Below, in pieces: positions 1 to 60,604 of a stretch of DNA of 60,604 nt. The DNA comes from Halococcus hamelinensis 100A6 (GTDB lineage: Archaea > Halobacteriota > Halobacteria > Halobacteriales > Halococcaceae), in contig NZ_AOMB01000012.1 in assembly GCF_000336675.1 (NCBI RefSeq), forward strand, positions 1-60,604, read 5' to 3'. A program made the translations under genes and the position numbers. Position 1 is the first letter of the stretch. The number at the start of each line of letters is the position of its first letter. The notes beneath the pieces are model-generated. The model was given only the letters and a program-made list of their open reading frames with translations. It did not search any database and was not told the DNA's origin.

Positions 1-813
1 CACTACTACCGATACCCCCACCAGTTCTCGGGTGGCCAGCGCCAGCGGGTCGGGATCGCGCGGGCGCTCGCGGTCGACCCCGAGTTCATCGTCTGTGACG
101 AGCCGGTGAGCGCGCTCGACGTGAGCGTGCAGGCCCAGATCCTGAACCTCCTCGAGGACCTCCAGGAGGAGTTCGGCCTCACCTTCCTCTTCATCGCCCA
201 CGACCTCTCGGTCGTCCGGCACATCTGCGACCGGATCGCGGTGATGTACCTCGGCGAGGTCGTCGAGGTGGCCGAGACGGCCGACCTCTTCGACGACCCG
301 AAGCACCCCTACACCAGAGCGCTGCTCTCGTCGATCCCCGAACCAGACCCGACGACCGATACCGACCGGACGGTGCTCGAAGGCGACGTCCCGAGCCCGA
401 TCACCCCGCCCTCGGGCTGTCGGTTCCACACCCGGTGTCCGTCCGTGATCCCGCCCGACGACCTCGATATCGCCCAGGAGACCTACCGCGAGGTGATGGA
501 CTACCGCCAGCGCGTCGCGGACGAGTCGATATCGGTCGCCGACGTCCGGGCGGAGGCGGCGGCGAGCGGGGAGGTCGCGACCGATGGCGGCGTGCCGACG
601 CGGGCGCTCTGGGACGAGCTGTTCGACCACGCGGACGGGCTCGACCCCGACTCGCGGTCGGTCGTCGAAGCGTCCTTCGAGCGCGTGGCCGACGACGACT
701 TCGAGGGGGCGGGCGCCCTCCTCCGCGAGCGTTTCGAGAGCGTCTGCGAGCGCGAACGGCCGACCCTCGGCGATAGCGCCCACCCCGCGGCGTGTCACCT
801 CCACGACGACTGA
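1..813 (+). CDS. Peptide/nickel-type ABC transporter ATP-binding protein (5'-truncated)
   Basis: The cytoplasmic ATPase subunit of a Dpp/Opp-type importer enters the window already open, so its Walker A half is missing. Visible are the ABC signature (FSGGQRQR at residues 9-16 of the fragment), the Walker B region ending in CDEPVSALD, and the H-loop ([15 protein letters not shown]). After these comes the C-terminal oligopeptide-transporter domain, with its usual CRFHTRCP pair and a second Cys pair (VCERERP, then AACHL). About 100 mostly acidic residues separate the two pairs, more than the short spacing I expect in bacterial DppD/OppF. The receptor gene follows 73 nt downstream and two permeases after that, so this is one transporter locus. 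Substrate (peptide, nickel or other solute) cannot be told. Confidence 0.93.
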
Positions 814-856
814 ACCCCCAGACCGGACCTCGACGACACGCAACATTTACCGGTAT

Positions 857-865
857 CCTTATTAG
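857..865 (+). promoter_or_regulatory. BoxA/TATA-like element for the first solute-binding protein
   Basis: The AT-rich run CCTTATTAG in otherwise GC-rich DNA is centred about 26 nt upstream of the ATG at 887. That is the spacing expected for a leaderless archaeal transcript. It suggests the receptor gene has its own start site in addition to any read-through from the ATPase gene. Confidence 0.5.
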
Positions 866-886
866 CCCCCTGTCATCAGTAGGCGT

Positions 887-2620
887 ATGCCAGACGATAG
901 CGAACGGGATAGACGCTCCTTCCTCAAGATCGCCGGAAGCGCGGCGGCCGCAGCGGCGGTCGCGGGCTGTATGGGTGGCGGCGGGTCCGGCGGCAACGGC
1001 TCCGGTGGAAACGGGAGCGGCGGGAACGGGAGCGGCGGTGGCGGTGGAAACAACAGCGGTGGCGGCGGTGGCGGGAGCGGTTCCAACACCCTCGCCTACG
1101 CTCGCGGGAGCCACTCCGCGACGCTCGACCCGCAGAACTCCACCAGCGGCGAGGTCGCGAAGGTCACCGAACAGATCTACGACACCCTGATCAACTTCAA
1201 ACCGGGGAAGTCGACGCTCACCAACGGGCTCGCGACCGACTGGAGCCTCGACGGAACGACCGCGACCCTCACGCTCCGCACGGACGCGGTCTTCGACAAC
1301 GGCGAGAAATTCACTGCCGACGACTTCGTTGCGACCTACCGGCGCTTTACGGATTCGAGCTATCAGTACTACCCGGGCGACGACTACGTCTCGGGCTACG
1401 GGCCGTTCACGCTCGGCAACTGGATCGACGACATCTCGACGAAGGGCAAGAACAAGCTCACGATCGAACTCACCCAGAAGTACGCGCCGTTTCTCCGGAA
1501 CCTCGCGATGTTCGCGGCGTCGGTGCACTCGAAGAAGGCCATCGAGTCCGAGCGCGACCTCTCGACGAAGCCGGTCGGGACGGGACCGTTCAGCCTCGAG
1601 AACCTCGACGACGCGAACGAGGTCATCCGGCTGTCGCCCCACGAGCAGTACTGGGGTGAGGGCCCGAACGTCGACGGCGTGGTCTTCGAGACCATCGGTC
1701 AGAACTCGACGCGTGCGCAGTCGCTGGCCGAAGGCGAGGTCGACATCGTCGACGGGTTGGGAGCCCAGTCCTCCCAGCAGCTCCAGTCGGCCGACGCGGC
1801 CGAACTCCGCCAGATCGACGGTATCAACGTCGGTTACATGGCGTTCAACATGGCGAGCGTGAAGCCGTTCCAGGACAAGAAGGTCCGCCAGGCGATCAGC
1901 TACGCGATCAACACCAAGGCGATCGTCGAGAACATCTACTCGGGCTTCGCGAACCAGGCCTCCCAGCCGCTGCCGCCGAACGTGATGGGGCACAACGGGA
2001 GCATCGACCCCTACGCGTACGACACCGAGAAAGCCCAGTCGCTGCTGGAGGAGGCGGGCTACGGCGACGGCTTCAGCTTCGAGCTCTCGACGTTCAAGAA
2101 CCCACGGGGCTACAACCCCTCGCCGCTGCCGACGGCCCAGACGGTGAAATCGAACCTCTCGGAGGTCGGGATCGAGGTCTCGGTCAACCAGATGTCGTTC
2201 GACCCGTTCTTGACCTACACCCAGGAGGGCAAGCACGACGCGTGTTTCCTCGGGTGGTACACCGACAACGCCGACCCGGACAACTTCATGTACGTCCTCC
2301 TGGACCCGCAGGTCGAGGAGGACAAGCTCACGCAGGGTCAAGACTGGGTGAGCTTCGACACCGAGGGCTACAACACCTCCAACGTCTCGGGCTGGGCCAA
2401 CCGGCAGTACATGACGCTCGTTGGCGACGCTCAGTCCACCTACGACACGGCCACCCGGAAGAAGAAGTACAAACAGGCCAGCCAGATCGCCCACGACGAG
2501 GCACCGTGGGTCTACCTCGACTACGCGAAGGAGCTTCGCGGGGTCTCGAACCGCGTGAGCAACTACACCCCCGCCGCGATCAGCGGGCCCTACCTCAACC
2601 TCGTCACGCTCGATGGGTGA
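887..2620 (+). CDS. Peptide/nickel-type ABC transporter substrate-binding lipoprotein
   Basis: This is the extracellular receptor (SBP family 5, DppA/OppA-like), 577 aa. It starts with a Tat lipoprotein signal: twin Arg in RDRRSFLK at residues 8-15 and lipobox AVAGC with Cys28. A ~40-residue Gly/Ser/Asn linker tethers the folded domain to the membrane anchor. The rest has family features such as ATDWSLDG, LRTDAVFDNGEKFTADDF, KPVGTGPF and KKVRQAISYAIN. Two permeases follow at once and an ATPase precedes it. The ATG at 887 fits both the twin-Arg signal and the BoxA 26 nt upstream. Substrate identity is unknown. Confidence 0.93.
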   Translation: MPDDSERDRRSFLKIAGSAAAAAAVAGCMGGGGSGGNGSGGNGSGGNGSGGGGGNNSGGGGGGSGSNTLAYARGSHSATLDPQNSTSGEVAKVTEQIYDTLINFKPGKSTLTNGLATDWSLDGTTATLTLRTDAVFDNGEKFTADDFVATYRRFTDSSYQYYPGDDYVSGYGPFTLGNWIDDISTKGKNKLTIELTQKYAPFLRNLAMFAASVHSKKAIESERDLSTKPVGTGPFSLENLDDANEVIRLSPHEQYWGEGPNVDGVVFETIGQNSTRAQSLAEGEVDIVDGLGAQSSQQLQSADAAELRQIDGINVGYMAFNMASVKPFQDKKVRQAISYAINTKAIVENIYSGFANQASQPLPPNVMGHNGSIDPYAYDTEKAQSLLEEAGYGDGFSFELSTFKNPRGYNPSPLPTAQTVKSNLSEVGIEVSVNQMSFDPFLTYTQEGKHDACFLGWYTDNADPDNFMYVLLDPQVEEDKLTQGQDWVSFDTEGYNTSNVSGWANRQYMTLVGDAQSTYDTATRKKKYKQASQIAHDEAPWVYLDYAKELRGVSNRVSNYTPAAISGPYLNLVTLDG

Positions 2621-2659
2621 GCCACGCGGTGAACACGCGCTCTACGGGGTGGCCGCCTG

Positions 2660-3712
2660 ATGGTTTCGGTGCGCTTCGTCGTCAAGCGTCTGTTGTTGCT
2701 CGTCCCGGTGTTGTTCGGGGTGGCAACGGTGGTCTTCGCCATCCTCCAGCTCTCGCCGGGCAACCCCGCGCGGGTGATCGCGGGCCAGCGCGCCTCGCAG
2801 GCGTTCGTCAATCAGGTCGAACAGCAGCTCGGGCTCAACGACCCGATCTGGGTGCAGTACGGCCGCTTCCTCGCCGACGTCGCCCAGTTCGACCTCGGCC
2901 AGTCGTACACCATCCAGCGCAACACGCCGGTGACGACGATCCTCGCCAACAAGCTCCCGGTGACGATCGAGCTCGCCTTCTACGGCCAGCTCATCGGTAT
3001 CCTGCTCGGGATCCCGCTCGGGATCGTCAGCGCGGTCAACCAGGACACCATCACCGACCACCTCACGCGGGTGGGCGCGCTCTCCGGGATCAGCATCCCG
3101 ATCTTCTGGAGCGGCCCGCTCGTCATCCTGGTGTTCTCGCAGGTGCTCGGCTGGCTCCCCACCAGCGGCCGGATCGACTCCCAGGCCTTCTCGATCGAGC
3201 CCATCACGGGGTTGATCACCGTGGATACCTTCGTGCAGGGCGTCCAGCAAACGGTCGTGAGCGGCTTCGACCCCGCGAACTTCGCGCCGTTCTTCTCGGC
3301 GGTGAACCACATGATCCTGCCGGCGCTCACGATCGGGATCTACTCGATGGCGCTGATCTCGCGGATGATGCGGTCGTCGATGCTCGAAGTCATCAGGCAG
3401 GACTACATGCGAACCGCCCGCGCGAAGGGCCAGGGCGCGAAGATCACGATCATGAAACACGGGCTCCGGAACGCGTTGATCCCCGTGATCACCGTGATCG
3501 GGATCCAGTTCGGCTCGCTGCTCGGCGGCGCGGTGCTCACCGAGACGGTGTTCGGGATCGGCGGCATCGGCACCCTCCTGGTGCAGGCGATCGAGGTCGG
3601 CGACTATCCCGTGGTGCAGGGGACGGTGCTGGTGTTCGCGTTCCTCTTCACGCTCGTGAACCTCGGCGTCGACATCACCTACTCCGTGCTCGACCCGAGG
3701 ATCCAGCAATGA
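2660..3712 (+). CDS. ABC transporter permease, DppB-like
   Basis: Inner-membrane permease of the BPD_transp_1 family, 350 aa, the usual DppB size. The N-terminus (KRLLLLVPVLFGVATVVFAI, then LSPGNPAR) is the conserved DppB first helix and periplasmic motif. The cytoplasmic EAA-type loop that contacts the ATPase is DYMRTARAKGQGAKITIMKH, followed by GLRNALIPVITVIG. It starts 39 nt after the receptor gene and ends 28 nt before the second permease, consistent with one operon. It forms the translocation channel with the next gene product. Confidence 0.93.
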   Translation: MVSVRFVVKRLLLLVPVLFGVATVVFAILQLSPGNPARVIAGQRASQAFVNQVEQQLGLNDPIWVQYGRFLADVAQFDLGQSYTIQRNTPVTTILANKLPVTIELAFYGQLIGILLGIPLGIVSAVNQDTITDHLTRVGALSGISIPIFWSGPLVILVFSQVLGWLPTSGRIDSQAFSIEPITGLITVDTFVQGVQQTVVSGFDPANFAPFFSAVNHMILPALTIGIYSMALISRMMRSSMLEVIRQDYMRTARAKGQGAKITIMKHGLRNALIPVITVIGIQFGSLLGGAVLTETVFGIGGIGTLLVQAIEVGDYPVVQGTVLVFAFLFTLVNLGVDITYSVLDPRIQQ

Positions 3713-3740
3713 CCGCAGCGACCGAAACGGGGGGGACGCG

Positions 3741-4715
3741 ATGAGCACCGAATCCGAGATGGGTGCCACCCGGTCGCGGGGGCTCTTCGACCGCCTTCGG
3801 GCGTCGCCGTTCCTCTCGGACCTCCTCTCGAACCGGCTGGCGCTCGCGGGGCTCACGATCATCGTCGTGATGGTTGCGGTCGCGCTCTACGCCAAGCTGT
3901 TCGTCGACCTCGAAGCCATCTCGCTCACCCAGTTCGGGCAGAACCCGCCGCGTCAGGCACCCGGCTGGTGGGTCCAGATCTTCGGAAACCCGAGTGCGAC
4001 CCTCCAGCCCGTCGGTTTCCTGGACTACCCGTTCGGCACCGACGGCCAGGCTCGCGACATCTTCCCGCGCGTGCTCTACGGCGCGTGGTACGCCATGCTC
4101 TACGGCACGATCACGGTTGGGATCTCGACGGTCGCCGGCGTGGGACTCGGGATCGTCGCGGCCTACTTCGGCGACGTCACCGACAACGTCGTGATGCGGA
4201 CGATGGACGTCCTGCTCGCGTTTCCGTCGCTCCTGCTCGCGCTCGCGCTGGTGGCGATCTTCCCCGACGACCTCGGGCTCTGGCGGGCGGTCGCGGCGCT
4301 CACGCTCGTCTACACCCCGCGGTTCGCCCGCGTGATCCGCGGGGCGGCGCTTGCGGTGCTCGAAGACGAGTACGTCGACGGCACCGAGTCGCTCGGCGCG
4401 ACGAGCCCCCGGATCATCGTCCGGCACATCCTGCCGAACTGTCTCGCGCCCATCACCGTCCAGAGCACCCTCAACTTCGGGCTGGCGATCATCGACCTCG
4501 CCGCGCTCTCCTTCCTCGGGTTCGGCGCGGCCACCGGCACGCCCTCGTGGGGCCTGATGCTCTCGAACGGCGTGGACCAGGGATTGCTCACCGGCCAGTG
4601 GTGGTGGTCGTTCTTCCCCGGGCTCCTGCTCGCGCTCACGGTGCTCGGGTTCAACCTGCTGGGTGACGGGATGCGCGACGCGCTCGACCCCCGGATGCGC
4701 GAGGCCATCGACTGA
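3741..4715 (+). CDS. ABC transporter permease, DppC-like
   Basis: Second permease of the same importer, 324 aa. It has an N-terminal helix (LALAGLTIIVVMVAVALYAKLF), a DppC-type extracytoplasmic stretch, and a coupling loop, EDEYVDGTESLGATSPRIIV then RHILPNCLAPI. The C-terminus ends with the DppC signature LGDGMRDALDPRMRE. The ATG at 3741 gives a short N-terminal cytoplasmic tail typical of DppC. The order ATPase, receptor, DppB, DppC differs from the common bacterial A-B-C-D-F order. The gene after it is unrelated, so the operon probably ends here or with the small membrane protein 3 nt downstream. Confidence 0.93.
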   Translation: MSTESEMGATRSRGLFDRLRASPFLSDLLSNRLALAGLTIIVVMVAVALYAKLFVDLEAISLTQFGQNPPRQAPGWWVQIFGNPSATLQPVGFLDYPFGTDGQARDIFPRVLYGAWYAMLYGTITVGISTVAGVGLGIVAAYFGDVTDNVVMRTMDVLLAFPSLLLALALVAIFPDDLGLWRAVAALTLVYTPRFARVIRGAALAVLEDEYVDGTESLGATSPRIIVRHILPNCLAPITVQSTLNFGLAIIDLAALSFLGFGAATGTPSWGLMLSNGVDQGLLTGQWWWSFFPGLLLALTVLGFNLLGDGMRDALDPRMREAID

Positions 4716-4718
4716 GGG

Positions 4719-5063
4719 ATGAGCCACCAGGACTGGCTCCTCGTTCGAACCCGCCTTTTCGGTACCGCCGCGGCGGCCGGCGTCGTCGCCGGCGGCCTCG
4801 CCGTGCTCGGGCTCACGGTCGTCAGACCCCTCGACTTCGCCAGCACACAGACGTTCGCGGTCGGCGCGCTCGTGCTCGGTTTCGGCGTGCTCGGCTGGTC
4901 GGGGTCGGTGCTCGCGGGTCGCGGGGTCGAATCGCTTCAGGCGTACCTCGACGCCGACACCGACTGGACCGAGGCCGACTCCCGGCGTGCGATGACACGG
5001 GTCTCGGGGTTCGGTGTGGGCGTGATGGTCGGCGTCGTCGTGACGACGGTCGCCATCGGGTGA
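4719..5063 (+). CDS. Small two- to three-helix membrane protein, function unknown
   Basis: A 114-aa hydrophobic protein starting 3 nt after the permease stop, so it may be translated from the same mRNA. Hydrophobic segments lie at about residues 14-34 (TAAAAGVVAGGLAVLGLTVV), 46-66 (AVGALVLGFGVLGWSGSVLA) and 93-113 (VSGFGVGVMVGVVVTTVAIG). A hydrophilic, acidic loop (YLDADTDWTEADSRR) separates the last two. I do not recognise a bacterial family; it looks like a haloarchaea-restricted membrane protein. No catalytic motif is visible, so no role is proposed. Confidence 0.7.
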   Translation: MSHQDWLLVRTRLFGTAAAAGVVAGGLAVLGLTVVRPLDFASTQTFAVGALVLGFGVLGWSGSVLAGRGVESLQAYLDADTDWTEADSRRAMTRVSGFGVGVMVGVVVTTVAIG

Positions 5064-5117
5064 GCGGGATGGCCGCCCCGACGAACCGTTATCCGGTGGA
5101 CGTTCCTCCCTCGATCG

Positions 5118-5201
5118 ATGAGCCATCCGATCCTCCTCGGGGCCGGTGTGGTATCGGTCGCCGTCGGTCTGGTATTACTCGTCTCGGCTCTCACCGACTG
5201 A
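5118..5201 (+). CDS. Possible 27-aa single-helix membrane micropeptide
   Basis: ATG at 5118 opens 27 codons with essentially one hydrophobic helix (ILLGAGVVSVAVGLVLLVSA) ending in LTD. Its last 11 nt overlap the 3' end of convergent pyrC. Short single-span proteins are common in haloarchaea, and the sequence upstream (TTATCCGG) could hold a weak BoxA. Length alone cannot separate it from a chance ORF, so this is a candidate only. Confidence 0.35.
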   Translation: MSHPILLGAGVVSVAVGLVLLVSALTD

Positions 5202-6477
5202 GACGAACGTTCTCGCCGCCCGCCTCGCCGAACCGCTCCCCGTCCTCGTCCCGTTCGTAGACCATCTCCCCCCGAACCATCGTCCATCTCGGGAAGACGC
5301 CGTTCCAGCCCTCGAACGGGGTCCAGCCGGCCTTCGAGCGAAGTTCCTCGCCACGGATCTCGCGCGGCGAGCCGGGGTCGACCAGCACGAGGTCGGCGTC
5401 CCGGCCCGCCTCGACCCGTCCCTTCCGCGGGAGGTCGAAGACGGCGGCGGGGTTCGTGGCCGTGAGGTCGCGGACGCGTTCGTAGTCCAGCCGTCCCTGC
5501 CGCGCTTCCTCCAGTAGGAGCGCCAGCGCGGTCTCGACGCCTGGCACGCCGCTCGGGGCGTCCCAGATGCCCGCGTCCTTCTCGGCGCGGGTGTGGGGCG
5601 CGTGGTCGGTCGCGATCACGTCGACCGTTCCATCCCGAACGCGGTCGTAGACCGCGGCCCGGCGCTCCTCGCTCCGCAGTGGGGGATTCATCCGGCCGAA
5701 GGTCCCCAGGTCGTCGAGGTCGTCGCGCGAGAGCAGGAGGTGGTGGGGCGTGACCTCGCAGGTCATCCCGGCCTCGTTCGCGGCATCGACGCCCTCGGGC
5801 GTGCTGGTGTGGGCGATGTGTACTCCCGACCCGACCTCCCGACCGACGGCACACGCGCGCTCGACGGCGATGGCCTCGGCCTCGGCCGTTCGGTAGGCGC
5901 TCCAGGCGTCGGCGTCGTCGCGCTCCTTCGCACTCCCGTCGAACACGGTCGCGTCCTCGGCGTGAACGGTCACGGGAACGTCGTGGTCGGCGGCCTCGCG
6001 GACGGCCGTCGCGAAGAGGTCGGCGTCGATACCCATCTCGCCCGTCGAATCCGCGAGGAACACCTCGCCGAGCGCGAACACCGGCCGGGCAAACAGTTCG
6101 TCGGGCTTCCAGTCGGCCGTGACACCGGCGTTGAGCCCGAAGTCCACGAGCGAGTCGGCCGCGCGCTCGGCCTTCGAATCGAAGGCGTTCCCCGTGACCG
6201 TCGGCGGCTCCGTGTTCGGCTGGTCGACGACCGTGGTGACCCCGCCCGCCGCCGCCGACCGGCTTCCCGTAGCCCAGGTCTCCTTTTCGGGATATCCCGG
6301 CTCCCGAAAGTGGACGTGGGTGTCGATCATCCCCGGGAGGAGGAGGTCGCCGTCGGCATCGAGGACGCGCTCGTCGGCGTGCGTGTCGAGCCCGCCCTCG
6401 ACGGCGGCGATCCGCTCGCCGTCGACGCGGACGTCGCACCGGCGGCCGTCGGCGAGCCGCGCGTTCGTGATGAGCAT
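5191..6477 (-). CDS. pyrC: Dihydroorotase
   Basis: Converts carbamoyl aspartate to dihydroorotate in pyrimidine synthesis, in the cytoplasm. The 428-aa protein is an amidohydrolase-fold class I dihydroorotase. It has the metal-binding DTHVHFREPG at residues 52-61, an internal VTVHAEDA, TPHHLLLS with further metal His, and VIATDHAPHT carrying the catalytic Asp. The N-terminal MLITNARL and C-terminal DADLVLVDP segments form the flanking beta-sandwich common to amidohydrolases. It is transcribed alone; the lipoate-ligase-like gene upstream ends 24 nt before it on the same strand, so co-transcription is possible. No other pyr gene is present apart from upp, about 10 kb away. Confidence 0.95.
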   Translation of the reverse strand: MLITNARLADGRRCDVRVDGERIAAVEGGLDTHADERVLDADGDLLLPGMIDTHVHFREPGYPEKETWATGSRSAAAGGVTTVVDQPNTEPPTVTGNAFDSKAERAADSLVDFGLNAGVTADWKPDELFARPVFALGEVFLADSTGEMGIDADLFATAVREAADHDVPVTVHAEDATVFDGSAKERDDADAWSAYRTAEAEAIAVERACAVGREVGSGVHIAHTSTPEGVDAANEAGMTCEVTPHHLLLSRDDLDDLGTFGRMNPPLRSEERRAAVYDRVRDGTVDVIATDHAPHTRAEKDAGIWDAPSGVPGVETALALLLEEARQGRLDYERVRDLTATNPAAVFDLPRKGRVEAGRDADLVLVDPGSPREIRGEELRSKAGWTPFEGWNGVFPRWTMVRGEMVYERDEDGERFGEAGGENVRLSR

Positions 6478-6501
6478 ACCGCAGCCACCGCGTCCGCGGG
6501 C

Positions 6502-7173
6502 CTAAGCCTCCCGGTCGTCGGCCGCTTCGTCGTCGCCCTCGGCGAGCGCCGCTTCGACTGCCCGTGTGACGATTTCGGGGTCGCTCTCCCCGCCCGCCCG
6601 CTCGACGCTGCCCACCGATTCCGGGTCGAACGGGACGTCGAGCGCGGCGTAGACCGGTTCGAGCACCGCCGCTACCTCCTTCGCGTCGCGGGTGAGGACG
6701 ATACCCGCGACGAGCGCGGCCTCGCCGGTGACGCGCTGGGCGAGGCCCGCGACCTTTCCGTTCGCCTGGAGCGAGTGCGATCCCGGACAGAACGAGTCGG
6801 GTGGTTCGCCGGGGCGGGCGTCGACCCCGAGGCGCTCGAAGGCGACCCGGAGGTCGGCCGTCGCGCGGTCGTAGCGTTCGGTGATCCCCCCATCGACGGG
6901 TTCGGCGCGTGCGAAGGCCACCGTGGTCCCGGTGTAGGCCACCGCCCGGCCGCCGACGGAGCGCTCGACGACCGGGAAGTCGTGGTCCGCGGCGGCGCGT
7001 TTCGCGTCCTCGTAGCCGTCCTCTCGTGTGTCGCGCCGGCCGAACGCGACCTGACGGTGGGGTGTCCAGACTCGGACCGCCGGCTCGCCGGTCCGCTCGG
7101 TGCGCTCGAACAGCTCCCGGGTTCGGGCCCTGTCGGCGTCGATGTCCTCGGCCCGCCCCTCGACGACTCGCAT
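6502..7173 (-). CDS. Lipoate-protein ligase A family protein
   Basis: A 223-aa protein of the LplA/BPL catalytic fold, which transfers lipoyl or octanoyl groups to carrier domains. Seen are RSVGGRAVAYTGTTVAF (residues 71-87), matching the RRxGGGA-type substrate loop, and SLQANGKVAGLAQR, holding the invariant ligand-binding Lys. I chose the ATG at 7173 because the longer reading adds 47 Arg/Pro-rich residues unlike the family and overlaps the divergent gene. It lacks the C-terminal accessory domain of bacterial LplA, so it could be a single-domain ligase, an octanoyltransferase, or one half of a split LplA system. No partner gene is nearby. Confidence 0.8.
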   Translation of the reverse strand: MRVVEGRAEDIDADRARTRELFERTERTGEPAVRVWTPHRQVAFGRRDTREDGYEDAKRAAADHDFPVVERSVGGRAVAYTGTTVAFARAEPVDGGITERYDRATADLRVAFERLGVDARPGEPPDSFCPGSHSLQANGKVAGLAQRVTGEAALVAGIVLTRDAKEVAAVLEPVYAALDVPFDPESVGSVERAGGESDPEIVTRAVEAALAEGDDEAADDREA

Positions 7174-7224
7174 GGTTCCTCCAGGGGCGGGAGGGCTAAA
7201 CGCCCGCGGGTCCTCCCGTCGTCG

Positions 7225-8091
7225 ATGGCGGTGCCCCTTCCAGCCGAGGTCCTCTCGCAGTACGCGCGCTTCTCGCTCTACAACTCGCCGTACACCGCCC
7301 ACGACCGCGGGCACGCGGTCGACCTCTATCCCAATACGGGGCTCGGTCCCGCCGAGGGGTCCTCGTCCGCACCGTCACCCGTCGCGGGCGAGGTGCTCGA
7401 AACCCGGACCGTGCGCGCACCGCCGAAACCCTACGCGCCCGACCACGACCATCTGATCCTGGTCGACACCGGCGCGCACGTCGCCCGGATCCTCCACGTC
7501 GAGCCGGGGGTCGACCCCGGGGACACGATCGAGGTCGGCGACCCGCTCGGGAGCCTCGTCCGCGCGGGCTTCTTCGCGCCGTGGGTCGACAACCACGTCC
7601 ACCTCGAACTCCGGGACCCCGGCGAGAACCCCTACCGCGCGAGCGGGTCGCTGGCGCTCGAACCCGAAATCGAGGTCGAGGCGCTCGACTGGGACGGCTC
7701 GGCTCGGGTGGTCGAGACGGGCGAGACCTACGCGGTCCTCGACGCGCCCGCCCACCCCGCGCCGGGCGAGCGGTTCGTCGGCATCGCGAGCGACGAGGGA
7801 CGGGTGCTCGACGGCGGGCTCGTCCACTACGCGGGCGGCGGCGCGCTCGGGGAACGCGACGGACCGGTTTCGTTGTTCGGCCAGCGAGTCGGAACCACCG
7901 AGGGCCGAAACGTGACGTGGGACCCGCTCGAAATCCTCACCAACGACGAGCCGATCACCGGGCTCTCGCTGTGCTGTGCTCGCGACCCCGCCTTTGGCGC
8001 GAAACTCGTCTGTCCCGGCCACGCGTTCGCCGTCGGCGACCGTATCGAGGTCGACCTCCGGCCCACGGACGACCCGATCCGGCTTGGGTGA
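7225..8091 (+). CDS. M23/LytM-like domain protein, predicted cytoplasmic
   Basis: A 288-aa protein with no signal peptide. The first half reads like a LytM/M23 fold: GHAVDL (His30, Asp33) resembles the HxGxD metal motif, HLILVDTGAHVARILHV resembles the beta core, GDTIEVGDPLG resembles the turn typical of these barrels, and NHVHLEL (His124, His126) resembles the second HxH metal motif. Archaea lack peptidoglycan, so endopeptidase activity on murein is not expected. The second half (residues about 145-288) has no match I recognise. The ATG at 7225 is used because upstream codons antisense to the lipoate-ligase gene are only a frame shadow. The divergent start is 52 nt away. Confidence 0.75.
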   Translation: MAVPLPAEVLSQYARFSLYNSPYTAHDRGHAVDLYPNTGLGPAEGSSSAPSPVAGEVLETRTVRAPPKPYAPDHDHLILVDTGAHVARILHVEPGVDPGDTIEVGDPLGSLVRAGFFAPWVDNHVHLELRDPGENPYRASGSLALEPEIEVEALDWDGSARVVETGETYAVLDAPAHPAPGERFVGIASDEGRVLDGGLVHYAGGGALGERDGPVSLFGQRVGTTEGRNVTWDPLEILTNDEPITGLSLCCARDPAFGAKLVCPGHAFAVGDRIEVDLRPTDDPIRLG

Positions 8092-8121
8092 CACCACTGC
8101 GGTGCGTTCCGTTTGTGGTGC

Positions 8122-8290
8122 GGAGGCGGTTCGGATGCTGTGGCGCGCGCTCGCGGTCGTGGGTGAACGGAGGTGAACCCACGACCGCGGACATTGTGCG
8201 AGGGATGAGCACCGGAGCGAGTGAAACGAGCGAGGAGCGCAGTCGGTTGGGGAGGTTCGTGGCTGTCGCGGGGCGGGGCGGTTTGCGGTT
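8122..8290. repeat. Copy 1 of a dispersed intergenic repeat (~170 bp)
   Basis: The gap between the M23-like gene and the convergent DUF4385-like gene contains a stretch closely similar to 34587-34753. Both begin GGAGGCG, then share TGGCGCGCGCTCGCG, an identical 21-nt core at 8191-8211 / 34655-34675, a GCGCAGTCGG block, and GTGGCTGTCGCGGGG. It carries no convincing gene; the small reading frames starting in the core are not conserved between copies. It looks like a haloarchaeal dispersed non-coding repeat or a MITE-like remnant. The rest of the 281-bp gap shows nothing else. Confidence 0.75.
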
Positions 8291-8372
8291 CTCACTTGTG
8301 TCGGGTGAGTGCGGTTCAATTGCCGTCAATCGTGCTGTTCACCGCGTGCCAATCGAATGCACCGGCTCACCC

Positions 8373-8804
8373 TCACTCTCGATGCTCGGCTTTCGCTCGC
8401 TGATACACCTCGTCGTTCGCCACTCGCTCCCACCAGACCTCGTAGACCAGCGCGGCCTCGCGTTTGTCGTGGTCGACCCACTTCTCGGGATCGCGCTCCG
8501 TCCCGTCTTCATATTTCTGCCCACCCGGATACCGCGCGTAGCGCATCGCTCGGGTGTACCCCATCTGCAAATATTTCCGCGCCATGTCCATCCCCGGAAA
8601 ATCACTGTCCTCGCGGTACTCCCGATACTTCGCGTCGATGGCCGTCCCGGCCTCGTCGGCGGTTTCGCGGTCGGCATAGCCCCACAGGTCGAGGAGTTCG
8701 CTCTTGTAGGGTTCGACCTTGAACACGCCCTCCTCGCCGCGGCCGACCTCGTACTCCTCGGGGTGTTCGCGAAAGTCGGTATCGTATTCGGGGCCGTCGG
8801 TCAT
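8373..8804 (-). CDS. DUF4385-like conserved protein
   Basis: A 143-aa soluble acidic protein of unknown function. The pattern DFREHPEEYEVGRGEEGVF, VEPYKSELL, DFPGMDMARKYLQMGY, TRAMRYA and GGQKYEDG matches what I recall of the DUF4385 family, also found in bacteria. The frame continues two codons upstream to a GTG at 8810; the ATG at 8804 is preferred because the family begins close to this point. It is convergent with the M23-like gene across the repeat-containing gap and divergent from the thioesterase gene. No active-site residues can be assigned. Confidence 0.85.
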   Translation of the reverse strand: MTDGPEYDTDFREHPEEYEVGRGEEGVFKVEPYKSELLDLWGYADRETADEAGTAIDAKYREYREDSDFPGMDMARKYLQMGYTRAMRYARYPGGQKYEDGTERDPEKWVDHDKREAALVYEVWWERVANDEVYQRAKAEHRE

Positions 8805-8887
8805 ACCCACGCTTGGTACCGGCCACGCCTCACGGTGTCGCTTGCGGTCATCGGTGGCTACAAACCGCTCGCCGGCGACGAGTGGAC

Positions 8888-9349
8888 ATGAGCGACGCCG
8901 ACGTTCCCGACGGGATGACGGAGCTCCTCCAGCGGTTCATCGACGACCACGGCTACCTCTCGTGGCTCGGGACGACCGTGGAGTCGATGACCCACGACAC
9001 GCTCGTGCTGTCGGTCCCCTTCGACGAGAAGCTCTCGAACTCACGGCCGGGCGACGGCGACGACCCGGCCCAGGTCCACGGCGGCATCGCCGCGACCCTC
9101 ATCGACACCGCGGGCGGGATCGCGCTCCGACCCCACCTCGACGACCCGCTCAACGGCGGCGTGGCGACCATCAACCTCAACGTCAACTACCTCCGGCCCG
9201 CCGGCGGCGACCTCACCGCGACCGCGGCGGTCGTCAGAGCCGGGTCGAGCGTCGGCGTCTCCACCGTCACCGTCGAGAGCGAGGCCCCCGATGGCGAGTC
9301 CAAACCCGTGGCGACGGGCCAGGGTGCCTACCGGCTGTTCCGGTCGTAG
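8888..9349 (+). CDS. PaaI-type hotdog-fold thioesterase
   Basis: A 153-aa cytoplasmic acyl-CoA thioesterase of the PaaI/4HBT family. Recognisable elements are QVHGGIAATLIDTAGGIAL, carrying the HGG active-site turn and the conserved downstream acidic residue, TINLNVNYLRPAGGDLTATA, and the final strand GQGAYRLF. The ATG at 8888 gives the usual family length; upstream codons in the same frame are Arg-rich and unlike the family. The next gene is convergent and only 39 nt away. The acyl-CoA substrate cannot be told; neighbours give no pathway. Confidence 0.88.
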   Translation: MSDADVPDGMTELLQRFIDDHGYLSWLGTTVESMTHDTLVLSVPFDEKLSNSRPGDGDDPAQVHGGIAATLIDTAGGIALRPHLDDPLNGGVATINLNVNYLRPAGGDLTATAAVVRAGSSVGVSTVTVESEAPDGESKPVATGQGAYRLFRS

Positions 9350-9388
9350 ACCGCAAACCCAGTGGTCATCGACGCGACGCCCCGTCGG

Positions 9389-9958
9389 TCAGACGAACTC
9401 GACGTCGGCGCGTTCCGTGACTTCCCCGAACAGCCAGTCGGCGTGGTCCAGCGCGTACTCGTGGTGGGCGTCCTCGATGGCCCCGATGGCGTCCGAAACG
9501 AGAACGGGTCTGAAATCCCGCAGTCCGGCGCTGCCCGCGGTGTGGAGCACGCAGACGTTCGCGAGCGTCCCACAGATCACTAGGTCGTCGACCCCGCGCG
9601 CTCGTAGCCACCCCTCCAGTTCGGTGTCGTGGAAGGCGTCGTAGGTGTGTTTCTCGACGACGTGGTCGGCTTCGCCATCGAGTTCGTCGACGACTTCGGC
9701 TTCCCACGACCCCTCGACGACGTGCTCGCCCCAGCGCTCGAACTCGTCGTAGTAGTGGTTCCCCGCGAACTGCTCCGGCGGATGGACGTCGCGCGTGAAC
9801 ACCGTCTTCGCACCCGCCGCCCGGGCATCCGCGACGAGGTCGGCGATCGGATCGATCACGTCCTCGCTGGCGGGGGCGGAGAGGCTCCCGTCCGGGTGAC
9901 AGAACCCGTTTTGCATATCCACGACGACGACGGCGGTCCGGTCGGGGTCGAACTCCAT
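9389..9958 (-). CDS. pncA: Isochorismatase-family cysteine hydrolase, probable nicotinamidase
   Basis: A 189-aa cytoplasmic hydrolase. The catalytic triad of the family is visible as Asp14 (VVDMQNGF), Lys103 (EKHTYDAF) and Cys136 (LANVCVLHTA). The metal-binding set of nicotinamidases appears as Asp57 and His59 in TRDVHP and His68 in GNHYY. That favours nicotinamide deamidation to nicotinate over isochorismate hydrolysis. Context agrees: nicotinate phosphoribosyltransferase, which uses the product, lies 1.7 kb away. The ATG at 9958 is used because five extra upstream residues are not family-like. The assignment of activity is inference from residues plus neighbourhood. Confidence 0.8.
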   Translation of the reverse strand: MEFDPDRTAVVVVDMQNGFCHPDGSLSAPASEDVIDPIADLVADARAAGAKTVFTRDVHPPEQFAGNHYYDEFERWGEHVVEGSWEAEVVDELDGEADHVVEKHTYDAFHDTELEGWLRARGVDDLVICGTLANVCVLHTAGSAGLRDFRPVLVSDAIGAIEDAHHEYALDHADWLFGEVTERADVEFV

Positions 9959-10067
9959 GGTTCCACTACCCACGATGCGGGCAAAGGTCTTTTCGCGCCG
10001 GTGAGGGGTGCTCCCCGTCGGTCGCCGCAGTCGGACGTTTTTTGCCCGCCGGTCACATCGCTATCGT

Positions 10068-11609
10068 ATGCGAGCCGTCGCCGTTCTCCCCGTGGTCGCG
10101 CTGGTGGTTCTCGCCGGCTGCAGCGTCCCGTTCCTCGGTAGCGGTCCCAACGCCTCCGCTCCCACCTCGGGTTCGAGCGGGATGACGGAGGGGGACGGAA
10201 CGACGGGCGGAGCGGCCGAGGGGAACACGGGCGGTCCTAACGGCAACACGGGCGCAGCCAGTGCGGGCACGATCCCCCCGGACCCCGCGAACGACGCGCT
10301 CGGGTGGGAGGGTGGCTACTGGTACAACGAATCGATAGCGGTCACGACCGACGACGGCTACAACGCGAGCGAGCGCGCCGCGCTCGTCAACGTCACGATG
10401 GCGCGGGTCGAGCGGATCAGAGGGCTCGAATTCACGCAGTCGGTGCCGGTGGAGGTCATCTCCCGTGCCGACTACAGCCGGTCGACCGGCGATGGCGGTG
10501 GTCGTTCGGCGGCCTTCCGGACGTTCGACAACGCGAAGTTCGAGGGGCTGTTCCTGGTCGGCGAGGACCGCAACTCGCTCGCGGTCCAGCAGTCGAACCG
10601 CGGCCAGAACGTCCTCGGCTACTACAGCCCGGCGAACGACTCGATCGTCGTGGTCTCGCCGACGGCCACCCCCGACATCGACCCCTCGACGCTGGCCCAC
10701 GAGCTGACCCACGCGCTCCAAGACCAGCAGTTCAACCTCTCGTCGTCGAACCCCGCGACCCGGGACGCCTACAACGCCCGGAACGGGCTGATCGAGGGCG
10801 ACGCCAACTACATCGAGGACCAGTACGACGCGGCCTGTGAGGCCGAGTGGCAGTGTACCCAGGCCGCGGCCGGGAGCGCCGGCACCGCCACCAGCGGGGG
10901 CGGCGACAGCACCAGTAGCCTCGACCTGGGGGTCTACATCCTCTCGTACTTCCCGTACGCCGACGGGCCCGCGTTCGTGAGCTACCTCCGTTCGCACGGC
11001 GGCTGGGAACGCGTGAACGCGGCCTACGACGACCTCCCGGCGAGCGCCGAGCAGGTGATCCACCCCGCGAAGTACGGCACCGACCCTCCCACCAACCTCA
11101 CGGTCACGAACAGCACCTCCAACGGCTGGGAGCGGGTGCGTCCGCCGGGCCGGCCCGACTACGCCGTGCTCGGTCAGTCGGCGCTCGCGGCGACCTTCGG
11201 CGCGACGCTCTACGACGACTACAACGACTCCTCGGTCGTCGCGCCGGGGACGTTCCTCAACCTCGAAGCCGGGAGCGTCAACACCAGCGACCCGTTCAAC
11301 TACGGGTTCAACTACACCAACGGCTGGGATGGCGACCGGATGGCGGTCTATCGGAAGGGTAACGAGACGGGCTACGTCTGGACGCTCGCGTGGGATTCGC
11401 CCGCCGAGGCCCGCGAGTTCGTCGACGGCTACCACGACCTCCTCTCACACTGGGGCGGCGAACCGGAATCGGGAAGCGGGGACGTCTGGGTGGTCCGTGA
11501 CGACAGCCCCTACAGCGACGCCTTCCGGGTCACGCGGGACGGAGACACCGTCACCATCGTCAACGCGCCCGAGACCGGGGACCTGAACGACGTCCACGCC
11601 GCCGGGTAA
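10068..11609 (+). CDS. Hvo_1808-like surface lipoprotein with HEXXH motif
   Basis: A 513-aa secreted protein with a short Sec-type lipoprotein signal (hydrophobic VLPVVALVVLAGC, Cys18) and a Ser/Gly/Thr/Asn linker to about residue 70. The mature domain has the zinc-metalloprotease-like HELTHALQD (His211, His215), followed by NLSSSNPATRDAY and a downstream GDANYIEDQY whose Glu/Asp might complete a metal site. It resembles the haloarchaeal Hvo_1808 surface-protein family, whose function is unknown to me. Many NxS/T sites suggest N-glycosylation. It ends 35 nt before pncB on the same strand. No twin Arg is present, unlike the other lipoproteins here. Confidence 0.82.
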   Translation: MRAVAVLPVVALVVLAGCSVPFLGSGPNASAPTSGSSGMTEGDGTTGGAAEGNTGGPNGNTGAASAGTIPPDPANDALGWEGGYWYNESIAVTTDDGYNASERAALVNVTMARVERIRGLEFTQSVPVEVISRADYSRSTGDGGGRSAAFRTFDNAKFEGLFLVGEDRNSLAVQQSNRGQNVLGYYSPANDSIVVVSPTATPDIDPSTLAHELTHALQDQQFNLSSSNPATRDAYNARNGLIEGDANYIEDQYDAACEAEWQCTQAAAGSAGTATSGGGDSTSSLDLGVYILSYFPYADGPAFVSYLRSHGGWERVNAAYDDLPASAEQVIHPAKYGTDPPTNLTVTNSTSNGWERVRPPGRPDYAVLGQSALAATFGATLYDDYNDSSVVAPGTFLNLEAGSVNTSDPFNYGFNYTNGWDGDRMAVYRKGNETGYVWTLAWDSPAEAREFVDGYHDLLSHWGGEPESGSGDVWVVRDDSPYSDAFRVTRDGDTVTIVNAPETGDLNDVHAAG

Positions 11610-11644
11610 CGAACGCTTTTCCACCTCCCCCGAGGAGTTCGTGC

Positions 11645-12796
11645 ATGTCCGACGCCGAGTTCGACATCGTCCCGCCCGCCGCCATCCGCGAGGGCCGCGC
11701 CACCGACGCCTACTTCGAACGGACCGTCGAGACGCTCGACCACGTCGGCGAGAACCCGACGGTGGTCGCCGAAGTCACCGCCGACCAGTTTCCGACCGGC
11801 GAGTTCGAGGTCTTCGCCGGCATCGAGGACGCCGCCCGCCTCCTCTCGGACCTGGCCATCGACGTCGACGCCCTCCGTGAGGGCCAACTGTTCGACGGCG
11901 GACCGGTGCTTCGGGTCGAGGGGCCGTACCTCGAGTTCGCTCGGCTCGAAACCTCGCTCTTGGGGTTTCTCTCGCACCCCTCCGGAATGGCGACGAGCGC
12001 GCTTCGGGCGCGGCTGGCGGCCCCCGACTCCTCGCTGTTGAGCTTCGGCGCGCGCCACGTTCACCCCTCGATCGCGGCGGTCGTCGAGCGGAGCGCCCTC
12101 GTGGCGGGCTTCGACGGCTTCTCGCACGTGGCGGCGGGCGACATCCTGGAGCGCGAGGCCAGCGGCACGATGCCCCACGCGCTCGTGATCTGTTTCGGGA
12201 AGGGGAACCAGGAGGACGCGTGGGTCGCCTTCGACGAGGCCGCACCCGAGTCCGTCCCCCGGATCGCGCTGTGTGACACCTACACCGACGAGGTCGACGA
12301 GACCCTCCGGGCGGCCGACGCGCTCGGCGAGGACCTCGACAGCGTCCGGATCGACACCACGGGCTCGCGCCGCGGGGACTTCCGACACATCCTGCGCGAG
12401 GTGCGCTGGGCGCTCGACGTCCGGGGCCGCGAGGACGTCGGCCTCTTCGCCAGCGGCGGTCTCGACCCCGAGACGCTCCGCGACCTCCGGGACGTCGCGG
12501 ACGGGTTCGGCGTCGGGAGTTACGTCTCGAACGCCGACCCCGTCGATTTCGCGCTCGATATCGTCGAGATCGACGGCGAACCCGTCTCGAAACGCGGGAA
12601 GCTCTCGGGGAGAAAGCAGGTCTATCGGACGCCCGACGGCGGCCACCACGTCGCGCTCGCCGACCACGACGCCGAGGGCGAGCCGCTGTTGGAACCGCTG
12701 GTCCGCGACGGCGAGGTCGTCCGGGAGTTCGACCTCGACGCGGCGGCCGAACGAGCGAGAGAGGACGCCGAGCGCGTGGGATTCGGGACGGACTAA
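11645..12796 (+). CDS. pncB: Nicotinate phosphoribosyltransferase
   Basis: Joins nicotinate and PRPP to give nicotinate mononucleotide in the Preiss-Handler NAD salvage route. The 383-aa protein has the archaeal short form: SLLGFLSHPSGMAT near residues 105-118, FGARHVHPS, HVAAGDILE, the long GTMPHALVICFGKG segment and the phosphoribosyl-binding FASGGLDPETLRDL. It ends with GRKQVYRTPDGGHHVALADHD. The ATG at 11645 gives the normal N-terminus. It follows the surface lipoprotein by 35 nt. The probable nicotinamidase is 1.7 kb upstream on the other strand. Confidence 0.93.
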   Translation: MSDAEFDIVPPAAIREGRATDAYFERTVETLDHVGENPTVVAEVTADQFPTGEFEVFAGIEDAARLLSDLAIDVDALREGQLFDGGPVLRVEGPYLEFARLETSLLGFLSHPSGMATSALRARLAAPDSSLLSFGARHVHPSIAAVVERSALVAGFDGFSHVAAGDILEREASGTMPHALVICFGKGNQEDAWVAFDEAAPESVPRIALCDTYTDEVDETLRAADALGEDLDSVRIDTTGSRRGDFRHILREVRWALDVRGREDVGLFASGGLDPETLRDLRDVADGFGVGSYVSNADPVDFALDIVEIDGEPVSKRGKLSGRKQVYRTPDGGHHVALADHDAEGEPLLEPLVRDGEVVREFDLDAAAERAREDAERVGFGTD

Positions 12797-12876
12797 CTGT
12801 TCACGGTCGCTCCACCGACACGGTTTCTTTCGGAATCGATAGCAATCCATAAGAAGCGGATCCGCGTGCCCGTTCC

Positions 12877-13506
12877 ATGGTCCGGAACGTGTTTTTCGAC
12901 CCCGACCGCTTCTTCCGGGAGCGCGACGAGCTCACGCTGCTGCAGCCGCTTCTGGTTCTGATCCTTGCGGGGCTCGCGTCGGTCTTCTCGACGCTGGTGC
13001 TGTTGATCTCCATACCGGGCAGTGGAATGGGTACTGGTCCCTTCGTCGTCCTCAGTATCCTGCTGAATGCACCGATCTCGTTCGGATGGCTACTCCTCCA
13101 ATGTGGCCTCTACACTGGCACGTTCCACCTCCTCTCGTCCGTACTTGGTGGAAACGGCTCGCTCGACACCACGTTCAAGGTCACGGCGTGGGGTTTCGTC
13201 CCGGTCGTCTTCGTGGGTCTTCTCGATCCCGTCATGCGATACCTCGCCTACGGCGGCGGCAACGGTGTCGCGACCTTCGCCTTCCTTAGCGGGGTCAGAG
13301 CGAGCACCTCAGGCCACTCGATGCTCCTGCTGAACGCTTTCGGACTCGTGTTCACGCTCTGGCAGGCGGTCATCTGGCTGTTCGGGGTCCGGCGAACCCA
13401 TCATCTCCCGTTGCGCCGGGCGGTTGTGGTCGTCGGAATTCCGGTCGCGGTGGCACTGTTCTTGAGCGTCGGCAGTGCGGTGGTTTCCATGACGAACGTG
13501 TTCTGA
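12877..13506 (+). CDS. YIP1-family membrane protein
   Basis: A 209-aa integral membrane protein with five predicted helices: about 22-44, 52-75, 90-110, 137-165 and 175-200. The N-terminus (FFDPDRFFRERDEL) is the pattern typical of archaeal YIP1 proteins. An AT-rich CCATAAGAAG about 26 nt before the ATG looks like BoxA and supports leaderless translation from 12877. Function in archaea is unknown; eukaryotic relatives act in vesicle traffic. Codon use is somewhat less GC-biased than in neighbouring genes. Confidence 0.8.
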   Translation: MVRNVFFDPDRFFRERDELTLLQPLLVLILAGLASVFSTLVLLISIPGSGMGTGPFVVLSILLNAPISFGWLLLQCGLYTGTFHLLSSVLGGNGSLDTTFKVTAWGFVPVVFVGLLDPVMRYLAYGGGNGVATFAFLSGVRASTSGHSMLLLNAFGLVFTLWQAVIWLFGVRRTHHLPLRRAVVVVGIPVAVALFLSVGSAVVSMTNVF

Positions 13507-13546
13507 GATTCCGACCTCATAGGATTCTAGATGGATGACTGTGGCT

Positions 13547-13828
13547 CTATCTCCCGGCTGGTATCCCAACCGGCGGAACGGCTGGATGGAGGATTCCGTC
13601 CACGATTAGAACGACAAGGAGGAGCAGCACGACGAGCCAGTTGATACGGGACCTCGAAATCCGGCGCACCCCGGCGAATCCGAGTACCGAAGCGACGAGC
13701 ACGACGACCCCGGCGACGGCTATCGTCATGCGCTGTCCGCCGTTGCCGACGACCATCGCCAGCACGGCGAGGAACCCACCGAGTATTCGGAGAGTCACCA
13801 GCACGAGGTCAGTTCCTTTATCGCCCAC
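13547..13828 (-). CDS. Small three-helix membrane protein, function unknown
   Basis: A 93-aa hydrophobic protein convergent with the YIP1 gene. Helices are at about residues 6-28, 34-56 and 66-86, with a basic loop (GVRRISRSR) between the second and third. The frame can be extended to a TTG at 13858. I prefer the GTG at 13828 because the AT-rich run at 13851-13864 then sits at BoxA distance. The family was not recognised, and no functional motif is visible. Confidence 0.55.
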   Translation of the reverse strand: MGDKGTDLVLVTLRILGGFLAVLAMVVGNGGQRMTIAVAGVVVLVASVLGFAGVRRISRSRINWLVVLLLLVVLIVDGILHPAVPPVGIPAGR

Positions 13829-13905
13829 CGCGCCCGGTTCGGAGCGTTCTGTTATCAATTAATTGTCCGCTCTGGTCCCTCGGGGCCGGCGGCCGACGTC
13901 CGAAC

Positions 13906-13914
13906 GGTTTTACT
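13906..13914 (+). promoter_or_regulatory. BoxA/TATA-like element for RNase P RNA
   Basis: GGTTTTACT is centred about 24 nt upstream of the predicted RNase P RNA 5' end at 13934, the spacing expected for archaeal TBP/TFB initiation. It is the only AT-rich segment in the GC-rich DNA just before the RNA. Confidence 0.6.
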
Positions 13915-13933
13915 CGCCCGCCGAGAACCACCA

Positions 13934-14351
13934 ACTGGCAGAGAGAGCTCGGCCACCGCGGCGGGCCGGCGCGGACTCGTCGCGCCGGCCCGCACGCGAG
14001 GAACGTCCCCCCACCGCCGGGCGGGCGACCGGGGCGACCCCGGGGCGGGAGACCGTCGGCTCTGGAACAGCAACGAGACCCCTCCACCCGACCGATGAGG
14101 TGCGGGAGGGACATCCCTCCTGCTCGCGAACCCCGCGCAGAAGGCAGCCGCCGAGAAAGCAACGGGGAGTTGACCAACCGAGGATCGTGCGGCGACCGAC
14201 GCCGCCGACGGTGGAGAACGGATGGAACGGCGAATCCTCGCCGGTGCAAGTCCGCGCCACGCGGCACGCGCCGCACGGTAGCCCGGCAGGGGCGCGGACG
14301 CATAGCCGAATGCCGGGACGAACAGAAGGGGGCGTACTCCTCTCAGCCACT
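13934..14351 (+). ncRNA. rnpB: RNase P RNA, archaeal type
   Basis: Catalytic RNA that trims the 5' leader of pre-tRNAs, about 418 nt. Conserved regions are in order: CR-I as GAGGAACGTCCCCCC (near 13995), a middle GAACGGATGGAACGGCGA followed by GGTGCAAGTCC (CR-IV-like, near 14220-14255), and CR-V as ACAGAAGGGGGCGTAC (near 14322-14337). The ends close by a P1 helix: ACTGGC/GAGAG at 13934-13945 pairs with 14340-14351 with only two mismatches. This pairing defines my boundaries. Every reading frame across the region is a shadow. A GC-rich helix with a GACTCGTC loop lies near 13960-13990. TauE/SafE follows 239 nt downstream. Confidence 0.95.
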
Positions 14352-14590
14352 CACGTCGCGAGTGACGGCCACGAACCGGCGATCTTTGTCCCGTTTTGCG
14401 ACGCGCGCTCTCGGGAGAACGACCGTTTCGAGCCCCCAGTCGCCGCCATCCGTCGGATACCGCCGACCGCCGACGAAACGCATAGCTGCAGGGCTCACCG
14501 ACGACACCCGCATTATCCGTGTCCGGGGCCTATCGGACACCAGCGCGGCACGCCGGCCGCGGTCGCCGGTTCACCTGAGTGATTCACCAA

Positions 14591-15511
14591 ATGGCTACCA
14601 CCGGATCAACAGTCGACGTCGAACAGTTCCTGAAGAACCTCACCGCGTTGCGGTACCGCGAGGTCACGATGACAGTAGCGACCCTCGCCGTGCTCGCGGG
14701 TGCGGTCGTGTTCTTCCCCGGGATCGAGAACGTCACCCAGGGCATCCAGGCGGACGTCTCGCCCGTACTCCTCGTGCTCTTTCTCGGCGTCGCGGTCCTC
14801 GCGGGTGCGATCAAGGGGATGCTCGGGTTCGGTTACGCGCTGGTCGCGACCCCGATCTTCGCGAGCGTGGTCGACCCGACGCTCGCCGTGGTGGTGCTCG
14901 CGATCCCGCCGTGGATGATCAACGTCTTCCAGGTGGGTGAGACCGACACCGGCCTCGACTTCGTCCGCGAGGAGTGGGTGCTGATGGCGCTCGCGGTCGC
15001 CGGCGCGGTCGTCGGCGTGGTCGCCCTCAGCACCTACAGCGCCGGCCCGATCGTGCCGTTCGTCATCGCGCTGGTCATCCTCGGCTACGCGCTCTTCGAG
15101 ATCTTCGGCGGGTTCCTCACGGTCGAGGAGGCCCACCACCCGGTCGGGCTCGGGACCGCCGGCGCGCTGGAGGGCTTTCTGCTCGCGGTCTCGAACCTCG
15201 GGCCGCTCCTGCCGGCGTACTACCACACCTTCGAGCGCGACACCGAACGCTACATCGGCGGGCTTTCGATGGTGCTCGGGGCGATCTTCACGGTCCGGAT
15301 CCTCGTGATGGTGGCCGACGGGCTCATGACGCCCTACCGGCTCTGGCTCGGCTGTGCGATCGCGGTCGTCACCATCGTCGGCCTCCTCCTCGGCACCTAC
15401 CTCCGACGGCTGGAGGTCGACGAGACCAAGTTCAACTGGTTCGTGGTCGCGCTGCTCGTGGTGATCGCGCTCAACATCCTCCGGAAGACGGTACCGGCGC
15501 TCTTCCTCTGA
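14591..15511 (+). CDS. TauE/SafE-family sulfite/anion exporter
   Basis: A 306-aa polytopic membrane protein of the TauE/SafE (DUF81) family, which moves small organic or sulfur oxyanions. Seven to eight hydrophobic segments are visible, with the family loops KGMLGFGYALVATPI near residues 73-87 and EGFLLAVSNLGPLLPAYY in the second half, the two repeated glycine-rich signatures. The ATG at 14591 is used; a GTG four codons upstream is also possible. The ~200 bp between the RNase P RNA and this gene has no other feature I can support. Substrate is unknown. Confidence 0.88.
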   Translation: MATTGSTVDVEQFLKNLTALRYREVTMTVATLAVLAGAVVFFPGIENVTQGIQADVSPVLLVLFLGVAVLAGAIKGMLGFGYALVATPIFASVVDPTLAVVVLAIPPWMINVFQVGETDTGLDFVREEWVLMALAVAGAVVGVVALSTYSAGPIVPFVIALVILGYALFEIFGGFLTVEEAHHPVGLGTAGALEGFLLAVSNLGPLLPAYYHTFERDTERYIGGLSMVLGAIFTVRILVMVADGLMTPYRLWLGCAIAVVTIVGLLLGTYLRRLEVDETKFNWFVVALLVVIALNILRKTVPALFL

Positions 15512-15512
15512 T

Positions 15513-15851
15513 TCAGGGCCGGAGATAAGCGTAACCGGCTTCCTGAAGGCGAGCGAGTTCGCCAACGCCCGATGGGACCACCTCGACGCCGTCGATGAGG
15601 TCGTCCTCCCCGACCTCGGTCCCGGCGAAGGTGTTCCGACACTGCTTGAAGACGACGCCTCGTTCTTGGAGGGTTTCGACCGCCTCGCGCTGTGACGAGT
15701 CCGCGACGAGCAACCGGAGCCCGCCGCTGTTGGCGACCAGTGCGACCGCGTCCGTTTCGACCGTGGAGTCGTCGAGGAGGTTCGCGACGTTGTTCGTGAC
15801 GCGTGCGTGGAGCTCGGGATCGTCGTTCGAGTGATGGAAGACGACGTTCAC
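15513..15851 (-). CDS. DsrE-family small protein
   Basis: A 112-aa protein read from a GTG at 15851. The start MNVVFHHSNDDPELH, the central VALVANSGGLRLLVADSS, and the single Cys in GVVFKQCRNTF fit the DsrE/YchN sulfur-relay-like fold, in which a Cys at this position can carry sulfur. The longer frame to 16001 runs into a tandem repeat and adds Ser/Pro-rich residues, so it was rejected. It is convergent with the TauE/SafE gene with 1 nt between them; a sulfur-related link between the two is only suggestive. Confidence 0.75.
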   Translation of the reverse strand: MNVVFHHSNDDPELHARVTNNVANLLDDSTVETDAVALVANSGGLRLLVADSSQREAVETLQERGVVFKQCRNTFAGTEVGEDDLIDGVEVVPSGVGELARLQEAGYAYLRP

Positions 15852-15897
15852 GACGGGGACGACGACCGCTATCGGTTCAAACCGTTCGATGCTGCGA

Positions 15898-15965
15898 GGG
15901 ACGGATCCGGTGACGGACGGACCCGATGACAGGGACGGACCTGCTGATAGGGACGGACGACACGA
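15898..15965. repeat. Short tandem repeat, ~17-18 bp unit, about four copies
   Basis: Units begin GGGACGGA or GGACGGAC near 15898, 15915, 15932 and 15950, with diverged tails. The array sits upstream of the DsrE-like start and makes the longer frame there encode a Ser/Gly/Pro repeat. The remaining gap from 15966 to 16213 has a Cys/His/Pro-coding-looking but unsupported composition and no gene I can defend. Confidence 0.6.
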
Positions 15966-16213
15966 CTGCGACCGCACCCACAGCACCCGCCTACCCCGCA
16001 CCTAGAAACCCGGGCACTTGCCTGCCCCGCACCCGGCCACACGGCCTGCACACCACAGTACTCACGTCTCGCAACCCCCGCGCCGTCGGTCGAATTCTTC
16101 CCCGAATCCTCCGTGGAAACGGCTGACACGGGTCGTCGAGAACGCACGAACCAGTCGCTCTTCGGCCCGTTTCTCCAGACGAAACCAAGGGGTTCGGCGT
16201 GCGTCGAGACCGA

Positions 16214-16888
16214 CTACTTCGTGCGGAACGCGCGGTCGCCGGCGTCGCCCAGCCCGGGTACGATGAAGCCGTTCTCGTCGAGGTGGTCGTCGATGCTCAC
16301 CGTCAGGAGGTCGGCCTCGGGGTAGGCTTCCCCCACTCGGAGGAGGCCGGGCGGCGCGCTGACCGCCGAGAGCACGATGAGGCGCTCGGGGTCGGCGTCG
16401 GAGAGGACGTGGTCGAGCACCGTACACATCGTCGAACCGGTGGCGAGCATCGGGTCGGCGACGATCACGGTGTCCTTCTCGGTGATCTCGGGGAGCTTGG
16501 TGTAGTCGATGGTGATCGGGAACTCGCCCTCGTCGTTCATTCCTGCACTTTCGTCGCGGCCAGCACTGATGACGCCCTGTTTCGCCCGCGGGAACGCCTT
16601 CAGCAGGCCCTCGACGAACGGCGTCGCCGCCCGGAGGACGTTGATGATCACGACGTCGTCGAGCCCTTTCACCCGCTCGCCGGTGGTCTCCTCCAGCGGC
16701 GTGGTGATCGAGACGTACTCGGTCTCCATCGCGCCGTCGATGACCTCGTAGCCACAGATACGACCGAGTTTCACGAGCCCCTTCCGAAAGGCGACCTGTT
16801 CGGTTTCGACGCTTCGGAGGCGCGAGAGCGTGTCGCGCGCGAGCGCGTGCGTGATGAGCGAGGCGGAGTCGCGTTCGACGATGGGCAT
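16214..16888 (-). CDS. upp: Uracil phosphoribosyltransferase
   Basis: Salvages uracil with PRPP to give UMP, in the cytoplasm. The protein is 224 aa from the second Met ([10 protein letters not shown]). Core features are [35 protein letters not shown], the PRPP-binding [12 protein letters not shown] and the C-terminal uracil-binding [13 protein letters not shown] chose the ATG at 16888 rather than 16903 because a TATA element lies 27 nt upstream of it, which suits a leaderless message; from 16903 the element would be only 12 nt away. PyrC of the de novo route is about 10 kb distant. Confidence 0.95.
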
Positions 16889-16911
16889 GAATTGATGCGC
16901 CATCCGAGCGC

Positions 16912-16920
16912 GTATAAGTT
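16912..16920 (-). promoter_or_regulatory. BoxA/TATA-like element for upp
   Basis: On the minus strand this reads AACTTATAC, the clearest TATA in the neighbourhood. Its distance to the codon at 16888 (about 27 nt) decides the choice of upp start. Confidence 0.65.
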
Positions 16921-16948
16921 CACCCGTCCGGCGCGCCTTCGGGATGGG

Positions 16949-17128
16949 TTACCGGAGCACCGCGAGGTAGGTCACGAGCGCGAGCAGGAGGGTGGCGAAA
17001 CCGACGGTGAGCCACGAGAAGGCGAGGCTGCCGACGAGCGAGAGCCCCCGGACTACGAGGGTCGAAAAGACCGCCGAGAGCACGAGGTCGATCGCGATGA
17101 GTACTCGAATGTCGCCGTCGGTGGCCAT
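16949..17128 (-). CDS. Two-helix 59-aa membrane protein, function unknown
   Basis: A short frame with ATG at 17128. It encodes two hydrophobic stretches (about 9-30 and 34-57) joined by GSLAF and begins with the hydrophilic MATDGDIRV. It lies between upp and the phosphate-permease gene on the same strand, 113 nt after the permease start-side gap, and could belong to the same transcript as upp. The much longer open frame upstream of this ATG is antisense-type shadow over the phosphate permease. The family is not recognised. Confidence 0.6.
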   Translation of the reverse strand: MATDGDIRVLIAIDLVLSAVFSTLVVRGLSLVGSLAFSWLTVGFATLLLALVTYLAVLR

Positions 17129-17241
17129 CGTTCGGGTTCGTGACCCCGCGGACTTAGCTCTGTTCCGCTCCTGTCGATACTCGGCGACACGGACGTCCGG
17201 ACCGATCCTGCCCGTCCTCGAAAATCGGCTGCAGTTCCGTC

Positions 17242-18462
17242 TCATGCCCCGGTGACGAGCGCCAACAGCCAATAGAGACCGAAGCCGACGACGCCGGCCC
17301 CGACGAGCGAGACGAGCCACGCGACGACGGTGAAGCCGATCTTCCGCATCGAGGTGCCCGCCGACCCCGCCGCGAGGCCGCTCCCGATCACGCTCGAGAT
17401 GATGATGTTGTTGAACGAGATCGGGATCCCGAGCGCGATGGCGACCTGGGCGATGATGAACCCCGGGATCAGCGCGGCGATCGATCGCCGGACGCCGAGC
17501 TGTGAGTACTCTCGGGCGACCGCTTGGAGCAGTCGCGGCGACCCCATCCACGCCCCGAGCAGGATGCCGACCGCACCGAGGCCGAGCAGCAGGACCGCGG
17601 GCGTCCCCATCGAGTCGAACAGCGGTTCGATCGGACCCGTCGCGAGCCCGACCTGGCTCCCGCCGCTCGAGAACGCCACGACCGCCCCGAGACCGATCAG
17701 AAAGCCCCGGATGCCGGCGTCGACGGAGGCCTGCATTCGACGACGGAGGGCGAGGAAGACGACCGCGCCGAACACGAGGCTCACGACCACGCTGACGACG
17801 TCGTAGCCCCCGACGAGCTCCGGGCCGCTCCCCACACGCCGCGAGACGAACCCCGCGAGGGTGCCCTGGCCTTCGGGACCCGGGAAGACCGCCAGCCGGA
17901 CGTTGGCGAGGATCGCCCCGACGAGGCCCGCGAGCGCCGGGACGCCGACCTCCTCGGGGATGTCGTCCCGTCGGAGGAGGGTCGCGGTGCCGTAGGCGAT
18001 CGTAGCCGAGACGAACGGCACCGCGATCCAGAACGACGCCAGCCGCGTGTAGGTGTCGAACGCCGGGGCACCGCCGAGGCTCAGCCCCGCCCCGACGACC
18101 GCGCCGGTGGTGGCGAACGCCGCCGGGATCGGATAGCCCGTCCTCACCCCGACCGCGATGAACGCCGCCGCCGTCAACAGCGCCGCGGCGGCCGCGAGCG
18201 GCGTGATCGAGACGCCGTCGATGAGGTCCTGGCCGACCGTTTGCGAGATGCTGCCACCCTGGGCGACCGCGCCGAGCGCCGCGAACACGCCGATGAAGAA
18301 GGCCGCGCGCATCGTCGGGAGCGCGTTCGCCCCCACCGCCGGCGCGAACGGCGGCGAGTTCGAGGACGCGCCGAGCGCCCACGCCATCCCGAAGCTCGCG
18401 AGCACCGCCACCCCGACCACGACCAGCGACGTCGAACTCTGTAATACTATGCCGACGGTCAT
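17242..18462 (-). CDS. Inorganic phosphate transporter, PiT/Pho4 family
   Basis: Cation-coupled phosphate permease, 406 aa with about ten membrane helices. The duplicated PiT signature is visible: [23 protein letters not shown] near residues 21-43 and [21 protein letters not shown] near 343-363. The classic motif GxxNxAN is modified to GASSNSP, as often seen in haloarchaeal members. The ATG at 18462 begins directly at the first helix. It is divergent from hisI across 179 nt. No pho-type regulator or phoU gene is adjacent. Confidence 0.9.
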
Positions 18463-18641
18463 CCCGGGCTCCCGCGCCGTGCGCGTCCCGTATCGCCCGG
18501 CGGGTCACGTTTCGCACCGACGACCGGTCGTCGAAATATCATGTACTACTCGGTACACCCGAGAGCGAAAACCCTTGTCGGTCGGCTGAACGGTGTCCAC
18601 GAACGCAAAAAGCCTATGAGCGCGAGACCGAAGATAGGACC

Positions 18642-19025
18642 ATGAGCCGAACGGATTCGGTCGCCACGCCCGACCTCGAGTTCGGCCCCGACGGGCTCCT
18701 CACGGTGGTCGCTCAGGACGCCGAGACACGCGAGGTCCTGATGGTGGCCCACGCCTCCGCGGACGCGATCGAGCGCACCCGCGAGACGGGGCTGGGTCAC
18801 TACTACTCGCGTTCGCGCGACGAGCTCTGGCAGAAGGGTCAGTCGAGCGGCCACGTCCAGCGTATCGAGGAGGTTCGCGTCGATTGCGACGGCGACGCCG
18901 TGCTCTACCTCGTGGACCAGGCGGGCGGGGCGTGCCACACCGGCTTCGAGAGCTGCTTCTATCGCACGCTCGACGGTGAGGTGGTCGGCGAACGCGTCTT
19001 CGACCCCGACGCCGTCTATGAGTGA
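18642..19025 (+). CDS. hisI: Phosphoribosyl-AMP cyclohydrolase
   Basis: Third step of histidine biosynthesis, opening the adenine ring of phosphoribosyl-AMP. The 127-aa single-domain form has [14 protein letters not shown], the metal-binding [12 protein letters not shown], and the C-terminal [11 protein letters not shown] with two more Cys ligands for zinc. HisE is not fused. A weak AT-rich GCCTATGA lies about 26 nt upstream. The stop overlaps the start of the next gene by 8 nt (TATGAGTGA), so the two are probably translated from one mRNA. Other his genes are not in the window. Confidence 0.95.
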
Positions 19026-20145
19026 GACGACCCACCGCGACCCGACGGCGACCCTAGCGACCGCCCACGAGGCGTACGACGCGGCCGTCGAACGGGTCGC
19101 CGACCACGGCGAGGCCGACCTCCGGGCGGTCGCCGACGCCTACGACCGCGCGACGACGTTGCTCGACAAGTACGAGGACCGCGCCACGGGGACCGGCGAC
19201 TTCGAGGGGTTCATCGAGTTCCGGGAGTCGTTCGACTCGCTCGTCGACGGTCTCGACGACGACCTCCCGCGCCGCGGGGCGTTCGAGACCGCGAACGAAC
19301 GTTTCGACAAGCGACGGCTCTCGACGAGCGACTTCGCCGCCGCCCGTGACGCGCTCGCGCCGGTCGAGGAGCTCGTGGGCGTGCTCGACGACCGCGACGC
19401 CGAACGCGAGCGCTACCGCGAGGCGCGACGGCGGGTGGCGAACCGACGCGAGGAGGTCGAACGTAAGGTCGCGGACCTCGAACGGCTCTCCGACCTCGCC
19501 GCGGTCGACCTCGACGCGCCGACCAGCGACCTCCGCGAGCCGATCGAGGCCTACAACGAGCGCGTTCGCGAGGCCTTCGACGCGTTTCGACACGAAGCGA
19601 GCGCCCGCCAGCTACTCGAATTCGTCGGCACGACCCGTCACTACCCGCTGGTGTCGTTCCAGCCGCCCCCGACCGACCTCCGGCGCTACGTCGAATCGAG
19701 CCCCGTCGGGGCCGAACCGCTCGCCACCCTCGTCGAGTACGCTGACTACTCGGCCTCGAAGCTCGACCACTACGTCGAGAACCCGGACGAGTTCAGACGC
19801 CACGTCGTCGTCAACCGGAGCTATCTCGACGGCCTCGACGCCGAGCCGCTCACGGTGTCGTGGCCGCCGCCGACCGCCGGGGTGCTCCGCTACCGGCTCC
19901 GCGAACTGGTCGCCGTCGTGGGTCGGTTCGGGCCGGAATCGACGGTCGCACGGCTCCGCTCGCTCCGTGAGACCACCGAAACGGACCGCTACGACCGGCT
20001 TCGACGCGCCGCCGTCGCACGCGAGAGCCTCACGCAGGCCGAACGAACCCGACTCGCCGAGGGCACGGTCGAAAGCGACCTGGAGGCCGCCCGCGCCGAA
20101 CGCGACCGGCTCGACGAGGCGCTCGCGGCGCATCCCGGCCCCTGA
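19018..20145 (+). CDS. Coiled-coil-rich conserved haloarchaeal protein
   Basis: A 375-aa acidic soluble protein with long helical, charge-alternating stretches: residues ~115-175 ([16 protein letters not shown]-like) and ~330-375. It resembles a haloarchaeal protein family often found after hisI (DUF7118 in my recollection, unchecked). A middle segment ([14 protein letters not shown], then [15 protein letters not shown]) is non-helical and may be a separate domain. The ATG at 19018 lies inside the hisI stop region. No enzyme motif is seen. Convergent glmM starts its stop 1 nt after this gene. Confidence 0.82.
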
Positions 20146-20146
20146 T

Positions 20147-21511
20147 TCAACACTTCGTCGTCGCGGTTTCGAGCGCCTCCCGGACGTCCGTCGCGAGGTG
20201 TTCGGCCCGGTCGTTCTCGCGCGCCTCGGCGTAGATCCGTATCTTCGGTTCGGTCCCGCTCTCGCGAACCAGCACCCACGCGTCCCCGAAGTTCAGCCGG
20301 TAGCCGTCGGTGGCGTCGAGCTCGCCCGGGCTCGCGTCGGCGTACGTCGCCGCCGCGTCGAGCAGGGTCTCGCGCTCCGCGTCGCCGTCGTACTCGACCG
20401 CGGTCCGACGGTTGTGGTAGCCGCCGACGTCGGCGATCACCGCGCTCGCGGGGCGCTCGGCGACGAGTTCGAGGAACCGTGCGGCGGTGTACGCGCCGTC
20501 GCGCGCCAGCCGGTACTCCGGGAACAGCACGCCGCCGTTGCCCTCGCCCGCGACGGGAACCGAGACGCCCTGGTGCTGGAGGTCGCGGATCCGCGAGACG
20601 ATCCGGGTGCTCCCGACGGGCGTGAGTTCGAGGCCGGCATCGACGCGGTCGGCGACGTCCACGAGCCGCTGGGAGACCGTCACCGCCGAGACGGTCCTGT
20701 CGCCGGGGCTGAGCGCACCCGCCGCGAGCGCCGCGAGGCTCGCGTCGCCGGTGATGGCCGCGCCGTGTTCGTCGACGAACACCGCACGGTCGGCGTCGCC
20801 GTCGTGGGCGACCCCGACGTCGGCGTCCGTGGCGCGTACCAGCCGTTTCAGGTCCCCGAGGCTGTCGGGGACCGGTTCGGGGTCCCGACCCGGAAACGAC
20901 CCGTCGGGCTGGGCGTTGACGGTGACGACCCGACAGCCGAGTTCGCGGAAGATCCCCGGGCTCGTGAGCGCGCCCGCCCCGTGGCCGGGGTCGAGCGCCA
21001 CCGTCAGGTCCGCCGCCGCGATCCGCTCGCGTGCCACGGCATCCACGACCGAGTCGACGTAGCGCCGCCGCGCGCCCTCGACCTGTCGCGAGTCGCCGGT
21101 CTCGTTCCACGGGGCGCGGTCGAACTCCTCGGCCGCCAGTACGTCCTCGACGCGTTCGAGGCGCTCGATCGGGAACTCGACCCCGTCGGGGCCGACGAGC
21201 TTGATCCCGTTGTCCGTCGGCGGGTTGTGCGAGGCGGTGATCACCACCGCCGGCACCCCCTCCGCCTCGGCGTAACACTGGACGGCGGGGGTGGGCAACG
21301 CGCCCAACCGGTCGACGTCACAGCCGACGCTCACCAGCCCGCTCGCGACCGCGTCCGCGAGCATCGGCCCGCTCGCGCGTGTGTCCCGACCGAGCGCCAC
21401 CCGTCCCCCGCCGACGACCGTGCCGACCGCCATCGCGACTCGAAGGCTGAACTCCGGCGTCACCTCCTCGTTCGCGGTCCCTCGAATCCCGCTCGACCCG
21501 AACAGTCTCAT
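20147..21511 (-). CDS. glmM: Phosphoglucosamine mutase/phosphomannomutase family enzyme
   Basis: Interconverts hexosamine or hexose 6- and 1-phosphates for UDP-sugar synthesis. The 454-aa alpha-D-phosphohexomutase starts [17 protein letters not shown]. It has the phosphoserine loop [14 protein letters not shown], the Mg-binding [15 protein letters not shown], the sugar-binding [12 protein letters not shown] and the phosphate-binding [12 protein letters not shown]. Start at 21511 is chosen because the 39 upstream codons come from a repeat-containing gap. GlmM is favoured by the DGDADR/GEGNGG combination, but a phosphomannomutase role is not excluded. It is divergent from uvrB. Confidence 0.9.
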
Positions 21512-21551
21512 TCGAGTGGGGGTGTGAAGCCGACCACCAAATTCCTTCCGC

Positions 21552-21607
21552 CCCACCTTTTTACTGCGGGGGGTCGCCTCCGGCGACCCCCGCTTGCAAA
21601 AAGGTGG
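21552..21607. repeat. Nested inverted repeat in the glmM-uvrB divergent gap
   Basis: Outer arms CCACCTTTTT (21552-21562) and AAAAAGGTGG (21598-21607) enclose a second hairpin, GGGGGTCGCC / GGCGACCCCC with a TCC-type loop (about 21567-21592). The whole is about 55 bp. It is followed by a CT-rich stretch with further short palindromes (GCTCGCTCCGCTCGCG; CGGACCGCTCCGCGG). It lies between divergent promoters, so it does not end either flanking gene. The remaining gap to 21909 has no gene. I infer a dispersed haloarchaeal repeat. Confidence 0.7.
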
Positions 21608-21909
21608 ATCAAAAACTCCCGCTCGCAAACCGCGCTCGCTCCGCTCGCGCGGACACCTCCGCGACCGCTTCCGCAGAAGCCCTCGCTCACCCCTTCGGGG
21701 TTCGTTCGCCCTTCATCCACCAGGCTCCACAACCAGTACTGCCACCACAAACCGCTCCGCGACCGCCAACCGCGGACCGCTCCGCGGCTGCCGCACCGCC
21801 GCCACCCACACCGCTACCGGGTGCGGCGACCGCACTCCCGCCGCTGGATTCCGAGCCACGAATTGCACCGGGCGAGCGCGTCAAGTGCCTCCAACCCCTT
21901 CCACACACA

Positions 21910-23979
21910 ATGAGTGATACCCAGTCGGGCCCGCTCCAGCCGGACCGTCCCGGCGCGGACCGCCCGTTCCGCGTCGAGGCCCCCTTCGACCCCGCGGGCG
22001 ACCAGCCCGAAGCCATCGAGAAGCTCGCCGATGGATTCCTCGACGGCATGGACGCCCAGACCCTCCTCGGGGTCACGGGCTCGGGCAAGACGAACACCGT
22101 CTCGTGGGTCATCGAGGAGATCCAGAAACCCACCCTCGTCATCGCCCACAACAAGACCCTCGCCGCACAGCTCTACGACGAGTTTCGAAACCTCTTCCCC
22201 GACAACGCCGTCGAGTACTTCGTCTCCTACTACGACTACTACCAGCCCGAAGCCTACGTCGAGGCCAGCGACACCTACATCGACAAGGACGCCTCGATCA
22301 ACGACGAGATCGACCGCCTCCGCCACTCCGCGACGCGCTCGCTCCTGACCCGCGACGACGTCATCGTGGTCGCCTCGGTTTCGGCCATCTACGGCCTCGG
22401 TGACCCGCGGAACTACATCGACATGAGCCTCGAACTCGACGTCGGGGACACCATCGACCGCGACGACCTCCTGAAACGCCTCGTTGACCTGAACTACGAG
22501 CGCAACGACGTCGACTTCACCCAGGGGACCTTCCGCGTGCGCGGCGACACCGTCGAGATCTTCCCGATGTACGGCCGCTTTGCCGTCCGCGTCGAGTTCT
22601 GGGGCGACGAGATCGACCGCCTCTCGAAGCTCGATCCCTTGGAGGGGGAGGTCAAGAGCGACGAACCCGCCGTGTTGATCCACCCCGCGGAACACTACTC
22701 GATCCCCGAGAACACCCTCGACACCGCGATCAACGAGATCGAGGGCCTGATGGAGGAACGCGTCTCGTACTTCGAGCGCAACAACGACCTCGTGGCGGCC
22801 CAGCGCATCGAGGAACGCACCACCTTCGACCTCGAGATGCTCCGCGAGACGGGCTACTGCTCCGGCATCGAGAACTACTCCGTCCACCTCTCGGACCGCG
22901 AACCAGGCGACGCGCCCGCCACGCTCCTCGATTACTTCCCCGACGACTTTCTCACGGTCATCGACGAGTCCCACCAGACGGTGCCCCAGATCCGCGGCCA
23001 GTTCGGCGGCGACAAGTCCCGCAAGGACTCGCTGGTCGGGAACGGCTTCCGACTCCCGACTGCCTACGACAACCGCCCGCTCCGCTATCCCGAGTTCGCC
23101 GAACGCACGGGTCAAACCCTCTTCGTCAGCGCGACGCCGAGCGACTACGAACACGAGCACTCCGAGCAGATCGTCGAACAGATCGTCCGCCCGACCCACC
23201 TCGTCGACCCCGAGGTCTCCATCTCGTCGGTCGAGGGACAGATCGACGACCTCCTCGAACGCATCAACGACCGCACCGCACGGGACGAGCGCGTGCTGGT
23301 GACGACCCTCACCAAACGGATGGCCGAGGACCTCACCGAGTACCTCGAGGAGGCCGGCGTCGCCGTCGAGTACATGCACGACGAGACGGACACCCTCGAA
23401 CGCCACGAACTCGTCCGCGGACTCCGCCTCGGCGAGTTCGACGTGCTCGTCGGGATCAACCTCCTCCGGGAGGGCCTCGACATCCCCGAGGTCTCCCTCG
23501 TCGCGATCCTCGACGCCGACCAGGAGGGCTTCCTACGCTCCGAGACCACCCTCGTCCAGACGATGGGTCGCGCCGCACGGAACGTCAACGGCGAGGTCGT
23601 CCTCTACGCCGACGACGTCACCGACTCGATGCGCTCGGCGATCGACGAGACCCAGCGCCGCCGCGAGATCCAGACCGAGTTCAACGAGGAACACGGTTTC
23701 GAGCCCCGAACCATCGAGAAGGAGGTCAGCGAGACCAACCTCCCGGGCTCGGAGACCGACACCGCCCGCACGACGGACCTCGAACCCGACTCGACGGACG
23801 AGGCCCGCGAACTCGTCACCGACCTCGAAGACCGGATGGACGAGGCCGCCGGCAACCTCGAGTTCGAGCTCGCCGCCGACATCCGCGATCGGATCCGGAA
23901 ACTCCGGGTGGAGTTCGACCTCGCGGGCGAGGACGGTGTGCCGCCGGAAGAGGGCATTCCCCCGGAAGCCGAGTTCTGA
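21910..23979 (+). CDS. uvrB: Excinuclease ABC subunit B
   Basis: Damage-verification helicase of bacterial-type nucleotide excision repair, 689 aa. In order: N-terminal [10 protein letters not shown], Walker A GVTGSGKT (near residue 57), the beta-hairpin [11 protein letters not shown] that clamps DNA, the UvrA-binding and insertion domains, [37 protein letters not shown], and a C-terminal UVR helix ([17 protein letters not shown]) that binds UvrC. The ATG at 21910 is preferred over the longer frame, whose first 102 codons traverse the repeat-rich gap. uvrC lies 0.9 kb downstream on the opposite strand. UvrA is not in the window. Confidence 0.97.
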
Positions 23980-24003
23980 CCGTCGGATCGGGTATCTGGG
24001 CTC

Positions 24004-24285
24004 TCACTCGCCGTCCGCTCCGTTCACGTTATTCGAGACCCACGGAGACCACAGCGCCGAACTCACCGCGAGCACGACTAAGAACGTCCCGAGCGAAAGG
24101 GATCGCTCGACCGTGGCGACGAACCCACCCAGAACGGCCATGCTCGATACCAGTGGAATCGCATCTCCCGTAGCGTGTTCCGTCTCAGTATCCGATAGAT
24201 GATCCCGAGCGCACCGCCCACGGCGAAGACACTGAACAGAATCAAAATCGTGTGTCCGGGCCTCTACGGCGCGCCACCAGCTGGC
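24004..24285 (-). pseudogene. Degenerate small membrane-protein gene
   Basis: The gap after uvrB reads, on the minus strand, as a broken hydrophobic protein. One frame gives HTILILFSVFAVGGALGIIYR. Near 24195 a one-base shift moves the sense to a second frame, giving SDTETEHATGDAIPLVSS, then MAVLGGFVATVE, LGTFLVVLAVSSALWSPWVS and a stop at 24004. Upstream, the first frame has VMPAGGAP followed directly by a TAG, so a premature stop is also present. Two lesions favour a pseudogene over a sequencing error. The original family is unknown. Confidence 0.55.
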
Positions 24286-24344
24286 ATGACCCGATCTTCC
24301 CGTCGGTTCACATCGATCTTCTACCGCTTCTCTTCACGTACGGG

Positions 24345-24809
24345 TCACGTATTCCCCGCTCCGTCGGGGTTCCCGCTCTTGTCCTTGTCGACCTTCCCCT
24401 CACCGGGGCCGACCTCGCCGTCGCCGTCGAAGCCCGAATCGAGGAGCTCGTCGCTCGGCGTGGTGCCCTTGTCGTCGACGTAGACGTCGGCGTGACCCTT
24501 CTCCATCCGGATGCCGTGCCAGTCGATGCCCCACTCGGTGAGTCGCGCGACGGTCTCCTGGGCGGCCTCCCACGGTCGGGCGGTCCAGATGATGATGGTG
24601 TTGCCCTTCCGGTACTGGTAGTTGACCCACTCGACCATCTCCTCGTTGGGGTCCTCGGCCTCCTCGGTGATGTAGCCCTCCTCACCTGCGGTCAGGGTCT
24701 TATCGAAGTCCACCGCGATACGGGTGTGGTCGCCGTCGAACGGCTCCTCGCCGTCGGTCATCACGCCCTCGGATTCCCCGTCGGACCCGCCATCGGATTC
24801 GTCGCTCAT
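24345..24809 (-). CDS. Small HAD-like phosphatase domain protein
   Basis: A 154-aa protein with an acidic disordered N-terminus (about residues 1-28) and a Gly/Asp/Lys-rich C-terminus. The middle resembles a cap-less HAD phosphatase: VDFDKTLT (DxDxT motif I, near 33-40), IIIWTARP (motif II Thr), and EKGHADVYVDDKG (motif III/IV-like Lys and Asp). The spacing is compact, so the fold may lack the usual cap and the second half of the Rossmann domain. Substrate is unknown. A TATA-like GTATAAC sits at 24834-24840, 28 nt from the ATG. It is tail-to-head with uvrC upstream but separately promoted. Confidence 0.78.
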   Translation of the reverse strand: MSDESDGGSDGESEGVMTDGEEPFDGDHTRIAVDFDKTLTAGEEGYITEEAEDPNEEMVEWVNYQYRKGNTIIIWTARPWEAAQETVARLTEWGIDWHGIRMEKGHADVYVDDKGTTPSDELLDSGFDGDGEVGPGEGKVDKDKSGNPDGAGNT

Positions 24810-24833
24810 CGGTTCGACCTCGCCGCCCAGCGG

Positions 24834-24840
24834 GTTATAC
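24834..24840 (-). promoter_or_regulatory. BoxA/TATA-like element for the HAD-like gene
   Basis: GTATAAC on the minus strand is centred 28 nt before the ATG at 24809, between that gene and the uvrC stop. It implies the HAD-like gene is transcribed independently of uvrC. Confidence 0.6.
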
Positions 24841-24870
24841 CCTCGGCTGTCGGGAGAACATCCGGACGTG

Positions 24871-26622
24871 CTACAGCCGTCCGCGGATCGTCTCGGCGGT
24901 CTTCGCGCCGACGCCTGATACGGTCTGGAGTTCGTCCGGCGAGGCCCCGCGCACGCCGTCGACGCTCCCGAACCGCCGGAGGAGGCGTCGCCGGGTCTGT
25001 GGCCCGACCCCGGGAACGTCGTCGAGCACCGTCTTCACCTCGTCGCGGAGGCTCTGGTGGTACTGGACCGCGAACCGGTGGGACTCGTCACGGACCCGCT
25101 GGAGCAGGCGGCGCTCGGGCGCGTCGGACGGCCACGAGAAGCTCCGGTCCGGCGTGATGACCCGCTCTTCGGCCTTCGCGAGCGCGATGACGGGGACGTT
25201 CCAGCCCACCTCGTCGAGCGCGTCGCGAGCGGCGTTCAACTGCCCCTCGCCGCCGTCGATCAGGAGTAGGTCGGGGTTCGGGCGGTCGTCCTCCGCGTGC
25301 CCGCTGGCACGTTCGACCGCTCGGCGCGCCCGCCACGCGACGAGGCTCCGCATGTTGGCGTAGTCGTCGTTCTCGTCGTCGAGCTTCTTCCGGCGGTAGT
25401 CGGACTTCTCGGGGCTCCCGTTCACGAAGGTGACGTCGCTGCCCACCACCGCCCGACCGTGGGCGTGGCTCACGTCGAAGCCCTCGATCCGGTTCGCGCG
25501 CTCGATACCGAGCGCGTCGGCGAGCGCCGCGGTGCCGTCGGGCTGGCCACGTCCCCGTCGGGCGTTCTTCAGCGCCAGCTCGACGAGGGTGGCCTCCCGT
25601 CCCGCGCCCGGGACTCTCACCGAGACCCCCTCGGTGTCGAGCCACGCGTCGAGTTCGTCGTCGACGAACGGTTCGGGGAGGAGCAACGCGTCCGGGAGCG
25701 CCCGCTCGGCGTAGTACTGGACGACGAACGCCGCGAGCACGCTTCCGACGCCCTCCTCGTCGTCGTCGGGCACGGAGAGGGTGTGCTGGTCGCGCTCGAC
25801 GAGCTGGCCGCGTTCGCTGTGGAGCCGCGCGACGGTGGCGCGCTCGCCCTCCACGACGACACCCAGGACGTCGACCTCCTGCTCCGGCGACTGGGAGGCC
25901 ACCGCCTCGCCGGCCCCCTCGTGGAACGACTCGACCACTTCGAGTTTGTCCCGGAGGTTCGCGGCGCGCTCGAAGTTCCTCGTCTCCGTGGCTTCCTCCA
26001 TCCCGCGCCGGAGCGGGTCGGCGAGCACGCCCGTGCTCCCCTCGAAGAACTGGGTCACGGTCTCGACGTCCGCGAGATACGCTTCCTCGCCGATCTCGCC
26101 GGTACACGGCGCGGTACACAGCCCGATGTCGTGGTCGAGACACGGGCGGTCACGACCCGCGAACTTGTACTCCGAACAGCCCCGCAGCCCGTAGGTCTCC
26201 CGCAGCGCCTTCACCACCACCTCGACCCGGCCGCGCTCGGTGTAGGGGCCGAAGGCGGTCGCGCCGGGGTCGGGGTCCCGGGTGATCTCGATCCGGGGGA
26301 ACTCGTGGTCGGTGAGCTGGACGAGGGGATAGGATTTGTCGTCCTTCAGCCGGACGTTGTAGCGCGGCCCGTGGCGCTTGATGAGGTTGGCTTCCAGTAA
26401 GAGCGCCTGGGTCTCGGTGTCGGTGACCGCGACCTCGACCTCGTCGGCACGTCCGACCATTTTCGCGATCCGGTGGCTCCGCGGGTCGGCGTACGACCGG
26501 ACCCGGCTCGCGAGGTCGACGGCCTTCCCGACGTAGAGGGTGGTTCCGTTCTCGCGGAACTGGTAGACGCCCGGTTCGCGCGGGAGGTCGCCGGCGCGCT
26601 CGCGGACGCTCTCGATATCCAT
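24871..26622 (-). CDS. uvrC: Excinuclease ABC subunit C
   Basis: Dual-incision nuclease of bacterial-type excision repair, 583 aa. The N-terminal GIY-YIG domain is seen as [19 protein letters not shown] (residues ~16-34). Other elements are the Cys cluster CSEYKF...[15 protein letters not shown] (four Cys of the usual Fe-S/zinc-type cluster), a UVR helix ([17 protein letters not shown]), the RNase H-like C-terminal nuclease ([28 protein letters not shown]), and paired helix-hairpin-helix motifs at the end ([26 protein letters not shown]). It begins 27 nt after the membrane winged-helix gene and is probably co-transcribed with it. UvrB is 0.9 kb away on the other strand. Confidence 0.97.
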
Positions 26623-26649
26623 CGGTCGAAAACAGGCGTGCGGGGCGCT

Positions 26650-27837
26650 TCAGTCTGACGCGTTCTCCTCGCGCCGGGCGGCTTCGGGGCCGTGGCCGTC
26701 GAGGCTGATGATGTTCTCGCGTCCGATCGAGAGCTTCTGGATGCTCCCGTCGTCGTTCATCGTCGAGAGGAGTCGGCTGACCTTCGCCTTCGACCACTCG
26801 GTCTCCTCGACGATCCGGGTCTGTTTCATCCGCCCGCCGTGGCTCCGGAGCAACGCCAGCACGCGGTCGGCGTCGGTCAGCGGCTCCGGCGGCTCGGGGG
26901 ATGCCTCGGGCTCCGGCGACGGCTCCTCGGTCGTCTCGGGCGGCGGGTTGGGGTCGGTGTCCTCGTCCGTGGCCCGCCACCGCGCGAACACCTCCCGCCA
27001 GCCGCGCCGGAGCAGTACGACCCCCCCGACGACCAGCCCGATGACGACGAGCGCGGCGACGGCGAGCCAGAGCGGCGTGAGGTCGCTCGTCGGGTTCGTC
27101 CCGAGGGTCCGTTCGGTGCTGTCGCTCAGCCCGTCACCGTCGCTGTCGGCACGGGTCGGGTCGGTCCCGCGCTGGATCTCGACTCCGTCGCGGATCCCGT
27201 CGCCGTCGCTGTCGGGGTTCTGTGGGTCCGAGCCGTACTTGTTCACCTCCTCGCCGTCGAGGAGGGTGTCGGCGTCCATGTCGCGGTTCGAGACGTTGTA
27301 GCCAGCCTCGACCTCCCGGGTGTTCGTGAGCCCGTCGCGGTCGAAGTCACCGCCGCGTCGGAGAACGGTCACCGGGATCCGCTCGCGGTCGAGCACCGTC
27401 GTGTTGCTCCGGATCGACCGGTTCCTGACCTCGACGACGAGGGTCTGCCGGCCCGTGACGTTGGCCGGCCAGGTGACGTTGGCGAAGTCGACGGTGTCGT
27501 TCGTGCCGCTCGAAAGCGCCAGCGACTCGCACTCGTCGACGAGCGCCCGGTTCGGCCTACCCGGTCGTTGTGACTGGAGGCAGACCCCGTAGTTGCCGTT
27601 CCCGGTGCCGGCCGAACGGTCCGCGACCGTCACGCTCGCGTTGATGGATTCGTCGACCCAGAGATACGTCGACCCGTTGGGGGTCTCGGGGGTGTCGATG
27701 ACGCCGCCGCCGGTTATCGTCACGTCCTCGACCCCGGTGCGCGCCGGCTGCGCACCGACGGGGACGACGGCAATGACGGCGCTCACGAGCACCACCGCAC
27801 AGAGCAGCCCCGCCACGACGCGCGCGCGCTCGCTCAT
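26650..27837 (-). CDS. Membrane-anchored winged-helix protein with calcium-type repeats
   Basis: A 395-aa protein with an unusual layout: signal peptide (residues 1-30), an extracellular beta-rich domain with two Cys (86, 103) and N-glycosylation sites to ~160, Asp-rich thrombospondin-type-3-like repeats (about 164-250; DFDRDGLTN, NPDSDGDGIRDG, ADSDGDGLSDS), one membrane helix (254-277) followed by Arg-rich cytoplasmic residues, a Pro/Glu linker (295-320), and a C-terminal winged helix (321-382; RMKQTRIVEETEWSKAKVSRLL) like haloarchaeal DUF7343 proteins. Read together it looks like a one-component transmembrane sensor-regulator with Ca-responsive outside repeats. That role is inference. It precedes uvrC by 27 nt. 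Confidence 0.85.
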   Translation of the reverse strand: MSERARVVAGLLCAVVLVSAVIAVVPVGAQPARTGVEDVTITGGGVIDTPETPNGSTYLWVDESINASVTVADRSAGTGNGNYGVCLQSQRPGRPNRALVDECESLALSSGTNDTVDFANVTWPANVTGRQTLVVEVRNRSIRSNTTVLDRERIPVTVLRRGGDFDRDGLTNTREVEAGYNVSNRDMDADTLLDGEEVNKYGSDPQNPDSDGDGIRDGVEIQRGTDPTRADSDGDGLSDSTERTLGTNPTSDLTPLWLAVAALVVIGLVVGGVVLLRRGWREVFARWRATDEDTDPNPPPETTEEPSPEPEASPEPPEPLTDADRVLALLRSHGGRMKQTRIVEETEWSKAKVSRLLSTMNDDGSIQKLSIGRENIISLDGHGPEAARREENASD

Positions 27838-28045
27838 CCTCGCTTACGTTCGACACCCATCCGGTATTACGCTGTCGGTGGCGGATACGCGGCTCCACAC
27901 CAGCGTCGACCGGGGCGTAAGCGCCGGTCGCGTCGCGCACCGTGAGCGCGAAGCCTCCGGCTCAGGGGTCGAGAACGAAAGAAACGGTCGCGATACGCGA
28001 CCGATTGCCGCGCGATTGGTTGTTCGAGAGGGTTGGGGACCTACG

Positions 28046-28441
28046 TTAGGCCGCCATCGTCGTGTTGGTACCGTTCATCATCATGGAAGTGTCTTCCATG
28101 CTGGTACCCATCTCGGTGCCCATTTCGGTCTCTTCCATACCGGTCTCCATGGAGGTGTCTTCCATCATCTCGGTCTCCTCCATGCCGGTACCCATTTCAG
28201 TCTCCTCCATGCCAGTGCCCATCTCGGTCTCTTCCATGCCAGTGCCCATCTCGGTCTCTTCCATACCGGTGGCCATCTCGGTCTCCTCGCCACCGCTCGT
28301 GCCCGCTGCCTCAGTACCGTTCTCACCGCCGCCGCCACCGCCGCCAGAACAGCCGGCGAAGACGAGCATTGTCGCAACGAGACCAACAGCCAACACGCGC
28401 TTTGGGTTCGATTTCAGCGCGTCGATCATTTTGTGTATCAT
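28046..28441 (-). CDS. Methionine/glutamate-rich repeat lipoprotein
   Basis: A 131-aa exported protein. From the ATG at 28441 it has a basic n-region (KSNPKR), a hydrophobic core and lipobox VFAGC (Cys31), then a polyglycine spacer. The mature part is nearly all repeats of a 9-residue unit GMEETEMGT (three close copies plus variants such as MEDTSMET and ATGMEETE), ending in SMMMNGTNTTMAA. About 19 Met are present and no Cys after the lipidated one, with no aromatics. A GTG at 28459 could add six residues. Met-rich repeats bind Cu(I) in some bacterial proteins, but metal binding here is only inferred. It is divergent from the ABC-2 pair. Confidence 0.8.
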   Translation of the reverse strand: MIHKMIDALKSNPKRVLAVGLVATMLVFAGCSGGGGGGGENGTEAAGTSGGEETEMATGMEETEMGTGMEETEMGTGMEETEMGTGMEETEMMEDTSMETGMEETEMGTEMGTSMEDTSMMMNGTNTTMAA

Positions 28442-28474
28442 GCTTTCTGCGTTCTTCACTCATAACCGGGTATC

Positions 28475-28483
28475 ATATAAATA
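28475..28483 (-). promoter_or_regulatory. BoxA/TATA-like element for the Met-rich lipoprotein
   Basis: TATTTATAT on the minus strand is a strong consensus-like TATA. It is centred about 38 nt before the ATG at 28441, implying a transcript start near 28453 and a short leader of about a dozen nucleotides. A start at 28459 would lie upstream of that start site, which disfavours the GTG. Confidence 0.65.
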
Positions 28484-28720
28484 GTCCCATCCGTTCCGCA
28501 CTGTTGCGGACTGTTACGACGCCCGAAGCCGCGTTTTACGTCGGTTTCCGTGAAACAGTCCCGAAACCGTCTGACGTATGACCGACGAAGGTCGTCCCTG
28601 TGATGCCCCCTCGTTCGTGGTCGCCCCGAGGGCCCGGTGTCGTGCCGGTCGGCGGCGTCGGCTATCGGTTCCGACGGGACGATGAAAAAGTTCATAGCGA
28701 CCGACGGAAATCGAACGCAC

Positions 28721-29701
28721 ATGACGGCCATCGAACTCGATGGAGTGACGAAGCGCTACGGCGGCGGGCTGGGCCGCGGTGGCGGGTCGGTCGAGGCGCT
28801 CTCGGACCTCGACCTCCGGGTTCGTGAGGGCGAGATCTACGGCTTCCTCGGGCCGAACGGCGCGGGGAAGTCGACCACGATCGACGTTTTACTGGATTTC
28901 ACGCGCCCGACGGCGGGCACCGCGCGCGTACTGGGTCACGACGCCCAGGAAGAAACCCTCGCGGTCAAGGAGCGCATCGGCGTGCTGCCCGACGGGTTCC
29001 AGACCTACAACCGCCTCACGGGTCGCCAGCACCTCGAGTTCGCGATCGACTCGAAGAACGGCGACGAACGCCCCGAAGCGGTCGCCGAACGCGTCGGCAT
29101 CCCGGACGCCATCGACCGCAAGGCGGGCGGCTACTCGAAGGGGATGACCCAGCGCCTCGTGCTCGGAATGGCGCTGGTTGGCGAGCCCGACCTCCTGATC
29201 CTCGACGAGCCCTCGACGGGGCTCGACCCGACGGGCGCACGCGAGATGCGCGAGATCATCGAGGCCGAGCGCGACCGCGGTGCGACGGTGTTCTTCTCGA
29301 GCCACATCCTCGGCCAGGTCGATTCGGTCTGCGACCGGGTGGGGATCCTCCGGAACGGCGAACTCGTCGCCGAGGACTCGATCGAGGGGCTCCGCGAGGC
29401 CACCGACACCGACGCGACGCTCGTCGTCGAGGTCGACCGGGTCCCCGACGGCGTGCTCGACGAGGTGCAGTCGCTGTCGGCGGTCTCCGATGCCCGTGCC
29501 GAGGGGACCACGATCACGGTCTCGTGTGAGGACACGGCGAAGACGCAGGTCCTCGGGACGATCGAGGATAGCGGTGCGACGGTCGAGGACTTCACCACCG
29601 AGGACGCCTCGCTCGAAGACCTCTTCGTCGCCTACACCGAGGACGGGGGGCCGAACTCGCGACGATCCACCGCCCCCGACGGGACGGAGGTCCGACAGTG
29701 A
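28721..29701 (+). CDS. ABC-2 type transporter ATP-binding protein
   Basis: ATPase half of an exporter, 326 aa. Motifs are Walker A GPNGAGKST (near 45-53), signature YSKGMTQRLVLG, Walker B LLILDEPSTGLD and H-loop FFSSHILGQVD. After the ATPase core, residues ~220-310 form a C-terminal domain common in ABC-2 ATPases (NosF/CcmA-like). The ATG at 28721 is chosen because the family begins MTAIELDGVTKRYGG and upstream codons are poor. The gene's TGA overlaps the GTG of the permease (GTGA, 4 nt), so translation is coupled. It is divergent from the Met-rich lipoprotein, with a 279-nt intergenic region. Confidence 0.92.
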   Translation: MTAIELDGVTKRYGGGLGRGGGSVEALSDLDLRVREGEIYGFLGPNGAGKSTTIDVLLDFTRPTAGTARVLGHDAQEETLAVKERIGVLPDGFQTYNRLTGRQHLEFAIDSKNGDERPEAVAERVGIPDAIDRKAGGYSKGMTQRLVLGMALVGEPDLLILDEPSTGLDPTGAREMREIIEAERDRGATVFFSSHILGQVDSVCDRVGILRNGELVAEDSIEGLREATDTDATLVVEVDRVPDGVLDEVQSLSAVSDARAEGTTITVSCEDTAKTQVLGTIEDSGATVEDFTTEDASLEDLFVAYTEDGGPNSRRSTAPDGTEVRQ

Positions 29702-30543
29702 GTTCGCTCACCGTCGCGAAGAAGGAGTTCCAGGACGCGATCCGGTCGCGGTGGCTGATCGGGCTCACGGTGTTGTTCGTGCTGTTCGCGGGCGGGTTCA
29801 CCCTCGCGCTCCCCTCGCTCCTCGGCCTGCTGGTCGGACCGACCGTCGACACCGCGACGACGAACGTGCTGTTGACCGCCATGGGCGGGTCCACCACGCT
29901 CTTGATCCCGCTGATCGGGCTCGTGGTGGGCTACAAATCGATCGTGGGCGAGCGCGACTCCGGGAGCCTCAAACTCCTGTTGGGGCTGCCACACACCCGC
30001 CGGGACGTGGTAATCGGTAAACTCGTCGGGCGCTCCGCGGTGGTGGCCGTCTCGACGCTCATCGGGTTCGTGGTGGCCGCAGTCGTAGGTGTGGCGGTTT
30101 ACTCGTCGTTCGCGGTCGGGACGTTCCTGACCTACACCGTCCTCGCGGTGGTCCTCGGGGTCGTCTTCATCGCGATCGCGACCGGGTTCTCGGCGGGCGT
30201 GCGTTCGACGACGTGGGCCCTTCTCGGAGCGGGCGGTCTCTACCTCCTGTTTCAGTTCGTCTGGGGATTCGTCCCGGTTATCGTGCGCTACGTGATCAAC
30301 GGCTTCTCGCTCCCGAGCCTCGCCCAGACCCCGAACTGGCAGCTGTTCTTCTCGTTGCTCAACCCCCAGACCGCGTTCAACTCCGCCGCGGCGGCGGTGA
30401 TACCCTCACTCAACGGCATCGCTGCCGCCCTCGACAGCCCGCCGATCTACCTCCAGAACTGGGTCGGGTTCGTGATCCTCGCGGCGTGGATCGTCGTTCC
30501 GGTGGCCCTCGGCTACCTCCGGTTCAACGGCACGGACCTCTAA
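29698..30543 (+). CDS. ABC-2 type permease, NosY-like
   Basis: A 281-aa membrane protein starting at the GTG that overlaps the ATPase stop. It has six predicted helices (about 18-42, 58-80, 108-132, 138-165, 170-195, 250-275) and the ABC-2 pattern: KEFQDAIRSRWLIGL at the N-terminus, GYKSIVGERDSGSLKLLLGLP, and HTRRDVVIGKLVGR in the first cytoplasmic loop. That signature is typical of NosY-type permeases, which in bacteria mature copper sites. No nosD or nosL gene is nearby, so the substrate is open. The convergent ligA stop lies 10 nt away. Confidence 0.9.
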   Translation: MSSLTVAKKEFQDAIRSRWLIGLTVLFVLFAGGFTLALPSLLGLLVGPTVDTATTNVLLTAMGGSTTLLIPLIGLVVGYKSIVGERDSGSLKLLLGLPHTRRDVVIGKLVGRSAVVAVSTLIGFVVAAVVGVAVYSSFAVGTFLTYTVLAVVLGVVFIAIATGFSAGVRSTTWALLGAGGLYLLFQFVWGFVPVIVRYVINGFSLPSLAQTPNWQLFFSLLNPQTAFNSAAAAVIPSLNGIAAALDSPPIYLQNWVGFVILAAWIVVPVALGYLRFNGTDL

Positions 30544-30552
30544 GCCACGGAC

Positions 30553-34023
<3,471 letters not shown>

Positions 34024-34029
34024 TCGTCG

Positions 34030-34491
34030 CTATTCTTCGTCGGCGTGTTCGACATCGATCGTCGTCCAGTCGGACTCGTCGGTTGGGCCGACGTCGTCGG
34101 TGGGGTCGACGTCGTCGGGGTTCGCCGCGAACTCGTCGAGCCGTTCGGGGTCGACCGCACCCTGGAGGTCCTCGACGAGTTCCTGTGGGTTGGTGTACTC
34201 GACGAACGCCGAGACCGCGACCTCGCCGACCCGGCCGCCGACCTCGCTGCCGACGGACTCGCGGACGATCCGGCCGAAGAGGCTGGTGTTGCTGACGCCG
34301 CGGGCGGCCGCCCGACCGAGTATCGCGCCGAGGGCCTTCCCGAGCCGTTCGTACTCGACGCTCTCGTCGAGCGGCGCGCCCTCCACCAGCGCGTCGATGT
34401 CGATGCTTTCGAGCAGGTCGGCCACGGTGTCGCCCGCGAAGTAGGCGTCGAGTCCCCGCTCGATCGCTTTCTCGGCTGTGTCGTCGCTCAT
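34030..34491 (-). CDS. Conserved-looking acidic protein, function unknown
   Basis: A 153-aa soluble protein, ATG at 34491. The N-terminal half is helical (EKAIERGLDAYFAGDTVADLLESIDIDALVEG), the middle Gly/Ala-rich (LGKALGAILGRAAARG, then SEVGGRVGEVAVSAFVEY), and the C-terminus Asp/Thr-rich and probably disordered. Codon use is normal for the window, which supports it being real. No family is recognised. Frame extension to 35091 enters the repeat region and is rejected. It is convergent with the aminotransferase gene, 6 nt apart. Confidence 0.65.
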   Translation of the reverse strand: MSDDTAEKAIERGLDAYFAGDTVADLLESIDIDALVEGAPLDESVEYERLGKALGAILGRAAARGVSNTSLFGRIVRESVGSEVGGRVGEVAVSAFVEYTNPQELVEDLQGAVDPERLDEFAANPDDVDPTDDVGPTDESDWTTIDVEHADEE

Positions 34492-34586
34492 ACCACTCTT
34501 TGGGACTCCCCGCGGATAGGCGACGTGCTGGCACACGCAAACGGCGACGGGAGCGTCTGGGGTTCTGAGGCCACCACGGGCCATCC

Positions 34587-34753
34587 GGAGGCGATTTCGA
34601 CCGCGGTGGCGCGCGCTCGCGAGCGGTCCGAACGGAAGTGAGGGCCGGTCGTGAACATTGTGCGAGGGATGAGCATCGCAGTGAGTGAGCTGAAAGCGAA
34701 CGAGCGAGAAGCGCAGTCGGCTGGGGAAGTATGTGGCTGTCGCGGGGTGGTTT
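34587..34753. repeat. Copy 2 of the dispersed intergenic repeat (~170 bp)
   Basis: Matches 8122-8290 in the same order of blocks, including the identical 21-nt core at 34655-34675, and diverges outside. It heads a 724-bp gene-free region (34492-35215) that also contains the hairpin series. A 62-codon frame beginning in the core has no counterpart in copy 1 and is not called. Confidence 0.75.
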
Positions 34754-34890
34754 CCAGAGAAATCAGCGATCGCACCCGGAGAAGACGAAGTTCCCGCGAG
34801 AGGGCAGATGACGAGCACGGTCAGCTGGAGAGGCGGTAGTGTGTAGCGGTTGCGCGGCGGGGCGGTAGCGGAAGCGTGGGGATTGTACCG

Positions 34891-35083
34891 CGAACGAGCG
34901 CGAAGTCGTTCGAAACGGCAAAGCCGTTTCGTGATGACGAGAGAGTTCGCTCTCTCGAACCACGCGAGTGAGCGGCAGTTTTTAGTCCACCGGAAGACGC
35001 GCAGCGTCTTCCGAGCCGTTCGTTCGCCTTCGTCTTCGCGCGGTGAAGCCGCGCGAACGGTCCGAGGGAGCTCCGCTCCCTCG
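34891..35083. repeat. Series of six short perfect hairpins
   Basis: Within 193 bp, six separate palindromes with 7-10-bp perfect stems follow one another: 34891-34912 (CGAACGA/TCGTTCG), 34912-34930 (GAAACGGC/GCCGTTTC, AAA loop), 34938-34957 (CGAGAGAG/CTCTCTCG, TTCG loop), 34991-35013 (CGGAAGACGC/GCGTCTTCCG), 35035-35057 (TTCGCGCGG/CCGCGCGAA) and 35063-35083 (CGAGGGAG/CTCCCTCG). Stems differ in sequence, so each pair covaries internally. No gene is seen. The region ends about 130 nt before metY. Confidence 0.8.
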
Positions 35084-35180
35084 CTACTCACGAAGACAGG
35101 TTTTCCTCGTCACCGTTCGCTCGCCTCCGGCTCGCTCAAGCTCCTCGAAAAAGTGGGCGGCGAGACTTGCCGTAACTCGT

Positions 35181-35188
35181 GGTTATAG
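35181..35188 (+). promoter_or_regulatory. BoxA/TATA-like element for metY-metX
   Basis: GGTTATAG is centred about 31 nt upstream of the ATG at 35216, consistent with a short or absent leader. It supports starting metY at 35216 rather than at the upstream ATG at 35189, which would overlap the element. Confidence 0.55.
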
Positions 35189-35215
35189 ATGGCTGGCGAC
35201 ATATGCACCGTACAC

Positions 35216-36499
35216 ATGAGTGACGCCGAAGGCCGGGGCTTCGGGACGCGCTGTGTCCACGCGGGGCAGGACACGGACGCGGCCACGGGTTCCCGCGCGC
35301 CGCCGCTGTATCAGACCACCTCGTATACCTTCTCGGACGCCGACCACGCCGCCGACCTCTACGCGCTCGAGGCCGAGGGCGACATCTACTCGCGTATCTC
35401 GAACCCAACGATCCGGACCCTCGAACGCCGCCTCGCCGACCTCGAAGGCGGGGTGGGAGCGCTCTGTACCGCCTCGGGGATGGCGGCGCTCGACGCCGCG
35501 ACCCTCGTGCTCTGCGGGGTGGGCGACAACGTCGTGAGCGCCGCGTCGATTTATGGGGGCACTCACGCGTACCTCTCACACACCGCCCGCAGGCGAGGTA
35601 TCGAGGCCCGATTCGTCGACACCCTCGACCCCGCCGCCTACGACGAGGCCATCGACGAGGACACCGCCTACGTCCACTGCGAAACGATCGGCAACCCCTC
35701 GCTGGTGACGCCCGACCTCGACGCCATCGCCGAGGTGGCCCACGACAACGGGGTCCCCCTCCTGGTCGACAACACGTTCGCGACGCCCGCGCTCTGCCGA
35801 CCGCTCGAACGCGGCGCGGACCTCGTCTGGGAGTCCACCACGAAGTGGCTCCACGGCTCCGGGACGACGATCGGCGGTGCGCTGGTCGACGGCGGCTCGT
35901 TCCCGTGGGCCGAGTATCCCGAGAAGTACCCCGAGATCGGCGGCGAGAACCCCGCCTTCCACGGTCGCAACTTCGCCGAGAGCTTCGGCGAGCGCGCGTT
36001 CACCGCCGCCGCCCGCCAGCGCGCGGTCCGGAGCCTCGGCGACGGCCAGTCGCCCTTCGACGCGTGGCTCACCCTGCAGGGGCTCGAAACCCTCGACCTC
36101 CGAATGGAGCGCCACTCCGGGAACGCCCACCGGGTCGCTGCGTTCCTCGACTCGCACGACGCGGTCGAGTGGGTCGCCTATCCCGGTCTCGAAAGCCACG
36201 AGACCCACGACAGCGCCCGGGAGTACCTCGACGGCGGGTTCGGCGGCATGGTCGCCTTCGGCCTCGCCGGGGGCTACGAGGCCGGCAAGAGCCTCTGTGA
36301 GGACGTCGACCTCGCGAGCTTCCTCGCGAACGTCGGCGACGCGAAGACCCTCGTGATCCACCCCGCGAGCACGACCCACGCCCAGCTCTCGGCGGCGGAC
36401 CAGCGCGCTTCCGGCGTGACCCCCGACCTCGTGCGGCTCTCGGTCGGGATCGAAAACGCCGAAGATATCATCGCCGACCTCGAAGGGGCGATAGAATGA
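35216..36499 (+). CDS. metY: O-acetylhomoserine aminocarboxypropyltransferase (sulfhydrylase)
   Basis: Makes homocysteine from O-acetylhomoserine and sulfide in methionine synthesis. The 427-aa Cys/Met-metabolism PLP enzyme has [11 protein letters not shown] at its N-terminus, [44 protein letters not shown] and the Schiff-base Lys in [16 protein letters not shown]. The MetY length (slightly over 420 aa) and the C-terminal [11 protein letters not shown] favour sulfhydrylase over gamma-synthase (about 380 aa). Its last 4 nt (ATGA) overlap the metX start, indicating translational coupling. metX supplies the O-acetylhomoserine substrate. Confidence 0.94.
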
Positions 36500-37728
36500 C
36501 GCGCGAGACGGTTTCGCTCGGGGCCTTCCGCTTCGAGTGCGGCGAGTCCATCCCGGAGCTCGAACTCGCCTACGAGTCCTACGGCGAGTTCACCGGCGAC
36601 AACGCCGTCCTGGTCTGTCACGCCCTCACCGGCAGCCAGCACGTCGCGCGAGCGGGGCGGAGCGCGACGGACGGATCGAACGGACCGTCGGAAGCGCTGC
36701 GCGGCGGCATGGACCAGGCCCGTGCGTGGTGGGACGACGTCGTCGGCGCTGGCAAGGCCATCGACACCACCGAGCGGTTCGTGGTCTGTGTGAACGTCCC
36801 CGGCTCCTGTTATGGTTCCTCGGGGCCGGCCTCGACGGACCCCGAGACGGGCGAACCGTATGGAACCGACTTCCCCGCGGTTACCGTCGCGGACTGGACG
36901 CGTGCCCAGCGCCGGCTGCTCGACCACCTGGGGGTCGACCGCCTGAAGGCGGTGGTCGGCGGGTCGGTCGGCGGGATGAACGCGCTCGACTGGGCCAAAC
37001 GCTATCCCGAGATGGTCGACCGGGTGGTGCCCGTCGCGGCGGCCGCGCGGCTCGACCCCCAGTGCGTGGCGCTCGACGGCGTCGCACGCCGGGCGATCAC
37101 GACCGACGACGACTGGAACGGCGGCGACTACTACGGTGGGAAAGAGCCCGACGACGGCCTCGCGCTCGCCCGCCAGATCGGTCACGTGATGTACCTCTCG
37201 AAGGACTCGATGGAGCGGAAGTTCGGTCGGCGCGCCGCGGGCCGGGGCGCGGCTCGCGACGACTTCCCCGTCGACCCCGCCGCCGGCTTCTTCCCCTACC
37301 GGGACGTCGAGTCGTATCTCGACTACCAGGCCAGGAAGTTCGTCGAGCGCTTCGACGCCAACAGCTACCTCTACCTCACCCGCGCGATGGACAACTACGA
37401 CCTCGCGGCGGGCTGTGCCTCCGAGACCGACGCGCTCGCGAACTTCGAGGGCGAGGTGCTCGTGATGAGCTTCACGGGCGATTGGCACTTCACCACCGAG
37501 CAGTCCGAGTCGCTCGCCGAGGCCTTCCGGACGGCGGGCGTCGACGTCGCCCACCACGTCGTCGACTCCGACCACGGCCACGACGCCTTCCTCGTCGAAC
37601 CCGAGAACGTCGGCCCGCCGCTCCGGGACTTCCTCGATTCGGGGGTCGCCGGCCGCGCCGTCACCGACACCGAGGCCGAGACGGGGCCCGCGTTCGCGCC
37701 GGTCCACGCCAGCCTGTTCGGCGACTGA
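36496..37728 (+). CDS. metX: Homoserine O-acetyltransferase
   Basis: Acetylates homoserine using acetyl-CoA, feeding metY. The 410-aa alpha/beta-hydrolase has [11 protein letters not shown] (oxyanion region), the nucleophile Ser157 in [19 protein letters not shown], and the charge-relay end [18 protein letters not shown] with Asp and His. A short insert after the nucleophile region ([14 protein letters not shown]-like) is normal. Specificity for acetyl rather than succinyl follows the MetX fold but is not proven here. Starts by ATGA overlap with metY. No other methionine genes are in the window. Confidence 0.94.
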
Positions 37729-37827
37729 AACCCGACCGGACGAAGGGCTTCGCCCCGACACTACGGAGGGTTCCTTGTCGGATATCGAACCACCGACGGA
37801 GCGGCGAGCTATCGAGCCGAGTTCCGT

Positions 37828-38463
37828 TCAGAGAACGTCCCGCGCTTCGAGCACCTCGCGGAGGTCGGCCATCGACTCGACCACGACGTCACAGTGGGGT
37901 TCGACGGCGGGTTTCGGTTCGTAGCCAACCGCGAGGCCCGCGGCGCGGAGCATCGGGAGGTCGTTCGCGCCGTCGCCGACGGCGACCGTGTCCTCGACCT
38001 CGACTCCCGCGTTTCCGGCCACCGTCCGGAGCGCGTCGTCCTTCGTCCCCTCGACCAGCGGGCCGCTGACCTCGCCGGTGAGCCGATGGCCGTCGAACTC
38101 GAGTTGGTTCGCCACGATGGTGTCGACCGGGGTCTCGTTCCGGGCGAGGACGTGTTCGACGCCGCGACCGAAGCCACCCGTGAGGACCGCCGTGACGACG
38201 CCGGCGTCGTTGAGCACGTTGATGAGGTCGGCTGCGCCGGGGTTGAGTCGGACCTCGTCGAAGGCGGCCTCGACGGCCTCGACCGGGAGGCCTTCGAGCA
38301 GCGCGACACGCTCACGGAGGCTCTCGGCGTACTCGATCTCGTCGTTCATCGCGCGTTCGGTGATGGCCGCCATCTCGTCGGCGACGCCACACTGTTCGCC
38401 GAGCAGGACCGTCATCTCCGAGTTCGAGAGCGTCCCGTCGAAATCGAACGCGACGAGGTTCAT
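37828..38463 (-). CDS. serB: Phosphoserine phosphatase
   Basis: Last step of serine synthesis, hydrolysing phosphoserine. The 211-aa HAD-family protein has motif I DFDGTLSNSE (Asp7, Asp9), motif II TAVLTGGFG (Ser/Thr), the motif III Lys before GNAGVEVED, and motif IV AVGDGANDLPML. The size and GDGANDLPML motif fit SerB. The ATG at 38463 is used; a GTG two codons upstream is possible. serA lies 2.2 kb downstream on the other strand beyond the large lipoprotein. The SerC-type transaminase could be the class V enzyme at 32854, which is inference. Confidence 0.9.
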   Translation of the reverse strand: MNLVAFDFDGTLSNSEMTVLLGEQCGVADEMAAITERAMNDEIEYAESLRERVALLEGLPVEAVEAAFDEVRLNPGAADLINVLNDAGVVTAVLTGGFGRGVEHVLARNETPVDTIVANQLEFDGHRLTGEVSGPLVEGTKDDALRTVAGNAGVEVEDTVAVGDGANDLPMLRAAGLAVGYEPKPAVEPHCDVVVESMADLREVLEARDVL

Positions 38464-38522
38464 ACCCACCCTTCGGGTCGAGCGGGTTCAACCTACTGGA
38501 GTCGGGCGCGGCGGTTCGGGAG

Positions 38523-40529
38523 CTACTCCCCGACGAACGCGATGGCGTACGTTCGGGCGGCCGCGGGGTCGGCGTCGAGCACCCTCATCGCCGTCCCTGC
38601 AGGTCTGAAGGCCACGAGACCGGCGTACGGCATCGCGTACGCGCTCGCCACGCGGTCGCGCGCGTCGCCGGCGAGTTCGAGCGACGGCGAGCCGTCTTCG
38701 TGACCGAGGCCTTCGCGTGAGAGACCGTAGAACACCGACCCCTCGGGGGCCGTCGAGACGGTCGTGCTGGCCTCGCCGAGCTTCCGAGCCCCCGAGTTCC
38801 CGACGAGCGAGAGTGCGTTCGGATCGATGGCGTCGTTCGCTCCCTCCGTGCGTATCCAGAGGTCGAAGGCCTTCGCCGGGACGAACTCGGCATGTGATTC
38901 GAGCCTGCGGAGTCGCCTTCGCTGGGTGCGGTGGTTCGGGAAGGCCAGCATCTCCATCGGCTGGTCGGGGGCCGTGAGGTCGAGCGCGACCGACGTCGAG
39001 CCACCGGCCGTCAGCGGTTCGTCGACGGTCGCGTGGCCGGCACTGAACGGTTCGAGGTCGCGGTCGTCGGCCGCGGCGGCCGCTCCCTCGGTGAGAAAGC
39101 ACGCGACGTTCGTCGGCATCGCGAGGGCCGCCGAGAGATGCGCACCGTCGCTTCGAGGCCGGGTTTTTACCCGGCATTCGAGCCGGCCGTCCGGGGCGAA
39201 GCGCTCGCGCGGGAGGCCCCGGAAGATCGAGACGGATCGGCCGTCGCGCCCGTAGGGGTAGTTGCCGTCGAGGTAGCCGTCGAAATCCCCGAGAAACGTC
39301 CATCCGTCGTCACGAGTTCGGACCGAGAGCCGGTGGTCGTAGAAGGAGAAGCCCCGGCCGACGAGCCAGAGGTCGACGGGGTCGTCCCCCGAGCCGGTTC
39401 CCTCGTGCCGTCGTTTCGAGCGGAGCGCGGCGTAGGCGTACTGGTAGCGGTCGCGGGCGAAGGTGAGGGTGCTGGCGTGGGGACCGTCGCGCGCCGCCGG
39501 TCCGTGGTTGGGGAGCAACGGGTCGAACCCGCGTTCGGTCGGGGTGTAGGCGGTCCGGGCGTACCAGCCGACCCCTTCGGCTCCCGCACCGAGCGCCGCC
39601 CGGAGGTCCATCCAGACGTCCTGTTTGCTGGGGGTGTAGCGCGGGTCGATGGTGTGGGCCTGGCCGAGGAACGTCACCGGCCGGCCGTCGGTCGCCGTTC
39701 GGGCGTTGGTCACGAGGCTCTCGACGGCCCGGCTCGCCGGTTCGGGACCAACGTCCTTCGCGTACCAGCCCCGGTAGAAGTCGGTGAAGGTGAAATCGGG
39801 GAGCGCGCCGCGCGCCCGGAGCCCGTCGGCGAGCCCCGCGAACGTCTTCGGTTGTTTGCCGTCGACGAGGTACGGGAAGTGGACGAAGACCCCGATATCG
39901 ACCTCGGGGGCGACCTCGGCCACCCGCTCGCGCTGGGCGGCGAAGATCCGCGGCCCGAAGCGTTCGAGGTTCGACACCGCCTGGTCGTTCCAGTCCCCGC
40001 TCTCGACCCACCGACCGCCGACGGGGGCCTCCTGCCAGAGCACGACCCGACCCGTCGGGAAGGATTCGGCGTAGCTCGCGACGACCGCCGCGAGCCCGTC
40101 GAGGTGGCGACGGCGGGCCCCGGCGTCCGCGACGAACGCCGTCGCGTCGAGCGATTTGAGCACGCCGACGTTGATCCACGCCTCGACGCCGTGGCTTTCG
40201 GCGACGGTGAACGCGGCTTCGAGGGCCGGGATGTCGGCGATCCCGGCGTCGGCTTTGGCGATGACCACCGCGAGGTCGTGGCGACCCGCGAAGGCGAAGA
40301 GGTTCTCGCGCACCCGTTCGTCGCGCCAGAGTGCCTGCTCGGCCCAGACGAAGTCCGCGGGGTCGGTGTCGGCTCCCCCGTTCGAACCGGCCTCGGTCGT
40401 GGTTCGGTCGGCGGCTCCACGGCCCCGGTTCGCACCCGGGCGGCGACCCAGATCGGTCACGCCCGCACAGCCCGCGAGCGAGAGCGCGCCGGCCGCCGCG
40501 GTCGTGCCGAGGAACCCCCGTCGATCCAT
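38523..40529 (-). CDS. Large Tat lipoprotein with possible TIM-barrel half
   Basis: A 668-aa exported protein with a twin-Arg lipoprotein signal (MDRRGFLGT, Cys21 after SLAG). Residues ~50-350 look like a glycoside-hydrolase-type TIM barrel: WINVGVLKSL, RVVLWQEAPVGGRW, DFTFTDFYRGWYAKD and GAEGVGWYARTAYTPTERG, with Glu and Asp residues in strand-end positions. The second half (from about 370) has all-beta modules with WTFLGDFDGYLDG and VALDLTAPDQPMEMLAFPNHR and is unassigned. Function as a carbohydrate-active enzyme is inference. It sits between serB and serA without an obvious link to serine synthesis. Confidence 0.75.
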   Translation of the reverse strand: MDRRGFLGTTAAAGALSLAGCAGVTDLGRRPGANRGRGAADRTTTEAGSNGGADTDPADFVWAEQALWRDERVRENLFAFAGRHDLAVVIAKADAGIADIPALEAAFTVAESHGVEAWINVGVLKSLDATAFVADAGARRRHLDGLAAVVASYAESFPTGRVVLWQEAPVGGRWVESGDWNDQAVSNLERFGPRIFAAQRERVAEVAPEVDIGVFVHFPYLVDGKQPKTFAGLADGLRARGALPDFTFTDFYRGWYAKDVGPEPASRAVESLVTNARTATDGRPVTFLGQAHTIDPRYTPSKQDVWMDLRAALGAGAEGVGWYARTAYTPTERGFDPLLPNHGPAARDGPHASTLTFARDRYQYAYAALRSKRRHEGTGSGDDPVDLWLVGRGFSFYDHRLSVRTRDDGWTFLGDFDGYLDGNYPYGRDGRSVSIFRGLPRERFAPDGRLECRVKTRPRSDGAHLSAALAMPTNVACFLTEGAAAAADDRDLEPFSAGHATVDEPLTAGGSTSVALDLTAPDQPMEMLAFPNHRTQRRRLRRLESHAEFVPAKAFDLWIRTEGANDAIDPNALSLVGNSGARKLGEASTTVSTAPEGSVFYGLSREGLGHEDGSPSLELAGDARDRVASAYAMPYAGLVAFRPAGTAMRVLDADPAAARTYAIAFVGE

Positions 40530-40659
40530 TCCCCGTACGTCCGCTCACCGTCCGAATAAGCCCTCGGGTGGTGCGCTGTGGCTCTATCGGCCGAGTACCG
40601 AGGCGGCGAATCGTGCACGTGAAGAAAGGGTTATGCCCGCCGCGTCGATGGTTCGGGAC

Positions 40660-42246
40660 ATGAACGTACTCGTCACGGACCCCATCGCCGAGCCGGGCCT
40701 CGACCGGCTCCGCGAGGCGGGCCATGACGTCGAAACCGCCTACGATGTCGAGGGTGACGACCTCCGGTCGGCGGTCGCCGACGCCGGTGCGCTGGTCGTC
40801 CGGTCGGGCACCGAGGTCGGTCGCGAGGTGTTCGAGGCCGCACCGGAGCTCACGATCGTCGGGCGGGCCGGTATCGGGGTCGACAACATCGACATCGACG
40901 CCGCCACCGAACACGGCGTGATCGTCGCCAACGCACCCGAGGGCAACGTTCGCGCCGCTGCCGAGCACACCGTCGCGATGACGTTCGCCGCCGCGCGATC
41001 GATCCCCCAGGCCCACGGCCGGCTCAAGCAAGGTGAGTGGGCAAAGAGCGATTATTTGGGAACCGAGCTCAACGGCGCGACCCTCGGCATCGTCGGCTTC
41101 GGCCGGGTCGGCCAGGAGGTCGCGAAGAAGCTCGACGGCCTCGGGATGAACCTGGTGGCCTACGACCCCTACATCTCGGAGGAGCGCGCCGGCCGGCTGG
41201 GTGCCGAACTCGTCGAACTCGACGAGTGTCTCGCGCAGGCCGACGTGCTGACCCTCCACACCCCGCTCACCCCCGAGACGGAGGACCTGATCAGCAGCGA
41301 CGAACTCGACCGGATGGACGGCGGCTTCCTCGTCAACTGCGCCCGCGGCGGCGTCGTCGACGAGGACGCGCTGGCCGCTGCCGTCGAGGCGGGTACCCTC
41401 CGGGGGGCGGCGATCGACGTCTTCGCGGACGAACCCCTCTCGCCCGACAGCCCGCTGCTCGACGTGGACGACGTGGTCGTGACGCCCCACCTCGGCGCGA
41501 GCACCCACGCCGCCCAGGAGAACGTCGCCACCGACATCGCCGACCAGGTGCTCTCGGCCTTCCGGAACGAACCGGTGATGAACGCGCTCAACGCACCCTC
41601 GATGGACGCGAGCGCGTTCCCGCGGGTCCGCCCCTACCTCGACATCGCCTCGACGGCGGGGAAGATCGCCACCCAGCTCCTCGACGGCCGGGTCGAGGGC
41701 ATCGAGATACGCTACGCCGGCGAGATCGCCGAGGAGGAGCTCGACCTCGTGACCGCGAGCGCGCTCGAAGGCGTCTTCGAACCCCTCGAATGGCAGGTCA
41801 ACGCGGTCAACGCCCCACAGATAGCCGACGAGCGCGGCATCGACGTCACCGAGTCGAAGACCCGCCAGTCCGAGGACTTCCAGAGCCTCGTGACGGTCAC
41901 GGTGAAGAACGGGGACCAAGAGGTCGGGGTCTGTGGGACGCTGTTCGCTGGCGAGGACCCGCGGATCGTCCGGATCGACGGCTTCCGCGTCGACGCCATC
42001 CCCGCGGGCCACATGCTGGTCGCGCGCAACAAGGACGCGCCCGGCGTGATCGGATTCATCGGCACCGTATTGGGCGATTCGGACATCAACATCGCGGGGA
42101 TGTTCAACGCCCGCGGCACCATCGGCGGCGAGGCGCTCACGGTCTACAACCTCGACCACGCCGTGCCCGAGGACCTCCGCGAGCGACTCGAAGCCGACGA
42201 GCGGATCATCGGAACCCGATACATCGCGCTCAACGGTACCGAGTAG
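40660..42246 (+). CDS. serA: D-3-phosphoglycerate dehydrogenase
   Basis: First committed step of serine synthesis. The 528-aa protein is the long form: substrate domain (NVLVTDPIAEPGLDRL), NAD-binding GRAGIGVDNIDIDAAT and GIVGFGRVGQEVAKKL, catalytic-loop HTPLTPETEDLI, NCARGGVVDE and HLGASTHAAQENVA with the catalytic His, then an intervening domain and a C-terminal ACT-type domain (LVARNKDAPGVIGFIGTVLG, ISGM-like INIAGM) for serine feedback. The ATG at 40660 is used; a BoxA-like GGGTTATGC lies about 27 nt upstream. Divergent from the lipoprotein gene, with 130 nt between starts. Confidence 0.96.
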   Translation: MNVLVTDPIAEPGLDRLREAGHDVETAYDVEGDDLRSAVADAGALVVRSGTEVGREVFEAAPELTIVGRAGIGVDNIDIDAATEHGVIVANAPEGNVRAAAEHTVAMTFAAARSIPQAHGRLKQGEWAKSDYLGTELNGATLGIVGFGRVGQEVAKKLDGLGMNLVAYDPYISEERAGRLGAELVELDECLAQADVLTLHTPLTPETEDLISSDELDRMDGGFLVNCARGGVVDEDALAAAVEAGTLRGAAIDVFADEPLSPDSPLLDVDDVVVTPHLGASTHAAQENVATDIADQVLSAFRNEPVMNALNAPSMDASAFPRVRPYLDIASTAGKIATQLLDGRVEGIEIRYAGEIAEEELDLVTASALEGVFEPLEWQVNAVNAPQIADERGIDVTESKTRQSEDFQSLVTVTVKNGDQEVGVCGTLFAGEDPRIVRIDGFRVDAIPAGHMLVARNKDAPGVIGFIGTVLGDSDINIAGMFNARGTIGGEALTVYNLDHAVPEDLRERLEADERIIGTRYIALNGTE

Positions 42247-42292
42247 CGATAGTTATTTCAGCTCCCTCCGAACACCACTTGACGAACTATCA

Positions 42293-43867
42293 ATGAGTAG
42301 CGATAGAACCGGCGGATCGGAGGGATCGAACGACGAGTACGGCGAGGGCCTCGGCGACGCGAGCGAGGGCCCGCGGATCGAGTTCTACGGCGGACGGTGG
42401 CTGAGCGGGCTCCCGCTCGCGATCTTCGTGGTCTGGGCAGTGGTCCAGAGCGGCGTTCTCCAGGTCAGCGCGACCTCGGGGCTGGTGGTCGGGATGCTGG
42501 TCGCGCTGATCGTCGGGATGTTCTTCGTCAAGGGCGACTGGAAGGGGTATGCGAACACCATCTTCGAGGGGATGACCCAGCCCGTGGCGGCGACCGCGAT
42601 CGTGGCGTGGCTCTGGGCCGGGATGTTCGCCGACACGCTGCAAGCCGGCCAGTTCGTCGGCGGCCTCGTCTGGGCGGCGAACGCGCTCTCGGTCGGCGCG
42701 GCGCTGTTCCCGGCGGCCACCTTCATCCTCGCGGCGCTGCTCGCGACCGGCATCGGCTCCGGCTACGGTACCGCGATCGCGTTCACCACGCTCTTCTTCC
42801 CGGCGGGCGTCCTCCTCGGGGCGAACCCCATCCTGATGTTCGGCGCGATCCTCTCGGGGGCGGTCTTCGGCGACAACCTCGCGCCCGTGAGCGACACCAC
42901 GATCGTGAGCGCGGTGACACAGGACGCCGACATCGGTGGCGTGGTCGCCTCGCGGTTCAAGTACGCCATCATCGCGGCCGTGTTCGCGTTCGCCGGCTAC
43001 GTCGTGGCGGGGAGCACGATGGGGAGCCCGTTCGACGTCGGGCAGAACGCCCAGTCCCTCTTCGTCCAGAACAGCGACCCCCTGGGGCTCGTGCATCTCG
43101 TCGCTATCGGGGTCGTCATCGCCACCGCGGTGGCCGGCCGACACATCGTGGAGGCGATCTCGTGGGGGATCATCGCCTCGGTCGTCTTCAACCTCGTCTT
43201 CGGGCTCTCCTCGATCAGCGACATCCTGGTCTTTCAGGCTCCCCGGACCTCGGGCGCTGCCCAGTCGCTCTCGGGGCTGCCGGTCGTCGAACTCGTCGAC
43301 CCCGGCAGCTCCGCGGTCGGCGGCAGCCTCTTCACCGGGGCGACGGGCTTCTTCCCGCTGATCGTGCTCACCCTGCTGATCGTCGCCGGCGCGCAGATCC
43401 TGGTTCGCGGCGGCGGCTTCGCGGCGATGCAGGATTGGCTCCTGACGCGGGTGGCCACGAGCGTCCGTCGCGCCGAGACCACGATGGTGCTCGGCACCGC
43501 GGCCATCAACTCGATGATCACCATCAACACCGCCGCCGAGATCGCGATCGCGCCCTACATCGCCCGTATCGGCGAGCGGTTCAACATCAACGGGTATCGC
43601 CGGGCGAACATCCTCGACGCCAACTCCTCGGCGCTCGGCTACATCTTCCCGTGGGGCGGCGGCGTGCTCGCGGGCTACACCGCGATGCTCGGCCTGCCCG
43701 ACCAGTACGACTGGTTCACCCAGGCGATGCTCGTCAACCCCGCCCAGGTCTGGCCGTTCGTCTTCCACGGCTGGTTCCTCTTTTTCGTCTTCGTGATCGC
43801 GGCCCTCTCGGGCTTCGGCCTCGAATACGTCTCCGACCGTGAGTCAGAGGAGGTGGCGCGGGTATGA
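42293..43867 (+). CDS. NhaC-family Na+/H+ antiporter
   Basis: A 524-aa polytopic transporter with an N-terminal hydrophilic tail of about 35 residues and roughly eleven membrane helices. Segments such as WLWAGMFADTLQAGQFVGG, LLATGIGSGYGTAIAFTTLFFPAG, SGAVFGDNLAPVSDTTIVSAV (with the conserved acidic residue in a broken helix) and ANILDANSSALGYIFPWGG match the NhaC family. It extrudes sodium, or exchanges malate/lactate in some relatives. The 3' end overlaps the following gene by 4 nt (ATGA), suggesting coupled translation. An AT-rich AGTTATTTC lies about 40 nt upstream. Confidence 0.9.
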   Translation: MSSDRTGGSEGSNDEYGEGLGDASEGPRIEFYGGRWLSGLPLAIFVVWAVVQSGVLQVSATSGLVVGMLVALIVGMFFVKGDWKGYANTIFEGMTQPVAATAIVAWLWAGMFADTLQAGQFVGGLVWAANALSVGAALFPAATFILAALLATGIGSGYGTAIAFTTLFFPAGVLLGANPILMFGAILSGAVFGDNLAPVSDTTIVSAVTQDADIGGVVASRFKYAIIAAVFAFAGYVVAGSTMGSPFDVGQNAQSLFVQNSDPLGLVHLVAIGVVIATAVAGRHIVEAISWGIIASVVFNLVFGLSSISDILVFQAPRTSGAAQSLSGLPVVELVDPGSSAVGGSLFTGATGFFPLIVLTLLIVAGAQILVRGGGFAAMQDWLLTRVATSVRRAETTMVLGTAAINSMITINTAAEIAIAPYIARIGERFNINGYRRANILDANSSALGYIFPWGGGVLAGYTAMLGLPDQYDWFTQAMLVNPAQVWPFVFHGWFLFFVFVIAALSGFGLEYVSDRESEEVARV

Positions 43868-44118
43868 GCCGCTTCGACGCGTTCACGGCGGGCTGGTCGT
43901 TTCGAACCACGACCCCCAGCTTCGAACCCGGCGAGGAGATCACCGCGTTCGTCACGGGCTACGAGAACGGTTCGGGCGTGGCACGGATCGGCGACACCGT
44001 GCTCACGCTGACCGACGCCGCACCGGAACTCGTGGATACCCAGGTCCAACTCCGGATCGAGGAGTTCGACGAATCGGACCACACCGGTCGGGCGACGGTT
44101 CTCGCCGACGAGGACTGA
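43864..44118 (+). CDS. Small TRAM/S1-like beta-barrel protein
   Basis: An 84-aa protein, probably an RNA- or nucleic-acid-binding OB/TRAM-type barrel. Seen are the TRAM-like EPGEEITAFVTGYENGSGVARIGDTVLTL and VDTQVQLRIEEFDESDHTGRATVLAD. Haloarchaea encode many short TRAM proteins of this kind. It begins in the ATGA shared with the antiporter stop, so it is expressed after it. Why a nucleic-acid-binding protein is coupled to an antiporter is unclear. The 81 nt to the next gene hold a GC-rich stretch with no clear terminator. Confidence 0.75.
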   Translation: MSRFDAFTAGWSFRTTTPSFEPGEEITAFVTGYENGSGVARIGDTVLTLTDAAPELVDTQVQLRIEEFDESDHTGRATVLADED

Positions 44119-44199
44119 ACGACGCCCCTCTCCGGGACCGCGCTGCTGAAATCGGGGCGAAAAAGGGTCGTTCACACCGAATCCGGCTCGATCTGCCGA

Positions 44200-45630
44200 C
44201 TACTTTCCGACGCGCTTGAGGAGGCGTTCGAGGTCGAGATGTCCCGCCCCGTGGTAGGGCTCGCCGCCGGGCGCGTCGCTCGCGGTCTTCTGGATGAGCG
44301 ATTCGACCTCCTCGACGCTCGCGTCGGGGCGGAGCGAGCGCACGAGCGCGACCGCACCCGCGACCTGCGGGGCTGCCATCGAGGTGCCCGCCTTCCAGCC
44401 ATAGGCCGCCACAGTGCTGCCGGCGTCGTCCGTCTCGTAGATCGTCGAATAGACGAGGTCCCGTTGGGCTTCAGGAATGCTGTCGAGCGCCTCCTGGTCC
44501 GCGTCGCCGCCCGCGGCGCTCACGTCGACGGCGCTCCCGTAGTTGGTGTAGAACGCCGGGGAGTCCGTCGGGTCCTCCAGCCGGTTGCCGGTGAGCCACT
44601 TCGCCTCGTTGTCGCTGTGTTTGCCGCCCCAGCCGCAGCCGATCGGGCCGGTCGCGGCGACGCCGAAGACGCCCTCGGCCTCCGTCGGGATGCTGAGGGT
44701 GTTCTCGGATGTCATGTCGAGCCCGTCGTTTCCGGCGGAGTTGACGATGACCGTTCCCCGTGAGCGGACGTACTCGGCCACCTGCTCGGCGATACGGAGT
44801 TCTTCGGTGAGATAGGGATACTCGTCGACGTAGACGTACGGCGCGGGGAAGCCGACGCTGTAGTTGATGGCGTCACAGCCCGCCTCGGCGGCCTTCACCC
44901 AGCCGGCGTAGCCGTCGCCCTGTTTGCCCTCCTGGCCGGAGAACATCCGATAGGAGACGATCTCGGTGTCCGGGGCGGTCCCGAGCACGCCGCCGTCGGG
45001 ACCGTCGTTACTGTTCGTCGCGGCGATGATGCCCGCGACGTGGGTCCCGTGGTCGCCGGCCCCGTTGGGTCGCCAGTCGTAGGGGTCCTCCGAGACGTTC
45101 TCCGAGAGCTCGTCGTTGACGACGTCCGCGAGGTCGGGGTGGGCGTCGTAGACCCCCGAGTCGACGACGGCGATGCGGGTGCCCGCGCCGGTCGAGACGT
45201 CGTGGATCGACTTCCCGCCGCCCGGTTTGTCGGTCAGGTCGTTGCTGACGTCCTGTTCGCGCTTGTCCCACTGGAACTCGCTGTTCGAGGGCGCGCCGTC
45301 GTGGTTGTGGCTCGACCCCTTGCCGTCGGTTGTCGGCCCCTCCCGTGACTCGACGGCCCCGACGCGGTCGTCGCCCCGGTCGATGACCCGGTCGGCGACC
45401 GTCGTGCCCGCCACCCGGTCCTGGTCGCCGCGCGCGACCAGCACGTCCGCCTGCGAGAGGTCGTGGACGACCTCGACGTCGTCGGGGACCGCCGACCGGT
45501 CGACGTCGCGGAGGTTGATGAAGAAGCGCGAGTCGGCGGGGCTCGCGGTCGCGGTGCCGACGCCGAGCGTCGCCACCCCGACCGCCGTCCCGGTCAACTG
45601 GAGGAACCGCCGTCTGTCGTATCGTCCCAT
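44200..45630 (-). CDS. Tat-exported subtilisin-like serine protease
   Basis: A secreted S8-family protease of halolysin type, 476 aa. It has a Tat signal (GRYDRRRFLQ, cleaved near ASPA), a propeptide of inhibitor I9 type (about 35-100), and the catalytic triad Asp157 (IAVVDSGV), His194 (GDHGTHVAGI) and Ser near 425 (AGTSMAAPQVAGA). The oxyanion Asn lies in VNSAGNDG. It lacks a long C-terminal extension, unlike halolysin R4. Salt-adapted acidic surface is evident. A TATA-like ATTTAATAC at 45656-45664 is positioned about 30 nt before the ATG. Flanking genes give no context. Confidence 0.93.
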   Translation of the reverse strand: MGRYDRRRFLQLTGTAVGVATLGVGTATASPADSRFFINLRDVDRSAVPDDVEVVHDLSQADVLVARGDQDRVAGTTVADRVIDRGDDRVGAVESREGPTTDGKGSSHNHDGAPSNSEFQWDKREQDVSNDLTDKPGGGKSIHDVSTGAGTRIAVVDSGVYDAHPDLADVVNDELSENVSEDPYDWRPNGAGDHGTHVAGIIAATNSNDGPDGGVLGTAPDTEIVSYRMFSGQEGKQGDGYAGWVKAAEAGCDAINYSVGFPAPYVYVDEYPYLTEELRIAEQVAEYVRSRGTVIVNSAGNDGLDMTSENTLSIPTEAEGVFGVAATGPIGCGWGGKHSDNEAKWLTGNRLEDPTDSPAFYTNYGSAVDVSAAGGDADQEALDSIPEAQRDLVYSTIYETDDAGSTVAAYGWKAGTSMAAPQVAGAVALVRSLRPDASVEEVESLIQKTASDAPGGEPYHGAGHLDLERLLKRVGK

Positions 45631-45655
45631 GGCGGCCGTTGATCCCGCCGAGTCA

Positions 45656-45664
45656 GTATTAAAT
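45656..45664 (-). promoter_or_regulatory. BoxA/TATA-like element for the subtilase gene
   Basis: ATTTAATAC on the minus strand is centred about 30 nt before the ATG at 45630. It is the strongest AT-rich run in the 84-nt gap before TspO. Confidence 0.6.
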
Positions 45665-45714
45665 ATTCGTCTTCAGGAATTGAATGTATGGGTACGCGGC
45701 ACGACCCCGTCGCC

Positions 45715-46224
45715 TCAGTTGAGCGTCCAGATCGCGTAGTTCAGCGCGGTGGCGAACGAGACCCACGCGAGATACGGCACCAGCAACGCCGCCGCACGGC
45801 GGTCGATTCGACGAAAGAGCACGACGGTGGCGACGATCGCGACCCAGAGCGGTACGATGACCACGAGCCCCAGCGCCGGCGATTCGAGCCCGAAGAAGGC
45901 GGGCGACCACGCGAGGTTGAGCACGAACTGGACCGCGAAGGCGGCGAGACCCAGTCGGACCCCGCGGCGGTCGAACCCCGCCCGCCAGACCAGCCACGCC
46001 GCGACGCCCTGGAGCGCGTAGAGCGCCGTCCAGACCGGACCGAACACCCAGTTCGGGGGGGTGAAACCGGGCTTGTCGACGGTGGTGTACCACGTCGCTA
46101 TCTGGGGGCTCGTCACCAGCCCGGCAGCCGCGCCGAGAACGACACAGACCGCGACCGCGGCGGCGACCGTGAGGAGCGGGCGGCGGTCCGGAAGCGCGGA
46201 CCGGGAATCCCGAGTGATGGACAT
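45715..46224 (-). CDS. TspO/MBR-family membrane protein
   Basis: A five-helix membrane protein, 169 aa, which in other organisms binds tetrapyrroles or sterol-like ligands. The conserved region is PGFTPPNWVFGPVWTALYALQGVAAWLVW, which contains the family's PPxWVFGPVW core. It also has the ending helix LVPYLAWVSFATALNYAIWTLN, matching the typical YLxW-FA-LNxxIxxLN end. The ATG at 46224 is used. No light-response or porphyrin gene is adjacent, so its role here cannot be said. Confidence 0.9.
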   Translation of the reverse strand: MSITRDSRSALPDRRPLLTVAAAVAVCVVLGAAAGLVTSPQIATWYTTVDKPGFTPPNWVFGPVWTALYALQGVAAWLVWRAGFDRRGVRLGLAAFAVQFVLNLAWSPAFFGLESPALGLVVIVPLWVAIVATVVLFRRIDRRAAALLVPYLAWVSFATALNYAIWTLN

Positions 46225-46357
46225 ACGTCCTCTCGGCGCGGCTACCGGTTAGCAGTATCGCCGTCATCCCCCGCGTTCGACCGGCAGCGGCGACGGGATC
46301 CGGGTCGTCCGCCTCGCGGTCGGTGACGCGTCCGCGACCGGTCCGACCTCGGAGCGC

Positions 46358-47611
46358 CTACTCGGCGAGGTGGCCGAGGATCGCCTCGGTGTCGTTCGGC
46401 ACCGGTTCCGGGTCCCGGCCGGCGGCGGCCGCCGCGTCGGGGTCCTTCAGGAGGTGGCCGGTCGTGAGACAGACCACGTCCTCGTCGTCGTCGACCGTCC
46501 CAGATTCCCGGAGTTTCCGGAGGCCCGCGATGCTCGCCGCCGAGGCGGGTTCGACGCCGACACCCTCCTCGGCGAGCGTGCGCTGGGCGTCGACGATCGC
46601 CTCGTCCGCGACCGCGACCGCCGTCCCGCCGGTCCCGCGGATCCCGGGGAGCGCCTTCCGCGCGTTGACCGGGTTCCCGATCCGGATCGCCGTCGCGCGG
46701 GTCTCGACGTCCTCCCAGCGCCGGGTGTCGTCGAGTCCTTCTTCGATCGCTTCGACCATCGGCGCGGCCCCCTCGGCCTGGACCCCCGTCAGCATCGGCA
46801 CTTCCGCCTCGTCGAGCGCGCCGGCTTCGACGAGCTCGCGGAAGGCCTTGTAGAGTGCGGCGGTGTTGCCGGCGTTGCCCACGGGCAGCACGATCCGGTC
46901 GGGATAGCGGTCGTACTCCGCGAGGAACGACTCCAGGATCTCGAAGCCGATCGTCTTCTGCCCTTCGAGGCGGAAGGGGTTCAGCGAGTTCAGGAGGTAG
47001 GCTTCACCCATGTTCGCGAGTTCGGCCACGACGTCGAGGCAGGCGTCGAAGTTGCCGTCGACCTCCAGGATCCGCGCGCCGTGGAGGGCGGCCTGGGCGA
47101 CCTTCCCCGCCGCGACCTTCCCCGCCGGAAGCAGGACGAGGGTCTCGACCCCCGCACGGCCGCCGTAGGCCGCGAGCGCCGCGCTGGTGTTCCCGGTGGA
47201 GGCACACGCCAGGCGGTCGACGCCGAGTTCCTGGGCCACTCGGACCCCGACGGTCATTCCCCGGTCCTTGAAGCTCCCCGTGGGGTTCATCCCTTCGTGT
47301 TTGACCCGGAGGCTCCGGACCCCCACGTCGGCTTCGAGCCGCGGCACCTCGTGGAGCGGGGTGTCGCCCTCGGGGAGCGAGACGCCCGACTCGAACGGCA
47401 GCGCGGCGGCGTAGCGCCAGACCCCGCGGCCCGAGAAGTCCTCGAAGGTCGGATACTCCTCGTAGCGGGCTTCGAGCAGCCCGTCGCAGTCGGGGCAGCG
47501 GTAGGTGGGTTCGTCGAACGGCGCGAGGGTTCGGCCGCACTCGATGCACGCGAGCCAGACGCCGTCCGCGGCGGCTTCCGGGGGCGACGAACCGAGCGAG
47601 AGCTCCGTCAT
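46358..47611 (-). CDS. thrC: Threonine synthase
   Basis: Converts phosphohomoserine to threonine with PLP, 417 aa. It begins with a four-Cys zinc ribbon (CIECGRTLAPFDEPTYRCPDC, residues ~22-42), typical of archaeal threonine synthases. It then has the PLP Lys motif GMNPTGSFKDRGMTV (near 100-114), CASTGNTSAALAAYGG and a GNAGNTAAL phosphate-binding loop. The ending carries TGHLLKDP. It lies 63 nt after argF on the same strand. Expression could be linked, though the metabolic link is indirect. The homoserine kinase gene is not in the window. Confidence 0.95.
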   Translation of the reverse strand: MTELSLGSSPPEAAADGVWLACIECGRTLAPFDEPTYRCPDCDGLLEARYEEYPTFEDFSGRGVWRYAAALPFESGVSLPEGDTPLHEVPRLEADVGVRSLRVKHEGMNPTGSFKDRGMTVGVRVAQELGVDRLACASTGNTSAALAAYGGRAGVETLVLLPAGKVAAGKVAQAALHGARILEVDGNFDACLDVVAELANMGEAYLLNSLNPFRLEGQKTIGFEILESFLAEYDRYPDRIVLPVGNAGNTAALYKAFRELVEAGALDEAEVPMLTGVQAEGAAPMVEAIEEGLDDTRRWEDVETRATAIRIGNPVNARKALPGIRGTGGTAVAVADEAIVDAQRTLAEEGVGVEPASAASIAGLRKLRESGTVDDDEDVVCLTTGHLLKDPDAAAAAGRDPEPVPNDTEAILGHLAE

Positions 47612-47674
47612 TGGTCGCGAGAGACGCGCCGCGAGGAAAAGTGGGCCGGTTGTCGCAACCGCTCGTCGTGCCGT

Positions 47675-48601
47675 TCAGACCGCGTCGAGCAGGAAGACGA
47701 GCAGCCCCTTCTGGGCGTGGAGGCGGTTCTCGGCCTGTTGCCAGACGAGCTCGCGGTCGCTTTCGAGCACCGCGCTCGTGACCTCCTCGCCGCGGTGGGC
47801 GGGCAGGCAGTGCATGAGACGCGCGTCGCTTCCCGCGAGGAGGTCGTCGTCGACCTGAAACCCGCCATCCTCGAACGCGGCGAGCTTCTCGTTTCGACTC
47901 CCCTCCTCGCCCATGCTGACCCAGACGTCGGTACAGACCACGTCGGCGTCCGCGACCGCTTGTTCGGGATCGTCGGTCACCGTCGGCGCGCGTCCGAGTT
48001 CCGCTGCACGGTCGCGGACCTCCTCACTGACGCCGTACTCGGGCGGGGTGGCCACCGTGAGGTCGACCCCGGCGAGCGCACAGCCCAGGGCGAACGACTG
48101 GGCGACGTTGTTGCCGTCGCCGACCCAGGCCACTTGTGCATCGAACCCGACCGTCTCGCGGATCGTCAGCAGGTCCGCGAGGGTCTGGCAGGGGTGGGCG
48201 TCGTCGGTGAGGCCGTTCACGACCGGAACGCCTGCGTGGGTGGCGAGTTCCTCCAGGTCCGCGTGGTCGAACAGCCGCACCATCACGCAGTCGACGTAGC
48301 CCGAGAGGGTGCGAGCGATGTCCTTCAGGGGTTCGCGCCCGCCGAGCCCGATGTCGTCCGGCCCGAGGAAGACCGCGTGGCCGCCGAGCTGGGTCATCCC
48401 GGTCTCGAAGGAGACCCGCGTTCTGGTCGACGGTTTCTCGAAGACCATTCCAAGAGTTTGGCGTTCGAGGACGGGATGTGGTTCGCCACGCTTGACCTGC
48501 GATTTGAACCCGCTCGCGACGTCGAGCACGGTTTCGAGGTCAGTTGAGGAGAGGTCGTCGATGTCGGTGAAGTGGCGAACGCCACCCGTTTCGAGGCTCA
48601 T
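47675..48601 (-). CDS. argF: Ornithine carbamoyltransferase
   Basis: Makes citrulline from ornithine and carbamoyl phosphate, 308 aa. Carbamoyl-phosphate loop KPSTRTRVSFETGMTQLGG (STRTR), ornithine-specific DDAHPCQTLADL (HPCQ in place of the HPTQ type), and HCLPAHRGEEV with the substrate-binding Cys are all present. Starts at 48601 by ATGA overlap with the argE-type gene upstream, so it is the last gene in the argW-X-C-B-D-E-F run. The longer in-frame extension is antisense shadow. Confidence 0.96.
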   Translation of the reverse strand: MSLETGGVRHFTDIDDLSSTDLETVLDVASGFKSQVKRGEPHPVLERQTLGMVFEKPSTRTRVSFETGMTQLGGHAVFLGPDDIGLGGREPLKDIARTLSGYVDCVMVRLFDHADLEELATHAGVPVVNGLTDDAHPCQTLADLLTIRETVGFDAQVAWVGDGNNVAQSFALGCALAGVDLTVATPPEYGVSEEVRDRAAELGRAPTVTDDPEQAVADADVVCTDVWVSMGEEGSRNEKLAAFEDGGFQVDDDLLAGSDARLMHCLPAHRGEEVTSAVLESDRELVWQQAENRLHAQKGLLVFLLDAV

Positions 48602-49665
48602 CCGTCGTCCCCCGCGACCCGCTCGGCGACGGCTTCGAGGACGTCGATGCTGTCGTCGTACTCGACGAGCGAGAGGTGTTCGTCGGGCGCGTGGTCGAGG
48701 TCCGAGTTCCCTGGCCCGTAGGTCACCATCGGGCACTCCCAGGTCTGATAGACGTTCATGTCGCTCGTCCCCGTTTTTCGGAGGAGCCGGGGGTCGCCAC
48801 CGGCCTTCCGGATCGCTCCGCGGAAGGCGCTCGCGAGCGAACTCCGTGGGTTCGTCATCACGGGCACCACCTCGTCGTGCCACCGGACGGTGCCGCCGTC
48901 GAGCTCGCCGTCGGCGGCCTCGCGGACCTCGTCGGTCGTCAGACTCGGCGGCACCCGGAACTGGACCTCCATGGTGGCCTCGACCGAGAGGCCGTCGTCC
49001 GAGATCCCGCCCTGGATCGCCGTCGGTTTGGTCGTCACGCGCTCGAACACCGGGGTCCACTCGTCGCCGTCGGCCGCCACGGCCTCGCCGACCCGGTTCC
49101 ACCACTCGATCGCGTCCTCGATCGCGTTGTTGCCGGGTCGGGAGGTGTGGCCCGACTCGCTGGTGGCGACGTAGGTGCCGGCGAGCAGCCCCCGATAGCC
49201 GAGGGTGATGCCGTCCCAGCCCGATGGTTCGCCGTTGACGACCGCACCGGGCGGGTCGCGGGTCTCGACGAGGTGGCGTGCGCCGCGCGAGTCGGTCTCC
49301 TCGCCGACCACGCCGGCGAAACTCACGCCGGTCTCGACGGCCGCGACCGCCATCGCGGCGAGCGGACCGGTCGCGTCGACGCTCCCCCGGCCCCAGAGGG
49401 TCTCGACCCCGTCGGTCTCCTCGACCCGGACCGGAATATCACCCGGTACCGTATCGACGTGGGAGGTCAACAACAGCGAGTCGTCGGCGGGCGCACGGAC
49501 GTTGCCGACCTCGTCGAGCCACGCCTCGCGACCGTGGGTCTCGAAGAACGAAACCAGCAGGTCGGCACAGGCCCGCTCCTCGCCCGACGGCGAGGGCGTC
49601 CCCACGAGGTCGACGAGGAGTCCCCGGGCCTGCTCGTCCGAGACGCCCGCGACGGCCTCGCTCAC
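48598..49665 (-). CDS. argE: [Amino-group carrier protein]-ornithine hydrolase (M20 peptidase)
   Basis: Zinc-dependent M20-family hydrolase expected to release ornithine from the ArgW carrier, 355 aa. Zinc sites are SHVDTVPG, GRGSVDATGPLA, GEETDSRG and a C-terminal SDLDHAPDEH. It corresponds to LysK in the lysine route; the pathway assignment to ornithine rests on neighbouring argF, argG and argH. Starts at a GTG at 49665 that overlaps the argD stop (GTGA). Overlaps argF by ATGA. Haloarchaea generally make lysine by the DAP route, which also favours arginine. Confidence 0.9.
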   Translation of the reverse strand: MSEAVAGVSDEQARGLLVDLVGTPSPSGEERACADLLVSFFETHGREAWLDEVGNVRAPADDSLLLTSHVDTVPGDIPVRVEETDGVETLWGRGSVDATGPLAAMAVAAVETGVSFAGVVGEETDSRGARHLVETRDPPGAVVNGEPSGWDGITLGYRGLLAGTYVATSESGHTSRPGNNAIEDAIEWWNRVGEAVAADGDEWTPVFERVTTKPTAIQGGISDDGLSVEATMEVQFRVPPSLTTDEVREAADGELDGGTVRWHDEVVPVMTNPRSSLASAFRGAIRKAGGDPRLLRKTGTSDMNVYQTWECPMVTYGPGNSDLDHAPDEHLSLVEYDDSIDVLEAVAERVAGDDG

Positions 49666-50798
49666 GACTCGCCCCCGAGCACGTTCGAGAGCGCGTCGAC
49701 GACCTCGTCGGCGTCGTCCTCGTCGAGGACCAGCGGCGGGAGGAGCCTGACGACCGAGCGCCCGGCGGGGAGCGCGAGGAGGTTCGAATCGAGCGCGAGG
49801 TCGCGGAGCGCGCGGTTCGCGCCACGTTTGACCTCGATGCCGATCATCAGCCCCTCGCCCCGGATCTCCCGCACGTCGTCGCCGATCGCGGCGTCGAGCC
49901 CCGCTCGAAGGTACTCGCCGACCGCACCGGCGTTGCTCGGGACTTCCTCCTCGACCAGCGTCGAGACGGTGGCGTCGACCGCGGCGCTCACGACCGGCCC
50001 ACCGCTGAAGGTCGCGTTGTGCGGGCCGTGGTCGTCGGCGATCCAGTCGGCACAGAGCGCCGTCCCCGCGGGGAGGCCGTTCGCCAGCCCCTTCGCGGTC
50101 GTGAGGACGTCCGGGACGACACCGGCCTGCTGGGAGGCCCAGAGGGTTCCCGTCCGGCCCATCCCCGTCTGCACCTCGTCGAAGACCAGCGCTGCACCCG
50201 CGTCCTCGGTGCACTCGCGCGCTGCCGCGAGGTAGCCGTCAGTGGGAACGTTGATCCCGCCCTCGCCCTGGATGGGTTCGACGATCACCGCCGCGGTCTC
50301 GTCGTCGACCGCCTCCGCGAGCGCCTCGCTATCCCCGTAGGGCACGAACTCCACGTCCCCGATCAGGGGCTCGAACGGGTCACGGTAGTCGTTGTTCCAG
50401 GTCGTCGCGAGCGCGCCCATCGTCCGACCGTGAAAGCCCTGCATCGTCGCGACGATCTTCGATCGCCCCGTGGCGCTCCGGGCGAACTTCAGCGCCGCCT
50501 CGTTCGCCTCGGTCCCGGAGTTACAGAGCCAGACGTTTTCGAGCCCCTCGGGTGCCGCGGCGGCGAGCGCGTCGAACGCCCGGTCGCGCGCGTCGACGGG
50601 GTAGGAGGCCTGGACGAACGTCAGCCGGTCGACCTGGTCGTGGACCGCTTCGTTCACCGCAGGATGATCGTGGCCGAGTGGGGTACACGCGTAGCTCGCG
50701 CCACAGTCGAGGTACTCCGTTCCGTCCGTATCGTAGAGATAGGCACCCTCACCGCGCTCGATCCGGATCGGTTTCTCGGAGTGGATGAAGTTACTCAT
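49662..50798 (-). CDS. argD: Acetylornithine/ArgW-linked semialdehyde aminotransferase
   Basis: PLP class III transaminase, 378 aa, converting the ArgW-glutamate semialdehyde to ArgW-ornithine. Features are YLDCGASYACTPLGHDHP at the N-terminus, CNSGTEANEAALKFARSATGR, GFHGRTMGALATTWN, VIVEPIQGEGGINVP, FDEVQTGMGRTG and TTAKGLANGLP with the PLP Lys. LysJ-like sequence. Begins by ATGA overlap with argB upstream and ends by GTGA overlap with the hydrolase, so all three are coupled. Confidence 0.93.
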   Translation of the reverse strand: MSNFIHSEKPIRIERGEGAYLYDTDGTEYLDCGASYACTPLGHDHPAVNEAVHDQVDRLTFVQASYPVDARDRAFDALAAAAPEGLENVWLCNSGTEANEAALKFARSATGRSKIVATMQGFHGRTMGALATTWNNDYRDPFEPLIGDVEFVPYGDSEALAEAVDDETAAVIVEPIQGEGGINVPTDGYLAAARECTEDAGAALVFDEVQTGMGRTGTLWASQQAGVVPDVLTTAKGLANGLPAGTALCADWIADDHGPHNATFSGGPVVSAAVDATVSTLVEEEVPSNAGAVGEYLRAGLDAAIGDDVREIRGEGLMIGIEVKRGANRALRDLALDSNLLALPAGRSVVRLLPPLVLDEDDADEVVDALSNVLGGES

Positions 50799-51631
50799 GC
50801 CGTCGCCTCCGTTTCGAGCGCCGCGGGGAGGACGTGCGTCCCGCCGCCGTCGAGCGCCGCGAGCACGGGCGAGTCGGCGTTCGCGTCCGCCACGACGACC
50901 TCGCTCGCGCCCCCGGAGAGCGCCTCTTTCGCCGCCATCACCTTCTTGCCCATGAACCCCTCCGCCGCGCTCTCGATGGTTTCGAGTTCGGCGGGCGTCT
51001 CCGCGCGCTCGATGAGGGTCGACGAGTCCTCGGGGTCGGCGAGCACGCCGGGGACGTCGGTGAGCACCACGAGCTCCGCGCCGAGCGCGCCCGCGACCGC
51101 CGCGGCCGCCCGGTCCGCGTCGGCGTTCACAGGAGTACCGTCGTCGGCCAGCATCGGCACCGTCACCACGGGGGTGTAACCGCCGTCGAGCAGCGTGTCG
51201 AGCAGGTCGGCGTTCACCGACTCGATCTTCCCGGAGTGCTCGCCCCGCCGGATCTTCTTCTTGCCGTCCTCGACCACTCGAACCGCGGACTTCCGGGGGC
51301 CGGTGAGCAGCCCGCCGTCGACCCCGGAGAGCCCAAGCGCGTCCACGCCCGCCTCCCGCAACGACGCCGTGAGGTCGGTGTTGAGTTTCCCAGGGAGGAC
51401 CATCTCGAAGACCTCCATCGTGCGCTCGTCGGTGAACCGCCCGACGACGCCCGAGGGGCTCTCGACGTACTCGGGCTCCTCGTCGAGCTGGTCGAGGGTG
51501 TCGTCGACCGCGGTCGAACCGCCGTGGACCACGACGACCCGCTCGCCCTCGGCGACGAGCTCCGCGACGTCGGCGACCGCACCCGCCGGGTTCACGGCAC
51601 GCGCGCCGCCGATCTTGAGGACGACCGTCAT
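50795..51631 (-). CDS. argB: Acetylglutamate/ArgW-glutamate kinase
   Basis: Amino-acid kinase fold, 278 aa, phosphorylating the side-chain carboxylate of the ArgW-bound glutamate. It has KIGGARAVNPAGAVADVAEL, VVHGGSTAVDDTL, GLSGVDGGLLTG, TPVVTVPMLADDGTPVNADADRAA and GAELVVLTDVPGVL. The neighbourhood and the LysZ-like KIGGA start favour the carrier-protein substrate rather than free N-acetylglutamate. Overlaps argC by ATGA and argD by ATGA. Confidence 0.93.
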   Translation of the reverse strand: MTVVLKIGGARAVNPAGAVADVAELVAEGERVVVVHGGSTAVDDTLDQLDEEPEYVESPSGVVGRFTDERTMEVFEMVLPGKLNTDLTASLREAGVDALGLSGVDGGLLTGPRKSAVRVVEDGKKKIRRGEHSGKIESVNADLLDTLLDGGYTPVVTVPMLADDGTPVNADADRAAAAVAGALGAELVVLTDVPGVLADPEDSSTLIERAETPAELETIESAAEGFMGKKVMAAKEALSGGASEVVVADANADSPVLAALDGGGTHVLPAALETEATA

Positions 51632-52665
51632 GGCGTCCCCACGGGGTGGAGACCCTGAAAGTCGAGTCCAGCCGTTTCGTCGTAACCGAACGCGACGTTC
51701 GCCGCCTGTATCGCCTGTCCCGCGGAGCCTTTCATCATGTTGTCGATGGCCGAAAACACCACGATTCGCTTGTTACTCGGGTCGAGCTCGAAGCCGACCT
51801 CGGCGTGATTGGTCCCCGCGACCGCCTTGGGCTCGGGATAGCGATACACGCCCGAACCGCCGGCCACGAGTCGGACGAACGGTTCGTCGTCGTAGCTCTC
51901 CCGAAACGCGCTCCAGAGGTCGCCCGTCGACACGGGTTCGTCGGGGAAGACGTGACACGTCGCCGAGGCCCCGCGAACCATGTCGACCGCGTGGGCGGTG
52001 AACGCCACGCTACACCCGAACTCCTGGACGATCTCGGCCTCGTGGCGATGGCCGGTCGGCGCGTAGGGTCGCACGACGCCCGAGCGCTCGGGGTGCGAGG
52101 AGGCGTCGCCGCCGCCCGCGCCGCCCTCCGACGACCCCACTTTGACGTCGACCACGATCTGCTCGTCGCCTTCGAGGATCCCCGCGTCGAACAGCGGTCC
52201 CAACCCGAGGACCGTCGCGGTGGCGTTGCAGCCGCCCGCCGCGATGAGGGATGCACCGGGGAGCTCGTCGCGGTGGCGCTCGGGGAGCGCGTAGACCGAC
52301 TCGTCGAGGAGTTCCGGCCGACTGTGCCCGTCGTACCACTCCTCGTACTGGTCCTCGCTGTCCAGTCGAAAGTCCGCGCTCAGGTCCACCACCGTGTCGG
52401 CGACCTCCCGAAACGCGTCGATCTGCTCCATCGACACGCCGTGTGGCGTCGCGGCGAACAGGACGTCGACGCTCGCGAGTTCCGTGGGGTCGCTGAAGCG
52501 CTGTTCGATCCCCCGGAGGTTCGGGTGGACGGATCCGAGGGTCTTGTTGGTGTACTCGCGGCTGGTGGCCGCTTCGAGTTCGAACTCGGGGTGTGAGTCG
52601 ATGAGGCGAAGGAGTTCGCCGCCGGTGAACCCGCTCGCGCCGACCACCGACGCGGTCTTCGTCAT
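51628..52665 (-). CDS. argC: ArgW-glutamyl-phosphate reductase
   Basis: NADPH-dependent reductase making the semialdehyde, 345 aa. N-terminal Rossmann motif VVGASGFTGGELLRLIDSHPEFEL, catalytic Cys in AGGCNATATVLGLGPL, and SSEGGAGGG loop are seen. It corresponds to LysY/ArgC. Starts near 52665; the argX stop at 52685 is 19 nt away with no promoter visible. Its product is the substrate of the argD transaminase. Confidence 0.93.
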   Translation of the reverse strand: MTKTASVVGASGFTGGELLRLIDSHPEFELEAATSREYTNKTLGSVHPNLRGIEQRFSDPTELASVDVLFAATPHGVSMEQIDAFREVADTVVDLSADFRLDSEDQYEEWYDGHSRPELLDESVYALPERHRDELPGASLIAAGGCNATATVLGLGPLFDAGILEGDEQIVVDVKVGSSEGGAGGGDASSHPERSGVVRPYAPTGHRHEAEIVQEFGCSVAFTAHAVDMVRGASATCHVFPDEPVSTGDLWSAFRESYDDEPFVRLVAGGSGVYRYPEPKAVAGTNHAEVGFELDPSNKRIVVFSAIDNMMKGSAGQAIQAANVAFGYDETAGLDFQGLHPVGTP

Positions 52666-52684
52666 TCGTCTTCCCTCACGAGGG

Positions 52685-53557
52685 TCACGGCGTGGTCACC
52701 GTCGCGGAATCGGCCTCGACCTTGGTTTCGAGCCAGTCGACCACGCGGGCGGGCACGTCGACGTCGGTGGCCTCGGTGAGCGCCTTGAACTCCACCGTGT
52801 GATTCACTTCGTGCACCGTATACGAATCGCCGGTCTCCATCAGGTCCACGCCGAGCAGGCCGCCGCCGACGGCGTCGCTCGCGCGGGCCACGAGGTCGCG
52901 GGCCTCGTCGTCGAGTTCGAACGCCGTGGCGTCGGCCCCTTTCGAGGCGTTGGTGAGCCAGTGGTCGGAGGAACGCGCCTCCGCGGCGACGGGTTCGCCG
53001 TCGGTGCTCAGCACCCGGATGTCGCGACCGGGTTTCTCGACGAACTCCTGAATGTAGAACACCTTGTGCTCGTAGTGACCCAGCGTGGCCTTGTGTTCGA
53101 GGATCGCCTCGGCGGCGTCGCGCGAGTCGATCTTCGCCATCAGTCGGCCCCACGATCCGATGACGGGTTTGAGGACACAGGGATAGCCGAACGCCTCGAT
53201 GGTTTCGAGCGCCGCGTCCTTCGTGAACGCGACCTCGGTGCGGGGCGTCGGCACGCCCGCACCCGCGAGCGCGAGGCTGTTCTTCACCTTGTCGGCGCAG
53301 ACCTCGGCGGTCGCGGCGCTGTTGACCACGGGGATGCCGTAGGCGTCGAGGAACCGCGTCGCGTACGTGCTCCGGCTGGTCGCGAGACACCGGTCGACCA
53401 CCAGGTCCACGCCCTCGAAGGCCGCCGGCGGTTCGTTGAGGTCGAAGCGGAGCTTCCGGACGTCGACCTTCGTGACCTCGTGGCCGCGCTCCCTGAGCTC
53501 CGAGAGCAGGAGCTTCTCGTCGCGCCGGATGCGCGAGTAGAGCACGCCGATGTTCAC
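52685..53557 (-). CDS. argX: Glutamate-ArgW ligase (ATP-grasp, LysX family)
   Basis: ATP-grasp enzyme that attaches glutamate to the C-terminal Glu of ArgW, 290 aa. GTG at 53557 begins MNIGVLYSRIRRDEK, followed by VDRCLATSRSTYATRFLDAYG, ATP-grasp GVPTPRTEVAFTKD and VLKPVIGSWGRLMAKIDS, YIQEFVEKPGRDIRVL, and VNHTVEFKALTEAT, the LysX/ArgX C-terminal signature. The region just before the GTG encodes the ArgW stop (TGAC then GTG), so no longer N-terminus is possible. One nt separates the two genes. Confidence 0.95.
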   Translation of the reverse strand: MNIGVLYSRIRRDEKLLLSELRERGHEVTKVDVRKLRFDLNEPPAAFEGVDLVVDRCLATSRSTYATRFLDAYGIPVVNSAATAEVCADKVKNSLALAGAGVPTPRTEVAFTKDAALETIEAFGYPCVLKPVIGSWGRLMAKIDSRDAAEAILEHKATLGHYEHKVFYIQEFVEKPGRDIRVLSTDGEPVAAEARSSDHWLTNASKGADATAFELDDEARDLVARASDAVGGGLLGVDLMETGDSYTVHEVNHTVEFKALTEATDVDVPARVVDWLETKVEADSATVTTP

Positions 53558-53558
53558 G

Positions 53559-53723
53559 TCACTCCCCCCAGTCCTCTTCGAGCTCGGGGGCGGTTTCGAG
53601 CGTTGCAGGGTCGGTCTCGACCACTTCGAGCTCGCTCCCGCAGGTCCCACAGTCGAGGATCTCGCCGACTTCGGCGTCGTCGTACAACGTCACGTCGCCG
53701 CCGCATTCCGGACAGGTTGCCAT
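53559..53723 (-). CDS. argW: Amino-group carrier protein ArgW/LysW
   Basis: A 54-aa carrier to whose C-terminal glutamate the pathway intermediates are attached. It was found by reading the gap upstream of argX. It has four Cys in two CxxC pairs (TCPECGGD, DCGTCGSE) that bind zinc, an acidic middle (VVETDPATLETAPELE), and the conserved C-terminal EDWGE that ends in the acceptor Glu. The ATG is at 53723. A TATA-like CGTTTAAG is centred about 31 nt upstream, so the carrier heads the run. The name lysW is equally used; arginine is inferred from neighbours. Confidence 0.95.
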   Translation of the reverse strand: MATCPECGGDVTLYDDAEVGEILDCGTCGSELEVVETDPATLETAPELEEDWGE

Positions 53724-53750
53724 TGTACCCTCCTCTCGCCCGTCTATCGG

Positions 53751-53758
53751 CTTAAACG
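53751..53758 (-). promoter_or_regulatory. BoxA/TATA-like element for the argW-argF run
   Basis: CGTTTAAG on the minus strand lies about 31 nt before the argW ATG, within the 157-nt gap after argH. It suggests argW-X-C-B-D-E-F starts its own transcript rather than depending on the upstream argG-argH mRNA. Confidence 0.6.
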
Positions 53759-53880
53759 CTTCGAACTTGTACGATAGTTTACAGGAAATCGTGGCCGTCG
53801 CTCCGTGTCGAAAGAGCGGTCAGTTCGCGCGGTTCGTCGGTGACGACGAGATGAATGTTCCCCCTCGCGGGGGCGGTCGC

Positions 53881-55338
53881 TCAGCCATATCGAGCCACCT
53901 CCGTATCCAACGCGTCGGCGGCGCTATCGAGCCGCGCCCGCCGGTCGGCGAGCGCGCCCTCGTCGTCCTCGAACGTCGCCTCGCGCCGGTCGAGCGCGGC
54001 TTCGACCGACGCGGGCGCTGGACCGCCGAACGAGTCGCGGCTCGCCACGCTGGCCTCGGGATCGAGCGCGCGCTCGACCGACTCGCGCTCGACGTAGCTG
54101 TCGAGGGAGTCGTCGAGCACCTCCTCGGCCGCCGCCGCGACCGTCGCGTACTCGACGGCCGCGCCGTCCTCGATCTCGTGGGCCGCCCGGGCGAGTATCT
54201 CGTGGGCGGTTCTGAACGGGAGCCCCGCCATCGCGAGCAGGTCCGCGACCCCGGTCGCGGTCGAGAACCCCCCGCTCGCGGCGTCGGCGAGCGCTTCCTC
54301 CTCCCACGTCGCGGTCGCCACCGCGCCGGCGGCCACCTCGGTCGCGGGAACGACGGCGTCGACGGCGGCCCAGGCGTGAGGCGTCGCGGTCTGGAGGTCG
54401 CGGTTGTACGCTCGCGGCAGTCCCTTGAGCGTCGTCAACAGCCCGTTGAGGCCCGCGGTCGCGTCGCCCGCAGCCGCCCGAACGAGTTCGAGCGAGTCGG
54501 GGTTCTTCTTCTGGGGCATGATCGAGGAGGTCGAGGCGTAGTCGTCGTCGACGTCGAGGTAGCCGTCCGAGGCGAACTCCACGAGGTCGGTCGCGAGCCC
54601 CGAGAGCGAGACCGAGAGGGAGGCGAGCGCGCTCGCGCCCTCGACCAGGAAGTCCCGCGTCGAGACCGCGTCCATCGAGTTCTCGACGAGCCCATCGAAG
54701 CCCAACAGTTCGGCCGTGCGCTCGCGGTCGACGTCGAACGGGGTCCCAGCGAAGGCCGCCGCGCCGAGCGGCGAGCGGTTCGTCCGGTCGTAGGCCGCCA
54801 CCAGCCTCTCGGTATCCCGCGCGAACGCCTCCTCGTAGGAGGCGAGGAAGTGACCCACCGTCGTCGGTTGGGCGGGCTGACGGTGAGTGTAGCCGGGCAT
54901 CAGTGTGTCCACGTGCTCGCGCGCGCTTTCGAGGAGCGCCGCCCGGAGCGCGAGGGTCGCGTCGATGGTGTCCAAGAGGTCCTCGCGGAACCGGTATCTG
55001 AGACAGGTCGCCACTTCATCATTTCTACTCCGCGCGGTGTGCATCCGACCGCCGTCGGGGCCGACCCGGTCGATGACCGCCGACTCGATGGCGGCGTGGA
55101 CGTCCTCGCCCGAGAGCCGGTCGTATCCCGCTTCCTCGACCGCGGCGAGGCCGTCGAGGACCGACCCCGCGCTCGACTCCTCAACGATACCCCGTTCGGC
55201 GAGCATCACGACGTGCGCGCGGTCGACCGCGAGGTCGGCTTCGAAGATCCGCTCGTCCGCGTCCATCGAGGAGAGGAAGCCGCGGGCGGGGCCGCCGCTG
55301 AACCGCTCGCCCCGGACGACGTCGCTCCCCTCGGTCAT
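53881..55338 (-). CDS. argH: Argininosuccinate lyase
   Basis: Final step of arginine synthesis, 485 aa of the fumarase/aspartase fold. Signature GSSxMPxKxNP is present as TSSIMPQKKNPDSLE. The N-terminus (SGGPARGFLSSMDADERI) and DVHAAIESAVIDRVG (ArgH DVHxxxE motif), RSRNDEVATCLRYR and PGYTHRQPAQPTTVGHF are all clear. Begins 1 nt after the argG stop, so the two are co-transcribed. The next gene, argW, has its own BoxA. Confidence 0.96.
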   Translation of the reverse strand: MTEGSDVVRGERFSGGPARGFLSSMDADERIFEADLAVDRAHVVMLAERGIVEESSAGSVLDGLAAVEEAGYDRLSGEDVHAAIESAVIDRVGPDGGRMHTARSRNDEVATCLRYRFREDLLDTIDATLALRAALLESAREHVDTLMPGYTHRQPAQPTTVGHFLASYEEAFARDTERLVAAYDRTNRSPLGAAAFAGTPFDVDRERTAELLGFDGLVENSMDAVSTRDFLVEGASALASLSVSLSGLATDLVEFASDGYLDVDDDYASTSSIMPQKKNPDSLELVRAAAGDATAGLNGLLTTLKGLPRAYNRDLQTATPHAWAAVDAVVPATEVAAGAVATATWEEEALADAASGGFSTATGVADLLAMAGLPFRTAHEILARAAHEIEDGAAVEYATVAAAAEEVLDDSLDSYVERESVERALDPEASVASRDSFGGPAPASVEAALDRREATFEDDEGALADRRARLDSAADALDTEVARYG

Positions 55339-55339
55339 C

Positions 55340-56617
55340 TCAGTTCTCCCCGCTCTCGTCGGTCCCGTCGCTCTCGTTCCCGCCGTCGGCGAGGGGTTTC
55401 GCGGATTCGGCGGACTCCATCACGCGACTCGCGAGCCGGGACTGGAAGCCGTGGTACTTCGCGACGCCGGTCGCATCGGCCTGTTCGATCCCGCCGCCCA
55501 CGTCGGCGGTGTTGAACGAGGCCGCGGCGGCGGAGTAGACCCCGTACTCGCTCTCGCGGCCAACCGCCCGCGCCTGGCCGCCGTCGAGTTTCATCGTCAC
55601 CGACCCGGTGACGCGTTCCTGGGTCGAGTCGATGAAGCCGTCGAGGGCGTCGACCAGCGGCGCGGCGAGCAGGCCCTCGTAGGCCTTCTCGGCCCACTCG
55701 TGGTCGATCCCCTTCTTGAAGCTCCGTTCCTCCTTCGTGAGCACGAGCGATTCGAGCGCCTCGTGGGCGTTCAACAGGACTGTCGCGGCGGGGTGTTCGT
55801 AGTTCTCCCTGACTTTGAGCCCGAGCATGCGGTCTTCCATCAGGTCGGTCCTGCCGACCCCGTGGCTCCCGGCGACCTCGTTGAGTTCCTCGATGAGTTC
55901 GATCGGGTCCATCGCCTCGCCGTCGAGCGCGACCGGGTAGCCGTCCTCGAACTCGAGTTCGAGGAGTTCGGTCTCGCCGCTGGGGGACTGGGTCCAGTCG
56001 TAGATGTCCTCGGGCGGGACGTAGTTCGGCTCCTCGAGCTCCGAGCCCTCGACCGAGCGGCTCCAGAGGTTGGTGTCGATGCTCCACGCGCCCGCGTTGC
56101 CGCCCTCCACGGGCAGGTCGCGTTCGTCGGCGTACTCCTGTTCGACCTCGCGGGTGAGGCCGAGCTCGCGGACCGGCGCGATCACGTCGAGCTCGGAGTC
56201 GCGCCAGACGGCCTCGAAGCGCAACTGGTCGTTGCCCTTGCCGGTACAGCCGTGCGCGAGCGCGGAACAGTCGTTTTCGAGCGCCACGTCGAGGATGGCC
56301 TCGGCGATAACCGGTCTCGCGAGCGCCGTCCCGAGGGGGTAGCCCTGGTAGGTCGCGTTGGCGCGGACGGCGTCGAGACAGGTGTCGGCGAAGGCGTCCT
56401 TCGCGTCGACCACGTAGTGTTCGAGGTCGAGCGCTTCGGCGGTCTCCTCGGCCTCCGCGAACTCCTTCGTCGGTTGGCCGACGTCGACGGTGACGCCGAC
56501 CACTTCGTCGTAGCCGTACTCCTCTTCGAGGATCGGGACGCAGACGGTGGTATCCAGCCCGCCGGAGAAGGCGAGCGCGACGCGGTCGGTCGAATCGGGT
56601 GTCGTGTCGTGTGTCAT
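55340..56617 (-). CDS. argG: Argininosuccinate synthase
   Basis: Joins citrulline and aspartate with ATP, 425 aa. PP-loop ALAFSGGLDTTVCVPILEEEYGYDEV near the N-terminus, GCTGKGNDQLRFE, NLWSRSVEGSELE, and substrate-binding HGVGRTDLMEDRMLGLKVRE are present. The ATG at 56617 leaves a short disordered MTHDTTPDSTD tail. The upstream gap (56618-56886, shared with the RNA-ligase-like gene) has only one obvious TATA element, ATATTAAAC at 56810-56818, about 195 nt upstream of argG. Confidence 0.96.
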   Translation of the reverse strand: MTHDTTPDSTDRVALAFSGGLDTTVCVPILEEEYGYDEVVGVTVDVGQPTKEFAEAEETAEALDLEHYVVDAKDAFADTCLDAVRANATYQGYPLGTALARPVIAEAILDVALENDCSALAHGCTGKGNDQLRFEAVWRDSELDVIAPVRELGLTREVEQEYADERDLPVEGGNAGAWSIDTNLWSRSVEGSELEEPNYVPPEDIYDWTQSPSGETELLELEFEDGYPVALDGEAMDPIELIEELNEVAGSHGVGRTDLMEDRMLGLKVRENYEHPAATVLLNAHEALESLVLTKEERSFKKGIDHEWAEKAYEGLLAAPLVDALDGFIDSTQERVTGSVTMKLDGGQARAVGRESEYGVYSAAAASFNTADVGGGIEQADATGVAKYHGFQSRLASRVMESAESAKPLADGGNESDGTDESGEN

Positions 56618-56809
56618 TTGGTGTCGTGAGTGAAGTTCGCCCAGCGAACCCGTTGGGTGGAGGCTGGGGAGCGAAACGGGTCGGGGAGAGAAGTGTGTGC
56701 GGGCCTAGCGGCCCGGTCGTCGCGGTCGGAGCGGGACGGACGTGCCGGTGGACGGCGGCGAGGCGGTGTGGCACGTCCGGGTCATGTACCGATCGCTCGA
56801 AGCGCGGGG

Positions 56810-56818
56810 ATATTAAAC
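56810..56818 (+). promoter_or_regulatory. TATA-like element in the argG/RNA-ligase divergent gap
   Basis: ATATTAAAC stands out in the GC-rich gap. It is about 70 nt before the proposed GTG of the RNA-ligase-like gene on the plus strand. An argG transcript from here would need a leader of nearly 200 nt, so it more likely serves the plus-strand gene. Confidence 0.4.
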
Positions 56819-56886
56819 GCTTCCGAGTCGGCGATGCTTGCGTACCCGACCACCACCGTCATGGCGGTCGCGCGACGATCCCAGTC

Positions 56887-57390
56887 GTGTACAGCCTCAA
56901 CGCGCCGGTTCCCGGCGAAGTGAAACGCCTCGCGGCCGAACTCCAGCCCCGACTGATGGCGTTCGAGCGTATCCGCGAGCGCCACTCGCTGTTGGTGAAG
57001 CGCTTCGAGTCCGAGGACCACCGACGGCTCTCGAAGCGGGTTCATCGGGCGCTCGCCGGCGCGCCGGCCGTCGAGGCTCGTATCACGACCATCGAGTCGT
57101 TCGATGACCCGGTTCGCGGTCCAGGGCCGGTGGTCTACCTCGCGGTCGAGAGCCCGGGGCTGGTCGGGATCCACGACCGACTCGTCGAGCGTTTCGATGC
57201 GGTCCCCGACCTCGAAGGTTCGGGGTACGTCCCGCACGTCACCCTCGCCCGTGGCGGGTCGACGGAGGCGGCCGAGGCGCTCCGTGACGTCGATATCGAC
57301 CCGATCGAGTGGGTCGTTCCGGAACTCGTCGTCTACGACGCCGTCCACCGCGAGCGCGTCAGTCGCGTCTCGCTGCCGGCGTCGGACTGA
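56887..57390 (+). CDS. 2'-5' RNA ligase/cyclic phosphodiesterase-like protein
   Basis: A 167-aa protein of the 2H phosphoesterase superfamily (LigT/ThpR type). The second catalytic motif is intact as HVTLARG (near residue 119). The first His motif reads RHSLLVKRF, with Ser-Leu where a Thr is usual, so it may be weak or altered. The chosen GTG at 56887 gives MYSLNAPVPGEVKRL; the frame is open further upstream but offers no ATG. Function may be RNA cyclic phosphodiesterase; the relaxed motif leaves activity uncertain. Argininosuccinate synthase is divergent. Confidence 0.75.
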   Translation: MYSLNAPVPGEVKRLAAELQPRLMAFERIRERHSLLVKRFESEDHRRLSKRVHRALAGAPAVEARITTIESFDDPVRGPGPVVYLAVESPGLVGIHDRLVERFDAVPDLEGSGYVPHVTLARGGSTEAAEALRDVDIDPIEWVVPELVVYDAVHRERVSRVSLPASD

Positions 57391-57416
57391 GAAACGTCAC
57401 CGGATACCGAGGGCCG

Positions 57417-57587
57417 TCATCGCCACTCCGCGAGCGGTGCGGCCTCGCAGAGCGGCAGCGACACCCACGCGTCGTCGCGGGAGATGTCGGCGACGACGAA
57501 CCGCCGCACCGCACCGTCGTCGTCGACCGAGGCCATGACGTCATCCGCCGTGCTGGCTGTCGCCAGACCGGCCGTATCCGGCGTCAT
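57417..57587 (-). CDS. 56-aa small conserved-looking protein
   Basis: A short ORF encoding MTPDTAGLATAST at its N-terminus and AVRRFVVADISRDDAWVSL at its centre, a pattern I associate with a small haloarchaeal family (DUF7556 in my recollection, unchecked). A TATA-like CGTTTATGT at 57612-57620 is about 29 nt before the ATG at 57587, favouring this start over Met codons further upstream. It is convergent with the RNA-ligase-like gene. No function is proposed. Confidence 0.65.
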   Translation of the reverse strand: MTPDTAGLATASTADDVMASVDDDGAVRRFVVADISRDDAWVSLPLCEAAPLAEWR

Positions 57588-57611
57588 ACTATGTGAGTAC
57601 ATACCACCGAC

Positions 57612-57620
57612 ACATAAACG
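57612..57620 (-). promoter_or_regulatory. BoxA/TATA-like element for the 56-aa gene
   Basis: CGTTTATGT on the minus strand is positioned about 29 nt before the ATG at 57587, supporting a leaderless transcript. The rest of the 57588-57811 gap has no gene. Confidence 0.6.
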
Positions 57621-57777
57621 CACCGAACCGGGATCGACCCGTGTGTACCACCCGTGAATACACCCGGTCTTTCATGTTCGTTCCAACAGCTGAAACGAAC
57701 CCGAAATCGTCCGATTCAGGCCCCCTCTAAACGGGCCGGAGGGCGGCTCAAACGCCGGACCTGGCTGGGAACACAAA

Positions 57778-57786
57778 ACTTATACG
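57778..57786 (+). promoter_or_regulatory. BoxA/TATA-like element for the second solute-binding protein
   Basis: ACTTATACG is centred about 30 nt before the ATG at 57812, the strongest TATA in the 224-nt gap. It marks the start of the second ABC importer operon. Confidence 0.65.
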
Positions 57787-57811
57787 CACTTGGCAAAACT
57801 CGACAATTGGG

Positions 57812-59719
57812 ATGACTAAGGATACCAAACAAACGCGGCGTCGGTTCCTCAAGGCCACGGGTGGCGTGGCCGCCGGGGCGGCCCTCGCCGGCTGTTCGAG
57901 CGGTAGCGGCGACGGGAGCGGGAACAACAGCAGCGGCGGTGGCGGCGGCAACAACAGCGGTGGCGGGAACACCAGCGCCGGGACCCAGTCGGGTGGGAAT
58001 CAGAGTGCCGGCCAGCAGACCCAGTCCATCGAGGGCGACCCCTCCCAGACCCTCCAGCTGATCAACGACACCATCACGACGTTCGACCCGATCGCCGCGA
58101 CCGACACCGCGAGCGGGACCGTGATCCAGAACGTGTTCGACTCGTTGATGAACTACCCCAACGCGAACACGTCGGTCAAGCCCCAGCTCGCGTCGGACTT
58201 CAGCGTCTCTGACGACAACACCACCTACACCTTCCAGCTGAAGGACGCCAAATTCCACAACGGGAAATCGGTCACCGCACAGGACTTCATCTACGCGTGG
58301 GAACGACTCGCGGCCTCCTCGAACTCCCAGCGGGCGTACTTCATCCTCGATTCGGTCAACGTCCAGCACGAGACGACGACCCAGGACGGCAGCGAGGTGT
58401 ATCAGCCGAACTCGCTCGCGCTCAACGCGCCCGACGATTCGACGCTCGAAGTCACCCTCGAATCGCCGTTCCACTCGACGCTGGAGATGTTCGCCTACAC
58501 TTCGTTCGCCGCCCTCCCCGAGGGGATCGTCGGCGACATCGAGGGCTACGACGGCGAGATGAGCTACAAGCAGTTCTCGAGTCAGAACCCAATCGGGGCC
58601 GGCCCGTTCCAGTTCGACAGCTACCAGTCGGGGACCTCGGTCGACGTCACGCGATTCGACGACTACCACGACGGGAGGGCGTCGATCGCGGGTATCCACT
58701 GGCAGGTCATCTCGCAGGCGTCGTCCCAGTATCAGTACTTCATCGGGAAGAACGCCGATGCAGCCCAGCCGGGGATGCCGACGTCGCAGTACGACCCGGG
58801 CAAGGTCAACGTCCAGCGCGGCCCCGACGAGCAGGGGCGGACGTTCGGGACCTACGGACCGCTCGAGAACGGCGCGACGGTCCAGTACATGAGCGTGCCG
58901 ACGATCAACACCTACTACGTCGGGTTCAACATGGCGAAGGTGCCGAAGCCCGTTCGGCAGGCGTTCGCCTACGTCGCGAACCAACAACAGGTGACCGAAC
59001 AGGTGTTCAAGGGGCGAGGGGAGCCGGCCTACCACCTCACTCCGCCGGGGATCTATCCGGGCGGATCGAAGGCCTACGACCAGCACGCGAAACAGAACTA
59101 TCCCTACGGCTACAACCAGACCCAGGTGCCACAGGCCACCAAAGTCATGGAGGACGCGGGTTACAGTTCGAACAACACCTACTCCCTCCAGTGGACCCAG
59201 TACGAGTCCGACACCTGGCTCTCGCTCGGGAAGCTGTTCCGCGACCAGCTCCAGGCCGCCCACATCGACATGCAGATCCAGCAGGCCGACTTCTCGACGC
59301 TGCTCGAACGCGGGCGCAACGGCCAGCTCGAAGTCTACCCTCTCGGGTGGATCGCCGACTGGCCCGCGCCGGACAACTTCGTGCAGCTGCTGAACCCACC
59401 GCAGACCGACACCTCACAGTCGGACCCGATCTCCTACCTCAACTGGACGGGGGAGAACGGCGATGCGGCCCAGCAGGCGACCAACGCCTACAAGCGGATA
59501 TCCAACAACCAGGCCCCGACCGACCAGGCGGGACAGGCCCGGGACAAAGCGTACGTCGCGATGGAGGAGGCGAACTGGGAGGACGTCGGCTTCCTCAACC
59601 TCTACCATCAGGTCGAGGAGCGCTTCACCTACAACTGGGTCGAGTACCCACCGATGGGTGCGATGGGTCCCAGCCGCGACATGAAGAACGACGTGAAGAT
59701 CGCCTCACAGCGTAACTAA
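57812..59719 (+). CDS. Peptide-type ABC transporter substrate-binding lipoprotein
   Basis: A second family-5 receptor, 635 aa, larger than the first. Tat lipoprotein signal (KQTRRRFLKATGG, lipobox ALAGC, Cys28) and then a Gly/Ser/Asn/Gln-rich linker to about residue 75. Domain features are SDFSVSDDNTTYTFQLKDAK, FHNGKSVTAQDFIYAWERLA, PIGAGPFQFDSY, FNMAKVPKPVRQAFAYVANQQ and WIADWPAPDNFVQLL. This resembles oligopeptide receptors of the OppA type. The next gene, a DppB-like permease, follows 151 nt later. Substrate unknown. Confidence 0.93.
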   Translation: MTKDTKQTRRRFLKATGGVAAGAALAGCSSGSGDGSGNNSSGGGGGNNSGGGNTSAGTQSGGNQSAGQQTQSIEGDPSQTLQLINDTITTFDPIAATDTASGTVIQNVFDSLMNYPNANTSVKPQLASDFSVSDDNTTYTFQLKDAKFHNGKSVTAQDFIYAWERLAASSNSQRAYFILDSVNVQHETTTQDGSEVYQPNSLALNAPDDSTLEVTLESPFHSTLEMFAYTSFAALPEGIVGDIEGYDGEMSYKQFSSQNPIGAGPFQFDSYQSGTSVDVTRFDDYHDGRASIAGIHWQVISQASSQYQYFIGKNADAAQPGMPTSQYDPGKVNVQRGPDEQGRTFGTYGPLENGATVQYMSVPTINTYYVGFNMAKVPKPVRQAFAYVANQQQVTEQVFKGRGEPAYHLTPPGIYPGGSKAYDQHAKQNYPYGYNQTQVPQATKVMEDAGYSSNNTYSLQWTQYESDTWLSLGKLFRDQLQAAHIDMQIQQADFSTLLERGRNGQLEVYPLGWIADWPAPDNFVQLLNPPQTDTSQSDPISYLNWTGENGDAAQQATNAYKRISNNQAPTDQAGQARDKAYVAMEEANWEDVGFLNLYHQVEERFTYNWVEYPPMGAMGPSRDMKNDVKIASQRN

Positions 59720-59870
59720 CCGCCCCCTCGATTTCGGCGGATTTTCACGCGATATAAAATACTCCCTTCAGTGGTGGTATTTGCCTCGATCATAAACGAA
59801 AGGTATAATGACAACACGTCGTTTACGACACTCATAGCATGAGATTCGATTCCACGGTGAGGGTCATCGA

Positions 59871-60604
59871 ATGAGTCGGTGGGGATATTTCTTCCGACGG
59901 CTGGTGTTGGCCATCCCGGTCATACTCTTCGGCACCACGATCACGTTCATGATGGTGCGGATGGGCCCGATCGACCCGGCGGCGGCGATCGTCGGGATGG
60001 GCGACCCGTCGGGGCTCGCTCGGATCCGTCGGAACCTCGGGCTGAATCAGCCGCTCTGGAAGCAGTATATCGATTACATGGTGGACATGCTCACGTTCAA
60101 CCTCGGTCAGTCGTGGGTCATCCAGCCCGGGACGCCCGCCTACGACCTCGTGGCGAGCTACGCGCCCCGGACCATCTGGCTCGGGTTCTGGTCGGTGCTG
60201 ATCGCGCTGTTCGTCGGGATCCCCCTCGGGTTCTACGCGGGTCTCAACCCCAACACCGGCGGCGACTACTTCGCCTCCTTCGGCGGGATCGTCTGGCGTG
60301 CGATGCCGAACTTCTGGCTCGCGATCATCCTCGTCGCGGTGCTCACCAACTCGGGACAGTTCTTCGCCGGCTTCGACTGGTCGAACTGGCTGATCTCGAC
60401 CAAGGTGCTCACGCCACCGAACCTCGATTTCCTCGCCAACCCGCTCGGCGCGGTCACGGATCCGGTCGACTGGTGGGTCCGGAAGGGCGGCGACGGCTCG
60501 TTCCTCGCGGCGCTCAAGGTTATCGCGCCCGCGGCGATCGTGCTCGGTTCGGCCTCGATGGGCAACGAGATGCGGATCGGCCGGACCGCGGTGCTCGAAA
60601 CCAT
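59871..60604 (+). CDS. ABC transporter permease, DppB-like (3'-truncated)
   Basis: The window ends inside this gene; about 244 codons are visible. The start MSRWGYFFRRLVLAIPVILF and then FMMVRMGPIDPAAAIVG fit the DppB first helix and periplasmic loop. RRNLGLNQPLWKQYIDYM and NLGQSWVIQPGTPAY are the usual family continuation. A region near residues 170-215 (FAGFDWSNWLIS ... WWVRKGGDGSF) looks longer than in the first permease. The EAA loop begins just before the window ends (NEMRIGRTAVLE). It belongs with the receptor at 57812; the partner permease and ATPases presumably lie beyond. Confidence 0.9.
   Translation, partial: MSRWGYFFRRLVLAIPVILFGTTITFMMVRMGPIDPAAAIVGMGDPSGLARIRRNLGLNQPLWKQYIDYMVDMLTFNLGQSWVIQPGTPAYDLVASYAPRTIWLGFWSVLIALFVGIPLGFYAGLNPNTGGDYFASFGGIVWRAMPNFWLAIILVAVLTNSGQFFAGFDWSNWLISTKVLTPPNLDFLANPLGAVTDPVDWWVRKGGDGSFLAALKVIAPAAIVLGSASMGNEMRIGRTAVLET

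Follow-up and report, generated by a model that had tools for sequence, protein, structure and literature searches.

A Met-rich repeat lipoprotein of Halococcus hamelinensis with a conserved locus and promoter element: a possible acidic surface brush

Exported proteins rich in methionine (Met) have been described in several settings. MrpX and BcrX, short low-complexity proteins of the MXKDX-repeat type, are described as sacrificial Met-rich sinks for HOCl (PMC8315932; for MrpX also PMC5748585), and in mrpX-yedYZ and bcrXQP an MsrP/MsrQ-type partner is linked to the Met-rich peptide gene (PMC8315932). The Mets-motif copper proteins (Ctr1-type and bacterial Met-rich proteins) carry Met clusters in exposed disordered segments, as MxM or MxxM and usually with His or Cys. 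Among haloarchaeal lipoproteins, sub-threshold relatives of DUF7537 and proteins with DUF4397 domains have acidic Thr/Asn-rich tails, while the Lpp/OprI alanine-zipper proteins (NF040598) are made of heptads.

The lipoprotein considered here is encoded in a window (the whole stretch of DNA analyzed) of 60,604 nts from H. hamelinensis 100A6. Like MrpX and BcrX, it is predicted to be exported and is short, of low complexity, Met-rich and possibly a sacrificial sink for oxidants. In contrast to them, it has no MXKDX repeat (the mature chain has 0 Lys, as in 15/15 orthologues), is lipid-anchored and archaeal, has no msrPQ/yedYZ beside it, and has orthologues that lose the Met. It resembles the Mets-motif proteins by its Met clusters in a presumably exposed disordered segment but differs from them by other Met spacings, by the absence of His and of any Cys except Cys31, by a locus without copper gene context and by a high-chloride habitat. 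With the haloarchaeal lipoproteins it shares the lipobox, a Gly-rich start, NxS/T sites and an acidic Thr-rich disordered tail, whereas here the mature protein consists of the tail alone, with Met as its sole hydrophobic residue larger than Ala. An Lpp-like coiled coil was rejected, because TEAEENL heptads occur only in the orthologue of Halobacteriales archaeon QS_4_69_34 (E 7.4e-5 against NF040598, at 23.2 versus 43 bits, below the cut-off), while the window protein has Gly/Thr-broken 9-mers without heptads and is predicted to be disordered.

The gene (28046-28441, reverse strand, recognized from its ORF and composition) encodes 131 aa, from an ATG at 28441 to a stop at 28046. Its reading frame extends without a stop to a GTG further upstream, at 28459. 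The position of the TATA-like box TTTATA (28477-28482, reverse strand), from which transcription would be expected to begin downstream of this GTG, makes the GTG unlikely and, together with the alignment of orthologues, supports the ATG. The signal peptide (residues 1-30, KRVLAVGLVATMLVFAGC) has the features expected of exported lipoproteins, a positive N-region, a hydrophobic helix and a lipobox (generally [LVI]-[ASTVI]-[GAS]-C near residue 20-35), here LVFAGC, with Cys31 as the predicted lipidation site, and the mature chain has 101 aa. The export route is ambiguous between Tat and Sec, with KR or RR preceding the helix. The mature chain contains 19 Met, 26 acidic residues (25.7% Asp+Glu), 20 Thr (19.8%) and 22 Gly (21.8%), and is entirely devoid of Lys, Arg, His, Phe, Tyr, Trp, Leu, Ile and Val; its only Cys is the lipidation site. 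The preliminary description of this DNA, which proposed a lipoprotein with a lipobox Cys31, about 19 Met per 100 residues, no other Cys and no aromatics, was thus borne out, although it had not remarked on the absence of Leu, Ile and Val. The Met content is far above the window background: among 32 other genes, the mean share of Met is 1.0%, no gene exceeds 4 Met per 100 residues, and Met makes up 4.9% of Met+Leu+Ile+Val. The binomial probability of at least 19 Met in 101 residues is about 1e-18, an indicative value only, since the residues of a repeat are not independent and relatedness is ignored.

In an AlphaFold2 model made from a 15-row alignment, the signal helix (residues 2-31) is the sole formed structure, with a mean pLDDT of 52.9 and values of 41-50 over the mature chain. 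A search of the PDB returned two matches at E 0.3-0.4, which is chance level. The match to Pfam DUF7537 (PF24381) reached 15.8 bits against a gathering cut-off of 31.7 and covered mostly the signal peptide and the start of the tail, and the NCBIfam model NF058595 (lipo-invert tail) gave 18 bits against a cut-off of 37. The literature searched on Met-rich haloarchaeal proteins contained nothing direct.

Orthologues were collected from 15 loci, comprising nine in the genus of the window, one in QS_4_69_34 (locus L055) and five in a genus of another family (g19, loci L112-L116); genes in the fetched loci were called with a simple script, and the synteny in g19 was established from five genomes of a single genus. 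Three of the nine tails in the window's genus are near identical, hence the genus contributes some four or five independent lineages. In the alignment of all 15 orthologues, the invariant residues are P13, R15, V16, A23, L26, A29, G30 and C31. The gene order at the 15 loci is uvrC, a TSP3/DUF7343 gene, the lipoprotein gene, an ABC-2 pair where present, and ligA. All 15 tails lack Lys, Arg and aromatics, are 24-35% acidic and carry 1-11 NxS/T sequons each. In the window's genus, the tails of 86-115 residues hold 16-19 Met and no Leu, Ile or Val in 9/9 genomes, that is 162 Met versus 0 Leu/Ile/Val in total, which upholds the reading of a Met-specific, lipid-anchored repeat protein and indicates that Met itself is held within the genus. 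The repeat units nonetheless differ (MEETEM; EMEGTEMMEET; EETTMMED; EETTAMEE...NMSGNM). The tail in QS_4_69_34 consists of TEAEEN[LVM] heptads and contains 8 Met as well as 5 Leu/Val, and the g19 tails are rich in NDTVG and GNE/GEE, with 0-3 Met and 4-9 Leu/Ile/Val. Because g19 orthologues in the same slot are almost free of Met, Met is not the conserved property; because Met-only tails are confined to the window's genus, the Met-only tail is a genus-level innovation on an older acidic, sequon-rich lipoprotein. On this comparison of sequences, the position of the gene and its promoter are older than its Met. The comparison separates what is kept (anchor, charge, disorder, locus and promoter) from what varies (repeat unit and Met content), for a type of haloarchaeal surface protein that is usually written off as low complexity.

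With moderate confidence, we read the protein as a lipid-anchored, disordered, strongly acidic surface lipoprotein that would act as a brush or spacer, hydrophilic and flexible, loaded with Met in one genus, there perhaps as an oxidant sink. A brush or spacer fits all orthologues, the Met-poor ones included, and is for this reason taken as the base function; the disorder, and the occurrence of similar tails as linkers or in other lipoproteins, also favor it. The brush would sit outside the haloarchaeal membrane, held by its lipid anchor, and would likely be glycosylated at NxS/T and perhaps at Thr sites. Selection would keep a composition of Glu/Asp, Thr, Gly and Asn without positive or aromatic residues, as well as the anchor, the place beside the TSP3/DUF7343 gene and the promoter element, while repeat units turn over. 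In the window's genus, Met would have taken the place of all Leu, Ile and Val and so supplied many densely spaced thioethers. Their likeliest additional role would be that of a sacrificial sink for surface oxidants. Two observations count against this reading: a pure spacer leaves unexplained why Met, and not Leu or Val, is the sole hydrophobic residue in nine genomes, and no secreted Met sulfoxide reductase that could recycle a sink was found among the MsrA and PF00174 proteins checked.

Similar tails occur in other lipoproteins. In a paralogous lipoprotein of the window's genus (L068:4875-5912, G044:C14), DUF4397 domains stand behind a Thr/Glu/Ala/Met linker, and its gene has a related promoter element. 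Leu, Ile and Val are likewise absent from the tails of L067 and L072, two more Met/Thr/Glu lipoproteins of the genus. Lipoproteins with similar tails were also found in genus g7. Three loci of genus g62 (L073, L074, L075) encode Glu/Thr/Met/Asn-rich lipoproteins at a different genomic position, suggesting a possible repeated origin of such tails.

It is possible, though we consider it considerably less probable than the brush, that the Met tail is a surface oxidant sink like MrpX, with Met as the main purpose of the protein instead of an addition to a brush. Its thioethers would be oxidized by hypohalous acids, peroxide or singlet oxygen, sparing other proteins, a reaction that should also work in brine. 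The retention of 16-19 Met without any Leu, Ile or Val in nine genomes, while the repeat units turn over, is what such a role would predict, and the chain is predicted to be disordered and is presumably solvent-exposed. Against it stand the 0-3 Met of the same-slot g19 orthologues, the absence of an MsrP/MsrQ-type partner from the window locus, and an MsrA that is cytoplasmic by sequence. None of PF00174, PF01625 and PF01641 was found among the Pfam-scanned genes of the window; in the genomes checked, MsrA has no signal peptide, and PF00174 proteins with readable N-termini are not obviously secreted. A full oxidant-repair cassette was therefore rejected: PF00174 and PF01625 proteins were found in the genus, but they are not obviously secreted and do not lie near the locus. 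Within the brush reading, the Met is most readily explained by an oxidant-sink role added in the window's genus, which would work like that of MrpX and BcrX. Should the Met prove functional, archaea would offer an example of a surface shield loaded with thioethers, one amenable to a simple genetic test.

The constant neighbor of the lipoprotein gene is the TSP3/DUF7343 gene (26650-27837, reverse strand, Pfam), which lies downstream in the same direction and beside the lipoprotein gene in 15/15 loci. Its product has TSP3 (Ca-type) repeats on the secreted side, one TM segment and a cytoplasmic DUF7343/IclR-type HTH, and looks like a membrane-spanning one-component regulator. Upstream of the lipoprotein gene, a few bases before the TATA-like box (TTTAT/TTTAA is conserved upstream of all 15 orthologues), are three 10-bp direct repeats GNAACNGTNC (GNAAC[A/G]GTNC), spaced one helical turn apart. 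The window copies are GTAACAGTCC GCAACAGTGC GGAACGGATG, with the core at 28493-28517 on the reverse strand (GTAACAGTCC GCAACAGTGC GGAAC(GGATG)). The element is conserved in 15/15 orthologues, at the same place in L055, L066, L069, L070, L077-L081 and L112-L116, and thus spans two families although the tail is not conserved across them. Its second spacer is one base shorter in four genomes (G209, G253, G157 and G236), and degeneration is strongest in g19. The window element is the single exact match in its own genome, and within the genus a strict element with a TATA box behind it was found at the lipoprotein locus alone (4/10 genomes); looser copies precede two paralogous lipoprotein genes (L067/L071 and L068). 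At no more than one mismatch, the element occurs in 29/381 Halobacteria genomes, compared with 0 for the reversed control, and in other haloarchaea it lies upstream of PadR-like, UbiA-like and secreted-protein genes, with no lipoprotein there. No description of this 10-bp repeat element was found in the literature searched. Its 10-bp period offers a concrete handle on the control of surface lipoproteins in haloarchaea.

The DUF7343 HTH encoded next door is the obvious candidate reader of the element. It would bind the three 10-bp repeats and adjust the brush according to a signal on the TSP3 side, e.g., Ca2+ or the state of the envelope. The gene stays beside the lipoprotein gene even where the ABC pair is missing, the element is present at 15/15 promoters with a single exact copy in the window's genome, and in the sister genus g3, which has the TSP3 gene and no lipoprotein, no element was seen at the locus. 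However, the element precedes unrelated genes elsewhere and may thus be recognized by a different, common factor. Relatives of TSP3/DUF7343 are found in nearly the whole class (389/391 Halobacteria genomes), and the contact between HTH and DNA is itself conjectural. We therefore consider this regulatory reading unlikely. The combined proposal of a Met-only "redox brush", an archaeal counterpart of MrpX with its own three-repeat promoter element read by the TSP3/DUF7343 regulator, seems to us quite improbable.

The tail might also be a disordered linker whose 27-bp unit grew by slippage, with Met devoid of function. Repeat units do vary among close relatives and are not kept outside the genus, and such tails are common in haloarchaeal lipoproteins. 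The array itself, which the preliminary description had noticed as a 27-nt tandem repeat, was recovered by Tandem Repeats Finder at 28166-28288 (4.6 copies, 88% matches, score 183), with more, decayed copies at 28108-28210; the whole Met/Glu/Thr region of 27-bp units (GMEETEMGT), which grade into variants, covers 28108-28288 on the reverse strand. The 9-residue repeat GMEETEMGT is thus real, but the strict 9-mer spans just part of the chain. The preliminary description suggested that copy number may vary between strains; between species it does vary, most of the window array being absent from the closest relative (G250, 82% identity). A DNA search for pairs of closely spaced MEET units gave matches in 6/9 genomes of the genus, always at the lipoprotein locus, and elsewhere two single matches in 381 genomes versus one in the reversed control. 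Pairwise comparison of the five MEETEM units revealed 16 synonymous and 0 non-synonymous differences (pS 0.80), meaning that the protein, not the DNA, is held, and that the array is under protein-level constraint. Drift is further opposed by the absence of Leu, Ile, Val, Lys and Arg from about 880 residues in nine genomes, although ATG and GAG are one base away from codons for them, and by the conservation of locus and promoter. Neutral drift is hence very unlikely.

The preliminary description, whose analogies were bacterial although this is an archaeal lipoprotein, linked the Met to copper through the neighboring exporter: the tail would bind Cu(I)/Ag(I) by Met clusters and possibly deliver or sequester metal with the ABC-2 pair. 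This pair consists of a DrrA-like ABC ATPase (28721-29701, forward strand, PF00005) and an ABC-2 permease (29698-30543, forward strand, PF12679), and the lipoprotein gene is indeed divergent from it in the window. The density of Met fits such a role, and the permease belongs to PF12679, a broad family that also includes NosY. The pair adjoins the lipoprotein gene in 12/15 loci: between it and ligA in 6/9 genomes of the window's genus (G000, G250, G209, G253, G157 and G236), in QS_4_69_34 and in 5/5 g19 genomes. Homologues next to the pair, on which the proposal depended, therefore exist. However, the pair is a facultative neighbor. It is missing from the lipoprotein locus in G044, G073 and G323 (3/9), and conversely it is present with the TSP3 gene in two g3 genomes of the window's family (G339 and G303) in which no lipoprotein was found. 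In a tree of the ATPase, the relocated copies of G044, G073 and G323 group with the genus' own copies, which points to a probable relocation of the pair rather than its loss; no lipoprotein lies near the relocated pairs of G073 and G323. Pair and lipoprotein are thus separable in both directions, and their adjacency is old but dispensable. A conserved ORF of 91 aa (VWLVERDLDQRNLVTLVYATPDG...) separates the lipoprotein and ABC ATPase genes in 3/5 g19 genomes (L113:3153-3428, L115:3439-3714 and L116:3413-3688).

The Met spacings do not fit copper binding either. The window protein has one MxM and no MxxM, its Met being spaced as MM, MxxxM and MxxxxM, and 8/9 members in the genus have 0-1 MxM and 0 MxxM (G073 has 4 MxxM); His and a second Cys are absent. 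The Pfam scan, which covered all but a few of the 40 called window genes, found no copper, nos or Msr family. Unlike the NosDFY-type ABC system for copper-site maturation, the PF12679 permease has no nosD, nosL or nosZ near it among the scanned genes, and no NosY model of NCBIfam scored above cut-off. In addition, multimolar chloride in the growth medium should, judging from stability constants, outcompete thioether sites of micromolar affinity for Cu(I). With g19 orthologues almost free of Met as well, the link to copper and the exporter is not supported: after synteny and the counts of Mets spacings it was rejected as the main reading, and even as a partial role it is the least probable of those weighed here. 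Coupling to DNA repair, to which the flanking uvrC and ligA might point, was rejected because it has only conserved gene order behind it and no sign in the protein. Elsewhere in the window, at 35189-37725 (forward strand) and 7 kb from the Met-rich lipoprotein, a PLP enzyme of Cys/Met metabolism is encoded in tandem with an alpha/beta hydrolase; the two are likely involved in methionine biosynthesis, and their proximity is probably a coincidence.
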